Assembly (NCBI GenBank): GCA_002009475.1
Contig: AYTS01000148.1
Location: forward strand, 1-64,000
Length of the DNA stretch: 64,000 nucleotides
Source of the DNA: Candidatus Brocadia carolinensis
GTDB lineage: Bacteria > Planctomycetota > Brocadiia > Brocadiales > Brocadiaceae
Direction of reading: 5' to 3'
Made by a program: the position numbers and the translations under genes. Shown here one piece after another: positions 1 to 64,000 of this stretch (the first letter of the stretch is position 1; each line of letters starts with the position of its first letter). The notes beneath the pieces were generated by a model that was not told where the DNA came from, did not search any database, and saw nothing but the letters and a program-made list of their open reading frames with translations.

Positions 1-607
1 CTTTCTTCGTCCTTATGGTCTCAACCAGGACCAGACAGGAATATTTCTTATCACCTCTCTTTTTGTATGCATCTCTGATATACATACCATGATTATACCA
101 GAGAAGACGAAAATGTCAACACAATCCTCACTATTCATACACTACATCGCCGGCAAAAATTCTCGACCCTTATTATTCTACCACTTACGACTTGCTCACT
201 ATGCAAAAGTACCGCTTCGGCTACACTTTTTGCGTAAGTTCGGTTAACACAAAAAAACACCCCTGCTTTTTCCGAATAATTGAGTGGTCCGATTGACCAC
301 TGGGAATCCCAAGGTAATAGATTTTGAGTGATGGGTTTTGGCAGTCACACAACTCGGCCATGATTCGTGTTCGGAAAATGCGCGCATACAAGTAGACTGC
401 ACGGCCATAACAATACCAATGTCCGCGGGGTCATGCCGATTCGACTATTTGATTCTCCCACGCGCTGATGCGTTGACAGGTGACTGTGAAATCGTGATGA
501 CACTCGGGTGTGTAATGGGGTTCACATCCGTTGCAATAAGGAAAATATTTGATGCCCCTTGAATATCAAGTACTTATACGCTTAAATGCGTCACTTAGGC
601 TAATTTA
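1..607. other. Intergenic, no gene supported
   Basis: I see no convincing gene here. An open frame at 338-562 has no ribosome binding site and no recognisable motif. A weak inverted repeat with arms ending in GCAAAA and TTTTGC lies near 201-232. No tRNA or riboswitch pattern is visible. Confidence 0.5.
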
Positions 608-648
608 GGAACACATTGTGGGTGTTATTTTCAACAACCAAAAATTCC
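608..648 (+). repeat. ACACATTG-type repeat, copy 1
   Basis: The sequence GGAACACATTGTGGG followed by a GTTATTTT stretch and AAAATTC resembles stretches at 8113-8165 and 8385-8437. The three copies have the same orientation and loosely bracket the accessory region that ends at the tmRNA gene. They may be remnants of an integration site. The similarity was judged by eye. Confidence 0.45.
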
Positions 649-830
649 TAGCGCAGCAAAGCCGCACCCAATTCTCCGTTGTGAAAGCGGGAGATTGCTT
701 CGGAAAAGACCCTCGCAATGACACTGGCTATGCTTTGATGACATATGGTGCGTTGTCATTGCAAGTGAAGCAATCTTTCTCTCATAAACAATCTGTACCT
801 CATGATAAGGAATAAATAGGGTTGTGAAAG
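649..830 (+). repeat. 230-bp dispersed element, copy A
   Basis: It starts TAGCGCAGCAAAGCCGC and ends GGGTTGTGAAAG. Inside, a GATTGCTTC...CCTCGCAATGACA arm faces an imperfect TGTCATTGC...GCAATC arm, so the middle can fold into a long hairpin. Near-identical copies lie at 20181-20404 (plus), 29956-30179 and 33243-33469 (both minus), with a fragment at 48591-48648. Copy A lacks the outer ~40 bp (ending in the ATAGTATTACCG type of sequence) that copies B to D carry. It encodes nothing convincing and looks like a non-autonomous (MITE-like) element. Confidence 0.8.
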
Positions 831-874
831 CCAAACAGCCAGCTCTGGAGATAGTGGCATATCAACAAGAAACT

Positions 875-1099
875 TCATCGTGAAAATTCTACCGTCTCCT
901 CTTCTGCAAGAAATGCAGCGAAGCGTAAAGCTTCATCGATATCTCCGGCTTCTAAATAAGGATATGCTTTGAGAATGGTTTCTTTTGTTTCCCCAGATGC
1001 AAGAAGTCCCAGGAGACGCGAAACAGGAAAACGAAGACCACGGATACATGGCTTACCCGTGCAAACATTGGGATCAACCGTAATACGCTCAAATTTCAT
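875..1099 (-). CDS. DUF433 domain protein
   Basis: This 74-residue protein is a complete DUF433 domain: an opening RITVDPNVCTGKPCIRG, the RFPVSRLLGLLASG helix and a closing YPYLEAGDIDEALRFAA. Such domains are winged-helix-like and are often the DNA-binding antitoxin partner of a DUF5615 PIN-like toxin. No DUF5615 gene follows: copy A of the dispersed repeat lies just downstream. It could therefore be an orphan antitoxin whose toxin was lost, or a stand-alone regulator. It lies upstream-to-downstream with the DUF4926 and HicBA genes on the same strand, 36 bp from DUF4926. A TA link is an inference from family habits. Confidence 0.8.
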   Translation of the reverse strand: MKFERITVDPNVCTGKPCIRGLRFPVSRLLGLLASGETKETILKAYPYLEAGDIDEALRFAAFLAEEETVEFSR

Positions 1100-1135
1100 A
1101 TTTTGTTACCTCATTCTTTTTTTATCAATAATCAC

Positions 1136-1366
1136 TTAAACGGATGCAAGTTCACGGACGTGCAATATCTCAGCGTTGTGAATTGGACGGATATCGTCCT
1201 GTGTCAATGTTAATAAAGCAATCGTATTGCCTCCAGCCGTAACAAATTCAACTTCGAAAACGGTGTTATTTTCATAACAGTGCACTACTGCACCTATATC
1301 GCCTCTTCTCAAATTGTGTTCTTTAATATCGTGAGAAAGAACAACGGTATCTAATTCATGAATCAT
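1136..1366 (-). CDS. DUF4926 domain protein
   Basis: This 76-residue protein matches the DUF4926 pattern: an N-terminal ELDTVVLSHDIKEHNLRRGD, GAVVHCYENN, and a core of FEVEFVTAGGNTIALLTL. The fold is probably a small beta barrel. The family is common in cyanobacterial and planctomycete accessory DNA, often beside toxin-antitoxin genes, and has no established function. It starts 1 bp from the hicA stop codon, so it is almost certainly co-transcribed with hicBA. A role in the TA module is possible but only suggested by this position. Confidence 0.8.
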   Translation of the reverse strand: MIHELDTVVLSHDIKEHNLRRGDIGAVVHCYENNTVFEVEFVTAGGNTIALLTLTQDDIRPIHNAEILHVRELASV

Positions 1367-1367
1367 T

Positions 1368-1589
1368 TCAAAGGTCTTCCCATTTTGTCCTATCTATTCC
1401 AATTTCTTTGAGAATTTGCTTAAGAAGATTTTCACCAATGTCACTTTTGTGTGGATTGGGGATACGAACCTTTAATTTCTCCTTAACCATAAATTGGTGT
1501 TTTCCTCCAGAGTATGGACCAATAAAGCCAAGTTGCCGTAAGTAACGAATCAAATCTTTGCGTTTAATAGGGCCAAATTTTGGCATCAA
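1368..1589 (-). CDS. hicA: HicA-type mRNA interferase toxin
   Basis: HicA toxins are small double-stranded-RNA-binding-like ribonucleases that cut mRNA during translation. This 73-residue protein has the expected parts: an N-terminal KRKDLIRYLRQLGF helix, the GGKHQFM strand with the catalytic histidine, and an IPNPHKSDIGENLLKQIL strand and helix. The start overlaps the hicB stop by 4 bp, so the two are translationally coupled. Antitoxin-first order is the reverse of the commonest HicAB arrangement but is known. The frame and catalytic residue are intact, so the toxin is probably active. Confidence 0.9.
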   Translation of the reverse strand: MMPKFGPIKRKDLIRYLRQLGFIGPYSGGKHQFMVKEKLKVRIPNPHKSDIGENLLKQILKEIGIDRTKWEDL

Positions 1590-1828
1590 ACTACTTCCTT
1601 AATATTGACGTCTATTCCATCAATTACAGGAATGGTATGCCCCATTTTGATACCTAATAGAATCCATTCCTCCAGGACCTCTCTTAATTCTTCTCGGCAC
1701 CCTTCAAGGGTACTTGCATTAGCCCAGACCCCTTGAAGGCATTCAATCTTGCCGAAATAGCCTTCATTATCAGGCAAAATTTCGTAATGTGCCTTTTGCA
1801 TAGCAGCATTAATATAATCTGTCAACAT
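1586..1828 (-). CDS. hicB: HicB-type antitoxin
   Basis: HicB binds and blocks HicA and often represses its own promoter. The 80-residue protein carries the HicB RNase-H-like core, with YEILPDNEGYFGKIECLQGV and then ANASTLEGCREELREVLEEW. I start it at the ATG at 1828 because AGAGGAAAA lies about 8 bp upstream; an in-frame start further out (1900) has no such site and adds residues unlike the family. No C-terminal DNA-binding extension is visible, so autoregulation may need HicA or another factor. Its last part closely resembles a remnant at 7231-7305. Confidence 0.88.
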   Translation of the reverse strand: MLTDYINAAMQKAHYEILPDNEGYFGKIECLQGVWANASTLEGCREELREVLEEWILLGIKMGHTIPVIDGIDVNIKEVV

Positions 1829-2036
1829 AAGATATTTTCCTCTTAAAAAGAGTGAGTTTTGAATTTGCTTTCTACAGTTGAACTTGTTAAACAACAGCAC
1901 AAGCTAATAAATCTTTTAAAATTATACTGTTTTTGATGTGTATGGCAATAAATTTTACATTTAAATATTTTATGGATATTTTCGGGATATTCAGAACAAA
2001 GACCTTATGGTATAATTTCCCCCTAAAGGATTTATT

Positions 2037-2909
2037 ATGATACTTCAACTTATAGCAAATGGGATAATCACAGGCAGCCTTATTTCAATCATGGCAATTG
2101 GGTTTGGTGTGATCTACAGCACAACCAATTTTTTCCATATTGCCTATGGCGCTGTGTATATGGTGGCAGATTATTTAATGTACACCCTGCTTTCCTGGCA
2201 TCTACCATTTGCTATCTCAATAATCCTTTCGATTATCTTAACTATCATTGTCGGTATTTTGATTGAATACCTTGTTTATAAACCATTACACGAAAAAAGA
2301 GCCTCACATGGAATTTATTTAATTAGTTCCCTGGGTGTCTATATACTCATGATTAATATAATCGCACTCATATTTGGCAATGAGACCAAACTCCTATCAT
2401 ACGAGATTGGAGCTAGTGTCCATTTAGGTGAAATTATTCTAACGAAAATACAGGTCATACAATTTTTTACGTTTCTCATATTGGCTATACTTTCCATATT
2501 TTTTATGCACTATACAAGGATCGGTAAAACTATCCTGGCTATGGGCTGCAATGCACGCCTTCTGGAATTTAGTGGTGTAAATTTACGACAGATGCGATTC
2601 ATTGTTTTTGCAATAGGCTCATTTTTTGCCAGTATAGCAGCAATTTTAACTGGACTTGATGTTGGTATAGACCCTTATATGGGAATGATGCCGCTACTTA
2701 ATGCAGTAACGGCTGTAATACTCGGTGGAGTTAAGCGCATTGAAGGAGCAATTGCAGGCGCTTTCTTTATTGGAATGTCACAAAATCTTGCGATATGGTA
2801 CTTCTCCGGACGTTGGGAAAGTGTGGTTACGTTTTCTATTTTAATAGTATTTTTCCTTTACCAATCAGGTGGTGTTTTGAAGATGAAAAAGAGGGCAGAA
2901 GAGCGCTGA
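2037..2909 (+). CDS. Branched-chain amino acid ABC transporter permease, LivH type
   Basis: This 290-residue membrane protein matches LivH: it starts ILQLIANGIITGSLISIMAI, continues with FFHIAYGAVYMVADY, and has the cytoplasmic-loop region AVTAVILGGVKRIEGAIAGAF near residues 223-243. About eight hydrophobic segments are visible. LivH normally pairs with LivM, the ATPases LivG/LivF and a binding protein; none is nearby, so it is an orphan. AAAGGA sits 7 bp before the ATG. It might serve urea or short-amide import, as LivH relatives do, or be a stray island gene. Family is firm, substrate unknown. Confidence 0.88.
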   Translation: MILQLIANGIITGSLISIMAIGFGVIYSTTNFFHIAYGAVYMVADYLMYTLLSWHLPFAISIILSIILTIIVGILIEYLVYKPLHEKRASHGIYLISSLGVYILMINIIALIFGNETKLLSYEIGASVHLGEIILTKIQVIQFFTFLILAILSIFFMHYTRIGKTILAMGCNARLLEFSGVNLRQMRFIVFAIGSFFASIAAILTGLDVGIDPYMGMMPLLNAVTAVILGGVKRIEGAIAGAFFIGMSQNLAIWYFSGRWESVVTFSILIVFFLYQSGGVLKMKKRAEER

Positions 2910-3042
2910 AAAAAAGTGAAAAACACCTCATGTACGGTAAGTGTTGATAAAACAACGCCTAGCGGCGATACCCTTTACTTATTCGATGTCCTTAACAGGC
3001 ATAATTTAAAAGTGAAGATTCTATATCTCGGAGATAAATAAT

Positions 3043-4076
3043 ATGAAGACTTACAAAAAAATTAACCAGCTTTATATTTGCCATGTTCATTTGTGTATGT
3101 ATCGTATTGCCAGTATTCAAGGCAAACAACTTCTTCAGGAAAAAAGAAGAGATACATGATAAGAATGTTGCGCTTAAAAATATTTCAATTCCAAGGGCAA
3201 TTGTACCTCAAGCAGTGAAAGAAGAACCGATTCATATAAATGTTCAAGCGATACAAAATAAGCCAAAGAAAGAGAAGGTATCTCAGAATACAGCTTCCGT
3301 AGCAGAGGCTGAAAAGCCGAATGAGATGATTGTCCATGAACCGGTAAAGGCTGTACATGTACAAACAGACAAGTCACAACAAGGAGCGAATCCTGTGTCT
3401 GTGGATTTGCCACATACAGCATCAAACCAACATGCTCCACGAGACAATGTAATGCAAGAAAACAAAGTTATTGAACAAAAATTTGTGGAAAAATCTACAG
3501 ATAATGGCGCGAATAAAGCCGAAAGATTTAATTTCGAAAAATACGGTAAAAATCTCGTAGAAATTGCCGGCTTGGAAGAGGGTGAAAGGATGCCAGTACT
3601 GGAGTTGGATGACTTTAATTATAAAGAAGGATTGAGTTTTTACGGCTTATCAGTTGGTGGCGCGGCCACAGCCCCTTCCGAAAGAGCCGTATTATTTTGC
3701 CTTCAATAACAAGGAGATTACATTTGCAAAGGGGAAATGCCCCTATATTGGTACTTTTCATCCTGCCGAGCAAGCAGATAAACTGCTGTTTGAGAGATTA
3801 CTATCACAGTCTTCATACAATGAACTGGCAAAAGATACCCAATTCCAGCTTTTTTATGCGTCAATGGATGCAGAAAAGGAACGTTTATTGAGGTGCAAGA
3901 TAAAGACCATTCTTGGCGCTACACAGGGGGATGTAGGCGAGGTAATAAAGATTCATGGCAAGTTCAAGAGAGCAGGTGATGCATATATCTTAATTGTCGA
4001 ATCCTTACAAAAGATAAATGGGGAAATAATTCCCATTAGCGACCGAGACAATAATATGGTTGCTCAGAAAGGCTAA
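3043..4076 (+). pseudogene. Exported protein of unknown function, frame broken twice
   Basis: Two open frames (about 3083-3709 and 3654-4076) fit one gene. Taking one A out of the A7 run at 3055-3061 joins an ATG at 3043, with GGAG about 10 bp upstream, to a clean signal sequence ending near VLPVFKA. A second shift near 3650 joins EGLSFYGL to ARPQPLPKEPYYFAF. The reconstructed protein is about 343 residues: signal peptide, a long low-complexity Lys/Glu/Pro linker, then a compact domain with FAFNNKEITFAKGKCPYIGTF-like sequence. I do not recognise the family. The first shift is probably a homopolymer error; the second is not in a homopolymer and could be real damage. Confidence 0.55.
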
Positions 4077-4519
4077 ATCTTTAATTAGCACAGAAAACAG
4101 TCACTATTAATTACCAGTGCGGGACATCCATAAACCTAAGTAAAGTGAAGAAACGATGGTGCAAAAGCAATAGAAAAGATTCAGTTTTGGATAGTTTAAG
4201 CTAAGCTATCTTTGGGTGAAATTCGCTTGAAAAAGAATAACCACGGTGGTATAAGAAAGCAACTCAATATATCATTTCTCAAGTAATGAAGGCTTTTTAT
4301 GAATGGATCAACCCTGTACAAATCATGCACTTCGGGAATAGTATGCTTCTTCCAGAATAATTCTTCAGCCATTTTCAAGAATCAAATCATTCCAGGTTGC
4401 AGATAGCCTATGAAATTGAACCTTTAAAGGGTATAACAGCTGTCCATTATAATTTTCAGATACCGTTGGAACTTGTGAAAACAATCAGTTTTCTTTAATT
4501 ACAGAAGGGAGGATAAACA
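4077..4519. other. Intergenic, no gene supported
   Basis: This 440-bp gap holds no gene I can support. A short open frame on the minus strand at 4196-4378 has no ribosome binding site or recognisable motif. Confidence 0.5.
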
Positions 4520-6781
4520 ATGTCTTCTTATTTAAAGGGTTTGGCACCGTGGGAAAAAAAAGAATGAATACTACTCTAATATTCAACTTGGTAAAGATCT
4601 AAAAGCTCAAACAAAAGCCATCAGTATACATACAGAGGCGTTGGTTGCCGCCCAAATTGCTTCAGCAAATGAAATTATTTCCAGTCAGGAGAGGATAGAA
4701 GAAGGAATAGACAAAGTAGCTTATGGAATAGGAATGGTAGCGGAAGGGATGTCCGGCCTAAAAGCTGCCTTTGAGTGGGGTATTTCAGAAGTAGTCTGGC
4801 AGATAGAGCAGAACAAGGCGGTTCTGAAAGACATTTTGGGGGTTCTCATTGCCCCTCTTGATACACAAGCGAAGGAACTCAGAAGAAGGGCGGAGGATGC
4901 TTATGCTAATGGATGGTTTAAAGAAGCGCTGGAAGATTTCTTGGAGTCAGAAAAAAAGAATAAGTACGACTTCCTGGTTCATATAAGTATTGGGATGATA
5001 TATCTTTTTCAGAAAATAGATAAAGGGAATGCCCTAGAGTACTTTGACAAAGCTATAAAGTATGGCACTCCTAAATCAAAATATTACACTAGCTTTGCCC
5101 TATTGCACAAGGCGCTAATAAAGCGCGACTTTGGCCTTATGGAAGAAGCCGAAGCCTGTGCAAGACAGGCAGGTGAGTTATCCCCTAACTTTTCAGAAGC
5201 CTTTTATCACTGTGCCCAATATAATGCACTGCTCAACAGACCTGATAAGGCAATGCAAATGCTCACCAAAGCTATAATGCTTGATGCAAACTACTGCAAC
5301 AAGGCCAATGTTGATTTGGCGTTCAGCCAATTCCAGTCTCAACTTACAGGTGTGTTTGAAGATTTTCGAAATACGGAAGGAAGCAAAGCCCGCAATAAGC
5401 TGGCAATGGTGACAAAGAGAATCGAAAAACTTAACGGCCTACTAGATGAGTCCAAAGGTTTTTGCAGAATCGAAGACATGGAATTGAGTAAGTGCTTGGC
5501 GAGAATTACAGAACTTATGAAAAGAAACAGCTATCGAGATTACTTAGAAGCAAATACTATCATAGAGAAGTTGTCAACAGTTATTGATGACCTTTGCAGT
5601 AACATAATCAAGCAGCTTAAACAAGAAGTCCAATTACACGAATCAGAAATATACAAGATCAAAAATAATAGAAATCTTGAGGTGAATAATGTCGATGACA
5701 AATTCAAATGGATAATGTGGTTGGGCATCGTTATCTCTGTATTTCTTGGACTAAGAGGTTGCTGGGTACTAGGGACTGGAACTGTGGGCACGGGTAAGGA
5801 GGGACCGCTTCTCGGGGCGCTGTGGGCACTCATATGGATGGCAGGCTGTGGCATAGCTATTACGGCTGGGCTTTACAAACTTGTGACATTTCTAACTAAA
5901 TCGAGCACAAAAAACGAGGCTGCTTCACAGATAAATCAAGTGAGATCTATAGCAGACCATCTTTATGATCTTATCAAAAGGCTAAAGAAATATAACGATG
6001 AAGACAATGGTAACACTGGTTTGGATAAAAATAACAACTATAGTACACATTCAAATAACTATAGCCCTTCAAAGAATGAATCTTCATCCGGTAAAAAAAT
6101 TAGTATGGGTTATATTAATATTCGGTATTAGCATAGCAATATTTTTGATTATAAGAACTACAAATAATAAAAAGCAAAGTACCACTGGCTATAAAAAAAA
6201 CAGTAATATCACAAGCGAATAAATCTGCAATAGAATCAACAGGGAATCAAAGCAAAAAGCAGCAATCAAAAGATAATTATGAACCTAAAACCTCTATCCC
6301 AGCCCCACAAGCAAAGCTAACAAAAAAGATGCAAAATATTCCGGCTTTCCAAATTAAACATGAGCGAAGACGTTATCGCGATAAGATATATTATACTGCA
6401 TATGATGCAAAAGTACGCTTCTTGGATAATGATTCTCTCGAAATACTCATTAAAGGAGATAGAGTTACAATTAATTGTGCATGGTCATCAAACGATTATG
6501 CCTATGTTGGTACATGGCGACGTGATATACGTAAGCGTGGTCCCGTGAGCAAGCTGTTACTCGAGAAGCGTCATGATGATAGACGTATGCAAGGGAAAGT
6601 AAAACTATTCCCACGATATGATTCAAACAATGAAATCAAGTGCTTTTATGGATATATAATGTCATATAATGCCTATATCAGCCCGATCCATACATGGAGC
6701 TATGGGAATGATTATTCAGGGACACCCATAAAAATAGTACCTACTTTCGGGTGTCTCTGCCCTGACCCAGAAGGTGATTGA
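4520..6781 (+). pseudogene. Large TPR/membrane protein of unknown function, split by three A-run shifts
   Basis: Removing one A from each of the runs at 4554-4561, 6093-6099 and 6193-6200 fuses three open frames into one ~752-residue protein. It starts at ATG 4520, 8 bp after GGGAGG. In order: a short head (YLKGLAPWEKKNEYYSNI), a helical stretch with several TPR-like repeats (about residues 120-240, for example DAYANGWFKEALEDFLESEK), a coiled coil, two hydrophobic segments near 400-450, a third membrane segment (VWVILIFGISIAIFLII) and a C-terminal domain with YDAKVRFLDNDSLEILIKGD. All three shifts have the same sign and lie in A7-A8 runs, so the gene is likely intact in the organism. I do not recognise the complete architecture. 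Confidence 0.6.
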
Positions 6782-6818
6782 ACCGTAAAGGTTATGTTGG
6801 AGAAATAAAAGGATTCCT

Positions 6819-7145
6819 ATGGACTACGAGATTGCAGAAATAATTTTAAAACAACTCGTAATAACGAAACTGGAAGATTTGAAAAATGATTTGATTCAAA
6901 AGGCTGTAAGGTATGCCAGAATAAGAACCGATTACCAACTTACACCGAGTGAATCAACGAATGAAATTGGTGCGTTAAGAACAAATGCGCACAACGCCTT
7001 TATCGACTCCTGCAATATTTTAAGCAGAAATATGGCGAATAATGGTGAAGACATAACCTGGAGAAAAACACTTGGCGATGACAGAAAAGTAATTGGTGAT
7101 TTTGCCTGTTATGTACATTGTATTTTAGGCATTCAGGCTAGATAA
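6819..7145 (+). CDS. Hypothetical protein, 108 residues
   Basis: The frame opens 37 bp after the TPR/membrane gene on the same strand, after GGAGAAATAAAAGGA. The protein is soluble, mostly helical (EIAEIILKQLVITKLEDLKN) and has no membrane segment or signal peptide. I do not recognise it. The closeness suggests co-transcription with the upstream gene. Confidence 0.55.
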   Translation: MDYEIAEIILKQLVITKLEDLKNDLIQKAVRYARIRTDYQLTPSESTNEIGALRTNAHNAFIDSCNILSRNMANNGEDITWRKTLGDDRKVIGDFACYVHCILGIQAR

Positions 7146-7230
7146 TATTTGACAACGAAGGTTATTTTCGACAAAATTTGTATCTTTAAGGGAATATAAG
7201 TGAATGCAAATTCACTTGAAACCCATCGAA

Positions 7231-7305
7231 AAAATAAGAGGAGTTTTGGAAGAGTGGATTTTATTAAGTATCAAAATTGGTTACACTATTCCAATGTTTT
7301 ATTGA
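7231..7305 (+). pseudogene. HicB C-terminal remnant
   Basis: This stretch reads K-I-R-G-V-L-E-E-W-I-L-L-S-I-K-I-G-Y-T-I-P-M and then stops. It matches the end of the intact HicB at 1586-1828 (REVLEEWILLGIKMGHTIPV) at most positions. No HicB start or HicA partner is present. It is a leftover of a second, related TA locus, immediately before the VapBC pair. Confidence 0.75.
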
Positions 7306-7356
7306 TTTACCTTAACATTAAGTAAATTTGTTCAAGCAAAGCACAAGGGGAAGAAC

Positions 7357-7641
7357 ATGCCTACAACTTTAAAACAAAAAAATGACACTATTAAAATTAA
7401 CCAATTTATAACAGATAAAAAAGGGCATAAGGTGGCTGTTATAATTGAGATTGAAGAACTTGAACGGTTAAAGGAAATAATTGAGGATTTGTCTGATATA
7501 AAGGCCGTTAAAGGCAAGAAAAATGAATTTAAGGAGGCATTTAAAATACCTGGAATAAAAACTAAAGCCTTTCGTGTTGTCAAACCAATTCAAGGCAAAG
7601 GTATCCCGGCTTCAGAACTCTTAATAAAGGATAGGCGGTGA
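7357..7641 (+). CDS. VapB/Phd-like antitoxin
   Basis: This 94-residue protein precedes a PIN toxin with a 4-bp GTGA overlap, the usual antitoxin position. It contains INQFITDKKGHKVAVIIEIE and EELERLKEIIEDLSDI, a pattern seen in Phd/RelB-like antitoxins whose N-terminal part binds DNA. The basic tail (KAFRVVKPIQGKG) probably wraps the toxin. AGGGGAAG lies before the ATG. Autoregulation of the operon is expected from the family; no operator was identified. Confidence 0.78.
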   Translation: MPTTLKQKNDTIKINQFITDKKGHKVAVIIEIEELERLKEIIEDLSDIKAVKGKKNEFKEAFKIPGIKTKAFRVVKPIQGKGIPASELLIKDRR

Positions 7642-8105
7642 TATTCTATTATCTTGATGCCAGTGCCTGGGTTAAGCGTTATTATCAGGAAGATGGTACA
7701 AGTTGGATTCAGAGCCTGTTTACCCACAAACAGGTATTAGCTTGCTCGTCTCTTGGTATGATAGAAGTTATGGCAACTTTATCCCGAAAACGTAAGGCAC
7801 TGGAAATTAGCCTTTCTCAATCTAAACTGAAAGCACAAGAACTTGAGGATGATTGGAAACATTTTATCCAGGTACAAATGACAGATGCAATCGTGCATAT
7901 CGCTAAAGAGTTAACGATGAAACTATCACTTCGAGGATCTGATGCTGTTCATTTATCTTCGGCTTTATTGTTACAAAGGCGCTTTGCAAAAAAGAGTGAA
8001 CAATTGGTTATGGTTACTTCTGATCACGAGTTAAAAGAGGCTGCTAAATCATCGAGACTGGACGTAATTGACCCAACAGAACAAATTGATATAAACATGA
8101 GTTGA
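7638..8105 (+). CDS. VapC-like PIN-domain ribonuclease toxin
   Basis: This is a complete PIN domain of 155 residues. It has the four acidic positions expected for metal-dependent RNA cleavage: Asp in FYYLDASAWVKRY, Glu in GMIEVMATL, Asp in LRGSDAVHLSSAL and Asp in VTSDHEL. It starts at GTG 7638, overlapping the antitoxin stop. The LRGSDAVHLSSAL wording is typical of the PIN group often annotated as type II toxin VapC. With all acidic residues kept it is probably active; the RNA target cannot be told from sequence. Confidence 0.88.
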   Translation: MIFYYLDASAWVKRYYQEDGTSWIQSLFTHKQVLACSSLGMIEVMATLSRKRKALEISLSQSKLKAQELEDDWKHFIQVQMTDAIVHIAKELTMKLSLRGSDAVHLSSALLLQRRFAKKSEQLVMVTSDHELKEAAKSSRLDVIDPTEQIDINMS

Positions 8106-8112
8106 AAGGGTT

Positions 8113-8165
8113 TGGTGACACATTGGTGACGGTGTTTTTGAGGTATGAAAATTTGCAAGTTATTA
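8113..8165 (+). repeat. ACACATTG-type repeat, copy 2
   Basis: TGGTGACACATTGGTGACG and a following AAATTTGCAAGTTATTA match copy 3 at 8385-8437 in order and spacing. Between the two copies, at about 8192-8210, lies GGCGGGTTCAATTCCCCC, a T-arm-like sequence similar to that of the adjacent tmRNA. This makes an attachment-site origin plausible. Confidence 0.5.
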
Positions 8166-8262
8166 CATTACAAATACTTAATAATTTTTATCGGCGGGTT
8201 CAATTCCCCCATTAATTTCTAGCCACTCTAACATACCCCTATCTCTTATACTTAACAAAAAT

Positions 8263-8294
8263 AAAGGGCAACATCACTTAAGATGTTACCCTTT
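8263..8294 (-). terminator. Probable rho-independent terminator downstream of ssrA
   Basis: An inverted repeat with arms AAAGGGCAACATC and GATGTTACCCTTT is followed, on the minus strand, by TATTTTTGT. It lies about 160 bp beyond the mature tmRNA 3' end and could end ssrA transcription. Confidence 0.6.
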
Positions 8295-8384
8295 AAAATA
8301 CACCATCACTCTATTATCATTTTCTAACTACGTCCATTTTCATTTAAATTCGTAATCAGAAAAAATCTTTCACTTCTACGAATC

Positions 8385-8437
8385 TGGGGACACATTGGGG
8401 ACGTTATTTTTGACGACTCAAAATTCACAAGTTATTA
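8385..8437 (+). repeat. ACACATTG-type repeat, copy 3
   Basis: GGGGACACATTGGGGACG and a later AAATTCACAAGTTATTA repeat the pattern at 8113-8165. The copy ends 17 bp from the CCA end of the tmRNA gene, the usual side for integrated elements. Confidence 0.5.
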
Positions 8438-8454
8438 ATTGTGAATAACTTATT

Positions 8455-8810
8455 TGGTGGAGGCGGCGGGAATTGAACCCGCGTCCCTAGACATTTCAGC
8501 ATAGGCTTCTACGTACATAGTCTATTTATTGCGTCTCGTCATCCAGAACCCCAATAGACAGGGTTTCCGATAACCAGCTAGGTTTAAAGATTCATTCAAT
8601 CCTCACCTAGTAAAAGGATTGAACTAACCTGCTAGTCGTCGTTTCATTAACCTCGCAGGTAAGACTAATGAAACGTGGCTGTTAATTAAGCAGCCATTGC
8701 CATTGGATATTCGGCATTTAAATCATTTTGCCAGGTTTTTAATGAGGCCGCCTGACAACCTCAATACGCCACCTATACCTAAACTTGTCCGGTCGAATCC
8801 TTTCGCCCCC
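8455..8810 (-). ncRNA. ssrA: Transfer-messenger RNA (tmRNA)
   Basis: The minus strand starts GGGGGCGAAAGGATTCGACC, the hallmark 5' end of tmRNA, and ends CGGGTTCAATTCCCGCCGCC followed by TCCACCA. The two ends pair as a tRNA-like acceptor (GGGGGCG with CGCCTCC), and CCA is encoded. Length is about 356 nt, normal for one-piece tmRNA. The tag reading frame ends ...NAEYPMAMAA and a stop at 8686-8688. tmRNA with SmpB frees stalled ribosomes and marks the nascent chain for proteolysis. The usual Ala resume codon GCA is visible but one base out of frame with the tag (GGCAAAATGAT), which may be another overcalled base. Confidence 0.95.
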
Positions 8811-9286
8811 TTTCGTGTAATAGTTTTACCTTTACTCAATGCTGTGCCATAAACTTCTCAAATTTTATTAAGCATTTATTATATCAATTCAAACACAAAA
8901 ATGCAATTCAACAAACTATAATTATGTAACTGGCTAATTTCACAACAAACTTTACACAACTCTGCTCAAATTCTAATAATAATCGTAACTCGTCATGAGA
9001 ATTTTACTCTCGGAATTATTATAACAATCAGCCAGAAAACCCAATATTCGAAGAAAAATGAGTGTCTCGTACAGGATAAAAATCATATTGCCTTCTGTAA
9101 TATACTGATAATTCAATACTTATTACACTCAGACTACTTATATTAGAAAATGAAGTCTTGTAAAGACACGCGCTATAATTAAGCCCACTTAATATTTTCA
9201 CCAAAATAGTGCAATTCGGGTACAGAAATCGCTCGTTGTATGCACACAAATCTTTAGTTTTATAAGATATTTATAGGAGATGACAC
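8811..9286. other. Intergenic, no gene supported
   Basis: This AT-rich gap holds the promoter regions of ssrA (minus) and of the next gene (plus). I could not place a convincing -35/-10 pair for either. No RNA or protein gene is visible. Confidence 0.5.
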
Positions 9287-9622
9287 ATGGTAAACAACGT
9301 TAATCCTGCAACATCAAAACTTTTAGATCAGATAAAAAGATTGTCTGCGCATACTACAAAGAAAGAAGAAAATCATGTTGATTTCAAAGATACGATAATA
9401 AACAATAAAACGAATACCACCAGAGAATTGAAAACAACAAACTTATTGAACTCTATCGAAAAGATGCAAAAAAAAATTAACATACCTACGGAGCCAGTCG
9501 AAGATATCAAGATGGAAATTTACCCGAAAAGTCTTCAAACATCAGAACTGCCTAGCTTTGTGGATATATCCAGAAACGATCGGGAAGAACCTTTAGGGAC
9601 ATTTCTTGATGTTTATCTTTAA
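9287..9622 (+). CDS. Hypothetical protein, 111 residues
   Basis: The protein starts at ATG after TATAGGAGATGACAC, a good ribosome binding site. It is hydrophilic, Asn/Lys/Thr-rich in the middle and has no membrane segment. The arrangement SKLLDQIKRLSAHTTK... LLNSIEKMQKKI suggests two short helices in an otherwise disordered chain, as in small secretion or flagellar accessory proteins, but I find no specific family. It is followed by a strong hairpin. Confidence 0.65.
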   Translation: MVNNVNPATSKLLDQIKRLSAHTTKKEENHVDFKDTIINNKTNTTRELKTTNLLNSIEKMQKKINIPTEPVEDIKMEIYPKSLQTSELPSFVDISRNDREEPLGTFLDVYL

Positions 9623-9632
9623 GAAGAAAGGT

Positions 9633-9681
9633 AGCAAGCTGATTTTCGAAGAAAAGGAGGAAAGCGAAAAATCAGCTTGCT
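9633..9681 (+). terminator. Strong hairpin, probable terminator
   Basis: AGCAAGCTGATTTTCG is repeated inverted as CGAAAAATCAGCTTGCT, with a 16-bp purine-rich loop. It lies 10 bp after the stop of the 111-residue protein. There is no long T run after it, so it may act as an mRNA-stabilising or Rho-linked structure instead. Confidence 0.5.
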
Positions 9682-9856
9682 AAAAGAAGAACAATTGTAC
9701 CCTTATAACATTGATAATTTAAAAAAAGTTCCGATATCATGAAAATTTTTTTTTGTTTTTGTAGGTAATTAAATTATAATTGCAAATGAATGGGAAAAAC
9801 ATGTACCCGTTTGTTTCTTAAGAGGATACCGATGGCCCTTTGCAGATGTGCTTTCA

Positions 9857-10075
9857 ATGACGATATTCAAAAAGATACTTTTATTTACTGCTCTATGTTT
9901 GCTATATATATTCATGATTTATTTGACATTTCACGCCGTTGCAAAAGTACACGGAACTAATGACCCTATCTTTGCAAAGAAGATTGTTATTTTAACGTTC
10001 TTCTTAGATGTATTCCTGTTTGCCGGTAGTGGATATTTAGTCTACAAACTAAAATTTCCCATGAATGAAAAATGA
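9857..10075 (+). CDS. Small membrane protein upstream of degP
   Basis: This roughly 72-residue protein has two hydrophobic segments (ILLFTALCLLYIFMIYLTF and IVILTFFLDVFLFAGSGYLV). It overlaps the protease start by an ATGA junction, so the two are probably translated from one mRNA. No family is recognised. A GTG start at 9848 would add three residues; neither start has a clear ribosome binding site. Confidence 0.6.
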   Translation: MTIFKKILLFTALCLLYIFMIYLTFHAVAKVHGTNDPIFAKKIVILTFFLDVFLFAGSGYLVYKLKFPMNEK

Positions 10076-11583
10076 AACGTATAAGAGGTTTGTTTTTCCG
10101 CTGGCCGTTGATAATCACCTTATCTTTTCTTCACGTCCATTCTGTTTTTGCAACCAGCAATGACGATCTTGGCAAATTAAAGCAAGAACTCCTCGAGCTT
10201 GAAAAAATTACAAAACCACTGATCCAAACTTTTCGAAAAGTTTCACAACTTGTCAGTCCCTCCGTGGTGAGTTTAAGCACTGAGAAAAAGGAGTTTTCGA
10301 TTGACAGAAGAGACACAGAGCCGCCGCCACCATCGCAAAATTTTCCGCCTAAAAATGATCCCCACGCAGATAATACCCCCAAAAAAGGTCTTGGCTCAGG
10401 AATTATTATTGACGAGCGTGGATATATTCTAACGAACAACCATGTTATCAGTGGCTTTTCCGAAGACGAAATCACGGTTGTTACGTACAACGGAGAACAA
10501 TATACCCGTGTTAAAATTATTGGGACCGACCCAAACACCGACATTGCAGTAATCAAGATAGAAGGAGAAGATTTTCTGCCGATTACCTTTGGTGATTATG
10601 AAGAAGTACAGGTTGGGGACTGGGTGATTGCCGTCGGCAGTCCCTTCGGATATCAGCAAACAGTTTCGACAGGTATTATCAGCGCCAAAGGAAGAACACA
10701 TGTCATCCCTTTTGAACTCCCTTTTATATATGAAGATTTCTTTCAAACGGACGCAGCTATTAATCCCGGCAATAGCGGAGGTCCACTGGTAAATCTCCGG
10801 GGGGAATTGATTGGGGTGAATACCGCCATAGCAACCCGTTCTGGCGGCTTCCAGGGCGTGGGATTTGCCATCTCTGCCAGTATTGTAAAAGAAACTGTCG
10901 AAAACATTATGGCCACGGGAACTGTCGTGCGGGGGTATTTGGGAGTGGGAACGCACGATATTAATACTGAACTAGCGGTAATACTCGGCCTTAAAGACAA
11001 AAAAGAGATTGCCCGCCGTTTTGGTTTACCAGCAGAAAAAGGAGCATTTGTCCTTGAAGTGTGGAGTGACACCCCAGCATCAAAGGCCGGTATCTCTCCG
11101 GGTGATATCATTTTCGAGATTGGAGGGAAAAAAATCGAGAATACCATTGACCTCCAGCACGCGATTCGTCGGGCAAAAGTAGACGCAGTCGTCATCGTAA
11201 AGGTTGTACGCAACGGGGTTGAAAATGCGCTGGAGGTACTGGTGGAACGTCAGCCACAGGACCTTGGAGGCAAAACGTATGTTGCCATCAGAAAACTCGA
11301 CGAACCAACGAAATTTTCTTTAGGTCTGGTAGTCAATGAATTAAATCCGGAAATTGCAAAATCTCTCGGTCTTGAAGGTGAGCATGGTGTCCTGGTTGTT
11401 GACGTGGAAACAAACAGTCCATCTGAACGTGCGGGTATACAACCAGGCGATGTAATTACCAAGGTCGGAACAAAAGAGGTGCGCTCGGTTTTAGAATTTA
11501 TGACACTGATGGAAGAGTTCCTTGAATCAAACACGCCGGTTAGCATCTTTGTAAAGAATAAGGGTTTTATAACTTTGAAATAG
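10072..11583 (+). CDS. HtrA/DegP-type periplasmic serine protease
   Basis: This 503-residue protein has an N-terminal signal sequence (WPLIITLSFLHVHSVFA), a trypsin-like domain and two PDZ domains. The catalytic triad is visible: His in ILTNNHVISG (about residue 123), Asp in NTDIAVIKIEG (about 158) and Ser in NPGNSGGPLVNLRG (about 235). PDZ 1 begins near GYLGVGTHDINTELA and carries the SDTPASKAGISPGDIIFEIGG loop; PDZ 2 near residue 410 has SPSERAGIQPGDVITKVG. Such proteases clear or refold damaged envelope proteins. A Pro-rich insert (EPPPPSQNFPPKNDPH) precedes the catalytic core. Intact. Confidence 0.95.
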   Translation: MKRIRGLFFRWPLIITLSFLHVHSVFATSNDDLGKLKQELLELEKITKPLIQTFRKVSQLVSPSVVSLSTEKKEFSIDRRDTEPPPPSQNFPPKNDPHADNTPKKGLGSGIIIDERGYILTNNHVISGFSEDEITVVTYNGEQYTRVKIIGTDPNTDIAVIKIEGEDFLPITFGDYEEVQVGDWVIAVGSPFGYQQTVSTGIISAKGRTHVIPFELPFIYEDFFQTDAAINPGNSGGPLVNLRGELIGVNTAIATRSGGFQGVGFAISASIVKETVENIMATGTVVRGYLGVGTHDINTELAVILGLKDKKEIARRFGLPAEKGAFVLEVWSDTPASKAGISPGDIIFEIGGKKIENTIDLQHAIRRAKVDAVVIVKVVRNGVENALEVLVERQPQDLGGKTYVAIRKLDEPTKFSLGLVVNELNPEIAKSLGLEGEHGVLVVDVETNSPSERAGIQPGDVITKVGTKEVRSVLEFMTLMEEFLESNTPVSIFVKNKGFITLK

Positions 11584-11736
11584 TTTGTTTGACGCATACC
11601 CTCCGTTCTATCCACCCTTGTATAACTCCATTTCAAAAAGCGGAAATTAGACTTGAATTTTCTTAAAATATTTGTTTTACTTCCGGCAAATGTTCATATA
11701 GCAATTCCTATTTTCTCATCTGCATCCGAGGTATAT

Positions 11737-14700
11737 ATGTCAGGACAACCATCGGAACCAACCACCTTAAGCTTCGAACAAATCTTCACTGAAGAACTCG
11801 AGCAAATCTTCCATGAAGATGTTTTTTACCCAGAGTTAACAATAGAAGCTATCTGTAATGGTGAAGAACTTGTAGAAATTCCACTAATCGAAAAAAATGT
11901 ATATTCCAGAGCACAAAGAGCTCAATTAGTTGGCCTTGCCTTCTCCGGTGGTGGTATTCGCAGCGCCACCTTTAACCTTGGTGTGCTGCAGGGCATGGCT
12001 GAATTAGGCATACTCTCCATTTTTAATTACCTATCAACGGTATCCGGTGGTGGTTATATTGGAAGCTGGCTGATAGCATGGATAAAGAAAGAGGGAAACA
12101 AGAAAAATGGGAATAACAACGAAATTAAAAAAACCGGCTTGGATGCTGTTATTGAAAAACTGAAGCCGGACTGGAACACGCCTGATAATAAGGAGCCTGA
12201 AGAAATCCATCGTCTGCGTGATTATAGCAACTACCTGACACCTCGGAAGGGACTATTGGGGGCTGATACATGGTTGCTCCTTACAACATACCTGCGCAAC
12301 TCATTCTTCAATCTGCTTATCCTCGTGTTAGTTCTTTTCGCAATTATAACCTTTATTAATTTCTTACTTATTTCTCTGTATCATCCAGAATCGCCCTTTC
12401 ATTGTTGCATGAATATAGCTTGTTGGGTCATTCCTCCAATATTTATTATCATCTGCATCAGCTTCCTAAGCGGTTCAACGGAACGGAAGTGGTTGCCTTT
12501 TGTCTTGATTATAGTAGTTTTATTTCTGAGCTACGGATTATGGAAGGGCTATTATATTGGTTCGGTAGATTGCTGGATATGGTTTTCAGCGTTATTTCTG
12601 ATCATCAGCTTTCTTTTTGTGCTTTTCTCAACCACAAGAAGTGAAATAGATACATGTAAAGTCTTAAAAAAAAACTTTATTTTTTTTTGTTTTCAGGATT
12701 AACTGCTGGTGGACTATTCTTTGCATTATCATACGGGATACAGAAAAGAGACATCACTATAAACGACTTCAGGAAGGACGATTTTATTGATTTATCAAAA
12801 GTAGAAGCACTTTGTATAACGCTGAGAAATGATGGAATTATAGATGATAACAAAATACATTTCCATGCCCACGAAAATACAATTGCGCATTTCAATGAGA
12901 TATTAGAAATTACTCACCTCTATGACAATTTTATATTGAAGTATTACCACAAGAAATTTCTTTATAAGGAGATAGATTATTTTAAAGAAATAACAGAAGA
13001 CTATCGTAGGAAAAGTTTTGAAAAATATATAGTTTATCAAGAAGAACGGATCAGAAATCTAAATTGGTTTTTATTGGATGAAATCTACCCAACCAGATTC
13101 CCGCTATACAAAATCCGAGAAGTTTATAAAAAAACTAAAGAAATTATAGAAGTTACTGATAAATTGCGAGATACAAAGAAGGATACGCTGCCAAAATCCC
13201 ATGATGAAAACCTAATTTCATGGCTTAATAGATTGATACAGCATCCTGCTTTCTACGATAGAGTATGTTATTTTGACTTCAGTGATAAGGTAAACTATTT
13301 AGCAAAAAAGACCTCTGATTCCAGAAATAAAGAGTTTTCTAAATTAAATAAGGAGAAACAGAACAACGTAAAAAAGCTTAACCGCCTCCTCATTGAGGAG
13401 ATGTTTCCAGATGATTGTCCAGAAAGCAGACATGACAAACCCAGCCGTTTGATCTTTGCGTGTTTAGGCATGCCCACGGTTATATTGATTTTTCTCTTAG
13501 CAGGCGCTCTTTGGTTTCTGCTGTCCAGAAATGCCTTCTCTGAGGACGAGAGGGAGAGGCTCGGACATTTTGCCGTGTCCCTCCTCGGCTGGACGGCACT
13601 GATAACTGCCTTGTTTGCTGTGACCATCTTTGGAAAAGAAATTTCAGGAAAAATCGTTGATTGGCTTCAGTACTTTGCTACCTTTGCCTGGATCCATGTA
13701 ATGCTCGTTATGAGTGGTCTGTTACAAAAATTTATCCCGGGAACTGAAGGGAAGGGCGCAAAATGGGGTTTTAAGATAGCAATAGCTTTGGGAATATGCA
13801 TCATCATCGGGGGGGCTATTATAATCTCAGCCTGGCTGCCCCATATATTTAACTTAGATCAAACACCTAATCTGTCACTATTATTTGGAGTCCCTGGTGG
13901 TACTGTTCTAGTTGCTTTTCTAATGGCCTGCTTTATGAATATCAACTCCCTTTCACTTCATACCCTTTATAAAGACAGACTGAAGCGTGCATATCTTGGT
14001 GAAACTGAAAATGACAATAGAGCAATCAACAAGATTATAACAGAAGGCTATGCCGGTCCTTTTCCCATCATAAATGCCACCCTTAATTTAACAAAAGGGG
14101 CAGAACTCGCCTGGCAACAGCGTAAGGCAGCATCCTTTGTTTTCACCCCCCTGCACTATGGCTATGAATTCAACAACAGACATTCTTCTGGGACGGAAGG
14201 TAATAATTCGCAAAAAAACACATACCGTTCGTGGAAGGGTACGAATGTCAAAGATGCAAATGTCAAAGATGCGCCATTTAAACTTGGGGATGCCATGGCC
14301 ATCTCTGGCGCTGCGGCAAGTCCCAGCATGGGATACCGTTCATCAGGCGCCCTCGCCTTTATCATGACGGTGTTTAATGTTCGCCTTGGACAGTGGTTTG
14401 GCAACCCAAAAATAAATAATATACATACAGGACCTACTGGGCAAGGGTTATGGTATCTCCTGAAAGAGCTATTCGGGTGGAGCGATGACCGTGGAAAATT
14501 TGTTTATCTTTCCGACGGAGGCCACTTTGAGAACCTCGGCATTTATGAATTGGTGCGTAGACGGTGCCGGTACATCGTTGCCTGCGACGCTGGAGAAGAC
14601 CCTGATATGGAATTCGGCGACCTTGCAAATGCCATTGAAAAATGCCGCACCGACTTCGGCATTCCTATTTCCATCGATGTTGAACAGATGAAGAAGGACA

Positions 14701-15008
14701 AGGAATCGGGAAACAGCGGCAGCCACTATGCGATAGGGACCATTGAATACACAAAAGTTGATTCCAAATCTTCATCTGATGGTATCCTCGTTTACATCAA
14801 GGCATCATTAACCGGCGACGAGCCCATGGATATCAAGAGTTACAAGACGCAGCACGATACATTTCCCCACCAAACCACGATGAATCAGATGTTTGACGAA
14901 TCTCAGTTTGAGGCATACAGGACCCTTGGCTACCATGTGACGAAGAAGGTTTTTGGCAGGGTTTCTACGAAAGAACGAGACAGCAAAAATGCAAAAAAAA
15001 ATCTTTGA
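11737..15008 (+). pseudogene. Large membrane patatin-like phospholipase, split by two homopolymer shifts
   Basis: Two frames overlap at 12687-12702. Dropping one base each from the A9 run (12666-12674) and T9 run (12680-12688) gives one protein of about 1089 residues. The N-terminal part holds the patatin oxyanion motif (AFSGGGIRSATFNLGVLQG) and nucleophile Ser (STVSGGGYIGSW); the catalytic Asp lies in YLSDGGHFENLGIYELVRR near the C-terminus. Between them lie two clusters of membrane segments and a long helical insert. The start is placed at 11737, after CCGAGG. Large bacterial patatins of this form are probably membrane acyl hydrolases of unknown substrate. All catalytic residues are present, so it is likely functional. 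Confidence 0.8.
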
Positions 15009-15167
15009 TAAGCTTGATCGTATTTTTTAAAGAGAACACCGCTAGAATTTATAGTAAACGTATTACATGAGTTGACATGTCTTGGCGGATTTGTTTGCGA
15101 CGGATAATCTGTATACGGATATTGCTGAAAATCTTTTTGTAAACTTTCTATGGCTTCTCTTATCTCC

Positions 15168-16097
15168 TTACAGCCAGTTCTTTTTCCAAAAAACAACCAC
15201 AACAATCGAAGATATCATCAGAGATACTAACAACGTCAATGAAAATGCATACGGGAGGTGTTGCCCGGGGAGACGGACGTTCATGCCGTACAAACTGGCA
15301 ATGAGGGTGGGGAAGCTGATGACGATGGTTATGGAAGTCAGAATTTTCATGACGACGTTTAAATTATTGGAAATGATCGATGCAAAGGCATCCATCATTT
15401 GGCTAAGGATGTTTTCGGAGATATACGTCATTTCGATGGCCTGACGAATTTCAATAAGCACGTCATCCAGCAGTTCCAGATCCTCCGGATGGGGCTGGAA
15501 CAATTGGCCTTTTTGCAGCCGTTCCAGCATGAGTTCGTTGGACTTCAGGGCAGTGGTAAAATACACCAGACTCTTCTGGTATTTTAATAAATCCATGACT
15601 TCCTTGTTTTGCAACGAACGGTACAGCTTATCCTCAAGCACATCAACAGCCGCATCTATGTCCCTTAAATAACGAAGGTATTGACTGGCTGTGCGGAGGA
15701 GCAGTTGCAGGACAAACCGGTTTTTTTTATCGGTAGATAAACCGTTTGCCTGACTTGCGGTAAATTCCCGCATAACAGCCGTTTCCTCCCTGCAAATAGT
15801 CACAATGAGTGAACCGGTCAGGATAATGCTGAGTGGCACGGTGCAATAGGGGATTTGTACCGTCTTCTCTTGTTCGTGAGGCAACCGGAGCACAATAAGG
15901 ACAACTCCATCATTTCGCTCTGTGTGGGCACGTTCATCAATATCGATGGCATGGGTTACAAAATCAGCGGGAATACCAAATCCCCCGACCTCTATAATCT
16001 CATGATCGCTTGGGTCAGTTACGTTAACCCAGCTTCCATCAGAGGGAGACTCAATTGTCTCCAGTCTGTTGTTTGTGCTTTTATAAATCGTAATCAT
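15168..16097 (-). CDS. CorA-family divalent metal transporter
   Basis: This 309-residue protein is a CorA-family channel for Mg2+ and similar ions. It has a large N-terminal cytoplasmic domain, a long helix (about residues 190-260) and two C-terminal membrane segments. The signature YGMNV sits at the end of the first membrane segment (TSITIVISFPTLIASLYGMN), with the selectivity loop RLPGQHLPYAF. It ends with the basic tail WKKNWL that the family uses at the membrane edge. It converges with the patatin gene and its stop-side neighbour is DUF4139, only 6 bp away. Confidence 0.92.
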   Translation of the reverse strand: MITIYKSTNNRLETIESPSDGSWVNVTDPSDHEIIEVGGFGIPADFVTHAIDIDERAHTERNDGVVLIVLRLPHEQEKTVQIPYCTVPLSIILTGSLIVTICREETAVMREFTASQANGLSTDKKNRFVLQLLLRTASQYLRYLRDIDAAVDVLEDKLYRSLQNKEVMDLLKYQKSLVYFTTALKSNELMLERLQKGQLFQPHPEDLELLDDVLIEIRQAIEMTYISENILSQMMDAFASIISNNLNVVMKILTSITIVISFPTLIASLYGMNVRLPGQHLPYAFSLTLLVSLMISSIVVVVFWKKNWL

Positions 16098-16103
16098 GGT
16101 AGG

Positions 16104-17474
16104 CTACCAGCGATATAAGACGGTATATTTTACGATAGCCTCTGCATCCTTTTTCACCGGAATTACAAATTCGATGGTACCGGCATCTTTTTTATTATAG
16201 GTATGAGAAGACTCGCGGATTTCCCAATCACCCCAGAGATGCTCTGTTACTAAGACTTCGATATCTTCTTTTTTATGATTGCGCAACTTGATCTCCCAGG
16301 TTTCTTCCCGTGCCCGATCACCCAGTTGTTTATAGTTGATTTGTTTCCGTTCCCCGACCACGTCAAAGGCGTCTCCAACGTACAGGCGAATCTTTTCATC
16401 CTTCGGGGTATGGTCGACCTGGTCCTCTCCAATAAATATCTGTGATTGATCCTCGTCTGACTTATAGACACGCACTTTCCCGGCAGGGATGGGGAGTCCT
16501 AACCCATTTTTTTCAGAATTTTCAAATTCTAATTTTACATTAATTTTCTTTTCGTTTTTCGAACCGTCATACTCGTAAATCTTTTTTACAGGCGTTGTTG
16601 TCGTTGGGAAAAGCGAGAGCTGTTTGATTTGATTGTTTTTAATCGTAGCTGCACGCTGAAGCGTGTAAAGGTGGTATTCGAAAAATGCCTTTTCCTCAAA
16701 TTGCCTGTCCGGTGCTGCCTTAGCCATTGCCTGCATCTCATAGTCCATATGGCGTGGTGACGGTGGAGTTACCCGATGAACATCACCCGCTATCAGTTTC
16801 AGTTTGGCGTTCTCGTAATCGGCACCCGATTGATTAGCAACTGAGACCCAGGCAGACAAATCCAATGCCGTGTCGTTCTTATTCACCAGAGCAACGTATT
16901 CTGCATGCCAGCCAATTCCCTCCGTCAGATAGCTCGTTTCCATTTGGTGCTTGCCGTCTTTTTCATTTGAAAGATACCACACCAGGGTTGGCCGGGTAAT
17001 AAGACCCGCAGGCAATTTGGGAAAGTCCACATTCTGAACGTTTGCCAGAGCGATTGACTGGATTCCACCATCCTTTTTTTCAAGGACGACGTTCCCGCCA
17101 GCACTCAGCAATTTTCCCTCAAAAATCTTGCCCTCTTTGGTAAAAAGCTGAACGGACTGATCAAGATATTTTTGCAATATTTTTTCTGCACTCACCAGAT
17201 CATATTCATAATTCTGCTCAAGAATGGCAGTCTGGTCGGGTGAGGTCAGCGATTTAAAATGGACCGAGGTTGGATCGATATGCGACGCAACGTCAGTAAA
17301 ACGAATCTCCTGCACGCCAGACTTTAACTCCATCTCACGGACGTCGCGCACGAGGCCGTAATTATTCTGATAAATGGTAACAGACACTTGTTTTCCCTGC
17401 GCTCCGGCATCCGGACAAAAAAACGGGAGAAGAACCAAGCCGAATACAATAATACCAGGATTCCTTTGTTTCAT
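16104..17474 (-). CDS. DUF4139 domain protein, exported
   Basis: This 456-residue protein begins with a signal peptide (GIIVFGLVLLPFFCPDAGAQG). The N-terminal segment with VTIYQNNYGLVRDVREMEL is followed by a DUF4139 domain (PTLVWYLSN... SYLTEGIGWHAEYVALV... LSAWVSVANQSGADYENA). Proteins of this kind (mucoidy-inhibitor A-like) are predicted beta-sandwich envelope proteins with no settled activity. It sits 6 bp upstream of corA and the two could be co-transcribed. A periplasmic location is expected. Confidence 0.88.
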   Translation of the reverse strand: MKQRNPGIIVFGLVLLPFFCPDAGAQGKQVSVTIYQNNYGLVRDVREMELKSGVQEIRFTDVASHIDPTSVHFKSLTSPDQTAILEQNYEYDLVSAEKILQKYLDQSVQLFTKEGKIFEGKLLSAGGNVVLEKKDGGIQSIALANVQNVDFPKLPAGLITRPTLVWYLSNEKDGKHQMETSYLTEGIGWHAEYVALVNKNDTALDLSAWVSVANQSGADYENAKLKLIAGDVHRVTPPSPRHMDYEMQAMAKAAPDRQFEEKAFFEYHLYTLQRAATIKNNQIKQLSLFPTTTTPVKKIYEYDGSKNEKKINVKLEFENSEKNGLGLPIPAGKVRVYKSDEDQSQIFIGEDQVDHTPKDEKIRLYVGDAFDVVGERKQINYKQLGDRAREETWEIKLRNHKKEDIEVLVTEHLWGDWEIRESSHTYNKKDAGTIEFVIPVKKDAEAIVKYTVLYRW

Positions 17475-17564
17475 ATTGCAGTCCTCCTTGTTAAATACTG
17501 TAGATTTATATCACAGACTCACTGAAGAAAAGACATTGTAATGCCAATTCATGATGATAGCAAG

Positions 17565-18845
17565 TCAAGAATCGATTGAAAATTTACTGCCTTCCTGAGG
17601 AATGTTTTTCCCATGAAAAGCACTCAGCCCTTCTTGCCATACCCGATAACGAAAAAGGAAGACGAGTCCGGGGATTGCCGCCAGAGTACAAAAGAAAAAA
17701 AAATGAACCCACCCCAACCTCTCAGCTAAAAAACCGGTAGGGGCGGAAACAATCACCCTCGGCACCCCCATGAGACTGCTCAACAGTGCATATTGTGTTG
17801 CGGTGAATCTTTTATTGCAGAGGCTTGCCATAAAAGCCGTAAATGCGGAGGCACCCATACCGCTCGTTAAATTTTCAAAGGCAACCGTAGCCGTTAATAC
17901 TGAACTATAGGCACCCAGAAATACAAGCGCAGAAAAAGAAAGGGTTGAAATGGCCTGAAGGATTCCAAAGATCCAAAGACCTTTACAAAGACCGAGCTTT
18001 ATTAAGAGAATACCGCCGACAAGACCTCCGGTAATCGTGGCAAATATCCCAAAGGTCTTTACCACAGCCGCCAATTCTGTCTTGCTGAATCCCAACTGTA
18101 AGATAAAAGGAGTTGTCATGCTGCTCGCCATGACGTCGCCCATTTTATAGAGGAGGATAAAAGCCAGGATTTCAAATGCCCCTGGCCGTTTAAAATAATC
18201 GCTAAAAGGTTCTATAACCGCCTCATGGAGAGATTTTGGAGGATTCCCCTCTTCTTTCAGACCTGGTGCCAGGCATGTGGTAATAATACCTACGAAGAGT
18301 GAAGCCGCTAAGAGCAGATAAACGATATTCCAGGAAATATGGTCGGCTAAGATCAGGGCAAACGCCCCGGAGATGAGCATGCCGATCCGGTAACCGTTGA
18401 CAGCCAGAGCAGAACCCAATCCTAATTCTTCATCCTGCAAAAGTTCCCTCCGGTAGGCATCAACTACGATGTCCTGGCTTGCACTCAAAAAGGACACGAG
18501 CACGGCAAGAAAGGCCACTATCCATGGGGATTCCACAGGTCTTACCAAAGAAAATGAGCCAATGGCCAGCATGAGAAGCATCTGGGAAATCAGGATCCAG
18601 CCACGTCTCCGGCCAAACAATGGCGGCACATAGCGATCCATAACAGGTGCCCAGAAAAACTTGACGGTATAAGGAAGCCCCACAAGGGAAAATAAGCCAA
18701 TCACGGCAAGGTCTACCTTTTCATCGGTCATCCATGCCTGAAGTGTGGAACCTGTGACGAGGAGAGGAATACCAGAGCTGATTCCCAGAAAAAACGTAAC
18801 CAGCATCCGCCAGCTGAAAATAATCCTCAATACAGAGACGTGCAT
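17565..18845 (-). CDS. AmpG-like major facilitator transporter
   Basis: This 426-residue protein has about twelve hydrophobic segments. It carries AmpG-type sequences: SSGIPLLVTGSTLQAWM, KFFWAPVMDRYVPP near the first loop, and SASQDIVVDAYRREL in the fourth segment. AmpG brings anhydro-muropeptides from wall turnover into the cytoplasm. Planctomycetes often encode AmpG-like proteins, and the substrate here is not proven. Other sugar-peptide or siderophore MFS carriers share this signature. It is a single gene divergent from the toxin-antitoxin remnants to the right. Confidence 0.85.
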   Translation of the reverse strand: MHVSVLRIIFSWRMLVTFFLGISSGIPLLVTGSTLQAWMTDEKVDLAVIGLFSLVGLPYTVKFFWAPVMDRYVPPLFGRRRGWILISQMLLMLAIGSFSLVRPVESPWIVAFLAVLVSFLSASQDIVVDAYRRELLQDEELGLGSALAVNGYRIGMLISGAFALILADHISWNIVYLLLAASLFVGIITTCLAPGLKEEGNPPKSLHEAVIEPFSDYFKRPGAFEILAFILLYKMGDVMASSMTTPFILQLGFSKTELAAVVKTFGIFATITGGLVGGILLIKLGLCKGLWIFGILQAISTLSFSALVFLGAYSSVLTATVAFENLTSGMGASAFTAFMASLCNKRFTATQYALLSSLMGVPRVIVSAPTGFLAERLGWVHFFFFCTLAAIPGLVFLFRYRVWQEGLSAFHGKNIPQEGSKFSIDS

Positions 18846-19105
18846 AATTGAAAATTAGGCAACTTTCTTATACAAGCGAGATACCAAGACACAAAAAAGT
18901 TTATGATATTTTGGCAATTTTCGCAGATTCAATCGTCCTCGATTGAACCGAAAAATTTGGTATGATTCTGTTTCCCAACACAAGTTCAAACCCTGGAGTA
19001 CCGATAAAATATCTGGTCTAATCTGCAATATTGAACCATCCATGTGAACTTTGTGTTCGTAACTTTGTGGCTATTTTGAAACTCCTTGCATTCAAGCAGG
19101 ATGGG
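18846..19105. other. Intergenic with a hairpin-forming repeat
   Basis: No gene seen. From about 19100 into the next gene's tail the sequence contains repeat-like arms: GACCCAACAACA and, at 19155-19185, TGTTGGGTGCGC facing CTAACCCA. This looks like a small mobile repeat. Confidence 0.45.
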
Positions 19106-19297
19106 TCAATCGGTGCAGACCCAACAACACCGTGCTGCCGTTAGTAATCTTTTTTTGTTGGGTGCGCTTCGCTCACCTAACCCACACGACTCTCTAGCTA
19201 GTACCTGTTCTATAATGTGCAAATGCCCCTTAAACTCGGTTGTGCAGATGACTTCTCGATCTGTAATAGTACCACCACAAAGGTCGCACTTCATCAT
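19106..19297 (-). pseudogene. YgiT-type zinc-finger protein, C-terminus replaced
   Basis: The first 28 or so residues (MMKCDLCGGTITDREVICTT, then EFKGHLHIIEQV) match YgiT/MqsA-type zinc ribbon antitoxins, which have CxxC ... CxxCGE. The second CxxC is missing. After EQV the sequence runs into a GC-rich repeat and reads unrelated residues. The gene was therefore cut by repeat DNA. In such loci the zinc protein regulates a neighbouring toxin; here it lies next to HicBA genes and no DUF4258 or MqsR-type partner is seen. Confidence 0.7.
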
Positions 19298-19309
19298 TAC
19301 CTCCGAGAT

Positions 19310-19555
19310 TCAAACACTCACGAATTTTTGCTCATTTTGAACAACAATCGTAGGGTTCGGGTTTTTGGGAGGAATAGGCAGCCCTTTTTCTTTCAATAAC
19401 TGAATATGTTCTATCATTCCCCACTTTGCTTTATACAGACAATCCTCTATGGAATGTCCAATGCCGGTAAAACCTTCTAAATCTGGGGAATAAAATCCAA
19501 AATAGTCTGGTTCTTCAGTAGCTTCAATTACTAATGAATATTTTAATTCGATCAT
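19310..19555 (-). CDS. HicB-type antitoxin
   Basis: This 81-residue protein has the HicB core, with YSLVIEATEEPDYFGFYSPD, LEGFTGIGHSIEDC and the helix AKWGMIEHIQLLKEKGLPIPPKN. The order is toxin then antitoxin, the commoner one, 16 bp after hicA. It lacks an evident C-terminal DNA-binding domain. It belongs to a HicB subgroup different from the gene at 1586-1828. Confidence 0.88.
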   Translation of the reverse strand: MIELKYSLVIEATEEPDYFGFYSPDLEGFTGIGHSIEDCLYKAKWGMIEHIQLLKEKGLPIPPKNPNPTIVVQNEQKFVSV

Positions 19556-19571
19556 TTTTCTTCCTTTACCT

Positions 19572-19760
19572 TTATTTTTTTATACCGGCAGCCTTGAGTA
19601 TGGCATGGCAGGTACCTGTGGGAATTTCTTTTGACCCATGATAATCCACTCGAACCAACTTAACACATCCGGGTTTCCCATAGTATCTTATAGACCCCTT
19701 TTCTCTCACAATCCTAAATCCATTTTCCTCTAATAACCTTACCAATTCACTAAATTTCAA
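19572..19760 (-). CDS. HicA-family protein, catalytic His missing
   Basis: The 62-residue protein follows the HicA layout: MKFSELVRLLEENGFRIVRE, KGSIRYYG, then EIPTGTCHAILKAAGIKK. In active HicA toxins the middle strand reads G-S-H, and the His is needed for RNA cleavage. Here it reads G-S-I, so the protein is probably inactive or has altered activity. The partner HicB is intact, so the pair may persist as a regulator or as a shield against other HicA toxins. A miscalled base is possible (ATA for CAT would need more than one change). Confidence 0.8.
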   Translation of the reverse strand: MKFSELVRLLEENGFRIVREKGSIRYYGKPGCVKLVRVDYHGSKEIPTGTCHAILKAAGIKK

Positions 19761-19769
19761 TAAGACCTC

Positions 19770-19982
19770 TTATAATAACTTCATGAATTCCTCTATAGTA
19801 AGACCTGCATCTTTTACAATACCTGACATGGTAAAAGAATAAATTGGATTTGCCCTTGGAATAGTAATAATACGTTCTCTGTTAGCCATTGCAATATGTT
19901 TTTCCTTGCCTTGTAATTCAAAAACCCGCCCTTTTCAATGCTTTTACAGCTCGTTGGTAGTTATACCCGGTAGCTTAGGCAT
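19770..19982 (-). pseudogene. hicA remnant with a one-base loss
   Basis: The minus strand starts MPKLPGITTNEL and then stops. Adding one base restores VKALKRAGFELQGKEKHIAM and RIITIPRANPIYSFTMSG, then IVKDAGLTIEEFMKLL. This is a full HicA with its His (KEKHIAM). The shift is a missing base, not a homopolymer excess, so it is more likely a true mutation. Its 5' neighbour is a truncated hicB. Confidence 0.75.
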
Positions 19983-19985
19983 GAT

Positions 19986-20157
19986 TTATTTTACTTCTCC
20001 ATGACGAGACACCCTATCTTTGCTTAATTCTTCAACGGTCTCTAAATATGTTTTTATAGCATCTTTAATATTCTCTAATGCTTCATCCTCCGTCTGTCCT
20101 TGTGACCAACAACCTAGCAGGCCAGGAACCCAAACAGCATAACCTTCTTCAGTTTTT
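19986..20157 (-). pseudogene. hicB remnant, N-terminus removed by repeat copy B
   Basis: Only the C-terminal half of a HicB survives: KTEEGYAVWVPGLLGCWSQG, then QTEDEALENIKDAIKTYLET and a KDRVSRHGEVK end. The beginning is missing where the dispersed element at 20181-20404 starts. With the broken hicA just downstream it forms a dead HicBA pair, apparently killed by the element's insertion. Confidence 0.75.
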
Positions 20158-20180
20158 TTTGAGATTTACCGTGTATTCCC

Positions 20181-20404
20181 TAACGCAGCGAAGCCGCAAC
20201 CAATTCTCCGTTATGAAAGCGGGAGATTGCTTCGGAAAAGACCCTCGCAATGACACAGACTATGCCTTTGATGACATTTGTGTGCTGTCATTGCGAGCGA
20301 AGCGAAGCAATCTTTCTCTCTTAAACAATCTGTACCGCCTGATAAGGGATAAATAGGGTTGTGAAAAAACTTACAAAAAAAAGATTTTACACGGTAATAC
20401 TATA
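20181..20404 (+). repeat. 230-bp dispersed element, copy B
   Basis: It begins TAACGCAGCGAAGCCGC and ends CACGGTAATACTATA, the full-length form also seen in copies C and D. A hairpin-forming centre pairs GAGATTGCTTCGG...CGCAATGACA with TGTCATTGCGAGCGAAGCG. It adjoins the truncated hicB. Confidence 0.8.
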
Positions 20405-20431
20405 AAGGCAGGGGATTATTGCAATACGCCC

Positions 20432-21943
20432 CTACAAATAACTCTTGTCAAACTCCACCAGCGATTCGTTTTGTTTCTCCATCAGTGCATATTTCCTTGC
20501 CAGTTTACTGTGACGTCTGCCGTAGGCGGCATAAATAATAGCCCCGAGCGCCAACCACGCAATGAGTCTGAGCCAGGTGGAAAACTCGAGGCGGATCATC
20601 ATATATCCGCAGCAAAGAATGCCCAGGATAGGGATTACCGGTACAAAGGGACACTTAAAGGCACGTGGGTGATGAGGGTCTTTCTTGCGCAGAATGATAA
20701 CCGCAGCAGAAACAAGGCAAAAGGCAAGGAGTGTCCCGATGTTGACCAATTTTGCAATCTCCTCAATGGGAAAGCAACTGGCAGTAAGGGCAACACAGGC
20801 ACCGACAATAATGGTAGAGATATAGGGTGTCCCAAAACGAGGATGAATGGCTGCGAAGACACGTTCAGGCAGGAGTCCGTCCCTCGCTATGGCCCAGAAT
20901 ATCCTGGATTGACTTAAGAGTAGTACCAGGAGCACGCTGGTCAGTCCGGCTACGGCTCCGACGGAAATAAAAAATGATACCTTTACCAAGCCATATCGCG
21001 TAAAGGCATCAGCCAGGGGGGCATCGATGTTGATGTCTTTGTAATAAACCATACCGGTGAGGACGGCCGTGACGGCAATGTATAAGACGGTACATAGCAC
21101 CAGCGATACAATGATACCGATCGGTACGTCTCTCTTCGGATTTCTTGCCTCCTGTGCGGTCGTTGAAACAGCATCAAAACCGATGTAGGCAAAGAATACG
21201 TAAGCTGCACCCGTACCGATACCGCCAATACCAAAAGGAGCAAATGCTGCAAAATTATTCCCCCAGTTATCGCGCTTGACATAAAACCATCCGACAAAGA
21301 TCACCAGAAGAATAACCGCGAGTTTTACTCCCACGATAATGCTGTTAAAACGGGCGCTTTCCTTGATACCAATAACGAGTAAGGTCGTAATGGCAATGAT
21401 AATCAATGCTGCGGGTAAATTGAATACCACAGGCATTCCGAAAAGATAAGGTATATTTTGAGCAAAAAGGTCAGGTGTCTGATGCGACAACGTCCAATAG
21501 TCATTGGTAAGCCAGGGGGGAATATGTAAACCAAAGAGACCTATGAGTTTTATAAAATAATGTGACCATCCTACCGCAACAAGGCTCGACGCAAGCGAAT
21601 ATTCCAGGACAAGGTCCCACCCAATAATCCAGGCAAAGATCTCGCCCAGGGCTGTGTATGAGTAAGTATAAGCGCTGCCCGCCAGAGGAACCATGGACGC
21701 AAACTCGGCATAGCAAAGGGCAACAAAGATGCAGGCAAGACCCGAAAGGACAAAGGAGAGGATCAAGCTGGGGCCGGCAAATTCCTTAGCAGCCAGGCCG
21801 GTTAAAACAAATATCCCGGCGCCAATAACGGCGCCGATCCCTAAAGCGGTGAGTGAGAATGGGCCTAATACTCGTTTAAAATGATGATGGTTGGATTCTT
21901 CGGAAAGGTCACGCAGAGACTTTTTCGCGAATAGTTTTTTCAT
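20432..21943 (-). CDS. APC-family amino acid permease
   Basis: This 503-residue protein belongs to the amino acid-polyamine-organocation superfamily, cationic amino acid transporter group. It has twelve or more membrane segments. Family sequences include TALGIGAVIGAGIFVLTGLA in segment 1, and FFAYIGFDAVSTTAQEARNP with RDVPIGIIVSLVLCTVLY in the middle. Segment 1's GIGAVIGAGIF substrate-binding loop is intact. The closest match is the CAT/YfnA type, suggesting uptake of basic or small neutral amino acids; the exact substrate cannot be read. It is a single gene next to the repeat-rich TA remnants. Confidence 0.9.
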   Translation of the reverse strand: MKKLFAKKSLRDLSEESNHHHFKRVLGPFSLTALGIGAVIGAGIFVLTGLAAKEFAGPSLILSFVLSGLACIFVALCYAEFASMVPLAGSAYTYSYTALGEIFAWIIGWDLVLEYSLASSLVAVGWSHYFIKLIGLFGLHIPPWLTNDYWTLSHQTPDLFAQNIPYLFGMPVVFNLPAALIIIAITTLLVIGIKESARFNSIIVGVKLAVILLVIFVGWFYVKRDNWGNNFAAFAPFGIGGIGTGAAYVFFAYIGFDAVSTTAQEARNPKRDVPIGIIVSLVLCTVLYIAVTAVLTGMVYYKDINIDAPLADAFTRYGLVKVSFFISVGAVAGLTSVLLVLLLSQSRIFWAIARDGLLPERVFAAIHPRFGTPYISTIIVGACVALTASCFPIEEIAKLVNIGTLLAFCLVSAAVIILRKKDPHHPRAFKCPFVPVIPILGILCCGYMMIRLEFSTWLRLIAWLALGAIIYAAYGRRHSKLARKYALMEKQNESLVEFDKSYL

Positions 21944-22101
21944 CGTTTTCGGGGATAGACTTTAGCTACAGAGGATATCAGGGAAAAAATACTTCTCACT
22001 TTGATTGTTGTTTAAACGTATTCATTAACCGTTTGCTTACATACCACAAGACTCGGTTAAACAAGATTTGTCCGCACTACCTTGTCACCGCCTGACTCAG
22101 C

Positions 22102-23331
22102 TTATACCTTTTCTATAATGTGTCCCAATTTTTCCTTCTTTGTACGCAGGTAATCCTTATTTTCGTCTTTTGGCTCCATAATAATGGGTACCCGTTCCAC
22201 AATTTCAAGGCCATACCCGGCCAGGGCAGCAAACTTTTTAGGGTTATTGGTCAGCAACCGCATCTTTGTTACACCCAAGTCTCTCAGAATTTGTGCCCCG
22301 ATGCCGTAATCGCGCTTATCGGCGGGAAAACCAAGTTTCTCATTGGCCTCAACGGTATCCAGTCCTTTTTCCTGCAGAAGATAGGCATGGAGTTTGTTTT
22401 CCAGTCCGATCCCGCGGCCTTCCTGTCTCATATACAACAGAATACCTTTTCCAGCTTCCTGTATGATCTTCAGGGCGTTGTGCAATTGTTCTCCACAGTC
22501 ACACCGGAGAGAGCCAAAGATATCTCCGGTCAGACATTCATCGTGTACCCGCACCAGCACAGGCTCACTGTGCAAAGGAGAAGGGGCATTTCCACTCTCG
22601 CTGCCTACGCCCAAACACAATGCCAGGTGGAGATAATCATCAACAAAGGAGCGGTAAAGATGAAGGGTAAAATTCCCATAGGTCGTAGGTAATTTTACGG
22701 TAACGCGCTTTTCGATGAGGCGTTCCTGTTCATGACGGTACTTAATGATATCAGCTATAGTGCATATCTTTAGTTGGTGTTTTTCCGCAAACATTTTCAA
22801 TTCAGGAAGTTTTGCCATGTTTCCGTCTTCGGTCATAATCTCGCAAATAACTGCTGCTGGCTTAAGACCTGCGATGCGGGTAATATCTACTGCACCTTCG
22901 GTGTGGCCCGTCCTGACCAATACCCCGCCTCTTTGTGCCTTAAGCGGAAACACATGGCCAGGCCTTACAAGGTCGTCGGCGGTTGACGTTTCGTCAATAG
23001 CGGTTAAAATCGTTGTGGCGCGATCTCTTGAAGAAACTCCTGTGGTGATACCATTTCTGGCGTCAATGGAAACCGTAAAAGGTGTCTGAAAGTTTGACGT
23101 ATTGTGAGATACCATGGGATACAGCTCGAGTTTTTCTGCCCGTTCTGCATGAATCGCAAGGCAGATAATACCCCGTGCGTGGGTGAGCATAAAATTAATT
23201 GCCTCCGGGGTAATCTTTTCTGCAGCAATCGTAATATCCCCCTCATTTTCACGGTTTGCGTCATCCACCAAAATGATCATTCTCCCATTTTTCAGGTCCT
23301 CTACGACCTCTTGCATGGTGTTAAATTGCAT
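22102..23331 (-). CDS. ribBA: Bifunctional DHBP synthase / GTP cyclohydrolase II
   Basis: RibBA makes the two riboflavin precursors: 3,4-dihydroxy-2-butanone 4-phosphate from ribulose 5-phosphate, and the pyrimidine from GTP. Residues 1-200 are RibB, with the acidic motif DDANRENEGDI, SRDRATTI and RTGHTEGAVDI. Residues 205-409 are RibA, with zinc cysteines in CLTGDIFGSLRCDCGEQL and the signature YMRQEGRGIGL. Length 409 is normal. No FMN riboswitch pattern is visible upstream. No other rib gene is near. Confidence 0.95.
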   Translation of the reverse strand: MQFNTMQEVVEDLKNGRMIILVDDANRENEGDITIAAEKITPEAINFMLTHARGIICLAIHAERAEKLELYPMVSHNTSNFQTPFTVSIDARNGITTGVSSRDRATTILTAIDETSTADDLVRPGHVFPLKAQRGGVLVRTGHTEGAVDITRIAGLKPAAVICEIMTEDGNMAKLPELKMFAEKHQLKICTIADIIKYRHEQERLIEKRVTVKLPTTYGNFTLHLYRSFVDDYLHLALCLGVGSESGNAPSPLHSEPVLVRVHDECLTGDIFGSLRCDCGEQLHNALKIIQEAGKGILLYMRQEGRGIGLENKLHAYLLQEKGLDTVEANEKLGFPADKRDYGIGAQILRDLGVTKMRLLTNNPKKFAALAGYGLEIVERVPIIMEPKDENKDYLRTKKEKLGHIIEKV

Positions 23332-23522
23332 GGAAAAACCTCTCGTATTTCATTTTTTATAAATTAACTGTGTAAGGTCAGCTATTAAAGTCAACCTATC
23401 CGTAGTATTGAATACCGATGTACGATTGTCTAGTCATAGTTCGTAAGCATAAATACTATTACAAAAGGTAGTTAAAGTAAAGCCTTTTTGTAAATAGAGT
23501 ATATCTGGAAATTCATGATTCA

Positions 23523-24071
23523 TCACAATTCTTTTACGCCCCGGTACATGTACCAGAGCCCGGAGGCAAATGTCAAAATAACGACCAGCCACCAGAGAGC
23601 AATGAGTACCGGCAAAGGGATATGGTTTCCCATGATAACAGATATTATTGCGATAATTTGAAGGCATGTTGTCATTTTGCCCAACATTGTTGGTTGACAG
23701 TCCATTTTGCCGGTAATGAGAAGCAAAACAATACTCCCAACCATGAGCAAGAGGTCACGGCATACAATCACAGCCGTGATCCAATTGGGAAATCTTGGCT
23801 CCGGCCATAGCTGGTCGGAGGAGAGGATAATGCAGGAGACCACCAGGACAAGCTTGTCGGCAACAGGATCAAGATATCTTCCCAAATTGGTTATTTCTTT
23901 TCTCTTTCGTGCAAAATAGCCATCCAGCATATCGCTGAGTCCGATCATGAGCATGATAAAAAGGCAGATATACCGGTAATGATTATGCTGCTGAACTTGC
24001 ATAATGCATAGAACCAGGGGAGGAATAAAGAATATCCTGCTAAGGCTTATTTTGTTAGAAAGATTTAACAC
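23523..24071 (-). CDS. pgsA: CDP-alcohol phosphatidyltransferase, PgsA type
   Basis: This 182-residue membrane enzyme transfers a phosphatidyl group from CDP-diacylglycerol, most likely to glycerol 3-phosphate, for phosphatidylglycerol synthesis. The family signature D-G-x2-A-R-x8-G-x3-D-x3-D is complete in LDGYFARKRKEITNLGRYLD and the following PVADKL. Four to five membrane segments are visible. PgsA is the best fit by length and NKISLSRIFFIPPLV at the start; cardiolipin or other alcohol acceptors are possible. Confidence 0.88.
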   Translation of the reverse strand: MLNLSNKISLSRIFFIPPLVLCIMQVQQHNHYRYICLFIMLMIGLSDMLDGYFARKRKEITNLGRYLDPVADKLVLVVSCIILSSDQLWPEPRFPNWITAVIVCRDLLLMVGSIVLLLITGKMDCQPTMLGKMTTCLQIIAIISVIMGNHIPLPVLIALWWLVVILTFASGLWYMYRGVKEL

Positions 24072-24099
24072 GAAATAACCTCATGACTGATATTTTACC

Positions 24100-24240
24100 T
24101 TGCGGCTCAGCCGCAAACCAGATTCTCATTATAGGTTAGGGGTAGAAGAGGCTTTCGCCTCACCTTCTTCAAAACCGTACCTGTATATTTCCCGTCAGGT
24201 GGATTACGGCCGACAGGCTGGAGCCATCCTTTTCATGAAA
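24100..24240 (-). repeat. Possible group II intron relic
   Basis: The minus strand reads GGCCGTAATCCACC, then GGGAAATATACAGGTACGG and TTTTGAAGAAGGTGAGGCG with AAGCCTCTTCTACCC. This follows the pattern GCCGTATG...GAAA...GTACGGTTCTGA...GG...CCTACC common in group II intron RNA before the reverse transcriptase reading frame. No reverse transcriptase frame is present. The 3' side has a TGCGGCTGAGCCGCA palindrome. I call it a fragment, by eye only. Confidence 0.45.
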
Positions 24241-24537
24241 CAGCCAGAGAAAAAATTTCACTTTTGCAATGAACGATTGCGTGTCAAAATCATTAAAAAG
24301 ACATATTTTTGTGAGGAAGTAGCCAGAATGAGTCTGAAAAGGTGAAATCCGAAGCGCGAAATTTGCGAGTTAACTCTGACAGGGTAAACCTTTTTTACTG
24401 CAACGTATCCCTGCATGTTTTGAGCAGAGAATGTCAAAAACACCTTTGATGATACGAATTGACCATAACGTCTGTTTGTTATGGCAGAGCTTCAACCATG
24501 CCAAACCTTACTTTCCATGAAAGATGTGCTCTTATCT
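24241..24537. other. Intergenic, no gene supported
   Basis: I see no gene or clear repeat in this roughly 300-bp gap downstream of the epimerase gene. Confidence 0.5.
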
Positions 24538-25485
24538 TTATTGACGCTTTTTGTACCATGCTACGAACATGCGGATGCCTAGCTCAATGGGTACTTTGGG
24601 GTTGTAGTGTAAAAAACGTTCCCCCTTAGTAATATCCGCATAGGTTCTTTGCACGTCTCCGGGTTGTTCCGGAAGCCTTTTAATCTGAGCCTTCTTGCCT
24701 AATTCCTGCTCGATGATTTCTATGAGTCTTGTCAACTGAATTGGGGTTGAATTGCCCAGGTTGATAATTTCGAAATTAGCTTGCCGGTGCATGGCAGAAA
24801 CTACACCGTCGACGATGTCGGAGACAAAGGTATAATCTCTCTGCGTCGTTCCATCACCATACATGGGAATCTGTTGATCCCGGTCAATGAGTTCAGTAAA
24901 TTTACGTATGGCGAGGTCTGGCCGCTGTCGCGGTCCGTACACCGTGAAAAAACGGAGGCAGATCACCGGTAGTTTATAAAGATGATGGTAGTTGTAACAG
25001 TAGAGTTCTCCGGCCCGCTTGGTTGCTGCATAGGGGGATATGGGCTCGTCTACAGGATCATCTTCAGCAAACGGGATCTTTTTGTTGTTACCGTAAACCG
25101 ATGATGACGAACCAAAGACAAAGTGTTTGACCTTATGTTTCACGGAAAGTTCGAGCAGATTTAAGGTGCCCTTGCAGTTCACTTCTTCGTAAAGCAATGG
25201 ACGTTCAATCGATGGTCTTACTCCTGCATACGCTGCCAAATGAACGATTTTTTCAATACTGTGTTTTTCAAATATTTCCCGGCATGAAACAGGATTGCAG
25301 ATATCTGTTTCGTATAAAGTTAAATTTGGATTGTCAATAACTGCTGAAATGTTTTCCCTCTTATATGCCGGCAGATAGAAATCGTTAAAATTATCGATAA
25401 CAACTACTTGTTCACCCGCAGATAACAACCTTTCTACCAGATGAGAACCGATAAAACCAGCGCCACCCGTAACGAGAATTGCCAT
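24538..25485 (-). CDS. NAD-dependent nucleotide-sugar epimerase, probably UDP-glucuronate 4-epimerase
   Basis: This is a 315-residue extended short-chain dehydrogenase. The NAD motif GGAGFIGSHL is at the start, the catalytic Ser in FGSSSSVYG and the Tyr-x3-Lys in SPYAATKRAGEL. RFFTVYGPRQRPDLAIRKF and MYGDGTTQRDYTFVSDIVDG are typical of the GalE/UDP-glucuronate 4-epimerase branch. It would supply UDP-galacturonate or a related sugar for surface polysaccharide. No glycosyltransferase cluster is nearby, so substrate remains an inference. Confidence 0.88.
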   Translation of the reverse strand: MAILVTGGAGFIGSHLVERLLSAGEQVVVIDNFNDFYLPAYKRENISAVIDNPNLTLYETDICNPVSCREIFEKHSIEKIVHLAAYAGVRPSIERPLLYEEVNCKGTLNLLELSVKHKVKHFVFGSSSSVYGNNKKIPFAEDDPVDEPISPYAATKRAGELYCYNYHHLYKLPVICLRFFTVYGPRQRPDLAIRKFTELIDRDQQIPMYGDGTTQRDYTFVSDIVDGVVSAMHRQANFEIINLGNSTPIQLTRLIEIIEQELGKKAQIKRLPEQPGDVQRTYADITKGERFLHYNPKVPIELGIRMFVAWYKKRQ

Positions 25486-25633
25486 GAATGAACCGTCCTT
25501 TCAGGTAAATATCTTAAGATGCTAAGAAAATGTAATATAGCAAAGGCATTGTCATAGTCAAGTGAAAAACACCTTTGATAGCAGAAGAGTGACGTTATCT
25601 GGTATTACTAAGTCAAAATGTTACTATTTTAGG

Positions 25634-25950
25634 CTAAAAAAGGGCATTCCGAGAGGGTGGTAGTTGAATAACCTGTCCATAGAATTGTATCGTATGGTCT
25701 ATGTTGACCGTTCGTTCTTTCTTAACACGGAAGACGGCATCAAGGTTTTTGCCGTCTGGTAAAGGCATGTAGACAGATCTCGCCGGATGGGTATATCTAA
25801 CATTGTACCATGTCAGGAATGTGGTAAGTAAGAAAGTATTCGCCTGCTGATACGTTGTGATTTTTTCCATTCGTATCTCCTTTATGAGCCGGTCTTGGAA
25901 GAACCGAAAGATGGTTTCGATTCTTCCTTTATCCCGACCTTTGCCGTTTG
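25634..25950 (-). mobile_element. Transposase C-terminal fragment (DDE/integrase core, IS-NCY type)
   Basis: The minus strand reads GKGRDKGRIETIFRFFQDRL, IKEIRMEKITTYQQANTF, then TFLTWYNVRYTHPARSVYMP and a VKKERTVNIDHTIQFYGQVI ending. These are C-terminal elements of the integrase-core transposases used by IS elements of the ISNCY group. The catalytic Asp residues and N-terminus are absent. Reading is open from about 25950. It is a dead relic, not a mobile unit; no terminal repeats were found. Confidence 0.75.
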
Positions 25951-26364
25951 AGGAATAGTCAAGCCGCTAAGCCAGTAAATTCGAGGGGTTTTGCAAATAG
26001 GGCGGCACTGCAAGTCGTTTTAAAATTTTATTCCTGTAATATCATGGGTTTTCCTGCGATACATGCACAAGGAGAATCTTTTTTTGTGCGAATTGCGAAA
26101 GTAGGGTTAACGGGTGGGAAAAAAGATACCACAGGAGATCATCAAGTCGGAAACATATTCCCGGTGACAGGGGTACTCATTATGTGGTTTATACGAGAGG
26201 CAGCCTGAGAGTGGCCATAATTCACAACATTGAAATGAGTTAGGATGATGTGGGTTTTTGTTTGCGAGATACGACTAAAACGAGCTGTGAAGGCACACAA
26301 ATTGCGAATCATACATTCACTAAACATCATCCTGCAAACAAACCATTTTCCTGAAAGATTGATC
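25951..26364. other. Intergenic, possible transposase remnant on the left
   Basis: No complete gene seen. The sequence may contain further eroded IS material next to 25950, but no clear frame. Confidence 0.4.
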
Positions 26365-27405
26365 ATGATAGAGGGTTCAAAAGCGTCAACGAGTAGTAAA
26401 CCCATAGATTTTGATATTCAGGTTGGTGCATATAGCAACAGGGAAACTTCTCCCTTTAAAAAAATCATTTATGATGAGATAGCGAAGCGCGGTCAGGAGT
26501 TAAGCAAAAGTCACACCTTTGACACCGTAACTACCAGGATAACTGGAGGTGCATTGTCTTTGCTCGAACGCAATACCTTTGAGACATCTGTAGCCAATGC
26601 AGAAACGAAGAAGAAGGTGTCACCAACATCATTGAGAGATCAGTTCCTGAAGTATAAAGAAGACCAGCTCTTATCAAACCCTGGGGGAGATCACTTTAAT
26701 CTGAAAAAAGATGCGAAGGGAATAGATTGCCATGAGGATCAATCACGATTTACGGTAAGGGTTGGGAAAGATGTAAAGGACGCCGGTGAAAATTTCTTAA
26801 ATATCTTTAAAGATATTGGTCCCGGGGCAACGTTTAAATATATTGATAAAGATGGTAGCGTTCGGGAAGGAAAAAAGGTGGGACTGGGAGGTACGATGGT
26901 AAATTTCTTCAAAGATATAGCCGGGGGAATGACGTTGGGCAAATATGCACCGAACGGCGAAAAATCTCCGGCTAACGCCATGGAGGCCACAAAGCATTTC
27001 TTCAAGAAGATATTTGTGGACGCCCTCTTTAAGGATATCGTAGTGGGCATACCAAGAAGCGCTATCCATGTTGGTGAGAATGCGGTATTTGCCTGCATGA
27101 ATCTTGCAGAGGTAGTCCCTGATGCAACCATAGGTAATTGTAAGAAAGGACGGGAGATGACGACAGAGGTCTTTGATGACGCGCAGGTGGTGGTGGATTT
27201 CGTCACTGATATAATTCCCATGGGTGAGGCAGGCGCCAGGACGAAGGCTATTGCCTTCACAAAAGGGCTTAAGGGCCTTCCGATTATCAACAACCTTACC
27301 TCGCCGGAGCACGGAGAGATAGATGAAAAATGGAGATATGTCCGGAATACGCCTTTCAGAAAGGCGATTGAATCAGTTGCAACGTTGATACCGGTTCGGA
27401 TATAA
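26365..27405 (+). CDS. Protein of unknown function, 346 residues
   Basis: I place the start at the ATG at 26365 (MIEGSKASTSSKPIDFDIQV); an upstream in-frame ATG at 26245 adds residues of intergenic character. The protein is soluble, has no signal peptide, and is helical. Repeat-like KDVKDAGENFLNIFKDIGPG and GGTMVNFFKDIAGGMTLGKY suggest an internal duplication around residues 130-200. A Gly/Ala-rich hydrophobic region (EAGARTKAIAFTKGLKGLP) is near the end. I do not recognise any family. Codon use looks like the neighbours. Its isolated position beside an IS relic hints at accessory DNA. Confidence 0.7.
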   Translation: MIEGSKASTSSKPIDFDIQVGAYSNRETSPFKKIIYDEIAKRGQELSKSHTFDTVTTRITGGALSLLERNTFETSVANAETKKKVSPTSLRDQFLKYKEDQLLSNPGGDHFNLKKDAKGIDCHEDQSRFTVRVGKDVKDAGENFLNIFKDIGPGATFKYIDKDGSVREGKKVGLGGTMVNFFKDIAGGMTLGKYAPNGEKSPANAMEATKHFFKKIFVDALFKDIVVGIPRSAIHVGENAVFACMNLAEVVPDATIGNCKKGREMTTEVFDDAQVVVDFVTDIIPMGEAGARTKAIAFTKGLKGLPIINNLTSPEHGEIDEKWRYVRNTPFRKAIESVATLIPVRI

Positions 27406-27422
27406 AGGGCACAAAATTTCCC

Positions 27423-28466
27423 TTAATGAGGAGTAGCAATTTTTACCAACCCTTCTTCGTCTAAATTTCCTATAACGTCGATTGTTGCCGGTAAAAATAA
27501 TTTTACGATTTCAACGTTTGTCAGCAGGTGCTGGGTAATCCTGGGGGTAAGGTATTGTGACGTCCCTTTTGTAAGGGCAAGGGGAATGATGAGTTGGTCT
27601 GCGAGATATTCATCGATGACACCTTTGGTTTCAAGAAAGCAAAAGAACTCATTGCAAGCTTCATCTGCCACGGTTTCTGCTCGTTTGCCTATAGCGCCTA
27701 AACTGAAATAACAGCATTGGCTTTGTTCGAATTTTCCCACCAGAAGCAGCATCGTACCCTTTCCGGCTGCCGGTAAGTCTGCAATGCCTATGTCGTGGGG
27801 AATGTTTCGCTCCAGTAATTTCTTTTTTGCCTGTGCTTGCTGTCGCTGTGCAATCGTACTGTCCAGATTACTTATCGTGGATAACCCATGCACCGTGAGG
27901 AGTTTTCCTCTGTCTTCCAGATGTACCGGATGTTGCGGTCCTTTGGGATGTATTGTGGTGATGACCTCACCACCACCGCGCGGGTAGAATCCTGCCCGCA
28001 GGGTTTGTATCCCGGCAATAAAGCCAATTTGCTTAAGAAAGTATAGCCACTGTTGCGTGAGGTAATCTATACAGGGACTGTGACTGACGTGTGTGCCTCC
28101 GGTGATGGTGACCGAAGAAGGTTTATCCGCCAGACTGAGCGGATAAAATATGGTCTGCAAAACGAGTGAAACAGAGCCCGCCGTTCCAATGTCGAAATGA
28201 TAGTTACCCGCTTGTATCTCCCCTGGAAAAAATTTAAGGTCGGTGGACCGTAGGTGATTGCCGATAACTTTTGCGTTGCAGATGCTGGCAGTAGCATTGA
28301 CTGCCTGCAGGTGCTGATGGCTGAGTCCCGGTGTCTTTCTCTGCGCACGTATCTTGTAAATCTCAAAAGGTCTTTGAGTGATGGCAGAGAGCGAAAGGGC
28401 TGTGCGCAGGATTTGTCCTCCCCCTTCACCAAAGGAACCGTCTATAGCAATGATATCCTTCTTCAT
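27423..28466 (-). CDS. rtcA: RNA 3'-terminal phosphate cyclase
   Basis: RtcA turns an RNA 3'-phosphate into a 2',3'-cyclic phosphate using ATP, and also adenylates 5' ends. The 347-residue protein opens with IDGSFGEGGGQILRTALSLS, the family signature, followed by RAQRKTPGLSHQHLQAV. GTAGSVSLVLQTIFYPL and the second conserved glycine patch FYPRGGGEV fit the family. The candidate nucleophile His is in PRITQHLLTN near residue 315. It stands alone: no rtcB or rtcR is in reach, unlike the E. coli operon. Confidence 0.93.
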   Translation of the reverse strand: MKKDIIAIDGSFGEGGGQILRTALSLSAITQRPFEIYKIRAQRKTPGLSHQHLQAVNATASICNAKVIGNHLRSTDLKFFPGEIQAGNYHFDIGTAGSVSLVLQTIFYPLSLADKPSSVTITGGTHVSHSPCIDYLTQQWLYFLKQIGFIAGIQTLRAGFYPRGGGEVITTIHPKGPQHPVHLEDRGKLLTVHGLSTISNLDSTIAQRQQAQAKKKLLERNIPHDIGIADLPAAGKGTMLLLVGKFEQSQCCYFSLGAIGKRAETVADEACNEFFCFLETKGVIDEYLADQLIIPLALTKGTSQYLTPRITQHLLTNVEIVKLFLPATIDVIGNLDEEGLVKIATPH

Positions 28467-28473
28467 AGACACT

Positions 28474-28509
28474 AAAAAGAAAAGGGTAGGACATGGAATG
28501 CCCTACCCT
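28474..28509 (-). terminator. Rho-independent terminator of the cytochrome gene
   Basis: Inverted arms GGGTAGG and CCTACCC lie downstream of the cytochrome stop on the minus strand, followed by TTTTCTTTTTAG. It separates the cytochrome from rtcA. Confidence 0.75.
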
Positions 28510-28548
28510 CATACTGTTTGGAAAATACCTGTTTGCAGGCTAGATTAT

Positions 28549-28897
28549 TTACTTACCACCAAATTCACGAACTAACTTAACCAGTGGGTCAAGGTCAGCA
28601 GCATCGACTCCAAGGTCAGAGAGTTTTACATAATTCGGGTTTTTGGTGCCTTCGGTCATTGACTTTTTCATGTCTGCGTCAGTCCTCGACTTCTGATATT
28701 CTGCATTTGTGAAGTCTGGTACCTGAAATTGCTTTCCTGCCTCACTTCCTTTCCCATCAGCGCCATGGCACAGTTCACAGGTGTCCTTGTAAATCTTTTT
28801 TTACGTCTCCGGCATGTGCCGTGAAGCTTGGGTAGCCTAAATATGCACCAAACATTGTTGCAACGGGAATTGCGCAATAAGTTAAAATCTTTTTCAA
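28549..28897 (-). pseudogene. Small monohaem c-type cytochrome, frame shifted in an A7 run
   Basis: The minus strand opens with TTG at 28897 after a perfect GGAGGA, and reads a signal peptide (KKILTYCAIPVATMFGAYLG) ending near HAGDVKK. Removing one A from the T7/A7 run at 28796-28802 joins it to KIYKDTCELCHGADGKGSEA, which has the CxxCH haem site, and to the end of the domain. The corrected protein is about 115 residues: class I cytochrome c, an electron carrier in the periplasm or anammoxosome. The sixth haem ligand is probably a Met (DADMKKSMTEG region). The shift is most likely a homopolymer error. Confidence 0.85.
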
Positions 28898-29029
28898 CGA
28901 AATTTCCTCCTATTTAAAAGTATCCGAATATAGAACTTTTACGAAACGAACGTAGGTTTTGTTAAGAAGTATGTTATTGTAACATACATTCACGGTTTTT
29001 TCTTGACTTTGTATCACCTCCTGTCAGGT

Positions 29030-29530
29030 TTACTTTATTGTGGATTCTATGAAATTGATAACATTGTCTAAATCCTCATGAGTGAAAGCAGGTACACGAG
29101 ACGGCATCATGGCAGTACTGGTAATCCTCAACCGGCGTTTGCTTGACTTATTTTTTGCCTTTATCTGCTGATGGTTATTTTGGATTTCAATAGAAGGGTA
29201 ATTCCATCGCTTGTACCCCTCGACAAGTATGATATCTGTGTCCCGGTAATTATTTTCAATAAGCGTTTTTATCGACGGTGATTTTCCTCTCGTCCTCTTC
29301 ACAATCGCCACTTTTTCCGGCGATGATATAGAAACTACGTCCGCCCCAGCCACATAGTGTCGGTGCGTATCCTTGCCTTCGTAATCAATGTGGAAGGAAG
29401 GGACATTATATTTTATGGTTCCAACCCGATATCCCTTCTTCTTTAATAACGGTATAAGAATCTCAATGAGCGTCGTCTTGCCGGTGTTCTGTTTACCAAT
29501 GATTGAAACAACAGGAATAGTTTTTGGCAA
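29030..29530 (-). CDS. mobB: Molybdopterin-guanine dinucleotide biosynthesis adaptor
   Basis: MobB binds GTP and assists in attaching GMP to molybdopterin. The 166-residue protein begins KTIPVVSIIGKQNTGKTTLI, with a P-loop (GKQNTGKT), and continues with SFHIDYEGKDTHRHYVAGAD and the DIILVEGYKRW motif of the family. Length is typical. No mobA or other molybdenum cofactor gene is adjacent. Molybdo-enzymes such as nitrate/nitrite oxidoreductase in anammox bacteria would use the product. Confidence 0.93.
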   Translation of the reverse strand: MPKTIPVVSIIGKQNTGKTTLIEILIPLLKKKGYRVGTIKYNVPSFHIDYEGKDTHRHYVAGADVVSISSPEKVAIVKRTRGKSPSIKTLIENNYRDTDIILVEGYKRWNYPSIEIQNNHQQIKAKNKSSKRRLRITSTAMMPSRVPAFTHEDLDNVINFIESTIK

Positions 29531-29955
29531 GGTTTATTTGTCAGATATTCTGAAAATAACTCTAAATATCCGATGCCTTTTCTGATAAGAACTGGCAAGG
29601 ATTTTTATCGTTTCGTAAAAACTTAATGAAAACTCTCTACGTTGTCTATCTCAGAAAGCATCATGATATCATGAGTTTTCAGACGGTTCAGTTTAAAAAA
29701 ACTGTAGCATCTCTTGCATATGGTGTCAAGGACTTTCTTCTCCGGCAGAATTTCTGAAATGGGTATTTTAAATTCAGAAAATTTGCTATATAATATTTAG
29801 CCGTTTGTGACACCATGTTTGTCGTCCTCTCTTTAAGCAGATGGAACAAATTCAGAGATGTTTTCTGTTAAAGATCAAATTACGTGACAACTATTTTGGT
29901 CTCGACGCTATCAGGCGTGGTATTTTCTGAATTATGATAAGCACGTGAAGGCTTC
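29531..29955. other. Intergenic, nothing recognised
   Basis: About 425 bp without a supported gene. It ends where repeat copy C begins. Confidence 0.5.
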
Positions 29956-30179
29956 TATAGTATTACCGTGTAAAAACTTCTTTTTTTTGTAAGTTTTTTC
30001 ACAACCCTATTTATCCCTTATCAGGAGGTACAGATTGTTTATGAGAGAAAGATTGCTTCGCTTCATTCGCAATGACAACGCACCATATGTCAAAGCATAG
30101 CCTGTGTCATTGCGAGGGTCTTTTCCGAAGCAATCTCCCGTTTTCACAATGGAGAATTGGGTGCGGCTTTGCTGCGCTA
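29956..30179 (-). repeat. 230-bp dispersed element, copy C
   Basis: In minus orientation this is a full-length copy: one end TATAGTATTACCGTG, the other GGCTTTGCTGCGCTAT. Together with copy D (33243-33469), same orientation, it brackets the moxR-DUF58-BatD-like segment. It lies immediately upstream of moxR, where it may affect promoter activity. Confidence 0.85.
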
Positions 30180-30234
30180 TGAATAAAGATACCTGATTTG
30201 AGTAATTAACTAACCAATTGTCGTGGAGGTCGTG

Positions 30235-31224
30235 ATGGAATCAGACGTTAAAAAGATTACGGAAAGGGTGAAACGTGAAAGTGATTTTGTGAATACCCTG
30301 ATGTATGAGGTTGGGAAAGTAATTGTGGGTCAGAAATATTTAATAGAAAGATTGCTTATCGGCATTCTCTCTAACGGACATGTATTATTAGAAGGCGTAC
30401 CGGGACTTGCGAAAACTATGTCTGTTATGACCCTTGCCAGGGCATTGCAAGCTGGATTTCAGAGGATCCAGTTTACGCCGGATTTACTCCCTGCCGATCT
30501 TATTGGCACCCTTATTTATAATCCCAAGAGCGGCGACTTTACGGTGCGTAAGGGGCCAATTTTTACCAATATTGTTCTTGCTGATGAGATCAACCGGGCG
30601 CCTGCTAAGGTGCAAAGCGCGCTCCTGGAGGCGATGCAGGACAGACAGGTTACTATCGGGGATCAGACATTTAAATTAGAGGATCCGTTTCTTGTGCTGG
30701 CTACCCAAAATCCCATCGAACATGAAGGCACCTATCCTCTGCCTGAGGCACAGGTAGACCGGTTTATGCTAAAATTACACATCACGTATCCGGATAAAAA
30801 GGAAGAACGGGAGATTCTGGATCGCATGGCATTGACCAGACAAGATTTCAAGGTGACTCCCGTTATATCTCCGGCGGACATCCTGCGTTTGCGTACCATC
30901 GTTGATGAAATTTATATTGATGATAAAATCAAAGATTATATTATTGATATTGTATTCGCATCACGGGATCCAAAGGCCTATAATCTGAATCTGGAAGAAT
31001 TCATTGAATACGGTGCGTCTCCGCGCGCTACGATTTTTCTTACCCTTGCTGCCAAGGCGCACGCCTTTATCAAAGGCAGGGGGTTTGTTACTCCTCAGGA
31101 TGTAAAATCGATAGGGATGGATGTGCTTCGTCATCGGGTAATTATTACGTATGAGGCAGAAGCAGAGGATATGCGCGCCGAAGATATTGTGCAAAAGATA
31201 TTTGATACGGTAGAAGTTCCGTGA
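30235..31224 (+). CDS. MoxR-type AAA+ ATPase
   Basis: MoxR ATPases act as chaperones in assembly of complexes that contain von Willebrand A proteins. The 329-residue protein has a modified P-loop (GVPGLAKTMSVMT), Walker B (LADEINRAPAKVQSALLEAM), sensor 1 region ATQNPIEHEGTYPLPEAQVD and an arginine-finger DRFMLKL segment. The ATG at 30235 is preceded by GTGGAGGT, a strong site; a GTG at 30223 is also in frame. It leads the Bat cluster, matching its role in the MoxR-DUF58-VWA arrangement. Copy C of the dispersed repeat sits 55 bp upstream. Confidence 0.95.
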   Translation: MESDVKKITERVKRESDFVNTLMYEVGKVIVGQKYLIERLLIGILSNGHVLLEGVPGLAKTMSVMTLARALQAGFQRIQFTPDLLPADLIGTLIYNPKSGDFTVRKGPIFTNIVLADEINRAPAKVQSALLEAMQDRQVTIGDQTFKLEDPFLVLATQNPIEHEGTYPLPEAQVDRFMLKLHITYPDKKEEREILDRMALTRQDFKVTPVISPADILRLRTIVDEIYIDDKIKDYIIDIVFASRDPKAYNLNLEEFIEYGASPRATIFLTLAAKAHAFIKGRGFVTPQDVKSIGMDVLRHRVIITYEAEAEDMRAEDIVQKIFDTVEVP

Positions 31225-31296
31225 AGTAGCGGATCAAACGGTTTAAGTCGCTCATGAAATAGTCCCGCTGACACGACAGAACTACAGTAGGTCATT

Positions 31297-32173
31297 ATGA
31301 TTCCGAAAGACATCCTGAAAAAAAATCCAGCAGATAGAGATTCATACCCGTCGCCTTGTCAACGAGGCGTTCATCGGCGAGTATCACAGTGTTTTCAAGG
31401 GAAGAGGGATGGAGTTTGATGCGGTGCGGGAATATCAGCCAGGAGATGAAATCAGGACGATTGACTGGAATGTAACGGCGCGCATGGGTCGTCCCTTTAT
31501 CAAGCGATATGTAGAAGAACGGGAATTAACGGTGATGCTTCTGGTAGACGTAAGCGCCTCGGGAAACTTTGGATCAGTCAAACAATTGAAGAATGAGATT
31601 GCTATCGAGGTCTGTGCCCTGCTTGCTTTTTCTGCCATAAAAAATAATGACAAAGTGGGCATGATTATGTTTACGGATAGAATTGAAAAATTTATTCCCC
31701 CCAAAAAAGGGACGAAGCATGTATTGCGGGTCATCCGGGAGCTTTTATGCACAGAGCCGGCGGGGAAAGGAACAAATATTTCTGTTGCGCTGGAATATAT
31801 GGACAAGATTTCCACCCGGCGTGCGATTTGTTTTGTGGTCTCCGACTTCATTGCAAATGATTATGCGCATGCACTTCGCATTGCAAATAAAAGGCATGAT
31901 GTGATTGCGATTCCTATTATTGATCCCCGGGAACAGGAGTTACCGAACGTGGGTTTTATTGAATTGAGAGATGCTGAGTCAGATGAGATACTTCTGGTCG
32001 ATACGGCGAATCCGCTGGCACGGAAGGAGTTTGGTGCGCTCCATGCCAGGCAAAAACAGGAAAGGTCAAGGTTGTTTCGGTCAATGGGAGTCGACGAGAT
32101 TATTATTGGTACCAACCGGCATTATGTTGAACCGATTGTTCGTTTCTTCAGGTTAAGGGAAAAGAGATATTGA
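31297..32173 (+). pseudogene. DUF58 protein with VWA-like fold, split by an A8 run
   Basis: The ATG at 31297 (MIPKDILKK) runs out after the A8 run at 31318-31325. Removing one A joins it to IQQIEIHTRRLVNEAFIGEY and KGRGMEFDAVREYQPGDE, the DUF58 signature, with DWNVTARMGRPFIKRY. The corrected protein is about 291 residues. The von Willebrand-like part (VMLLVDVSASGNFGS) has the DxSxS metal site. It accompanies MoxR across bacteria. The shift has the same sign as the other homopolymer shifts, so the gene is likely intact. Confidence 0.9.
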
Positions 32174-32177
32174 TTGC

Positions 32178-33206
32178 ATGGTTTGGTTAAAAATGGTTAT
32201 AAAAAAGCGCTGTTCCTTGCCAAATATGCTATTGCTTTTGCTCGTGGTAGCCTATACACTAGGTGAAGTGAATAATGGCGTCTTTGCCTTGGAAAATCGG
32301 GACGCGGAAAGCATACCCTCAATCGAGGCAACCGCACATGTCGACAGAAATGAAATAACGATTGGCGATAAGATAAAATTCGGAATTTGTGTAACGTATA
32401 AGGACGGCATTGTTGTACAGTTTCCCGAATTAGAACAGCAGCTTGGGATATTTACGGTAAAAAATACGGGAATTGCTGAAGAACCAAAAAGAGAAAAAGA
32501 CGGCCGCTTTATGGTCGAACGCTACTATGTGCTGAGTTCCTATGAAATTGGCAGTCAAACGATTCCGTCATTAAAAATAAAATATGGAGGCGTACAAGGC
32601 GAGGGAGAAATTGTTACCAGGGAGATACCTATTGATATCAAGGGTGTTTTGCAGGAAGGAGAAATATCCGGCGATATAAAGGACATTGTTCCCCCGGGTA
32701 ACGTGCCGGTTAGTTACAAGAGATTGTTTCCGTGGATCGGTGGTACATGCGCAGTAATTTTGGTATCGGGAATTGTTTTCTGGCTAATCAGGAAATGGAA
32801 GAGGAGAGGAAAATCACGGGAAGGTGAAGTTAAAATACGATCGCCTCACGAAATTGCCTATGAATTGCTGGAAAAGTTACTGAGAGAGGATCTGATAACA
32901 CAGGGACTCATCAAAGAATATTATTACCGTTTAACCGGTATCGTGCGACATTACATAGAAAACCGGTTTGGTTTATTGGCGCCTGAGCGCACAACAGAGG
33001 AGTTTCTTGCAGAAATGGCACATACCAACATATTGAATGATACCCATAAACGATTGATACGCGATTTTCTTGAGCGGTGCGACATGGTAAAATACGCAAC
33101 GTATGGGCCATCCAGGATAGAGATTCAGGAAACCTATGATGCAGCAAAACGATTAATCGATGAGACAAGAGAGCGTTTAGAAGAAAAGGAGGTGGTCCCT
33201 GCATAA
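32178..33206 (+). CDS. BatD-like/DUF4381-type membrane protein
   Basis: The 342-residue protein has a signal peptide or anchor (LPNMLLLLLVVAYTLGEV), an extracytoplasmic beta domain with ATAHVDRNEITIGDKIKFGI, one membrane segment (LFPWIGGTCAVILVSGIVFW) near residue 190 and a cytoplasmic helical tail with LIKEYYYRLTGIVRHYIENR. The tail resembles the DUF4381 and BatD C-terminal region. It starts 4 bp after the DUF58 stop. It belongs to the MoxR/Bat system, where such proteins probably anchor the complex. Confidence 0.8.
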   Translation: MVWLKMVIKKRCSLPNMLLLLLVVAYTLGEVNNGVFALENRDAESIPSIEATAHVDRNEITIGDKIKFGICVTYKDGIVVQFPELEQQLGIFTVKNTGIAEEPKREKDGRFMVERYYVLSSYEIGSQTIPSLKIKYGGVQGEGEIVTREIPIDIKGVLQEGEISGDIKDIVPPGNVPVSYKRLFPWIGGTCAVILVSGIVFWLIRKWKRRGKSREGEVKIRSPHEIAYELLEKLLREDLITQGLIKEYYYRLTGIVRHYIENRFGLLAPERTTEEFLAEMAHTNILNDTHKRLIRDFLERCDMVKYATYGPSRIEIQETYDAAKRLIDETRERLEEKEVVPA

Positions 33207-33242
33207 AAATTATTGATTCTCGCAGGTTGGGAAATTATCGGT

Positions 33243-33469
33243 TATAGTATTGTCGTTTAAAAACTTCTTTTTTTGTAAGTTTTTTCACAACCTTATTTAT
33301 TCCTTATCAGGAGGTACAGATTGTTTATGAGAGAAAGATTGCTTCGCTTCGCTCGCAATGACAACGCTCCATTTGTCATCAAGGCATAGCCTGTGTCATT
33401 GCGAGGGTCTTTTCCGAAGCAATCTCCCGCTTTCTCAACGGAGAGTTGGGTGCGGCTTTGCTGTGCTAT
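33243..33469 (-). repeat. 230-bp dispersed element, copy D
   Basis: It is full length in minus orientation: TATAGTATTGTCG at one end and GGCTTTGCTGTGCTAT at the other. It splits the Bat cluster between the DUF4381-like gene and the 170-residue gene at 33564. Confidence 0.85.
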
Positions 33470-33563
33470 GTATAATACCAAAAAAACGTTCACATCTCAC
33501 TGGTCATGGTTTTGAAACACATCGTTCTCAATATAGTAAACCTTTTTAAAAAGGGCAAGAACA

Positions 33564-34076
33564 ATGGTAAAAGCGCCGGAAAAATTTTTGGATGAATATT
33601 TAAGTCGTGAAAAAGGGTTGGGGTCTGGTAAAAAATCCTCAGGTACACCTGTGCGCAAGGTTTCGGATGAAGAAGCTGCAAGGCTCAAAAAGAATTTACA
33701 GACTTTATGGGATATCTACAGCACTCCGGAGATTAAAGAAATCCTTTCAAGGGAACATGAAATTCGGTTTTTTCGTACAGAAAATGACAAGACACGTGTC
33801 AGCCTGAGTTATGTCGAGAAAGGCATTTCCATGGAATATGAGGTAGATATGGGTTCCAGAAAAGAGCTTGCGGGAGCACAAATATACAAGCAGGCAGTAA
33901 TGAATCTCAACCGGTATTTTACTTATGAAACAGGGGCGGGAGACCTTCTCAAGTCTGCCAATGAGGCGCTCCAGGCTCTTGTGGACGTGTTCATCGACAA
34001 GGAAATTCCGGAAACAGATATCTGGAATGCCATCTCAAAACGGGAGCAAGTGCAGACTTCTTTTCATCTGCTATAA
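33564..34076 (+). CDS. Hypothetical protein in the Bat cluster, 170 residues
   Basis: The protein is soluble and has no signal peptide. It begins MVKAPEKFLDEYLSREKG and carries DIYSTPEIKEILSREHEI, then VSLSYVEKGISMEYEVDMGS. I do not recognise a family. It lies 6 bp before the first VWA gene, so it is very probably co-transcribed with the Bat genes and may be a lineage-specific part of that system. Confidence 0.65.
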   Translation: MVKAPEKFLDEYLSREKGLGSGKKSSGTPVRKVSDEEAARLKKNLQTLWDIYSTPEIKEILSREHEIRFFRTENDKTRVSLSYVEKGISMEYEVDMGSRKELAGAQIYKQAVMNLNRYFTYETGAGDLLKSANEALQALVDVFIDKEIPETDIWNAISKREQVQTSFHLL

Positions 34077-34082
34077 GTTTCC

Positions 34083-35078
34083 ATGATCTTTCGTGACCCT
34101 TACATACTGTTATTTATTATTGTCGTTCCACCCTTAATCTATATTTACTTTCGAAGCAAGGGTACCAATCAGGTCGTCTTTCCTTCTCTGGGTGTGTTAA
34201 AAAAGATAAAGCCCTCATTTTCCCAGAGGTACCGGCACATACTCATTGTCCTCAGATCTGCGGCTATTATCCTGCTTGTGATTGCACTGGCACGACCTCA
34301 GCACGGAAACGAACAAACCAAGGTAACGACAGAAGGTATCGACATTGTTCTTGCCGTGGACGTATCCGGGAGCATGCTGGCAGAGGATTTTGAAATCGGC
34401 GGCCAGCGATATAACCGACTTCATATTGTTAAGCCGGTGGTGAAAGATTTTATTATGAAACGCACGAATGACCGTATTGGTTTGGTTGTTTTTGCCGGAC
34501 GGCCATATACCCAGTGTCCGATGACACTCGATTACGGTATGCTGTTGCAGCTTCTGGAAAAGGTGGAGATCGGGATGGTTGAAGACGGTACTGCTATTGG
34601 TTCTGCCCTTGGTTCATCTATTGAACGACTGAAAGATACGAAGGCGAAGAGTAAGGTGATAATCCTTTTAACGGACGGGAGAAACAATGCTGGTGAAATA
34701 GATCCTTTTACTGCTGCAGAAATAGCCAGGACCTTTGGAATTAAGATTTATACGATAGGCGCGGGTACCAAGGGACTAGCCCCATTTCCGGCAATGGATA
34801 TCTTTGGGAACAGGGTAATGAAACAGGTGAAGATTGATATTGACGATGATGCCCTGAGAGAAATTGCAAAGATTACCGACGGCAAGTATTACCGGGCAAC
34901 CGATACAGAATCCTTAAAAGAAATTTACCGTCAGATCGATAAACTTGAAAAGACAGAAACAGAGGTAACACAATATACGGAATACAACGAATTGTTTCAT
35001 TATTTTTTATTGCCGGCCCTTGGGTTGTTATTGGTTGAATTGGGTTTAACGAAAACAAAATTAAGAAAAATACCTTGA
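34083..35078 (+). CDS. batA: von Willebrand factor A membrane protein, BatA type
   Basis: This 331-residue protein has an N-terminal membrane segment pair (DPYILLFIIVVPPLIYIYF and a second near residues 55-75), a VWA domain and a C-terminal membrane segment (YFLLPALGLLLVELGL). The metal-ion-dependent site is intact: DVSGS in VLAVDVSGSMLAEDFE, with Thr and Asp in EDGTAIGSAL and LLTDGRNN. BatA proteins (aerotolerance cluster) bind partner proteins through this site. It is immediately downstream of the 170-residue gene. Confidence 0.92.
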   Translation: MIFRDPYILLFIIVVPPLIYIYFRSKGTNQVVFPSLGVLKKIKPSFSQRYRHILIVLRSAAIILLVIALARPQHGNEQTKVTTEGIDIVLAVDVSGSMLAEDFEIGGQRYNRLHIVKPVVKDFIMKRTNDRIGLVVFAGRPYTQCPMTLDYGMLLQLLEKVEIGMVEDGTAIGSALGSSIERLKDTKAKSKVIILLTDGRNNAGEIDPFTAAEIARTFGIKIYTIGAGTKGLAPFPAMDIFGNRVMKQVKIDIDDDALREIAKITDGKYYRATDTESLKEIYRQIDKLEKTETEVTQYTEYNELFHYFLLPALGLLLVELGLTKTKLRKIP

Positions 35079-35094
35079 GGTACAGGAATTTCGA

Positions 35095-35175
35095 AGGTGA
35101 GATTCTTTGGTCGTTTCACTCCCTCAGAATGACAGAGTAATGCGAAAATGTCATTCTGAGCAGAGCGAAGAATCT
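35095..35175. repeat. Inverted repeat of the ATTCTGAGCGAAG type
   Basis: GATTCTTTGGTCG...CTCAGAATGACA faces TGTCATTCTGAGC...GAAGAATCT across a short loop. A related half lies at about 40272-40300 (TGTCATTCTGAGCGAAGCGA). These are short mobile-like palindromes common in many bacterial genomes. Confidence 0.7.
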
Positions 35176-35187
35176 AATTCGATGTTA

Positions 35188-35268
35188 AGGAATTTCAATC
35201 ACCCCCCATAATCCCCCCGTAAACTGGGGGGGGGGGAACAGGGAGGTATGTCGCCGAAGGCCTAATTA
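35188..35268 (+). repeat. CCCCGTAAACTGGGG repeat, copy 1
   Basis: AGGAATTTCAATCACC, CCCCCGTAAACTGGGG and GCCGAAGG...CTAATT recur in the same order at 44603-44680. The G run is longer here (G11). A related palindrome sits inside the methylase gene at 41553-41632. Confidence 0.75.
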
Positions 35269-35359
35269 AAACAATGATAGTAAGAGATATTACGGAGAAA
35301 ACGACTGGTGTTGTTTCAATTCTTAAGCTTCTCTTTTGTCTGCATCCACTATTACGAAT

Positions 35360-36379
35360 ATGAAATACGGGAATCTTAATTACCTTTATCTGCTCGCCAT
35401 TATTCCGGTGTTGAGTCTCGGATACCTTCTTTTTTTCAAAAAGAAGATGCGCGATCTCAATACCTTTGCAAGTATTGAATTATTGCAGAAGTCTGGGCTC
35501 TTCGTTAACAAGAAAAGACTGTGGATTAAGGCCACGCTCGTGATTGTTGGCATCTTTTTTTTAATTGTTGCACTGATTGAGCCTAAGTGGGGTTACCATT
35601 GGGAAGACGTCGAGAAAAAGGGAGTTGACATTGTCATTGCTGTGGACACTTCGCGAAGCATGCTGGCTGATGATGTGAAACCCAATCGGCTGGAAGTGGC
35701 AAAACGGGAGATCGAAGATCTGCTGAACGTACTGGAGGGAGACCGGATCGGCCTTGTTGTATTTGCAGGCACAGCATTTCCTTATTGTCCGCTAACGTCT
35801 GATTATGGGGCTTTTCGCCTCTTCCTGCATGATGTCAATACGAATATCATCCCGCTGGGAGGCACTGCCTTGTCGGAGGCGATCAAAAAAGGAATTGCTG
35901 CGTTTGAAGCAAATTCAAAAAATCACAAGGCTATTATTCTGATTACCGACGGGGAGAGTCATGACGACGACCCGTTAAAAGCTGCTGCTGCCGCCAAGGA
36001 GCAGGGGATTGTTATTTACACGGTGGGAGTGGGAAAGAAGGACGGTTCTTATATCAGGATCAAGGATGAACGTGGTCAGGAACGATTACTGAAAGACAGG
36101 CAAGGTCAGGTTGTTAAGTCAAGGCTTGATGAAATTACCTTAAATAAAATTGCCCTGGAGACCGGTGGGTTGTATACACCCGCATACGATACCAGGTGGG
36201 GGTTAGAAAAGATTTACCGGGATAGTATTGCTGCAATGGAAGATTCTACCTATAAAACCCAGCGGGTGAAAAGGTACGTGAACCGATATCAAATTCCTCT
36301 TTTTTTTGCAATGGTGCTTATCACTCTGGAGAGTTTCTTATTGGATAGGAGAAAGGTAACGAAGATGAGGCTTCGTTAA
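35360..36379 (+). CDS. batB: von Willebrand factor A membrane protein, BatB type
   Basis: The second VWA gene encodes about 339 residues. It starts MKYGNLNYLYLLAIIPVLSL, with membrane segments near residues 7-25 and 50-70, and ends with a third (YQIPLFFAMVLITLESFLL). The metal site reads VIAVDTSRSMLADD (DxSxS), with Thr in PLGGTALSEA and Asp in ILITDGESHDDD. I prefer the ATG at 35360; an in-frame TTG at 35336 is less likely, though neither has a clear binding site. It is separated from batA by about 280 bp of repeat DNA. Confidence 0.9.
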   Translation: MKYGNLNYLYLLAIIPVLSLGYLLFFKKKMRDLNTFASIELLQKSGLFVNKKRLWIKATLVIVGIFFLIVALIEPKWGYHWEDVEKKGVDIVIAVDTSRSMLADDVKPNRLEVAKREIEDLLNVLEGDRIGLVVFAGTAFPYCPLTSDYGAFRLFLHDVNTNIIPLGGTALSEAIKKGIAAFEANSKNHKAIILITDGESHDDDPLKAAAAAKEQGIVIYTVGVGKKDGSYIRIKDERGQERLLKDRQGQVVKSRLDEITLNKIALETGGLYTPAYDTRWGLEKIYRDSIAAMEDSTYKTQRVKRYVNRYQIPLFFAMVLITLESFLLDRRKVTKMRLR

Positions 36380-36392
36380 GTGGACGAGGGGT

Positions 36393-37325
36393 ATGGTTAA
36401 TAAAAAAGGTCAGCGGTACACATGTGGTTTTTTCGGGACAGTATTCCTTGCGCTGGTTTCCATAGGATGGATAGACCCTATGGCTGACAAGGTAAGAGAC
36501 GGGAATGAGCTGTACCATCGAGGTGCATACGATGAGGCACTGGATAAATATGTGAATGCACAGATAAACTCTCCTCAAACCACCCAACTGGACTTCAATA
36601 TAGCTGATACCCAGTACCAGAGGAAGAAATATGATGAAGCTGCCCAATTGTTTGACAAGGTTGTAGAATCAGGCGACCCTAAGCTGCAAGCAAAAGCAAG
36701 CTTTAATGCAGGAAATACCCTGTACCGGCAGGGGAAGATGAAAGAGGCTATGGAATGTTATAAGAAGGCAGTGGATTATGCCGACGAGATAGAATCTGTG
36801 AATGATCCGGTGATCGATACCCTGAAAAATGATGCCCGATATAACTACGAGTACGTTGAGCGAAAGATGAAAGAGAATCAGCAGAAACAGCAGAATCAGG
36901 ATCAGAACGAACAACAGCAAAAGCAAGAGAACAAGGAAAAAAAGGAAGAGCAGAGCTCTAAAGAAGACAAGGACGAAGAGAAAGAAAAACAAGAACCACA
37001 AAATGATAAACAGGAACCCACGCCGGAACCCACCCCGAAAAGCGAGGAGCACAAAACAGAGCAGAGCCAGGAGCAACAACAGCAACAGGAGCAACCTGAT
37101 AAAGATAAGCAGGAAAAGAATAAACCCGAAAATGATAAAAATGACAAACAGGAAGGCCAACGCTCAGAACAGCCTCAGCCGCAGCAACCTCAGGGACAGA
37201 GGCAAATGTCGAAAGAAGAAGCCGAGAGGCTTCTTGATGCGTTAGATCACGCCGAAAAAGAGACCAGGCAGTTGATGCGCGACAAACAACGTCTGCAACA
37301 TAAGTCCGTTGATAAGGATTGGTGA
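36393..37325 (+). CDS. batC: TPR protein with long charged tail, BatC type
   Basis: This 310-residue protein has an N-terminal hydrophobic signal, two or three tetratricopeptide repeats (DEALDKYVNAQINSP, KYDEAAQLFDKVVESG, GKMKEAMECYKKAVDY) and a Gln/Lys/Glu-rich tail from about residue 155 to 285. It ends MSKEEAERLLDALDHAEKET, a motif common at the end of BatC/BatE TPR proteins. The repeats probably bind VWA partners. The low-complexity tail is in frame throughout and likely disordered. Confidence 0.88.
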   Translation: MVNKKGQRYTCGFFGTVFLALVSIGWIDPMADKVRDGNELYHRGAYDEALDKYVNAQINSPQTTQLDFNIADTQYQRKKYDEAAQLFDKVVESGDPKLQAKASFNAGNTLYRQGKMKEAMECYKKAVDYADEIESVNDPVIDTLKNDARYNYEYVERKMKENQQKQQNQDQNEQQQKQENKEKKEEQSSKEDKDEEKEKQEPQNDKQEPTPEPTPKSEEHKTEQSQEQQQQQEQPDKDKQEKNKPENDKNDKQEGQRSEQPQPQQPQGQRQMSKEEAERLLDALDHAEKETRQLMRDKQRLQHKSVDKDW

Positions 37326-37348
37326 TTTGTTTCAAAAAGGTTTTTACG

Positions 37349-39190
37349 ATGAGAGCACATAACTTCTATTTTTGTATTGTCCTATCTGCCATGATATTCT
37401 TCGGATGCATGGGGCAAATATTCGCACGGGATATTCGCTTAACGGCGACCGTCGATCAAAACATCCTGACGTTACGGGATCGGCTGGAATTGACATTGAC
37501 TATCCATGGCACACAGGACACCGCACACCCGTCATTCCCAACCATTGAGGGATTTACTCTCCTGTATGGTCCAAGCATCTCCGCGCAGACACGAATTGTT
37601 AATGGAGAGGTCGCGGTCAGTAAAGCGTATACTTATATGTTGCAGCCTACTGCAAAAGGTAAGTTTACAATTGGCCCGTCCGTGGTGGAATACAAAGGGG
37701 AAAAGTATACTTCCCAACCAGTATCCGTGGAAGTGGTTGATGCGCCCCGTCAGTCTGCTTCGCAGACTCCAAACCTGGAAAAGCTTGTCTTTATTGAATT
37801 GAGCGCAGATAAAAATGAAGCATATGTCTATGAACAGGTCATCCTATCCTTTACCTTTTATTTTCAAAAAGGATTACCGGTGGGTGATATTGATTATGAA
37901 GCGCCGTCTACAAAAAATTTCATGGAAGAGAAGCTTGGTGACCAGAGACAATACGAGGAAATCAGGGACGGAATCATATATAACGTCCTTGAACTGCGTA
38001 CGGCGCTTTTCCCGATGGTGTCAGGCGAACTTACAATATCGCCGGCCAAAGTGAAATGCAATTTGATTATGCAGCAGCGGAGAGGCCGGAATGCTCCTTC
38101 CGATAGCTTTTTTGGCGACGCCTTCTTCGATGACTTTTTCGGCAGAGACCAGAAGCGATACCCCATTGAAAGGACAACGAAACCAATTACCCTCAGGGTG
38201 AAACCCTTGCCTGAACAAGGGAAGCCCAAAGAGTTTAAAGGAGCGGTCGGCACCTTTGATATGGAAGTGTCAACACAGGCACAGCACGTAAAAGTCGGCG
38301 ACCCGATTACCCTTTCCATGTCGGTATACGGCGAAGGGAATATCCAGACAATCCATGAACCGGTACTCGCCGTGGACAAAGAAAACGATTTTAAACTGTA
38401 TCCGGCTGAATCCAACACACAAATTACGAGCAGGGAAGATGTGATCCGGGGCCGAAAGGTGTTTAGTAAGGTCATTGAGCCTCAAAAGCCGGATCTGAAA
38501 TCCACCCCCGCAATCGTGTTCAGCTTTTTCGACCCGCGTTCAGGGCAATACAAGACGATTACCAAAGAGCCGATCCCCATTACGGTCGAGGCGGGAGAAC
38601 AGGAAGTGCCTATTCAGTTGACGCGTTCCCACGATAAAGTGCTGCCGGTGAAACAACAGGTACAACTATTAACGGAAGATATCTTACCCATTATGACAAA
38701 TTTGTCTGCACTGCGAAATCAGGAAAATGATCTGTACCGGAATCCATTCACTATCGGGTGTCTCTTTGTTCCTGTCGTTGCTGTTGTTGCCTCCTACTTG
38801 TTAAACCGGCATAAAGAAAGATTGACGTCTGATATTGGGTATGCCAGGAAAAGACGGGCACATGCCGTGGCAAAAAAAAGACTGGAAGGGGCGCGAACCG
38901 TGCTTCGCCAGAACCAGACTGGGGAATTCTATGCTTGTCTATCCAGGGCAATGTCAGATTACCTGGCGGATAAATTCAATGTCACTCCGGCAAGCGCTAC
39001 CGGAGACAAAGTCGCCGAGCTGCTGACGCAGCGAGGGATTGGAGATGATATCAGAGGAGAGGTTTCCCGTCTGCTGACTGATTTTGATCGCCGGCGATTC
39101 TCAAGAGAGAGCGGGACATCGGACGAGATGGAGGCTGCCTTAAAACTCGCCGAAGAACTCATTACAAAAATGGAGAGACAATTGTCATGA
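37349..39190 (+). CDS. batD: BatD/oxygen-tolerance membrane protein
   Basis: This is a 613-residue BatD. A signal peptide (FYFCIVLSAMIFFGCMGQIF) precedes an extracytoplasmic region of beta domains with RLTATVDQNILTLRDRLEL and GPSISAQTRIVNGEVAVSK. A membrane segment (TIGCLFVPVVAVVASYLL) lies near residue 475, followed by a cytoplasmic helical domain. An FFGDAFFDDFFGR loop is in the middle. I start at ATG 37349, 8 bp after AAGG. It overlaps batC's stop region closely and shares ATGA with the next gene, so they form one operon. Confidence 0.88.
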   Translation: MRAHNFYFCIVLSAMIFFGCMGQIFARDIRLTATVDQNILTLRDRLELTLTIHGTQDTAHPSFPTIEGFTLLYGPSISAQTRIVNGEVAVSKAYTYMLQPTAKGKFTIGPSVVEYKGEKYTSQPVSVEVVDAPRQSASQTPNLEKLVFIELSADKNEAYVYEQVILSFTFYFQKGLPVGDIDYEAPSTKNFMEEKLGDQRQYEEIRDGIIYNVLELRTALFPMVSGELTISPAKVKCNLIMQQRRGRNAPSDSFFGDAFFDDFFGRDQKRYPIERTTKPITLRVKPLPEQGKPKEFKGAVGTFDMEVSTQAQHVKVGDPITLSMSVYGEGNIQTIHEPVLAVDKENDFKLYPAESNTQITSREDVIRGRKVFSKVIEPQKPDLKSTPAIVFSFFDPRSGQYKTITKEPIPITVEAGEQEVPIQLTRSHDKVLPVKQQVQLLTEDILPIMTNLSALRNQENDLYRNPFTIGCLFVPVVAVVASYLLNRHKERLTSDIGYARKRRAHAVAKKRLEGARTVLRQNQTGEFYACLSRAMSDYLADKFNVTPASATGDKVAELLTQRGIGDDIRGEVSRLLTDFDRRRFSRESGTSDEMEAALKLAEELITKMERQLS

Positions 39191-40095
39191 AGATACGTTT
39201 ATGGGTTCTCTGCTTATTGCTCATTCCCTTTTTGACCTGCGGAATACCGCAGGCACAATGCGAATCGCCAGAATCTGAAATCCAAAATCCTAAATCCGAA
39301 ATTTCAAAGGGTGAGGCTGTGAAATTATTCGCAGATGCAAATGAAAACTATCTGCAGGCAATGAAGTTGCTTGCCACAAAAAACACAGCGGAAGCAGACC
39401 GGCATCTCAGAGAAGCGACAGCGCAATATGAGACAATGCTGACCGGTGGGTTCAAAAACGGGCAAGTCTATTATAATCTCGGAAACACCTATTATCGCCG
39501 CGGAGAATTGGGAAAGGCGATTGTAAACTATCGAAGGGCAGCGCGGCTCATACCGAGAAACGCAGATCTCGATGCAAATCTGAGATTGGCAAAAGGCGCT
39601 ACAGAAGACAAGGAATTGTCAACGGAAATTCCCGTTGTGGTGAAGCGGATATTCTTTTGGTTGTTTTTATTAAACCGGAATGAATTGTCGATAGTCGTAG
39701 TGTCATTGTACGTCGCATTGATGATCGTCTTATTTGTTTCGAATATCCGTAAATATGCCTGGTTGAGAAGAGTTTTCATCGGTTTTTCTTCCGCCCTGTT
39801 TATTGCGGTGGTATCTCTCGGTATTAAAATCTATCTCGAACAAGGCGTAAACCGTGGCGTGATTGTTACCTCAAAATGCGAAGTGCGATATGGGCCCGGG
39901 GAAGAGTATGAACCGAAATTTGAAATACACAATGGCTCGGAATGCGTGATTGAAGATGAAAAAGACGATTGGTATCGGGTTTATGTCAAGGTAGGAGTAA
40001 AGCAGGATACGGGTTCGGATGCAAGCCCCGGTGAAAAGGTAAGCAGTGATGTGAGGAGAGGGTGGCTGCAAAAAAAGTATGTGGACATGATATAG
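39187..40095 (+). CDS. batE: TPR and SH3-domain membrane protein, BatE type
   Basis: The 302-residue protein starts with a signal peptide (LWVLCLLLIPFLTCGIPQAQ), then a TPR region (AMKLLATKNTAEADRHLREA, YYNLGNTYYRRGELGKAIVN), two membrane segments near 155-205, and a C-terminal bacterial SH3 domain (CEVRYGPGEEYEPKFEIHNG) ending RRGWLQKKYVDMI. The start overlaps batD by ATGA. Just after the signal lies ESPESEIQNPKSEIS, an in-frame short repeat found in many unrelated bacterial proteins. Confidence 0.9.
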   Translation: MKIRLWVLCLLLIPFLTCGIPQAQCESPESEIQNPKSEISKGEAVKLFADANENYLQAMKLLATKNTAEADRHLREATAQYETMLTGGFKNGQVYYNLGNTYYRRGELGKAIVNYRRAARLIPRNADLDANLRLAKGATEDKELSTEIPVVVKRIFFWLFLLNRNELSIVVVSLYVALMIVLFVSNIRKYAWLRRVFIGFSSALFIAVVSLGIKIYLEQGVNRGVIVTSKCEVRYGPGEEYEPKFEIHNGSECVIEDEKDDWYRVYVKVGVKQDTGSDASPGEKVSSDVRRGWLQKKYVDMI

Positions 40096-40104
40096 GAGCA
40101 TGAA

Positions 40105-40239
40105 ATGGGCGGGGTCTATGGAAAGTTATTGATTGCTGCATATATTGCATTCATTACCGTCATGCTGTGCCTTATTGTCCTGGGTATTGTCGTTGGAAAA
40201 AGAGGTGATAAAACATCTTCTCCCGATAAATCCTTCTGA
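40105..40239 (+). CDS. Small membrane protein, 44 residues
   Basis: The frame begins at ATG 40105, 7 bp after GGAG and 9 bp after the batE stop. It encodes one membrane segment (LLIAAYIAFITVMLCLIVLG) followed by a short basic tail (KRGDKTSSPDKSF). It is too short to match a family, but the position and ribosome binding site support translation as the last Bat gene. Confidence 0.7.
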   Translation: MGGVYGKLLIAAYIAFITVMLCLIVLGIVVGKRGDKTSSPDKSF

Positions 40240-41552
40240 GTCATAGGCTCACAAAAGGGCATGAAAATTTGTCATTCTGAGCGAAGCGAAAAATCTCTTT
40301 TCATGTTCTGAAACTTCAGACTTTTGTAATCACACAAAGGCACGAAGCCGCAAAGAAATATGGTTCATTGCAGAGTACGCTGATTACGCATGGGAAAGAT
40401 GACTATCCCTCATGAAATGCTTGGGCTGACCGGGCGATTCAATAATAATCGTGAGGCATATCGCTCCGGCACGTACAACGAAACCCAGCTCCGGCGGGAA
40501 TTTATCGATCCGTTTTTTAAAATATTGGGCTGGGATGTTGACAATGAAAAGGGCTATGCCGAGGCTTACAAAGACGTAATTCACGAAGACTCCATCAAAG
40601 TTGGCGGTATGACCAAAGCCCCGGACTACTGCTTCCGCATCGGCGGCCTCCGCAAGTTCTTCGTGGAGACAAAAAAACCCTCGGTTAATCTTAAAGAGGA
40701 TGCCGATCCCGCATTTCAACTGCGGCGATACGCATGGTCTGCCAAGCTCCCGCTCAGCATACTCACCGACTTCGAGGAATTTGTCGTTTACGACTGCCGG
40801 GTAAAACCGGATAAGACCGACAAGCCCTCTACCGCCCGCATCCTCTATCTCAACCACACCGAGTATGCACAGCGCTGGGATGAGATCGCCTCCATCTTCT
40901 CACGCGAAGCTGTGCTCAAGGGCGCCTTTGATAAATATACCGAAACGGGCAAGGCCAAAAAAGGCACCGCAGAGGTCGATACCGCATTTCTCAGGGAAAT
41001 CGAATCCTGGCGTGACATGCTTGCCCGCAACCTGGCGCTCCGCAATCCTGATCTGACCCAGCACGACCTGAACTTTGCCGTCCAGCGCATCATCGACCGC
41101 ATTATCTTCCTGCGCATCTGCGAAGATCGCGGCATCGAAAAGTATGGACGACTCATGTCCTTACAGAACGGCGACCGTGCGTACGCGCGCCTCTGCGAAA
41201 TGTTTCACCGTGCCGATGAGCGTTATAACTCCGGCTTGTTTCACTTCCAAAAGGAAAATGGCCGCGCTGAATCGTCAGACACCCTCACGTTGAGCTTGAG
41301 CATTGACGACGGCACACTCAAGGATATCATCAAAAACCTGTACTATCCCGACAGCCCCTATGAATTCTCCGTCCTTTCGGCTGACATCCTGGGTCAGGTC
41401 TACGAACAATTCCTGGGCAAGGTAATCCGACTTACGGCCGGCCACCGCGCAGTGGTGGAGGACAAGCCAGAGGTCAAGAAGGCAGGAGGTGTTTACTACA
41501 CCCCGACGTATATTGTTGACTACATCGTAAAGAATACCGTTGGTCGCTTGGT

Positions 41553-41632
41553 TACCCCCCTTACTCCCCCCGTAAACGGAGGGAAAAATATTTCCCTCCC
41601 TGTTTACGGGGAGGGTCAGGGTGGGGTTGCTG
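41553..41632 (+). repeat. GTAAAC palindrome inside the methylase gene
   Basis: CCCCCGTAAACGGAGGGAAA faces TTTCCCTCCCTGTTTACGGG. It adds an in-frame, Pro/Gly-rich stretch (VTPLTPPVNGGKNISLPVYG) between GRL and the methyltransferase core. Confidence 0.8.
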
Positions 41633-42093
41633 CTCACCTTCACGGAAAAACACGAGGGGATGATAAACTCTTGCGCAACATTACCCCCAGACAGGTATCC
41701 AAACTGAGAATCCTCGACCCTGCCTGCGGCTCAGGCTCTTTTCTCCTGGGTGCCTATGAATACCTGCTTGACTGGCATCGTGACTGGTACGTAGCAAACA
41801 GCCCCGAGAAATGGTCAACCGGCCGCTCTCCGGCACTCTATCAAGGCATGGGAGGTGACTGGCGGCTAACCACCGCAGAACGCAAGCGCATTCTGCTCAA
41901 CAACATCTACGGCGTGGACATTGATCCACAGGCCGTAGAGGTAACTAAGCTGTCACTGCTTTTGAAGGTACTGGAAGGTGAATCCGAGCAGACGATTGTA
42001 AGACAACTCAAACTCTTCCACGAACGCGCCCTGCCTGATCTTGGTAATAACATCAAGTGTGGCAACTCACTCATCGGCACGGATTTTTATAAC

Positions 42094-42166
42094 ACACCCC
42101 TTATATCCCCTCTTTTTAGAGGGGAAAAGGCGGACTCTCCTCTATTAAGAGGGGTTGGGGGGGGTG
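42094..42166 (+). repeat. CCCCTCTTTTTAGAGGGG palindrome inside the methylase gene
   Basis: ACACCCCTTATATCCCCTC and AGAGGGGTTGGGGGGGGTGT form a large inverted repeat with an inner hairpin CCCCTCTTTTTAGAGGGG. It lies between the IKCGNSLIGTDF and FDVVIGNPPY motifs and contains the G8 run of the frame break. Confidence 0.8.
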
Positions 42167-42586
42167 TCAGACGAGGAGCGCTATCGGATCAATCCATTCG
42201 ACTGGGACAAAGAATTCCCGGAGATCATGCAAGCAGGCGGGTTTGACGTAGTGATTGGGAATCCGCCGTATGTGAGACAAGAAGGTTTAGGCGACCTGAA
42301 AGAATATTTTCAGCGTAAATACACGGTATATCATGGGATGGCCGACCTCTATGCGTACTTTATTGAAAAAGGTGTTTCGCTGCTCAGGGATAAAGGGCGT
42401 TTCAGCTACATCGTTGCGAACAAGTGGATGCGGGCGAATTATGGTGAGCCGCTCAGAAAGTGGTTAAAGCGACAAGGTATTGCGCAAATTGTTGATTTTG
42501 GGGACCTGCCGGTATTCCAGCAAGCCACAACGTATCCCTGCATCCTCGTCATCGGAAAAGATACATCTCCATCTGCCACTCCTGAT

Positions 42587-42609
42587 GGTTCAGGCTTGCA
42601 GCCTGAACC
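42587..42609 (+). repeat. REP-like palindrome inside the methylase gene
   Basis: GGTTCAGGCTTGCAGCCTGA is a near-perfect palindrome of the same type as the three around the RAYT gene. It is translated in frame (GSGLQPEPS). Confidence 0.8.
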
Positions 42610-43677
42610 AAGTATTTTGATTCAATCGAAGAGGACTGCACCATTAAGATCGGCAAAGAAGCCTATTACCACGCTTTTCGTGACTCAGGTAAAGACACTT
42701 GAATTTGAAAACCTGGAGGACTATGTAAAAGGAAACCGCCATGCTGTAAAACTTGCCACCCTTGATGACACGGGCTGGTCGCTTGCAGATGAACGAAGCG
42801 CTGCGCTGCTCAACAAGCTGAAAAAGGCTGGAATTCCTTTAAAAGAATATGTAAAGGGTAAAATCTATCGAGGTGTTTTAACAGGACTCAATGAGGCATT
42901 TGTAATCGATGCAGAAACAAGGAATCGGCTCATTTCTGAAGACCCTAAAAGCAAAGAGATAATAAAGCCATTTTTGGTTGGGCGAGACGTAAAGAGGTAT
43001 TGTATAGAAGATGAAGCACGCTACCTGATTCTTATTCCGAAGGGCTGGACTGGACAAAAGTCTTCCGGTTTTGCTGATGCATGGAAGTGGTTTAAACAAA
43101 GCTATCCATCAATAGCAACTCATTTGTTGCCATTCAAAGAAAAGGCCGAAAAACGTTATGATAAAGGAGAATACTGGTGGGAACTAAGGGCTTGTGAATA
43201 CTACGCTGAATTTGAAAAACCAAAGATAATCTTACCGGATATTTCAATTCGAGGTAATTTTGCAATTGATGAGGAAGGAAAATATTACTGCGTTAACACA
43301 ACTTACATTATACAGGGTTCGGACAAGTATCTCCTCGGTATTTTGAACTCAAGGCTAATAAGTTATTTTTATCGGAATTTATCCTCAACTTACCGTGGAG
43401 GCTATTTACGGTTCATTTATCAATATTTAATACAAATCCCTATCCGTACCACCACCTTGTCCTACCCTGATGACAGAGCGTATCACGACCGTATGGTTGT
43501 TCTTGTTGATCAGATGCTCGAACTGCACAAGCAATTAGTATCGGCAAAGACAGGCCATGACAAGGTTGTTATCCAGCGTCAGATTGACGCCACCGACCGC
43601 CAGATTGACCAGTTCGTATATGAATTGTACGGATTGACGGATGAGGAAATAAAAATTGTTGAGGAAGGAACCTAAGC

Positions 43678-43702
43678 GGGTTCAAGTTTGCAACTTGAAC
43701 CC
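43678..43702 (+). repeat. REP palindrome upstream of RAYT, copy 1
   Basis: GGGTTCAAG and CTTGAACCC arms flank a TTTGCAA loop, directly after the methylase stop. Confidence 0.8.
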
Positions 43703-43766
43703 CCACGTTTTATACGGGCAATTTAGCCATGAAACGCATATAGTACCATTCGCCAAATAAACTATT

Positions 43767-43791
43767 GGGTTCAGATTTCAAATCTGAACCC
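43767..43791 (+). repeat. REP palindrome upstream of RAYT, copy 2
   Basis: GGGTTCAGA and TCTGAACCC arms flank TTTCAAA. It lies 35 bp before the RAYT start. Confidence 0.8.
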
Positions 43792-43826
43792 GCCGGAATC
43801 TGTGAATTTTACTGGATAACAGTATT

Positions 43827-44327
43827 ATGCCATCAGTAAGAATTTCAAAAGAATTTACATCAGGAATTTATTATCTTACTTTCACCGTCAAGAACTGGTA
43901 CTACCTTTTTGACAGGCACAACCGCTTTGAAATCCTTGCCGACTCATTACAATATTGTCAAAAACACAAAGGACTTAAGTTACATGCGTATGTCTTTATG
44001 CTCAACCATATTCATTTGATTGCATCGTCACCTGATATGATTGCCTTTGTCAGGGATTTTAAAAAATTCACGTCAAAAGAGATACAAAAGAATATCATTG
44101 CTACAGAACCAAATGTTTTAAAGCTTTTCGAAACAGAAAATGGCAGATTTGAATTCTGGGGTAAGACGAATATGCCAAAGATGAAAAAGAGTGAGCATTA
44201 TTTAATCCAGAAAACAAATTATATTCATGCAAATCCGGTGCGGAAGCAATACGTAAAAAATCCCAAAGATTGGGTGTGGTCGTCTGCGAATACTGAGGGT
44301 AAAATTGATGTTGATTCCATGGTATAA
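43827..44327 (+). CDS. REP-associated tyrosine transposase (RAYT)
   Basis: RAYTs are IS200/IS605-like single-strand DNA transposases that cleave and spread REP palindromes. The 166-residue protein has the HUH pair in MLNHIHLIASS and the catalytic Tyr in KTNYIHANPVRKQYV. The N-terminal GIYYLTFTVKNWYYLFDRHN and the FGKT-type WGKTNMP follow the family. Palindromes of GGTTCAAG/CTTGAACC type lie on both sides (43678, 43767, 44336) and inside the upstream methylase gene, which identifies them as its substrates. The gene is full length. Confidence 0.92.
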   Translation: MPSVRISKEFTSGIYYLTFTVKNWYYLFDRHNRFEILADSLQYCQKHKGLKLHAYVFMLNHIHLIASSPDMIAFVRDFKKFTSKEIQKNIIATEPNVLKLFETENGRFEFWGKTNMPKMKKSEHYLIQKTNYIHANPVRKQYVKNPKDWVWSSANTEGKIDVDSMV

Positions 44328-44335
44328 AATATCCA

Positions 44336-44358
44336 GGTTCAAGTTACAAACTTGAACC
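44336..44358 (+). repeat. REP palindrome downstream of RAYT, copy 3
   Basis: GGTTCAAGTTACAAACTTGA completes a palindrome of the same family as copies 1 and 2, 9 bp after the RAYT stop. A weaker related sequence lies near 44537. Confidence 0.8.
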
Positions 44359-44602
44359 CGCCGCAGGAAACTCCTAAACGGGTTTGCAATTTGATTGTAG
44401 AGGAAATTTCATTTTATGTATGTGGGTTGCAGGGTGGCATGGACAAACTTTGTTTGCCCATGTTTAACTTCAACCCAACAATTTGATTCATCCGTCAGTT
44501 TGAATTCCTGATATTATCATCCGGTAAACTTTAAGCTTCAAGTTATAAACTTAATGTTTAGGTGATTGCTATCACAACATCGTGAACTGATTTTTAATGC
44601 TC

Positions 44603-44680
44603 AGGAATTTCAATCACTCCCCATAATTCCCCCGTAAACTGGGGGAAACAGGGGGAGGAAATTCGCCGATGGCTTAATTT
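44603..44680 (+). repeat. CCCCGTAAACTGGGG repeat, copy 2
   Basis: It matches 35188-35268 in order: AGGAATTTCAATCACTCCCC, CCCCGTAAACTGGGGG, and CGCCGATGGC before TAATT. It ends 45 bp before the helicase-nuclease start. Confidence 0.75.
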
Positions 44681-44725
44681 AACTCATTCATTTCATTTTT
44701 TTCTGATAACTCCCGGTTTTTCACT

Positions 44726-47700
44726 ATGCAAAAACCCATTGATAACGAAATACGAGAAATTGCCGTATCCGAGCTGGACAGAAATATCGTTGTGATTGCC
44801 GGGGCTGGCACGGGTAAGACCACGCTCCTGGTCAATCGAATGCTGCACCTGCTTTTAGGTCATAAGAGGTTTCAAAAAGAAGAGAGCCCTGTCCTCAGGA
44901 TTGCGGCCATGACCTTTACGGAGAAGGCCGCCAGTGATATGAAGGTGAGGCTGATGGGAGAGCTGGAAAAGATTGTGGCGGTCATTCGTGGAAATGCCTC
45001 ACCCGATGAACGGAGAAGGAGAGAGGAATTTCTTGCACATATCCGAGACACGTACCATACAACCCATGCCGAGATTGAACGCCGTGCAAGAAAGTCTCTG
45101 GAGGATATGGACAAGGCCCTTATCGGAACGATTCACAGCTTTGCAGCCCATATCCTGCGTCTGAATCCCATTGAATCAGGGGTAACGCCTGGATTTACCG
45201 TGGATGAAGGCGATGCATTTGAAGAACTCTTTGATAAAGAATGGAATACCTGGATCGGGGAAGAGCTTGCGTTAACTGCTCCCCGCGCACACCTCTGGAA
45301 AGACGTATTGAGACGGTTAGACCTTGCCTATCTCAAAGACCTGGCAAAGAGATTGTCGGAGTTTACGATTCCTCTGGATTCCCTTTCATCAAAAAAAAGC
45401 AATATATCCAACACATCCCTCCTCATAGATTCAATTTTTCAGAGAATTATGGGAATAGTTCCCTTCTGTGAAAAACCCGATAACAAACTCCTCTTACAAT
45501 TACAGGAAATATCGAAGGTCCTTGATGCAATGAAAAAGCAGGGTATCGGGCATCTGCATACGGGGGGAGAATACGATTTTGACAAAAAGCCTTCTGAGGC
45601 AAAGACCGGTTGGACGGCCGAAGGATTTGAAACTGCACATGAACTGGTAAAAGAGTGTCATACCTTATTAAAGAAATTGAAAAACGTCGATGATGCCTTT
45701 ATTACGGCTACGATTGACATCATTCTTCCTTTTGCAACGGCCTTCCGGCAAACGTATCTGTCACAGGGGTATGTCTCTTTTGACGGGCTTCTAATCCTTA
45801 CCAGGGATTTACTGCAAAAGAAAGAGTATCGTTCTGTTCGCGAAAAGCTGAAGAACGATTTCCGGACGATCCTTGTCGATGAGTTTCAGGATACGGATCC
45901 CGTCCAATACGAAATCGTCCTTTTTCTCGCTGAAGCGCTGGGACATTACAGCACAGACGCCCGAAAGGTAGTTCTGGAGCAGGGAAAACTCTTCATTGTA
46001 GGTGATCCCAAGCAGTCTATTTATGCCTTCCGCAGAGCGGACATTGAGGCTTATGAATATGTGGTGAAGCAGGTATGCGGGCAGGGGGAGCCGTTGAAGT
46101 TGCAGGAGAATTTCAGGAGTCATTCCGGTATTATCGAAGTGGTAAATCAGCTCTTTGACGGCAGAATCATGGCGGAGCAGCCAGGCTTGCAGCCACGCTA
46201 TATTCCTATCCATGCGAATAGACCAAAGAGACACCCTTTCCAGAAAGTTGAGATAGTCCTGGTCTCTGATAAAGAGGGAGAAGAACTTAAGGCAGATGAG
46301 GCCAGGGAGGCAGAGGCAGAGTGGATTGCCCGATGGATTACACAGCACGTGAATCATGAAGACATTGCGGATGTGTTGGCGGAAAATGGTGTTCGAAGGC
46401 TTGCTTACAGAGACGTTGCGCTGCTGTTGCGGGCATTTACTCAGGTGAGGCCCTATGTTGAGGCGCTCAAAAGATATGGTATCCCTTATATCGTGGAAGG
46501 TGAAAAATACTTCTATTCCACGCAGGAAATCCTCGACTTCATCAATCTCCTGCGGATAATCGAAAATCCTCACGATCTGATTGCACTGGTGGGTGTCCTG
46601 CGCTCACCGATGGTAGGCTTAACAGACCGGGAGATATATGAATTGAAAGAAAATCACCTATTGGACTACCGCAAATCAATCTCAGATGAAGCATCTCTGT
46701 CTCCTCATGATACAGAAGAAGTTGGAAATAATCCCTCTGAATCCCCCTGTATGAAAAAGGGGGTAGAAAATCTTCCCCAGGATGTAAAGAAAATCATAGA
46801 ATTATTTTACGGTTTCTTAAAAAAAATCCATACACGGGCAGGCATAATCCCCGTTTCTCAACTTATCACAGAGGTTTTGGACAGCACCCACATTGCAGAG
46901 ATTACCGCCAGTGCCTGGCATGGTGAACAGAAGCTGGCCAACCTCTGGAAACTTCACCGGATGGCTAGTGATATGGAACAGGCGGGGAGTATTTCACTCA
47001 AGACCTTTCTTGACCGTATCAAAGTGCGCATCAGGGAGGCCAGAGAAGAAGGTGAGAGTCCTCTTTCTGATGAGACACTGGATGTTGTGAAAATCCTTAC
47101 AATTCATAAGTCAAAGGGACTGGAATTCCCCGTTGTTATCCTGGGTAACCTGCATGGTGAGGTAAGAAGTGACCGTGAGGTATTAGACGGTGCGGTATTT
47201 GATTGGTCTACGTCCACAACGGGCATTGTGGTTGGCCGGGGAGATCAACAAGTGAGGAATCTGCAAAGTATCGTGATTGAAAAGAAACTCAATGACCGTT
47301 CGTGGGAAGAAGAGAAGCGCGTCTTGTATGTGGCTACCACTAGGGCAAAGGAGCGGTTGATCCTCATGGGTTCATTGAAGGACGATGATAAATCATATAT
47401 GGGACTCATTGTGCAGTCGTTAAGAGATGCTGCTGGTATAAAGCTTGAAGAAGTATTGACAGACCCTGGTACCACAAAGGAGGATGAACGTGCATTGCCC
47501 TCTAAAGGGAAATTTACTGTAGGAAATGCAGAGATCGTTGTAGAACATTTCAGGTTTGACGGGATACATCGCCCACAAAAGGCGCTCAAGGAAAAGACAT
47601 GGGATGTCGACTGGACGGCCTTTATAGAAGTCTGGAAGAAGAGAGATGCTGGAATGTCTGCGGCAATCAGGAAACCCCTCTTCATCTCTCCAACGACAAT

Positions 47701-48571
47701 AGCGCTTGAAGAGGCAATGAAAGAAGGCATGGCCGTCGCGCCGGGTCAAACTGAGGAGATTCTTCACGTTCATTTAGATGAATATGAACAACCTCGATCG
47801 GGAAACTATTCTTTATCCTCTCCTTCAGAAGGACGGAATAAAGGTGAGGTTATACAACCCAAAAGAATCCAGACTGATATTGAGCAAGCATATCCAGAAC
47901 ATGCTGCGTTGATTGGTTCTATCTGTCATCGTGTATTGGAGGGTTGGGATTTCCACGGATCTTCAGCGGAACTTCAAAGGTCGATCGAGTCTGCTGTAAA
48001 ATGGGCGATTACCCTTGAAAGAGGTGCTGGCGAATCGCCTGTCCAGTTTCGGGGAGAAGACTTTGTATATCAAGGAGAAGGGCTTTCCCCCTCTTGCGAA
48101 GGAATGACGAGGAAGGCTTCTCATGCTACCGTCCCTTTTCCCCCTCCTTTGGAAGGAGGGGACAGAGGGGTGGTTGAAAAGCATCATGGAATACCCTTCG
48201 AAACGCTACAAAATCAGGACGTGGAATGGATAAATGCAGAAGTAACAAATATCCTCTCAGGATTCATTGGTTCAGAGGCACATAAGGAACTGCAGGCCGC
48301 ACGAATCCTTGGCCGGGAGGTGCCTATCCTGCTCAACTGGGATGGTCAGATCATGCGGGGTACGGTTGATATCCTTTATAAGATAGGCGACCGTCTCGTT
48401 ATCGCTGATTATAAGACAGATCAGGTTATCATAACCGACCTGCTGGCTAGGGCAGAAAAATATGGTTACCAAAAAAGGGTCTATGTTGAGGCCGTCAAAC
48501 GTTGCCTGAAAATAGACAATCCGGAATTTAAACTTATTTTTCTCAGGTTGGGTAAGGCTATAGCGGTTTGA
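44726..48571 (+). CDS. UvrD/RecB-family helicase-nuclease, AddA-like
   Basis: This 1281-residue protein matches AddA/RecB helicase-nucleases that process double-strand ends. Motifs: Walker A VIAGAGTGKTTLLVNRML, Walker B LVDEFQDTDPVQY, motif III VGDPKQSIYAFRRAD, motif V TIHKSKGLEFPVV and motif VI LYVATTRAKERLIL. The C-terminal PD-(D/E)XK nuclease has RGTVDILYKIGDRLVIADYK with the catalytic Asp-x-Lys. AddA normally acts with AddB; none is present here. Low-complexity stretches near 46727-46776, 47812-47854 and 48083-48175 are repeat insertions read in frame. Confidence 0.92.
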   Translation: MQKPIDNEIREIAVSELDRNIVVIAGAGTGKTTLLVNRMLHLLLGHKRFQKEESPVLRIAAMTFTEKAASDMKVRLMGELEKIVAVIRGNASPDERRRREEFLAHIRDTYHTTHAEIERRARKSLEDMDKALIGTIHSFAAHILRLNPIESGVTPGFTVDEGDAFEELFDKEWNTWIGEELALTAPRAHLWKDVLRRLDLAYLKDLAKRLSEFTIPLDSLSSKKSNISNTSLLIDSIFQRIMGIVPFCEKPDNKLLLQLQEISKVLDAMKKQGIGHLHTGGEYDFDKKPSEAKTGWTAEGFETAHELVKECHTLLKKLKNVDDAFITATIDIILPFATAFRQTYLSQGYVSFDGLLILTRDLLQKKEYRSVREKLKNDFRTILVDEFQDTDPVQYEIVLFLAEALGHYSTDARKVVLEQGKLFIVGDPKQSIYAFRRADIEAYEYVVKQVCGQGEPLKLQENFRSHSGIIEVVNQLFDGRIMAEQPGLQPRYIPIHANRPKRHPFQKVEIVLVSDKEGEELKADEAREAEAEWIARWITQHVNHEDIADVLAENGVRRLAYRDVALLLRAFTQVRPYVEALKRYGIPYIVEGEKYFYSTQEILDFINLLRIIENPHDLIALVGVLRSPMVGLTDREIYELKENHLLDYRKSISDEASLSPHDTEEVGNNPSESPCMKKGVENLPQDVKKIIELFYGFLKKIHTRAGIIPVSQLITEVLDSTHIAEITASAWHGEQKLANLWKLHRMASDMEQAGSISLKTFLDRIKVRIREAREEGESPLSDETLDVVKILTIHKSKGLEFPVVILGNLHGEVRSDREVLDGAVFDWSTSTTGIVVGRGDQQVRNLQSIVIEKKLNDRSWEEEKRVLYVATTRAKERLILMGSLKDDDKSYMGLIVQSLRDAAGIKLEEVLTDPGTTKEDERALPSKGKFTVGNAEIVVEHFRFDGIHRPQKALKEKTWDVDWTAFIEVWKKRDAGMSAAIRKPLFISPTTIALEEAMKEGMAVAPGQTEEILHVHLDEYEQPRSGNYSLSSPSEGRNKGEVIQPKRIQTDIEQAYPEHAALIGSICHRVLEGWDFHGSSAELQRSIESAVKWAITLERGAGESPVQFRGEDFVYQGEGLSPSCEGMTRKASHATVPFPPPLEGGDRGVVEKHHGIPFETLQNQDVEWINAEVTNILSGFIGSEAHKELQAARILGREVPILLNWDGQIMRGTVDILYKIGDRLVIADYKTDQVIITDLLARAEKYGYQKRVYVEAVKRCLKIDNPEFKLIFLRLGKAIAV
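46727..46776 (+). repeat. Palindromic insertion inside the AddA-like gene, 1
   Basis: AATCCCCCTGTATGAAAAAG and GGGGGTAG can fold as a C-rich/G-rich hairpin (CCCCC with GGGGG). It adds SESPCMKKGVENLPQDV-like residues between helicase motifs. Confidence 0.6.
47812..47854 (+). repeat. Repeat-like insertion inside the AddA-like gene, 2
   Basis: TATCCTCTCCTTCAGAAGGA and GGTGAGGTTATA make an imperfect inverted repeat in the linker before the nuclease domain. Confidence 0.45.
48083..48175 (+). repeat. Palindromic insertion inside the AddA-like gene, 3
   Basis: CTTTCCCCCTCTTGCGAAGG and CCCCCTCCTTTGGAAGGAGG with GGGGTGG form nested hairpins. Translated, they add LSPSCEGMTRKAS and FPPPLEGGDRGV, both foreign-looking, in the linker before the nuclease domain. 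Confidence 0.7.
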
Positions 48572-48590
48572 CTAATTTTCAACAAGACAT

Positions 48591-48648
48591 TAGCCGCACC
48601 CAATTCTCCATGGTGAAAACGGGAGATTGCTTCGTAAAAGACCCTTGT
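48591..48648 (+). repeat. 230-bp dispersed element, fragment E
   Basis: TAGCCGCACCCAATTCTCC and GGGAGATTGCTTCG match the left part of copies A to D. The element breaks off after about 58 bp, 20 bp after the helicase stop. Confidence 0.75.
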
Positions 48649-48849
48649 ATCGGAAATTCGTTCCGATCATCAGGAGACAGAGTCTGTTGTTTTGCCTTGC
48701 TCTTCTCATCCTACAGTGCCTCGATCCCATCCTGCTTGTTACCCCTCTGGCATCACACACTTTCCAGAGCGGCATTTATTCTCACACTCTCTCTCCGACA
48801 GCGACTTTTACCTTGTTTTGTACGCTTGTTATGGTTACTATTACGTCTT

Positions 48850-49680
48850 ATGAAAATAGTGGCAGGAATAGATATCGGCTCAACGACTACAAAGGTTGTG
48901 CTGTTGCACGAACAGACGATCATTGGGTCAAAAACATCATCAACCGGAACGAATTGCAAGAGAACGGTTAAGCTCCTGTTTCATGAAATGCTCGAAGATT
49001 ATGATTTACGAGAGGACGAAATCCAATATACCGTGGCCACCGGCTATGGCCGCAGGATTGTACCGGCAGATGAAATTATCACTGAAATTACGGCAAATGC
49101 GAAAGCTGCCACATGGCTCATGCGCGGTAAGGCAAACGTAAGAACCATTATTAATATTGGCGGACAGGACTGCAAGGTCATTGCCATCGACGATCGTGGT
49201 ATTATGACGGACTTTGCTATGAACGACAAATGTGCCGCTGGAACCGGACGTTTCCTGGAAGTTATGAGCCGTATCCTTGAAGTGGAGCTGGATGAATTGG
49301 GTATGTTATCAGAACGGGCTGAAAATATACCTCATATTAATAGTTTATGCACCGTTTTTGGTGAGTCTGAGGTCATTTCTCTCCTTTCTCAGGGAAGAAA
49401 GGTGGAAGATATCATTGCCGGTATTCACAAATCTATCGCAAAGCGGGTAGGCGCCATGGTCAAAAAGATTGGCGTTAATGAAGCGGTATTCTTTGATGGA
49501 GGCCCTGCATTCAATACTGGATTGAAACGCGCCCTGGAACGGGAATTGGAAATAGGGATCTCTGTTCCATCTGATCCACAGATCACAACTGCCCTTGGCG
49601 CTGCTATTGTCGCTTATGAGAGATCATCAAAGAATCTACCGAAGTATCAAACACAAACGAAAAGAGTTGCACCGCTATAA
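48850..49680 (+). CDS. BadF/BcrA-type ATPase, 2-hydroxyacyl-CoA dehydratase activator family
   Basis: These ATPases pass one electron from a [4Fe-4S] cluster to a dehydratase or reductase. The 276-residue protein has the ASKHA fold: IVAGIDIGSTTTKVVLLHEQ, TVATGYGRR, NIGGQDCKVIAID, and GGPAFNTGLKRALERELEIG. The cluster cysteines fit AMNDKCAAGTGRFLEVM and SLCTVFGESEVIS. I start at ATG 48850, since the upstream open frame is repeat DNA. No dehydratase gene is adjacent; lone copies exist in anaerobes and may serve a benzoyl-CoA-like or unknown reductase. Confidence 0.9.
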   Translation: MKIVAGIDIGSTTTKVVLLHEQTIIGSKTSSTGTNCKRTVKLLFHEMLEDYDLREDEIQYTVATGYGRRIVPADEIITEITANAKAATWLMRGKANVRTIINIGGQDCKVIAIDDRGIMTDFAMNDKCAAGTGRFLEVMSRILEVELDELGMLSERAENIPHINSLCTVFGESEVISLLSQGRKVEDIIAGIHKSIAKRVGAMVKKIGVNEAVFFDGGPAFNTGLKRALERELEIGISVPSDPQITTALGAAIVAYERSSKNLPKYQTQTKRVAPL

Positions 49681-50202
49681 ACAAGAAACCCGACCTTTTG
49701 TGTAGTTACACATCAGGTTTATTAGGCAATACAACACCGTCAACCTCTGCGTTTTTTTTAAAAGCCTTTCCTCGTATTTTACAATCGTGTATTCTTGTTC
49801 CATGGTCTCAATAGACCCTGGTCTTTTCTTGCGCACCACGGTCATAGCCTTATGAGCGTCATAACCCTTATTTACCAGATAACAGGCCAACATGGTACCT
49901 GTCCTCCCGATGCCAGCGTCGCAATGAACAACCGTCTTTTTCTTAGACGATAACAGATTATTTACAAAAGTCACAAACTCGTCAATTTGGCCTTGCGTCG
50001 GAGACGTGAGGTCAGCCACAGGAATATGCTTATACTCGAAGCCAAATTCTTCTATAAACGTTTTAGGCAGCGGCAATTCGGTTAAAGACACAATCGCTTC
50101 GATTCCGTTGTCTTTCAGGAATTCAAGATCCGACACGACAGATACGGGCCTTGCCATACCAGCGATTTCACCCTCAATAACCCAACTAAAATTTTTCGGC
50201 AT
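49675..50202 (-). CDS. DUSP23-like dual-specificity phosphatase
   Basis: The 175-residue protein opens MPKNFSWVIEGEIAGMARPV and has VVHCDAGIGRTGTMLACYLV, a complete C-x5-R active site, then KKRPGSIETMEQEYTIVKYE. This wording is close to animal DUSP23, and homologues are scattered in bacteria and archaea. It probably removes phosphate from Tyr/Ser-Thr or a small phosphate ester. The start at 50202 overlaps the maf end by 17 bp. The C-terminal 24 residues follow an A8 run and may be out of frame; with one A fewer it stops soon after LLKKRRG. Confidence 0.88.
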   Translation of the reverse strand: MPKNFSWVIEGEIAGMARPVSVVSDLEFLKDNGIEAIVSLTELPLPKTFIEEFGFEYKHIPVADLTSPTQGQIDEFVTFVNNLLSSKKKTVVHCDAGIGRTGTMLACYLVNKGYDAHKAMTVVRKKRPGSIETMEQEYTIVKYEERLLKKTQRLTVLYCLINLMCNYTKGRVSCL

Positions 50203-50788
50203 CTGTGTTATTGTTATTAAATTTATTGAGCATTTCCTGAACAAGTTCCAATGGCAGACCAACTGCATTTGAGTAGTTGCCATTGATTTTTTTAATAAAC
50301 TTTCTTCCTTCACCCTGAACAGCGTACGCCCCGGCCTTATCCAGTGGCTCACCTGATTTGACATACGCTTCTATTTCATCTTCAGAAATATATTTCATTG
50401 TAATACGCGTTTGTTCGTTTCGCAATAATTTCTTTTTTGAAGGTATGTCTATTATGCACACTCCGGTAAAAATGCTGTGTTCAGAATTACTCAGCAGAGA
50501 AAGAATCCTTTTTGCATCACAGGCGTCCTTTGGTTTCCCTACAATACCTTTGTTATGAAACACCAGGGTATCCGCGCTGATAACTATGGCATCATCAACT
50601 CTTCCGGCAACATCATTTGCCTTCAAGAATGCAAGGTTCTGAACTAATTCCTCCGGCGAGGCACCGTTAGGAAGGCATTCATCAATACTATGGGGTATAA
50701 TATCAAAGTGATATCCTAGCATCTTTAGCAAGGTAACCCGCCTCGACGAACTTGTAGCAAGGATCAGACGTTTCTCATTCTTTTTCAT
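50186..50788 (-). CDS. maf: Maf-family nucleotide pyrophosphatase
   Basis: Maf proteins hydrolyse non-canonical or pyrimidine nucleoside triphosphates and influence septum formation. The 200-residue protein begins RLILATSSSRRVTLLKMLGY with the SxSxRR phosphate loop, followed by IVISADTLVFHNKGIVGKP (ADT catalytic motif) and DKAGAYAVQGEGRKFI. Length is typical. It overlaps the phosphatase gene and is separated from rplQ by a terminator. Confidence 0.93.
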   Translation of the reverse strand: MKKNEKRLILATSSSRRVTLLKMLGYHFDIIPHSIDECLPNGASPEELVQNLAFLKANDVAGRVDDAIVISADTLVFHNKGIVGKPKDACDAKRILSLLSNSEHSIFTGVCIIDIPSKKKLLRNEQTRITMKYISEDEIEAYVKSGEPLDKAGAYAVQGEGRKFIKKINGNYSNAVGLPLELVQEMLNKFNNNNTDAEKF

Positions 50789-50793
50789 TTAAC

Positions 50794-50830
50794 AAAAAAA
50801 CCCTTCTACTATGTTCTTATAGTAGAAGGG
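50794..50830 (-). terminator. Rho-independent terminator of the ribosomal operon
   Basis: CCCTTCTACTA and TAGTAGAAGGG form an 11-bp stem, followed on the minus strand by T7. It lies about 40 bp after rplQ and ends the operon. Confidence 0.9.
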
Positions 50831-50869
50831 TAAACGATTCAACTACCATATTGTTAAAATGCTTTCCCA

Positions 50870-51430
50870 CTAACCTGTGGTAACTGCTGGTTTCACTTGC
50901 TCAACCGCCTGCGTTTCAGTAGAACCCGAGACCAACTCAAATATCACGCGCGAGGCATTATCATTAAGACGTCTTCCTAACATCCTCAATTTTCTGTCCC
51001 TGCCTTCCATTCTATATTCAAGTTCAGGTATTTTTCCCACACTGCTACCCGACAAAACCCCTAATCGAGTCCCGGACAATTTCAAAATCCTTGTATAACC
51101 GCCATTACGGCTGGCAAATCGCTGGGCTATACCACCGGATTCCCGCCATTGCCCTTCGCCAAACAACTTCCTTGTAACGTCAGTATTTCTCAATTTTGCC
51201 AGGACCTGGCGATAACAATGCACATACCCTGGCCTATCAGCGTCCTTTTTTAATAATCCTTTTTTTGCAATTGTAATTAACTTTTCAGCAAAAGACTTTG
51301 TTTCTTTTGCTTTTTCTACGGTAGTAACAATTCTTCCATAAGTAAAAAGACTATTTGTTATATTCTGCCTTAATGACTTTCTATGCGCAGCAGTTCTCGA
51401 TAAATGTCTTCCTCTCATTCTGTGTCTCAT
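50870..51430 (-). CDS. rplQ: Ribosomal protein bL17
   Basis: The 186-residue protein begins MRHRMRGRHLSRTAAHRKSL, the bL17 signature, and continues with FTYGRIVTTVEKAKETKSFA. bL17 lies near the tunnel exit of the large subunit. It is longer than E. coli L17 (127) because of a C-terminal stretch ending TETQAVEQVKPAVTTG. It follows rpoA by 4 bp, the usual order. Confidence 0.95.
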   Translation of the reverse strand: MRHRMRGRHLSRTAAHRKSLRQNITNSLFTYGRIVTTVEKAKETKSFAEKLITIAKKGLLKKDADRPGYVHCYRQVLAKLRNTDVTRKLFGEGQWRESGGIAQRFASRNGGYTRILKLSGTRLGVLSGSSVGKIPELEYRMEGRDRKLRMLGRRLNDNASRVIFELVSGSTETQAVEQVKPAVTTG

Positions 51431-51434
51431 GGAA

Positions 51435-52453
51435 CTATCCTCTCTCTTTTTCCATCTGTTTGATCGCTACAGGCATACCGATCGTTAAATTTAATTGTGC
51501 CAACTTTGTTTTTACTTCTCTAAGGGTCGTTTTACCAAAATTTTTTATTTCCAGAAGTTGTTCTTCCGTCTTTGCGACAAGATCACCAACATTTGCTATA
51601 CCTGATACTTCAAGACAATTGGAAGCTCTCACTGATAAATCCAACTCTGCGATAGGTATGCCCATCTTTTTTATGAGTTCTTCTTCCGATATCTCAGGAA
51701 CGGATTCAATGCCCATTCTTTTCTCAACTTGTTGCAACTCTCTGCCTATCTCAAAGTACTGAACGAACGGGTTTAAATGTTTTTTCATAATTTTAGCGGC
51801 TTCCACCATAGCCATTTCAGGTGAGACTACGCTATTCGTCCATATTTCCATGATAAGTTTATCATAATTTGTGCGCCTGCCAACTCGGGTTTCTTCGATA
51901 GAATAGCGGACGTTTCTTACGGGAGAAAAAATTGAATCAACCGCAATGAGTCCGAATTCCTGTTCTTCTGGCTCATTTTCCTCAGCTGTTACATACCCGC
52001 GCCCTTTTCTCACTTCCATTTCTACATTAAATTTAACATCTTCAGAGAGCGTGGCTATATGCAAATCCCCGTTAATTATTTCTACACCTGGGTCGGTTAT
52101 AATATCCTTTGCTTTTACCTCACCCTTTTTTTTTTGCCTCTATTTTAATTACTTTAGGCTGATCACTATTTAGTTTTACTACGAGTTTTTTTTATATTCA
52201 GCAGTATATCAATTACATCTTCCACAATACCGGGAATGCTCGTAAATTCATGGCTAATCCCGTCAATCCTGACAGATACAACGGCACTACCTTCCAACGA
52301 CGAAAGCAATATTCTCCGTAAACTGCCACCTATGGAGTGGCCAAAACCACGTTCAAAAGGAGCGGCTATAAACTTACCATAGGTATCGGTCAAAGTCTCT
52401 CTTTCCACATCAACACGGACGGGAAGCTCAAGACCTCTCCACCTTATTCGCAT
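51435..52453 (-). pseudogene. rpoA: RNA polymerase alpha subunit, frame shifted twice
   Basis: The N-terminal part reads [40 protein letters not shown], up to DILLNIKK; the C-terminal part reads HIATLSEDVKFNVEMEVRKG, with the helix-hairpin-helix domain NVGDLVAKTEEQLLEIKNFG. Dropping one base from the T8 run at 52186-52193 and one from T10 at 52126-52135 restores [20 protein letters not shown] and joins all into 338 residues. As rpoA is essential and single copy, these are very probably sequence errors rather than mutations. It starts at 52453. Confidence 0.93.
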
Positions 52454-52611
52454 ATTTTTCCCCCTAGCTGGGTTAATAAGGGATCTGAAAATTAAATTAA
52501 ATGTCTGGCTGTGTATAATTTCTATCGCAAGAAATAAACGCGTCCACGAAGCTCTTTCAATCTTCCTGCAAGCCTCGCATGTGCGGACTAAATTAACATA
52601 ACCAAATAAAG

Positions 52612-53238
52612 TTATTTAGAACACAGCTCAACAATCAACTGTTCTTGAGCAGAAGCGGAAATATCTTCTCGTGCAGGAAGCTGAGTAACCAGCCCTTCCA
52701 AGGGGTCAATTCTCAGTTGCATCCAAGCTGGAGCATTTCTGCCCTTCATCAATTCAAGATTTGTTTTAACAATATTTTGGGTTATCTCAACACTCTTAGG
52801 TTTTACCACATCACCAATCTTCACAAGGTAAGAAGCAATATCTACTTTTTTGTTATTTACCATAATATGGCCGTGCAAAACCAGCTGTCTGGCACTTTTT
52901 CTCGAAGGAGCGAAAGAAAGAAGACACACAACATTATCAAGTCTTCTTTCCAGCAGCATCAACAGATTTTCTCCCGTATTTCCCTTCTGTCGTTCCGCTT
53001 TTTTAAAATAATTCTGAAACTGCCTCTCTAAAATTCCGTAATAACGTTTGACCTTTTGTTTTTCTCTAAATTGAATGCCATATTTTGATAATTTTCCTCT
53101 TCCCCAAGTAAATTGCCCTGGTGGGTATTTTCTCTTTGTGATTGCACATTTCACCGTACCACAACGTATACCTTTCAGAAATAATTTTTCACCCTCTCGT
53201 CTGCACAATCTACATTGCGGACCTACATATCTTGCCAT
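52612..53238 (-). CDS. rpsD: Ribosomal protein uS4
   Basis: The 208-residue protein begins [20 protein letters not shown] with zinc-type cysteines (CRLC ... CGTVKC), the C+ form of S4. The S4 RNA-binding domain has [20 protein letters not shown] and [21 protein letters not shown]4 nucleates small-subunit assembly. The gap of about 158 bp to rpoA holds no visible gene. Confidence 0.96.
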
Positions 53239-53270
53239 ATCAATCCTTTCCCGAATCTATTAAAACTTAT

Positions 53271-53651
53271 TTATACCCTGCGTTTCTTCCTCGGCCGACA
53301 CCCATTATGCGGAAGTGGAGTGACGTCTTCAATTGCCTTCACGCTCAAACCAGCCGCCTGAAGCGCAGTAATAGCAGACTCGCGGCCAGGACCAGGCCCC
53401 TTAACCCTGATTTCAATTTCCTGAACACCATATTTCTGTGCCTTATCAGCGGCATTTGATGCTGCCTTCTGAGCGGCAAAGGGAGTACTTTTCCGCGATC
53501 CCTTAAATCCAACCGTACCAGCACTAGCCCAGCATATGGTCTCGCCGTTAACATCAGAAATTGTCACATACGTATTATTAAATGTTGCTTTAATATTTGC
53601 AATTGCCCGTGTAACGTTTCGTCTTATCTTTTTTTTGATTCCATTTGACAT
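53271..53651 (-). CDS. rpsK: Ribosomal protein uS11
   Basis: The 126-residue protein has [53 protein letters not shown] and the [14 protein letters not shown] end of uS11, which lies in the platform of the 30S subunit. It is preceded by a methyltransferase gene in place of the usual direct rpsM neighbour. Confidence 0.97.
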
Positions 53652-53681
53652 TGTATTTTTGACCTCAAGATGAATAAATCT

Positions 53682-54542
53682 TTAAAATTTTTCAAGATGG
53701 GTATTAATTTCCTGATTCATGTCGTATCCATGAAAATAATCTTTTAAAACAAATTCAGTATGAAACATTTCATTTAACCTGTCATATCCATCCATACTGA
53801 ATTTCTTATTCCCTTTTTTTCTTCGCGCAACGATCATCAAATTTTTTGGAGTACATTTTGGTGGAACTATCTCAACCAGGTTTACAGAGTAACCAGCACC
53901 AATCAAAAACTGCGACCTTAATGCCTCAGTCAAAATATCAGCAAAACGATACCGCAATAGCCCAAATGCCGTTAGTTCAACAAGGGGATGCCCGTTTTTT
54001 AAGCGGCTCCTGATTTGATTTTCGCAACACGGAACTACCATGATATATTTTGCTCCCAGCTTAATACCCTTGGCTATCGTCTCATCCGTAGCAGTGTCAC
54101 ACGCATGTAATGCGATTACTATATCAATTGGTCTGTCAGGAAGAACTTCAATAATTTTGGCATGAACAAATTGCATATTTTCAATGCCAAGAGCATCCTT
54201 AATTTGATTACATCTTTCTATTAAATCGGGATTAAAATCTACTCCATAAAAAAAAGTTTCTATAGAAAACCGTTTTGAAAGGATGTAATTCAAAGCAAAC
54301 GACAGATAAGATTTACCACAGGAACAATCAAGAAATGTCATTTCTCTATCTTGTGGCCATGTTTCAACCACCCGAAGAACCTGTTCGCAAAAGCCTACCA
54401 CCTCATTAAACTTTTTAAAATCACGACCATATTCTGGTCTGTCAACATCGAGTGATAAAGCCTTTAACAATTCCCTGCAGGATTTTAGCTCTTCTGCTAC
54501 ATTTTTTTTAATTCTGTCATAATTCGATACAGAATGAACCAT
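53682..54542 (-). CDS. SAM-dependent methyltransferase inserted between rpsM and rpsK
   Basis: The 286-residue protein has a Rossmann-type methyltransferase core: motif I-like TFLDCSCGKSYLSFALNYIL, acidic FFYGVDFNPDLIERCNQI, and DIVIALHACDTATDETIAKG followed by YIMVVPCCENQI. This wording resembles the Methyltransf_32 group (DUF/TRM13-like), whose members methylate RNA. The ALHACDTAT and VPCCENQ segments are its hallmarks. It is flanked by 28-30 bp gaps in the same orientation, so it is co-transcribed with r-proteins. A target in rRNA or tRNA is inferred from context only. Confidence 0.85.
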   Translation of the reverse strand: MVHSVSNYDRIKKNVAEELKSCRELLKALSLDVDRPEYGRDFKKFNEVVGFCEQVLRVVETWPQDREMTFLDCSCGKSYLSFALNYILSKRFSIETFFYGVDFNPDLIERCNQIKDALGIENMQFVHAKIIEVLPDRPIDIVIALHACDTATDETIAKGIKLGAKYIMVVPCCENQIRSRLKNGHPLVELTAFGLLRYRFADILTEALRSQFLIGAGYSVNLVEIVPPKCTPKNLMIVARRKKGNKKFSMDGYDRLNEMFHTEFVLKDYFHGYDMNQEINTHLEKF

Positions 54543-54569
54543 GCGTTAATTCTAAAAAAAAACCTCCTT

Positions 54570-54953
54570 TTACCCTAGTTCTTTTACACCCTTTTTCCCT
54601 GCCACAGTCTTTTTACGGCCTTTTCTTGTACGAGCATTGGTTTTTGTTCTTTGTCCCCGCACTGGCAAGCCGACTCTATGCCGTATTCCACGGTAACAGT
54701 TGATGCTTTTCAATCGCGCAATATTCTGCATCTCCTGTCTGCGCAATTGACCTTCTACGGTAAAATTCTTTTCAATAAAGGCGTTCAATACGCTTAATTG
54801 GTCTTCATGCAGATTTTTTGCACGGACGTTTTCATCGATATTCAGGTCTTTTAATATCCGCTGCGACAAAGCCTTCCCAATACCATAGGCGTAAGTAAGC
54901 GCAATAACAATCCTTTTTTCTGCGGGAATGTCAATTCCAGCAATTCTCGGCAT
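54570..54953 (-). CDS. rpsM: Ribosomal protein uS13
   Basis: The 127-residue protein begins [20 protein letters not shown] and has [20 protein letters not shown] near the end. uS13 contacts the P-site tRNA and the head of the 30S subunit. It follows rpmJ by about 40 bp. Confidence 0.97.
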
Positions 54954-54992
54954 TTATTTATTCCTTTCTGATTTTTTACGAATCCCTGGCAG

Positions 54993-55106
54993 TTATCCCT
55001 GTCTCTGTTTATGACGTGGGTTTACACAAATGACACGAACAACATTCTTCCTTCTTACAATCTTACAATTTTCGCAAATCCGTTTCACGGAAGCCTTAAC
55101 CTTCAT
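54993..55106 (-). CDS. rpmJ: Ribosomal protein bL36
   Basis: The 37-residue protein reads [20 protein letters not shown] then [17 protein letters not shown]. The zinc residues C-x2-C ... C ... H are present. It sits between infA and rpsM, as in most alpha operons. Confidence 0.96.
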
Positions 55107-55140
55107 AATATCGACTCCAAACTAAACAGCCCTTTCGGTA

Positions 55141-55359
55141 TTAAACTTGTCTATAAATAATTCTGCCTTTATCGAGATCATAAGGTGACATTTCAATCGT
55201 CACCTTATCTCCAGGCAATATTTTGATAAAATGCATTCTCATTTTTCCTGAGACATGCGCCAATACCTTATGACCATTCTGTAGCTCTACCCAGAACATT
55301 GCATTGGGAAGCGCCTCCTTTACCGTCGCTTCTACTCGAATTGGCTCTTCTTTTGGCAT
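55141..55359 (-). CDS. infA: Translation initiation factor IF-1
   Basis: The 72-residue OB-fold protein has [40 protein letters not shown] and [20 protein letters not shown], all IF-1 signatures. It binds the A site of the 30S during initiation. It follows map with a 16-bp gap. Confidence 0.96.
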
Positions 55360-55375
55360 ATACTATAAAACTGTG

Positions 55376-56128
55376 TTAAACCGTTAAAACATCTGCACCA
55401 TCATCGGTCACCACAATGGTGTGTTCAAAATGCGCAGATAATTTCCTGTCTTTTGTAACAACTGTCCATTTGTTATTTAATACTTCAGTATCGTATTTAC
55501 CCATGCAGATCATAGGCTCTATTGCAATAGTCGTCCCCTGCGACAGAATTTCATCTGCATCCAGCAAAGCCTTGCTCACGAAATTTGGCACCTGTGGATC
55601 CTCATGCATGCATCGTCCAATCCCGTGTCCTGTGTAATTTCTTACAACTGAATAGTCATTCTTCTCAACATACTCCTGAATTGTTCTTGAAATCAGGGAA
55701 AGCTTTTCATTGGCCCTTATAACTTTGATTGCCAAACGGAGTGAGTTTTCGCAAACATCGATAAGCTTTTTCGCTTCACTGGAAATTTGTCCTATTGGTA
55801 TCGTCACTGCGGCATCTGCCACATACTTCCGATAGCCTACTCCTACATCTATGCTAAGGATATCACCATTCTTTAGTCGTCTCGACCCCGGTATCCCGTG
55901 AACAACCTCTTCGTTTATCGAAGTGCAGATACTTTTAGGAAATCCCCTGTATCCTTTAAATATTGGAACGCCACCTTTACCTACAATATATTTTTCCAGC
56001 TCGGTATTAAGGTAGTCAGTTGTTACATCCTCTTTTGCAATTTCCTTAGCAAGTCCTAGCGCTTCTGCTGTGATCTTTCCCGCCATTCTCATCAATTCAA
56101 TTTCACGGACAGACTTGCGTACGATCAA
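55376..56128 (-). CDS. map: Methionine aminopeptidase, type I
   Basis: The 250-residue enzyme removes the N-terminal Met from new proteins. Metal ligands are visible: Asp in LSIDVGVGY, Asp in VADAAVTI, His in GHGIGRCMHEDP, and Glu in IAIEPMI and FEHTIVVTD. It starts at TTG 56128, whose TTGA overlaps the adk stop when adk is read in its corrected frame. The adk-map-infA order is typical. Confidence 0.95.
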   Translation of the reverse strand: MIVRKSVREIELMRMAGKITAEALGLAKEIAKEDVTTDYLNTELEKYIVGKGGVPIFKGYRGFPKSICTSINEEVVHGIPGSRRLKNGDILSIDVGVGYRKYVADAAVTIPIGQISSEAKKLIDVCENSLRLAIKVIRANEKLSLISRTIQEYVEKNDYSVVRNYTGHGIGRCMHEDPQVPNFVSKALLDADEILSQGTTIAIEPMICMGKYDTEVLNNKWTVVTKDRKLSAHFEHTIVVTDDGADVLTV

Positions 56129-56813
56129 CTAACTACTCCGAGATTAGTGCATGGCATATTTTGTGATGCACCACTAATGGCATTTAAGATGTTTATAGTT
56201 ATAGCTTCGATATTCGTTTCTGACTCAATCTCTTTTAAGATTTTATTTTTTTTTATAATAGGCTATTAGATCTTCAGTTTGTTGATGATAAACTCTTATT
56301 CTCTCCTGCACCGTTTCCATTTTATCATCCGCACGTTGGTATAATTTTCCGCCACATTTATCGCAAATACCATCAACGGCAGAGGGAACGAACTTAACAT
56401 GATAATTAGCACCGCAAGTACTACAGATTCTTCTACCAGACAACCTGAGGATAACACTTTCTTTGGAAACAACGAAATAAAATACCAGATCCAGTTTATT
56501 CCCTACCTTTTTCAGCATCTCATCCAGGACCTTTGCCTGAGAAAGAGTTCTTGGAAAACCATCCAGAATAAATCCGTTTTTACAATCACTTTTTAAAATG
56601 CGGTCTTGAATGATATCAACGACAATTTGATCTGGTACCAACTGCCCTTTATCAATGTACTGCCGCGCATGTATACCAGTAGCAGTACCACTTTCTACTG
56701 CATCTCTGAGCAGGTTTCCCGAAGAAATATGCGGTAGTTTTTTTTTCTTTGCTAATGGTCTCAGCCTGCGTGCCTTTCCCAGCCCCAGGTGGCCCGAGAA
56801 AAACAATCCTCAT
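56125..56813 (-). pseudogene. adk: Adenylate kinase, frame shifted twice
   Basis: From ATG 56813 the sequence reads MRIVFLGPPGAGKGTQAETI, the normal P-loop start. One T too many in the T9 run at 56738-56746 shifts the frame before KLPHISSGNLLRDAVESGTA. A second at 56246-56254 hides the true C-terminus; the corrected frame reads on to a stop at 56125-56127. The corrected enzyme is about 228 residues with the lid cysteines CSTCGANYH and CDKCGGKLY (zinc-binding type). Adk balances ATP, ADP and AMP and is essential, so both shifts are probably errors. Confidence 0.92.
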
Positions 56814-58193
56814 CCCATTCTTCCCCTAATTCTACTTCCTCCGCTCAGGAAACCACTATATTGTCTCATAATCATGTGTGATTCTATCCGCTGCACCATA
56901 TCGAGTGCCACACCCACAATAATGAGTAGCCCGGTACCGCCATAAAAACCGGCTATGGCCCTGTTAAGCTCAAAGCCACCTGCCACAAGTTTCGGCAAAA
57001 CAGCGATCAAAGCCAGAAAAGCCGCACCAGCTAACGTAATCTTTCCCATAATCCCTTCTAAATATTCTGCCGTTCTATGACCTGGACGTATTCCTGGAAT
57101 AAAACTTCCATAGTCTTTCATATTATTCGACATCTCTTTTGGATTAAACTGAATAGCAGTCCAAAAATAGCAAAAAAAATGTTATAAGAAGGACATAAAG
57201 TATTACATAAATTACACCGCCTTGTAAAACTTCGGACAAGCGTGATGTAATCCAATAACCAAAACTACCAGGATCAAATCTTACTTGAATTCCTTGCATA
57301 ATTGCGGCTGGGAAGATTAACAACGACTGTGCAAATATGATAGGCATTACACCTGCCTGGTTCACACGAAGGGGTAAAAAATGTCTTTGTCCGCCATATA
57401 CTTTTCTACCGCGTGTATGCTTCGCCTGTTGCACAGGTATGCGTCTCTGTCCCTGCGTAATATATACAACCCCGCCAACAATAGCGAGAAACATTCCCAA
57501 TAACACAAGTAACTTAACAATCCCTATTTGGTGTTCGGCGGGGGTAACCGAGAAGGTGAAACTCTGCAAGACTTGAGAAAATGCCCAAGGCAAACGTTCT
57601 ATAATACCGACCATAATAACAATAGAAATCCCGCTGCCGATACCATGTTCCTCGATTTGTTCCCCAATCCACATAAGCGTCATGGTCCCTGTCGTTAAAA
57701 GAAGTGCGGCCATCATTTGAAAACCAATCCCTTGAAGATAGACAGGAATAACAGGCATTCCATTAAACTCAACGGTATAAAGTGTACGCGTCATCACGAA
57801 CGCCTGAAAGAGGCACAGACCCACAGTAGCCAGTCTGGTATATTGATTAATTTTCTTTCTTCCCGCTTCACCCTCTTTCTGCAGTCTTTCTAAATAAGGA
57901 ATTACGCCCACCAACAATTGAAAGATAATTGATGCGCTGATATATGGCATAACCCCCAAACCAAATATAGCGCCTGAAGTCAAAGCACCACCTGCAAACA
58001 TATCCACAAGCCCCAACAACTGACCAACACCAGTTTGAGTAAATTGCTGAAAATACGACTTTAATACCGTAGTATCAATCCCGGGAATTGGTATATAAAC
58101 CCCAACACGACACAGAGCAATAAGGCCAAGGGTAATTAAGACCTTTTTGCGTAGTTCTGGAATTCTAAAAATATTACCAAATTGTTCAATCAT
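56810..58193 (-). pseudogene. secY: Preprotein translocase channel subunit, one frame shift
   Basis: SecY starts at 58193 (MIEQFGNIFRIPELRKKVLI), overlapping the rplO stop. It has ten membrane segments, including GGALTSGAIFGLGVMPYISA in the plug/segment 2 region. An A8 run at 57172-57179 ends the frame early. One base fewer joins TFFCYFWTAIQFNPKEMSNN, then MKDYGSFIPGIRPGHRTAEY, to the remainder, for about 460 residues. It is essential, so the break is almost certainly a sequence error. It overlaps the adk start by 4 bp. Confidence 0.95.
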
Positions 58194-58633
58194 ACGATAA
58201 CCTTAGCTTCCCCCCCTGCTGCCAGTATCTTTTCTCTTGCGATTTTGCTGAATTTATGCGCCATAACGGTCAAAGGTGTTTTTATCTCACCATCTCCAAG
58301 TATCTTTATACCATCTAAAACTTTCTTGATAATTCCTGCATCTTTCAACTTTTCAGGATCGACCATTGTTCCTTTATCAAAACACACCATATCTTTTACA
58401 TTAACGATAGCATATTTCTTTTTGAACGGGTTATTAAAGCCACGTTTTGGTAAACGGCGAAAGAGCGGAGTCTGTCCGCCTTCAAATTGTATTTTCGTTT
58501 CATTTCCAGATCTTGCTGTTGCCCCCTTACCTCCCCTGCATGATGTTTTGCCCATGCCAGAACCCCTGCCACGTCCTACCCTCTTCCTTCGTTTTCTCTC
58601 AAAAGGCAAAGCCTTTATATCCATAAAATTCAT
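58190..58633 (-). CDS. rplO: Ribosomal protein uL15
   Basis: The 147-residue protein has KRVGRGRGSGMGKTSCRGGK and ARSGNETKIQFEGGQTPLFR, the glycine-rich N-terminus of uL15, and an ILAAGGEAKVIV end. It overlaps rpsE by 4 bp (ATGA), leaving no room for rpmD, which is between these genes in E. coli and Bacillus. Confidence 0.96.
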   Translation of the reverse strand: MNFMDIKALPFERKRRKRVGRGRGSGMGKTSCRGGKGATARSGNETKIQFEGGQTPLFRRLPKRGFNNPFKKKYAIVNVKDMVCFDKGTMVDPEKLKDAGIIKKVLDGIKILGDGEIKTPLTVMAHKFSKIAREKILAAGGEAKVIV

Positions 58634-59115
58634 TCTATTTTCACCCCCCTTAACGCTTCAATCTCTTCTTTTGTTCTTAATGCTTTTAACCCAAACAAAG
58701 TCGCCTTAGCTACATTGAGGGGATTTCTCTTTCCGTAACATTTCGACAATATATTTTTTATTCCTGCTGATTCGAGAACAGCGCGTGCCGAAGCTCCTGC
58801 TTTTATCCCTGTGCCCGGAGATGCAGGCTTCAAAAAAATATTTGCCGCCTTGAATCTTCCCCAGCTTATATGAGGTATCGTATCTCCTTTTAAGGGAATC
58901 TTAACCATCTGTTTTTTGGCTTCCTTAACTGCTTTATTCACTGCATTGGGCACTTCCCGTGCCTTGCCAAATCCGATACCAACGCTGCCCTTTTTATCAC
59001 CAACCACGACAAGGGCACTAAAACTCATCGATTTTCCGCCCTTTGTTACCGTTGTACACCGATTAACCTGCACAACGGTTTCTTCCAAGCTTTTTGGTTC
59101 TTCAAAACGCGCCAA
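58630..59115 (-). CDS. rpsE: Ribosomal protein uS5
   Basis: The 161-residue protein has VNRCTTVTKGGKSMSFSALV, VGDKKGSVGIGFGKAREVPN and LKPASPGTGIKAGASARAVL of uS5. It contributes to decoding accuracy at the mRNA entry. Its stop overlaps rplO directly. Confidence 0.97.
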   Translation of the reverse strand: MARFEEPKSLEETVVQVNRCTTVTKGGKSMSFSALVVVGDKKGSVGIGFGKAREVPNAVNKAVKEAKKQMVKIPLKGDTIPHISWGRFKAANIFLKPASPGTGIKAGASARAVLESAGIKNILSKCYGKRNPLNVAKATLFGLKALRTKEEIEALRGVKIE

Positions 59116-59144
59116 ATCAGTCTCCTTGTTATGAATCAGCTTTT

Positions 59145-59513
59145 TTAAAAACTTAAATTATGCTTTCGTGCACTTTCTGCTAAGGCTTTTATCCTGCCGT
59201 GATATTTATTGCCACCTTTATCAAACACAACCTTTGTAATCCCAATCTTTATTGCCTCTTCAGCAATCTTTTTTCCCACAATCTCCGCAGCCTTTACATT
59301 CCCTCCGTAGGGAACCTGTGTACGAATGTCGGGCGATTGAGTCGAGGCAGCAGCCAACGTTTTCCCGTCCAGATCATTAATAATCTGGCAATATATATTT
59401 TTTAAAGTCCGGCAGACACTTAAACGCGGCCTTTCGCTTGTGCCTATTACTTTTACTCTGATTCTAAGATGACGCCTCGTTCTTTTCCGTATTTTTTCCT
59501 TAACTCGATTCAT
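59145..59513 (-). CDS. rplR: Ribosomal protein uL18
   Basis: The 122-residue protein has [40 protein letters not shown] and [20 protein letters not shown], as in uL18, which binds 5S rRNA. It lies between rplF and rpsE. Confidence 0.96.
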
Positions 59514-59532
59514 GATTAATCCCTTTTAACAA

Positions 59533-60096
59533 CTATGCCGCACCTGATGTGAATGCCTTTCCAGCCTTTCTCCTGATAACTTCATTGTCATATTTAATTC
59601 CCATCCCTTTATATGGTTCTGGTGGTTTTTTGCCCCTTATGACGGCAGAAAACTGCCCAACCATTTGTCTATCAGAACCTGAAATAGTAAGCCTTGCAGG
59701 GTTTGTAGGATTCGTAACATCGACTTTAATTCCCTGCGGAATATCTAAATGCACCGGATGTGTATAACCAAGCGATAGTACAAGCTCCTTACCCTGCACT
59801 TTGGCATTATATCCAAGCCCGACAATTTCAAGTTTTTTTGAAAACCCTTTCGTCACGCCAAAAACCATGTTAGCAATAAGCGCTCGGGTCAGACCATGCA
59901 ATGCCTTATGATATTTCTCATCTGTAGCCCTTTTTACCTCAACGCACCTGTCTTGTTGATTAAATTCGACGCGAATATCAGGATGAAAGGCCTGCACCAA
60001 CTTTCCTTTTGGTCCTTCTAAGTTCACCGTATTACCTGTTACAGTAATTTTTACATCATTTGGTACTTTAACTGGTTGTTTTCCTATTCTCGACAT
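59533..60096 (-). CDS. rplF: Ribosomal protein uL6
   Basis: I place the start at ATG 60096 (MSRIGKQPVKVPNDVKITVT), 6 bp after GAGG; an in-frame TTG at 60108 is less likely. The 187-residue protein has the two uL6 domains and ends GMGIKYDNEVIRRKAGKAF with the conserved KPPEPYKGMGIKY. Confidence 0.96.
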   Translation of the reverse strand: MSRIGKQPVKVPNDVKITVTGNTVNLEGPKGKLVQAFHPDIRVEFNQQDRCVEVKRATDEKYHKALHGLTRALIANMVFGVTKGFSKKLEIVGLGYNAKVQGKELVLSLGYTHPVHLDIPQGIKVDVTNPTNPARLTISGSDRQMVGQFSAVIRGKKPPEPYKGMGIKYDNEVIRRKAGKAFTSGAA

Positions 60097-60130
60097 ATTA
60101 GACCTCAATCCTGAATCCTGGTAGAACTCA

Positions 60131-60532
60131 TTACGAAACTATACCAATAAGTTCGCCACCAACTTTAAGCTTCCGGCATTCCTTATCGCTTATCACACCC
60201 TTTGAAGTAGAGTAAATAGCAACACCAATTCCACCAAACACCTTACTTATCTCATCAGTCTTTTTGTAAATCCTCCGGCTCGATTTACTGACTCTATCAA
60301 TTCTGTTAATTATCTGCTGATTTAAAGGACCATATTTGAGATACACCCTGATACTACCTTTATTACCCTCATTCAATATCTCTTTAAATTCCTTGATAAA
60401 TCCTTCATCCTTTAATATTTTCAAAACAGATAACTTTAGTTTTGATAAGGGAATGTCAACACTTTCACGTTTAATCGTACACGCGTTTCTCATTCTCGTA
60501 AACATATCAGAGATCGGATCAGTCATACCCAT
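60131..60532 (-). CDS. rpsH: Ribosomal protein uS8
   Basis: The 133-residue protein begins MGMTDPISDMFTRMRNA and ends in the IAIYSTSKGVISDKECRKLK-like uS8 C-terminus. It binds the central domain of 16S rRNA and, in E. coli, represses the spc operon. AGGA lies about 8 bp before the first ATG, so I keep 60532. Confidence 0.96.
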   Translation of the reverse strand: MGMTDPISDMFTRMRNACTIKRESVDIPLSKLKLSVLKILKDEGFIKEFKEILNEGNKGSIRVYLKYGPLNQQIINRIDRVSKSSRRIYKKTDEISKVFGGIGVAIYSTSKGVISDKECRKLKVGGELIGIVS

Positions 60533-60591
60533 TATTTTTTTCCTTAATTATGAATGCAGTATTCTAATACTTATCAGAATTGAAATTCATT

Positions 60592-60777
60592 CTACCAGCT
60601 GGCTTTCTTCACTCCAGGAATCTCACCCTTCGAGGCAAGCTTCCTAAAGCAAAGTCTGCAGATCTGAAATCTGCGAAAGTAAGCCCTGCGTCTTCCGCAC
60701 AATTTACATCTGTTATATTGCCTTGTCTTGTATTTAGGCTCTTTTTTCGACTTTTCAACCAGACATTTTCTAGCCAT
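60592..60777 (-). CDS. rpsN: Ribosomal protein uS14, zinc-binding type
   Basis: The 61-residue protein reads [20 protein letters not shown], a four-cysteine zinc site, and ends [11 protein letters not shown]. This is the short C+ form of uS14. It follows rplE by 9 bp. Confidence 0.97.
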
Positions 60778-60786
60778 CCATACTCC

Positions 60787-61329
60787 CTATTCTAATCTAA
60801 AAGGCATCCCTAATAATTTCAACAACATGCAAGATTGTTCATTCGAATTACCAGTAATAACTATGGTAATATCCATACCTTGAACAAATTCAACTGCTTC
60901 TATCGTTATTTCAGGAAATACAATCTGCTCAGTAAGACCGATCGTATAGTTACCTCGTCCATCAAAAGACTTTGGGGAAAGTCCACGAAAATCTCTGATT
61001 CTTGGTAATACAATACTAATTACACGGTCTAAAAATTCATACATTCTTTTTCCACGAAGTGTTACTTTGCACCCAATCGCCTGATCTTTTCTGAGCTTAA
61101 AGCCGGAAATAGCCTTTTTTGCTTTTGTAACAAGTGGCTTTTGCCCGGTAATAACTGTCAGATGTTTCGTTGCTTCTTCAATAAGTTTTTTATTTTCTGT
61201 AGCCCTACCAACACCCATGTTAACAACTACCTTTTGAATCTTTGGCACAGATATTTTATTTTTGTACTGAAACTTTTCTATGAGTTGCGGTACTACTTGT
61301 TGTTTATATTTTTCTATTAATCTTGTCAT
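60787..61329 (-). CDS. rplE: Ribosomal protein uL5
   Basis: The 180-residue protein has [40 protein letters not shown], and the [20 protein letters not shown] of uL5. It binds 5S rRNA and the P-site tRNA. Confidence 0.97.
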
Positions 61330-61347
61330 ATCTTAAATCCTAAAACT

Positions 61348-61683
61348 TCATTCTGCCGCTATGATTTCAGAACCACAATACGCACATACCCGATGCTTGA
61401 CGCCATTTTCCAACATTTTCTTTCGCGTCCGCACACCTTTGTCGCTCTTATTACAATTTTTATTTTGACAAACCGGCAACACGTTCGCAATTGCTATAGA
61501 AGCCTCTTTCTCAATTCTCCCGCCCTTCGGATTCTTTTGGCTTGGTTTTGTATGCTTATAAATTATATTTACCCCTTTTATTATAACCCGTTTCTTCTCT
61601 GTCAAAACCTTTATTATTTTTCCGGTTTTACCAGCCTCATTACCAGACATCACCGCAACCAGATCATTCACACGAACGTGCAT
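61348..61683 (-). CDS. rplX: Ribosomal protein uL24 with zinc ribbon
   Basis: I place the start at ATG 61683 (MHVRVNDLVAVMSGNEAGKT); the in-frame GTG at 61695 overlaps the ribosome binding site GGAGAG. The 111-residue protein has the KOW motif and a C-terminal extension with two cysteine pairs (CQNKNC ... CAYC), which should bind zinc, as seen in several lineages. It is an early assembly protein near the exit tunnel. Confidence 0.95.
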   Translation of the reverse strand: MHVRVNDLVAVMSGNEAGKTGKIIKVLTEKKRVIIKGVNIIYKHTKPSQKNPKGGRIEKEASIAIANVLPVCQNKNCNKSDKGVRTRKKMLENGVKHRVCAYCGSEIIAAE

Positions 61684-61729
61684 AATTCTCTCCACAAATT
61701 TTCACCACTTCCTATTATCAGAAATCTGA

Positions 61730-62098
61730 CTACACCACCTCTGCAGCCAGAGATATTATCTTCATAAAATTTTTTTGCCTGAGTTCTCTGGCAACAGCGC
61801 CAAAAATACGAGTTCCCCGTGGATTACCATCGTTATCAATAATTACGATGGCATTTTTATCGAATTTTAAAAACGATCCATCGTCTCTGCGAATATTTTT
61901 TTTGGTTCGAACAACAACACCTTTTACCACGTCCCCTTTTTTCACCACACCTTCAGGGATCGCTTTCTTTACTGCAGCAACAATAACGTCTCCTACACTA
62001 GCACACTTTCTGCTCGTCCCTCCGAGCACTTTGATGCATGTCGCCCTTTTGGCGCCACTATTATCAGCAATGTCAAGCTTCGTTTGTTCCATTATCAT
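61730..62098 (-). CDS. rplN: Ribosomal protein uL14
   Basis: The 122-residue protein has [40 protein letters not shown] and [14 protein letters not shown] of uL14, which lies at the subunit interface. GGAG lies 7 bp before the first ATG, so the start is 62098. Confidence 0.97.
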
Positions 62099-62118
62099 TT
62101 AAAAACTCCATTTCTTCT

Positions 62119-62388
62119 TTAACGGTTCGCTTTTTCAATAACCCTGACTAACTTTGTTGCTTTCGTTTTACTCAGCGGCCTTGTCTCAATAATTTCGACC
62201 TTATCCCCAACTCTCGCCTCTTTCTTCTCGTCGTGCGTTTTATACACGGTAGACCGCTTTATATACTTACCATACTTTGCATGTTTTACAAGACGCATTA
62301 CTTCTACAACAATCGTCTTTTGCATCTTATCGCCTATTACCATGCCAACAACTTTTCTTCTTCTGCCTCTCACACTTTCTTCCTTCAT
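62119..62388 (-). CDS. rpsQ: Ribosomal protein uS17
   Basis: The 89-residue protein has [20 protein letters not shown] and [20 protein letters not shown], the uS17 OB fold. The start ATG at 62388 shares a base with the rpmC stop (TGATG). Confidence 0.96.
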
Positions 62389-62615
62389 CACTTACCAACT
62401 CCTTCTACCTGAGATGGATAATTAATGCCTAACGCCATCTCTCTATGAATCGTTTCCAATCGCGCAATATTCCTGCGAATACGCTTCCTCTGTGCTGGAT
62501 TCCTTGTTTCACCGGTCAGCCATTGAAACTGAATATTTAGCAATTCTCGCCTGCTGGCATCGATTTCATCTAGTATTTCCTGCCTGGATTTGCCTCTGAT
62601 TTCATTAGTCTTCAA
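62388..62615 (-). CDS. rpmC: Ribosomal protein uL29
   Basis: The 75-residue two-helix protein reads [20 protein letters not shown] and [11 protein letters not shown]. It begins at TTG 62615, whose TTGA overlaps the rplP stop. uL29 sits at the exit tunnel and contacts SRP and trigger factor. Confidence 0.95.
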
Positions 62616-63022
62616 ATTGTCTTTCTCCTTTGTACGAGCCTTACTTTCACTGGCATTTTATGAGCTATTCTGTTAAACGTTTGCCTGGCCATCTCCTCAT
62701 TAATACCGCTAAGTTCATACAACATCGTACCTGGCTTTACTACGGCAACCCAAAATTCAGGTTCTCCTTTTCCTTTGCCCATACGAGTTTCTATAGGTTT
62801 CGAAGAGACAGATTTATGAGGAAATACTCTGATAGTCAACGTTCCCTCTCTCGGAAGATATTGTGATGCAGATACCCTACCTGCCTCCAGCTGCTGAGCA
62901 GTTATCCATCCTGGCTCCAAAGACTGCAAACCAAACTCACCAAAGGCAACCGTATTGCATCTTGTAGCATTACCCTTAATTTTCTGCCTTTGCGACTTTC
63001 TGAACTTCACCCTCTTTGGCAT
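62612..63022 (-). CDS. rplP: Ribosomal protein uL16
   Basis: I start at [20 protein letters not shown] (63022), the conserved beginning; an earlier in-frame codon at 63031 adds MRL. The 136-residue protein has [20 protein letters not shown] and [20 protein letters not shown]. Its first 47 bp overlap the end of rpsC, an unusually long overlap. Confidence 0.95.
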
Positions 63023-63675
63023 TAGGCGCATGTTTCATCTCCTTCTCAGAACTTATTAAGCCTTTATATATCCAAACCTTCACCCCGATTACCCCATACG
63101 TAGTTTTTGCTTCAGCAAAACCGTAATCAACATCGGCCCTTAATGTATGCAAAGGAACGCTACCGAATGACATTTTTTCAGTCCTGGCTATTTCAGCTCC
63201 TCCCAACCTACCGGCGACCTGCATTTTTACCCCTATTGCTCCGGCGTCTACCGATGTATCCATTGCTTTTTTCATAGCCCTTCGAAAAGCAGCCCGTTTT
63301 TCCAGTTGTTCCGCAATATTCTCTGCAACAAGCTGTGCATACAATTCAGGTTTGGTAATTTCTTTTATTTTTATGACGACCTCACGACCAATAAATTTTT
63401 GGATTTCATCTTTTAATTTATCTACTTCTGCACCCTTCCTGCCAATAATCAAACCAGGACGAGCCGTGTGCAGAGTAACTTTTGCATCTTGTCGAGTTCT
63501 CTCAATTGATATGCAGGGGATACCAGCAAAGCCGTAACTTTTTTTTAATTATTTTCCGTATCTTCTGGTCTTCAACAAGTAAAGAACCAAAGTCTTTTTT
63601 ATCTGCATACCAAAGGGATTTCCATCCCTGGGTAATACCTAAACGCAGACCTATCGGGCTAACCTTTTGACCCAT
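62976..63675 (-). pseudogene. rpsC: Ribosomal protein uS3, one frame shift
   Basis: From ATG 63675 it reads [20 protein letters not shown], the uS3 start. The T8 run at 63539-63546 breaks the frame; with one base fewer, [20 protein letters not shown] leads into [20 protein letters not shown] (KH domain), [20 protein letters not shown] and the end. The corrected protein is about 232 residues. As it is essential, the shift is probably an error. The C-terminal 15 residues overlap rplP. Confidence 0.94.
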
Positions 63676-63688
63676 TTCATCTCCTTAC

Positions 63689-64000
63689 CTATTTCCTAAT
63701 CTGAGCATTCTTTAATTTTTCAGACAACACTACCGTGATATGACTGGTGCGTTTTAAAATACGACCCGACATGCCACGTGGTCTGGTACGCTGCCATTTT
63801 CTCGTTGGCCCGGCATCAACAAGAGCCTGTGTCACGAAAAGTGAATCAATGTCAACTTCCAAATTCTCATTTGCAGCAGCTATTGCTGCCCTTATTGTTT
63901 TATCAATCATATAAGATGATCGTTTGTGAGTTACTCTCAAAATTCTTAATGCATCGTTTACCGATTTCCCTCGAACAAGGTCGATCACATAACGCGCTTT
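63689..64000 (-). CDS. rplV: Ribosomal protein uL22, N-terminus beyond the window
   Basis: The frame is open to the right edge (KARYVIDLVRGKSVNDALRI). It has VTQALVDAGPTRKWQRTRPR and RGMSGRILKRTSHITVVLSE of uL22, which lines the exit tunnel. About 10-15 N-terminal residues are missing at the edge. The gap to rpsC is 13 bp. Confidence 0.96.
   Translation of the reverse strand, partial: KARYVIDLVRGKSVNDALRILRVTHKRSSYMIDKTIRAAIAAANENLEVDIDSLFVTQALVDAGPTRKWQRTRPRGMSGRILKRTSHITVVLSEKLKNAQIRK

Follow-up and report, generated by a model that had tools for sequence, protein, structure and literature searches.

Few gene orders in bacteria are as conserved as that of the core ribosomal operon, and a literature search returned no report of a methyltransferase in the S13/S11 operon. 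Known proteins to compare with the enzyme described here include TlyA, which combines an S4 domain with a SAM-dependent enzyme, and human METTL25, METTL25B/RRNAD1 and GSTCD, which we take to be members of the Pfam family Methyltransf_32 (PF13679). TlyA is a 2'-O-methylcytidine methyltransferase of 16S and 23S rRNA (PMC12805891). According to a review, little is known of the function of METTL25 (PMC11514484), and the methyltransferase domain of GSTCD is predicted only (PMC6676530); a literature search on PF13679 by name found nothing. Among characterised proteins, profile comparison places TRM13 (PF05206) closest; it is a eukaryotic 2'-O-methyltransferase acting on position 4 of tRNA, and its family has been reported absent from bacteria (PMC12155479).

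The window analysed here is a 64,000-nucleotide stretch of Candidatus Brocadia carolinensis (contig AYTS01000148.1, positions 1 to 64,000). Positions 53682–54542 of the minus strand, on which all window genes given with coordinates below also lie, hold a methyltransferase gene (MT) encoding a class I SAM-dependent protein of 286 amino acids with a Methyltransf_32 domain. Its complete reading frame opens with ATG and runs for 286 codons without an internal stop. Upstream lies rpsM (ribosomal protein S13, 54570–54953, Pfam PF00416) and downstream rpsK (S11, 53271–53651, PF00411). The intact frame and the Pfam-confirmed neighbours bear out the preliminary description, which had placed a complete SAM-dependent methyltransferase with ALHACDTAT and VPCCENQ motifs between these two genes on the same strand. 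It had given the spacers as 28–30 bp; this is correct for the one between MT and rpsK (30 bp, 53652–53681), while that between rpsM and MT measures 27 bp (54543–54569). The cluster continues upstream with rpmJ (L36, 54993–55106, read by eye from the sequence), infA (IF-1, 55141–55359) and map (methionine aminopeptidase, 55376–56128), and downstream with rpsD (S4, 52612–53238, assigned from sequence and gene order), rpoA (51435–52453, apparently frameshifted in the assembly) and rplQ (L17, 50870–51430); for infA, map, rpsD and rplQ, relatives agree in gene order. Close to two A-runs (about 52126–52135 and 52186–52193), the rpoA sequence breaks up into three reading frames; it forms a single open frame in the relatives L103 and L089, and the split probably reflects assembly or sequencing errors. 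Likewise, adk (56243–56813) is broken into two frames, probably by another sequencing error.

Within the 27-bp spacer, an AGGAGG precedes the start of MT by about 20 nt. Neither flanking spacer contains a terminator-like site (on the coding strand for the 27-bp one); the scan gave 5 such sites versus 2.5 in shuffles, and promoter-like sites were no more frequent than in shuffles. An Rfam scan of 44–64 kb for leader or regulatory RNAs, such as the S4 alpha-operon site, gave no match at gathering scores. Codon usage of MT is like that of the r-protein genes (0.736 versus 0.65–0.74), which lends slight support to the 16S rRNA reading given below. Against that reading, the operon position is a sign of co-expression and not of substrate; map, adk and secY sit in the same gene cluster.

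The protein matches Methyltransf_32 over residues 43–179 (121.7 bits, E 3e-35, cut-off 27), as do 40 of 40 aligned family members. It carries DCSCGKSYLSF as motif I, followed by ALHACDTATD, VPCCENQ and TPKNLMIVA, and in alignments the motifs G-K-S-Y-L, H-A-C-D-x-A-T-D and P-C-C are invariant or nearly so. The MT form is short (about 280 amino acids), whereas standalone homologues of about 390–430 amino acids have an N-terminal extension of roughly 120–150 residues that the operon form lacks; most members of the wider family are 380–430 amino acids long and carry such an extension. MT represents an operon-locked short subfamily of a known domain family. Its predicted isoelectric point is neutral in the window (7.0), which speaks against the 16S rRNA reading, though the median for the operon copies tested is 8.7. 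The AlphaFold model is confident (mean pLDDT 88.8, pTM 0.89), and its alternating helices and strands agree with a class I fold. RumA and KsgA, both rRNA methyltransferases, were the two top Foldseek matches in the PDB, a point in favour of the RNA reading below, but the PDB matches are generic: query TM-scores reach about 0.5 at most, and enzymes that methylate DNA or small molecules are also among the hits. A PDB sequence search returned generic methyltransferases only, and the NCBIfam search gave no curated equivalog. Elsewhere in the window genome, a second, marginal Methyltransf_32 match was seen (G000:C76:32040-32294, 28.1 bits versus the cut-off of 27).

Homologues of MT were found in 32 of the 33 genomes of the window genome's family. 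The sole exception, G032, also lacks rpsM, so that the locus is probably missing from this assembly. Of the 75 genomes of the GTDB class, 73 carry a homologue, including all 43 with completeness of at least 90% and contamination of at most 5%. Operon context was checked in 61 genomes from seven families (f1, f2, f3, f4, f5, f101 and f103); the contig ends inside the operon in two, and the remaining 59, with both neighbours on the contig, all have rpsM, MT and rpsK in this order on one strand. About ten further genomes with a homologue (e.g. G403–G405, G408 and G412–G415) lay outside this position check. Median gaps across the operon copies are 42 and 36 bp. In family f2, the three genes overlap or sit about 1–7 bp apart, which would point to translational coupling and makes co-translation likely there. 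Within the class, S13 adjoins S11 with nothing between them in families f6 and f102, and all homologues inspected outside the class are located outside the r-protein operon. A chance insertion, raised in the preliminary description as the outcome that would speak against it, is contradicted by the common order and strand in the seven families, and the class-wide conservation rules out both chance insertion and gene-prediction artefact. The description had proposed a check of conservation in other anammox and planctomycete genomes: the insertion was found in the anammox families and in relatives of their class, and it is not general in planctomycetes. As a minor observation, the homologue in L007 (G004) shifts frame at an A-run near the C-terminus (2200–2260), either through an error or through a change of the tail.

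The comparison with relatives that the preliminary description had proposed points to an ancient insertion that was passed on vertically, within the order and also outside it. In a protein tree, all operon copies group together in a single clade (SH-aLRT 99) whose branches track families, and in a tree of S4, S11, S13, IF1 and MAP one change explains the presence and absence of MT; both are quick maximum-likelihood trees, unrooted and without bootstrap. This pattern fits one insertion followed by vertical descent, and MT would have stood between the S13 and S11 genes since before the common ancestor of the anammox bacteria and their closest relatives. Family f6 holds only the longer standalone form, and four f5 genomes (G302, G421, G423 and G428) hold both forms.

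A scan of GTDB genomes yielded at least 591 confirmed relatives of MT in many phyla; 80 of these included Bacillota, Bacteroidota, Chloroflexota, Verrucomicrobiota, Pseudomonadota, Planctomycetota and others. No characterised bacterial member of this wider family was found. In the Clostridia order of G429, an RsuA-like gene and the methyltransferase are linked in 15 of 31 genomes: four (G429, G637, G640 and G641) carry both as a fusion in a single open frame, and in 11 more the genes lie 140–400 bp apart. The fusion in L126 (4903–6708) spans 601 amino acids with the Pfam domains S4, PseudoU_synth_2 and Methyltransf_32, and upstream of the Clostridia fusion gene lies a gene for a 16S rRNA methyltransferase of the RsmB/F type. 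The best NCBIfam model for the synthase part is the 16S rRNA pseudouridine(516) synthase RsuA, although these RsuA-like proteins score below the equivalog cut-off (149–183 versus 275 bits). Apparently, such S4/RsuA-like-methyltransferase fusions are uncharacterised so far. They are comparable to TlyA, which methylates 16S rRNA, but TlyA belongs to the FtsJ family, unlike the Methyltransf_32 domain of MT. A second linkage was seen in the planctomycete family f42, where the methyltransferase gene lies directly downstream of rpsT (S20; L055 4655–5831 and L195 3078–4398). In most other lineages, Lachnospiraceae, Paenibacillus and Bacteroidota homologues among them, no ribosome-related neighbour was seen.

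Fusion or adjacency with an RsuA-like synthase in Clostridia implies a shared pathway. However, no such synthase stands beside the Brocadiales MT, and the linked methyltransferases are a different subgroup. In the tree, the relatives linked to RsuA and those linked to rpsT fall into separate subgroups within a deep family, and their target may therefore differ from that of MT. The links of these relatives are to 30S genes and may carry over to the Brocadiales enzyme. The S13/S11 operon, the RsuA fusion and the S20 neighbour are three linkages to ribosome genes, and together with the TRM13 similarity they favour a target that belongs to the translation machinery. The preliminary description had proposed an rRNA, tRNA or r-protein target; the general idea stands, and no one of the three is singled out. 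Indirect evidence suggests that MT methylates rRNA, or else some other RNA or a protein that serves translation.

Our preferred reading, to which we assign a probability of roughly 0.45, is that MT may be an RNA methyltransferase of 30S assembly, from the Methyltransf_32/TRM13-like superfamily, most likely acting on 16S rRNA. Given the RsuA fusions and r-protein linkages, 16S rRNA is a specific target that can be tested for the family. The enzyme would hold SAM through DCSCGKSY and methylate RNA, with an active site probably shaped by the conserved HACD and PCC motifs. Its target nucleotide would lie in 16S rRNA, rather than in tRNA or protein, and would be modified during small-subunit assembly; the product may be a 2'-O-methyl group, as with TRM13. 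Synthesis together with S13, S11 and S4 could match the supply of enzyme to 30S assembly. More tentatively, we propose a new 16S rRNA methylation of 30S assembly by a widespread, uncharacterised TRM13/METTL25-like bacterial family, whose gene became fixed in the alpha operon of the Brocadiales lineage in a short form made together with S13, S11 and S4. That a non-ribosomal enzyme is fixed in a core operon throughout the order, and outside it too, suggests a standing requirement in ribosome production, and MT offers a way into a large methyltransferase family (at least 591 loci) for which no assigned function was found.

Alternatively, MT could be a tRNA methyltransferase with TRM13-like chemistry, placed in the r-protein operon so that its expression is balanced with that of the translation machinery. 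S13 contacts the P-site tRNA, no characterised family is closer by profile than TRM13, and the two best Foldseek matches among viral models are annotated as TRM13-like. PF05206 is matched by 21 of the 40 family members at E<=0.01, and the homologue L117 scores above its cut-off (33.0 versus 26), whereas the window MT stays below it (11.5 versus 26). The TRM13 matches, in sequence and among the viral models, also count for the preferred reading of MT as an RNA methyltransferase, and the low score of the window protein counts against that reading. Against a tRNA target, no zinc-finger region of TRM13 (CCCH/CHHC) was detected by Pfam in the 286-residue window protein, and both the fusion or adjacency with an RsuA-like rRNA pseudouridine synthase and the S20 neighbour point to rRNA. 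We consider a tRNA substrate unlikely.

Somewhat more doubtful is methylation of a ribosomal protein encoded by an adjoining gene, such as S11 or S13, for which PrmA (acting on L11) and PrmB (acting on L3) would be the models. MT shares its operon with both candidate substrates, and the N-terminus of E. coli S11 is methylated by an enzyme that, to our knowledge, has not been assigned. However, the PrmA and PrmB models returned no similarity to MT, and the PrmC model for glutamine methyltransferases of the HemK/PrmC type scores it at only 14.6 bits versus a cut-off of 199. The NPPY motif of that type is absent, and LHACDTATD follows strand 4 instead. RNA rather than protein is also favoured by the similarity to TRM13 and by the fusion with an RsuA-like synthase. 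Least probable is an action on DNA or a small molecule, with the operon seat a historical accident kept since leaving would disturb r-protein expression: weak similarity to PADLOC mad2 of the MADS defence system (41.9 bits; 36 of 40 family members match) and to the DNA methylase M.BseCI speaks for it, but MADS is a multi-gene defence locus whereas MT sits in a conserved r-protein operon whose inspected surroundings contain no defence genes, a PHROGs search gave no match, and both the near-universal retention (43/43 good class genomes) and the independent ribosome links of other lineages argue against it.

The insertion is independent of anammox: families f1–f4 have hydrazine synthase alpha, while none of the nine f5 genomes showed it, and f5 nevertheless carries MT. 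An anammox-specific gene is ruled out by the same genomes. Separately, in G419 and G420, which lie outside the anammox order, the HZS_alpha domain is matched 11 and 16 times, respectively, in large ORFs that represent expanded paralogues.
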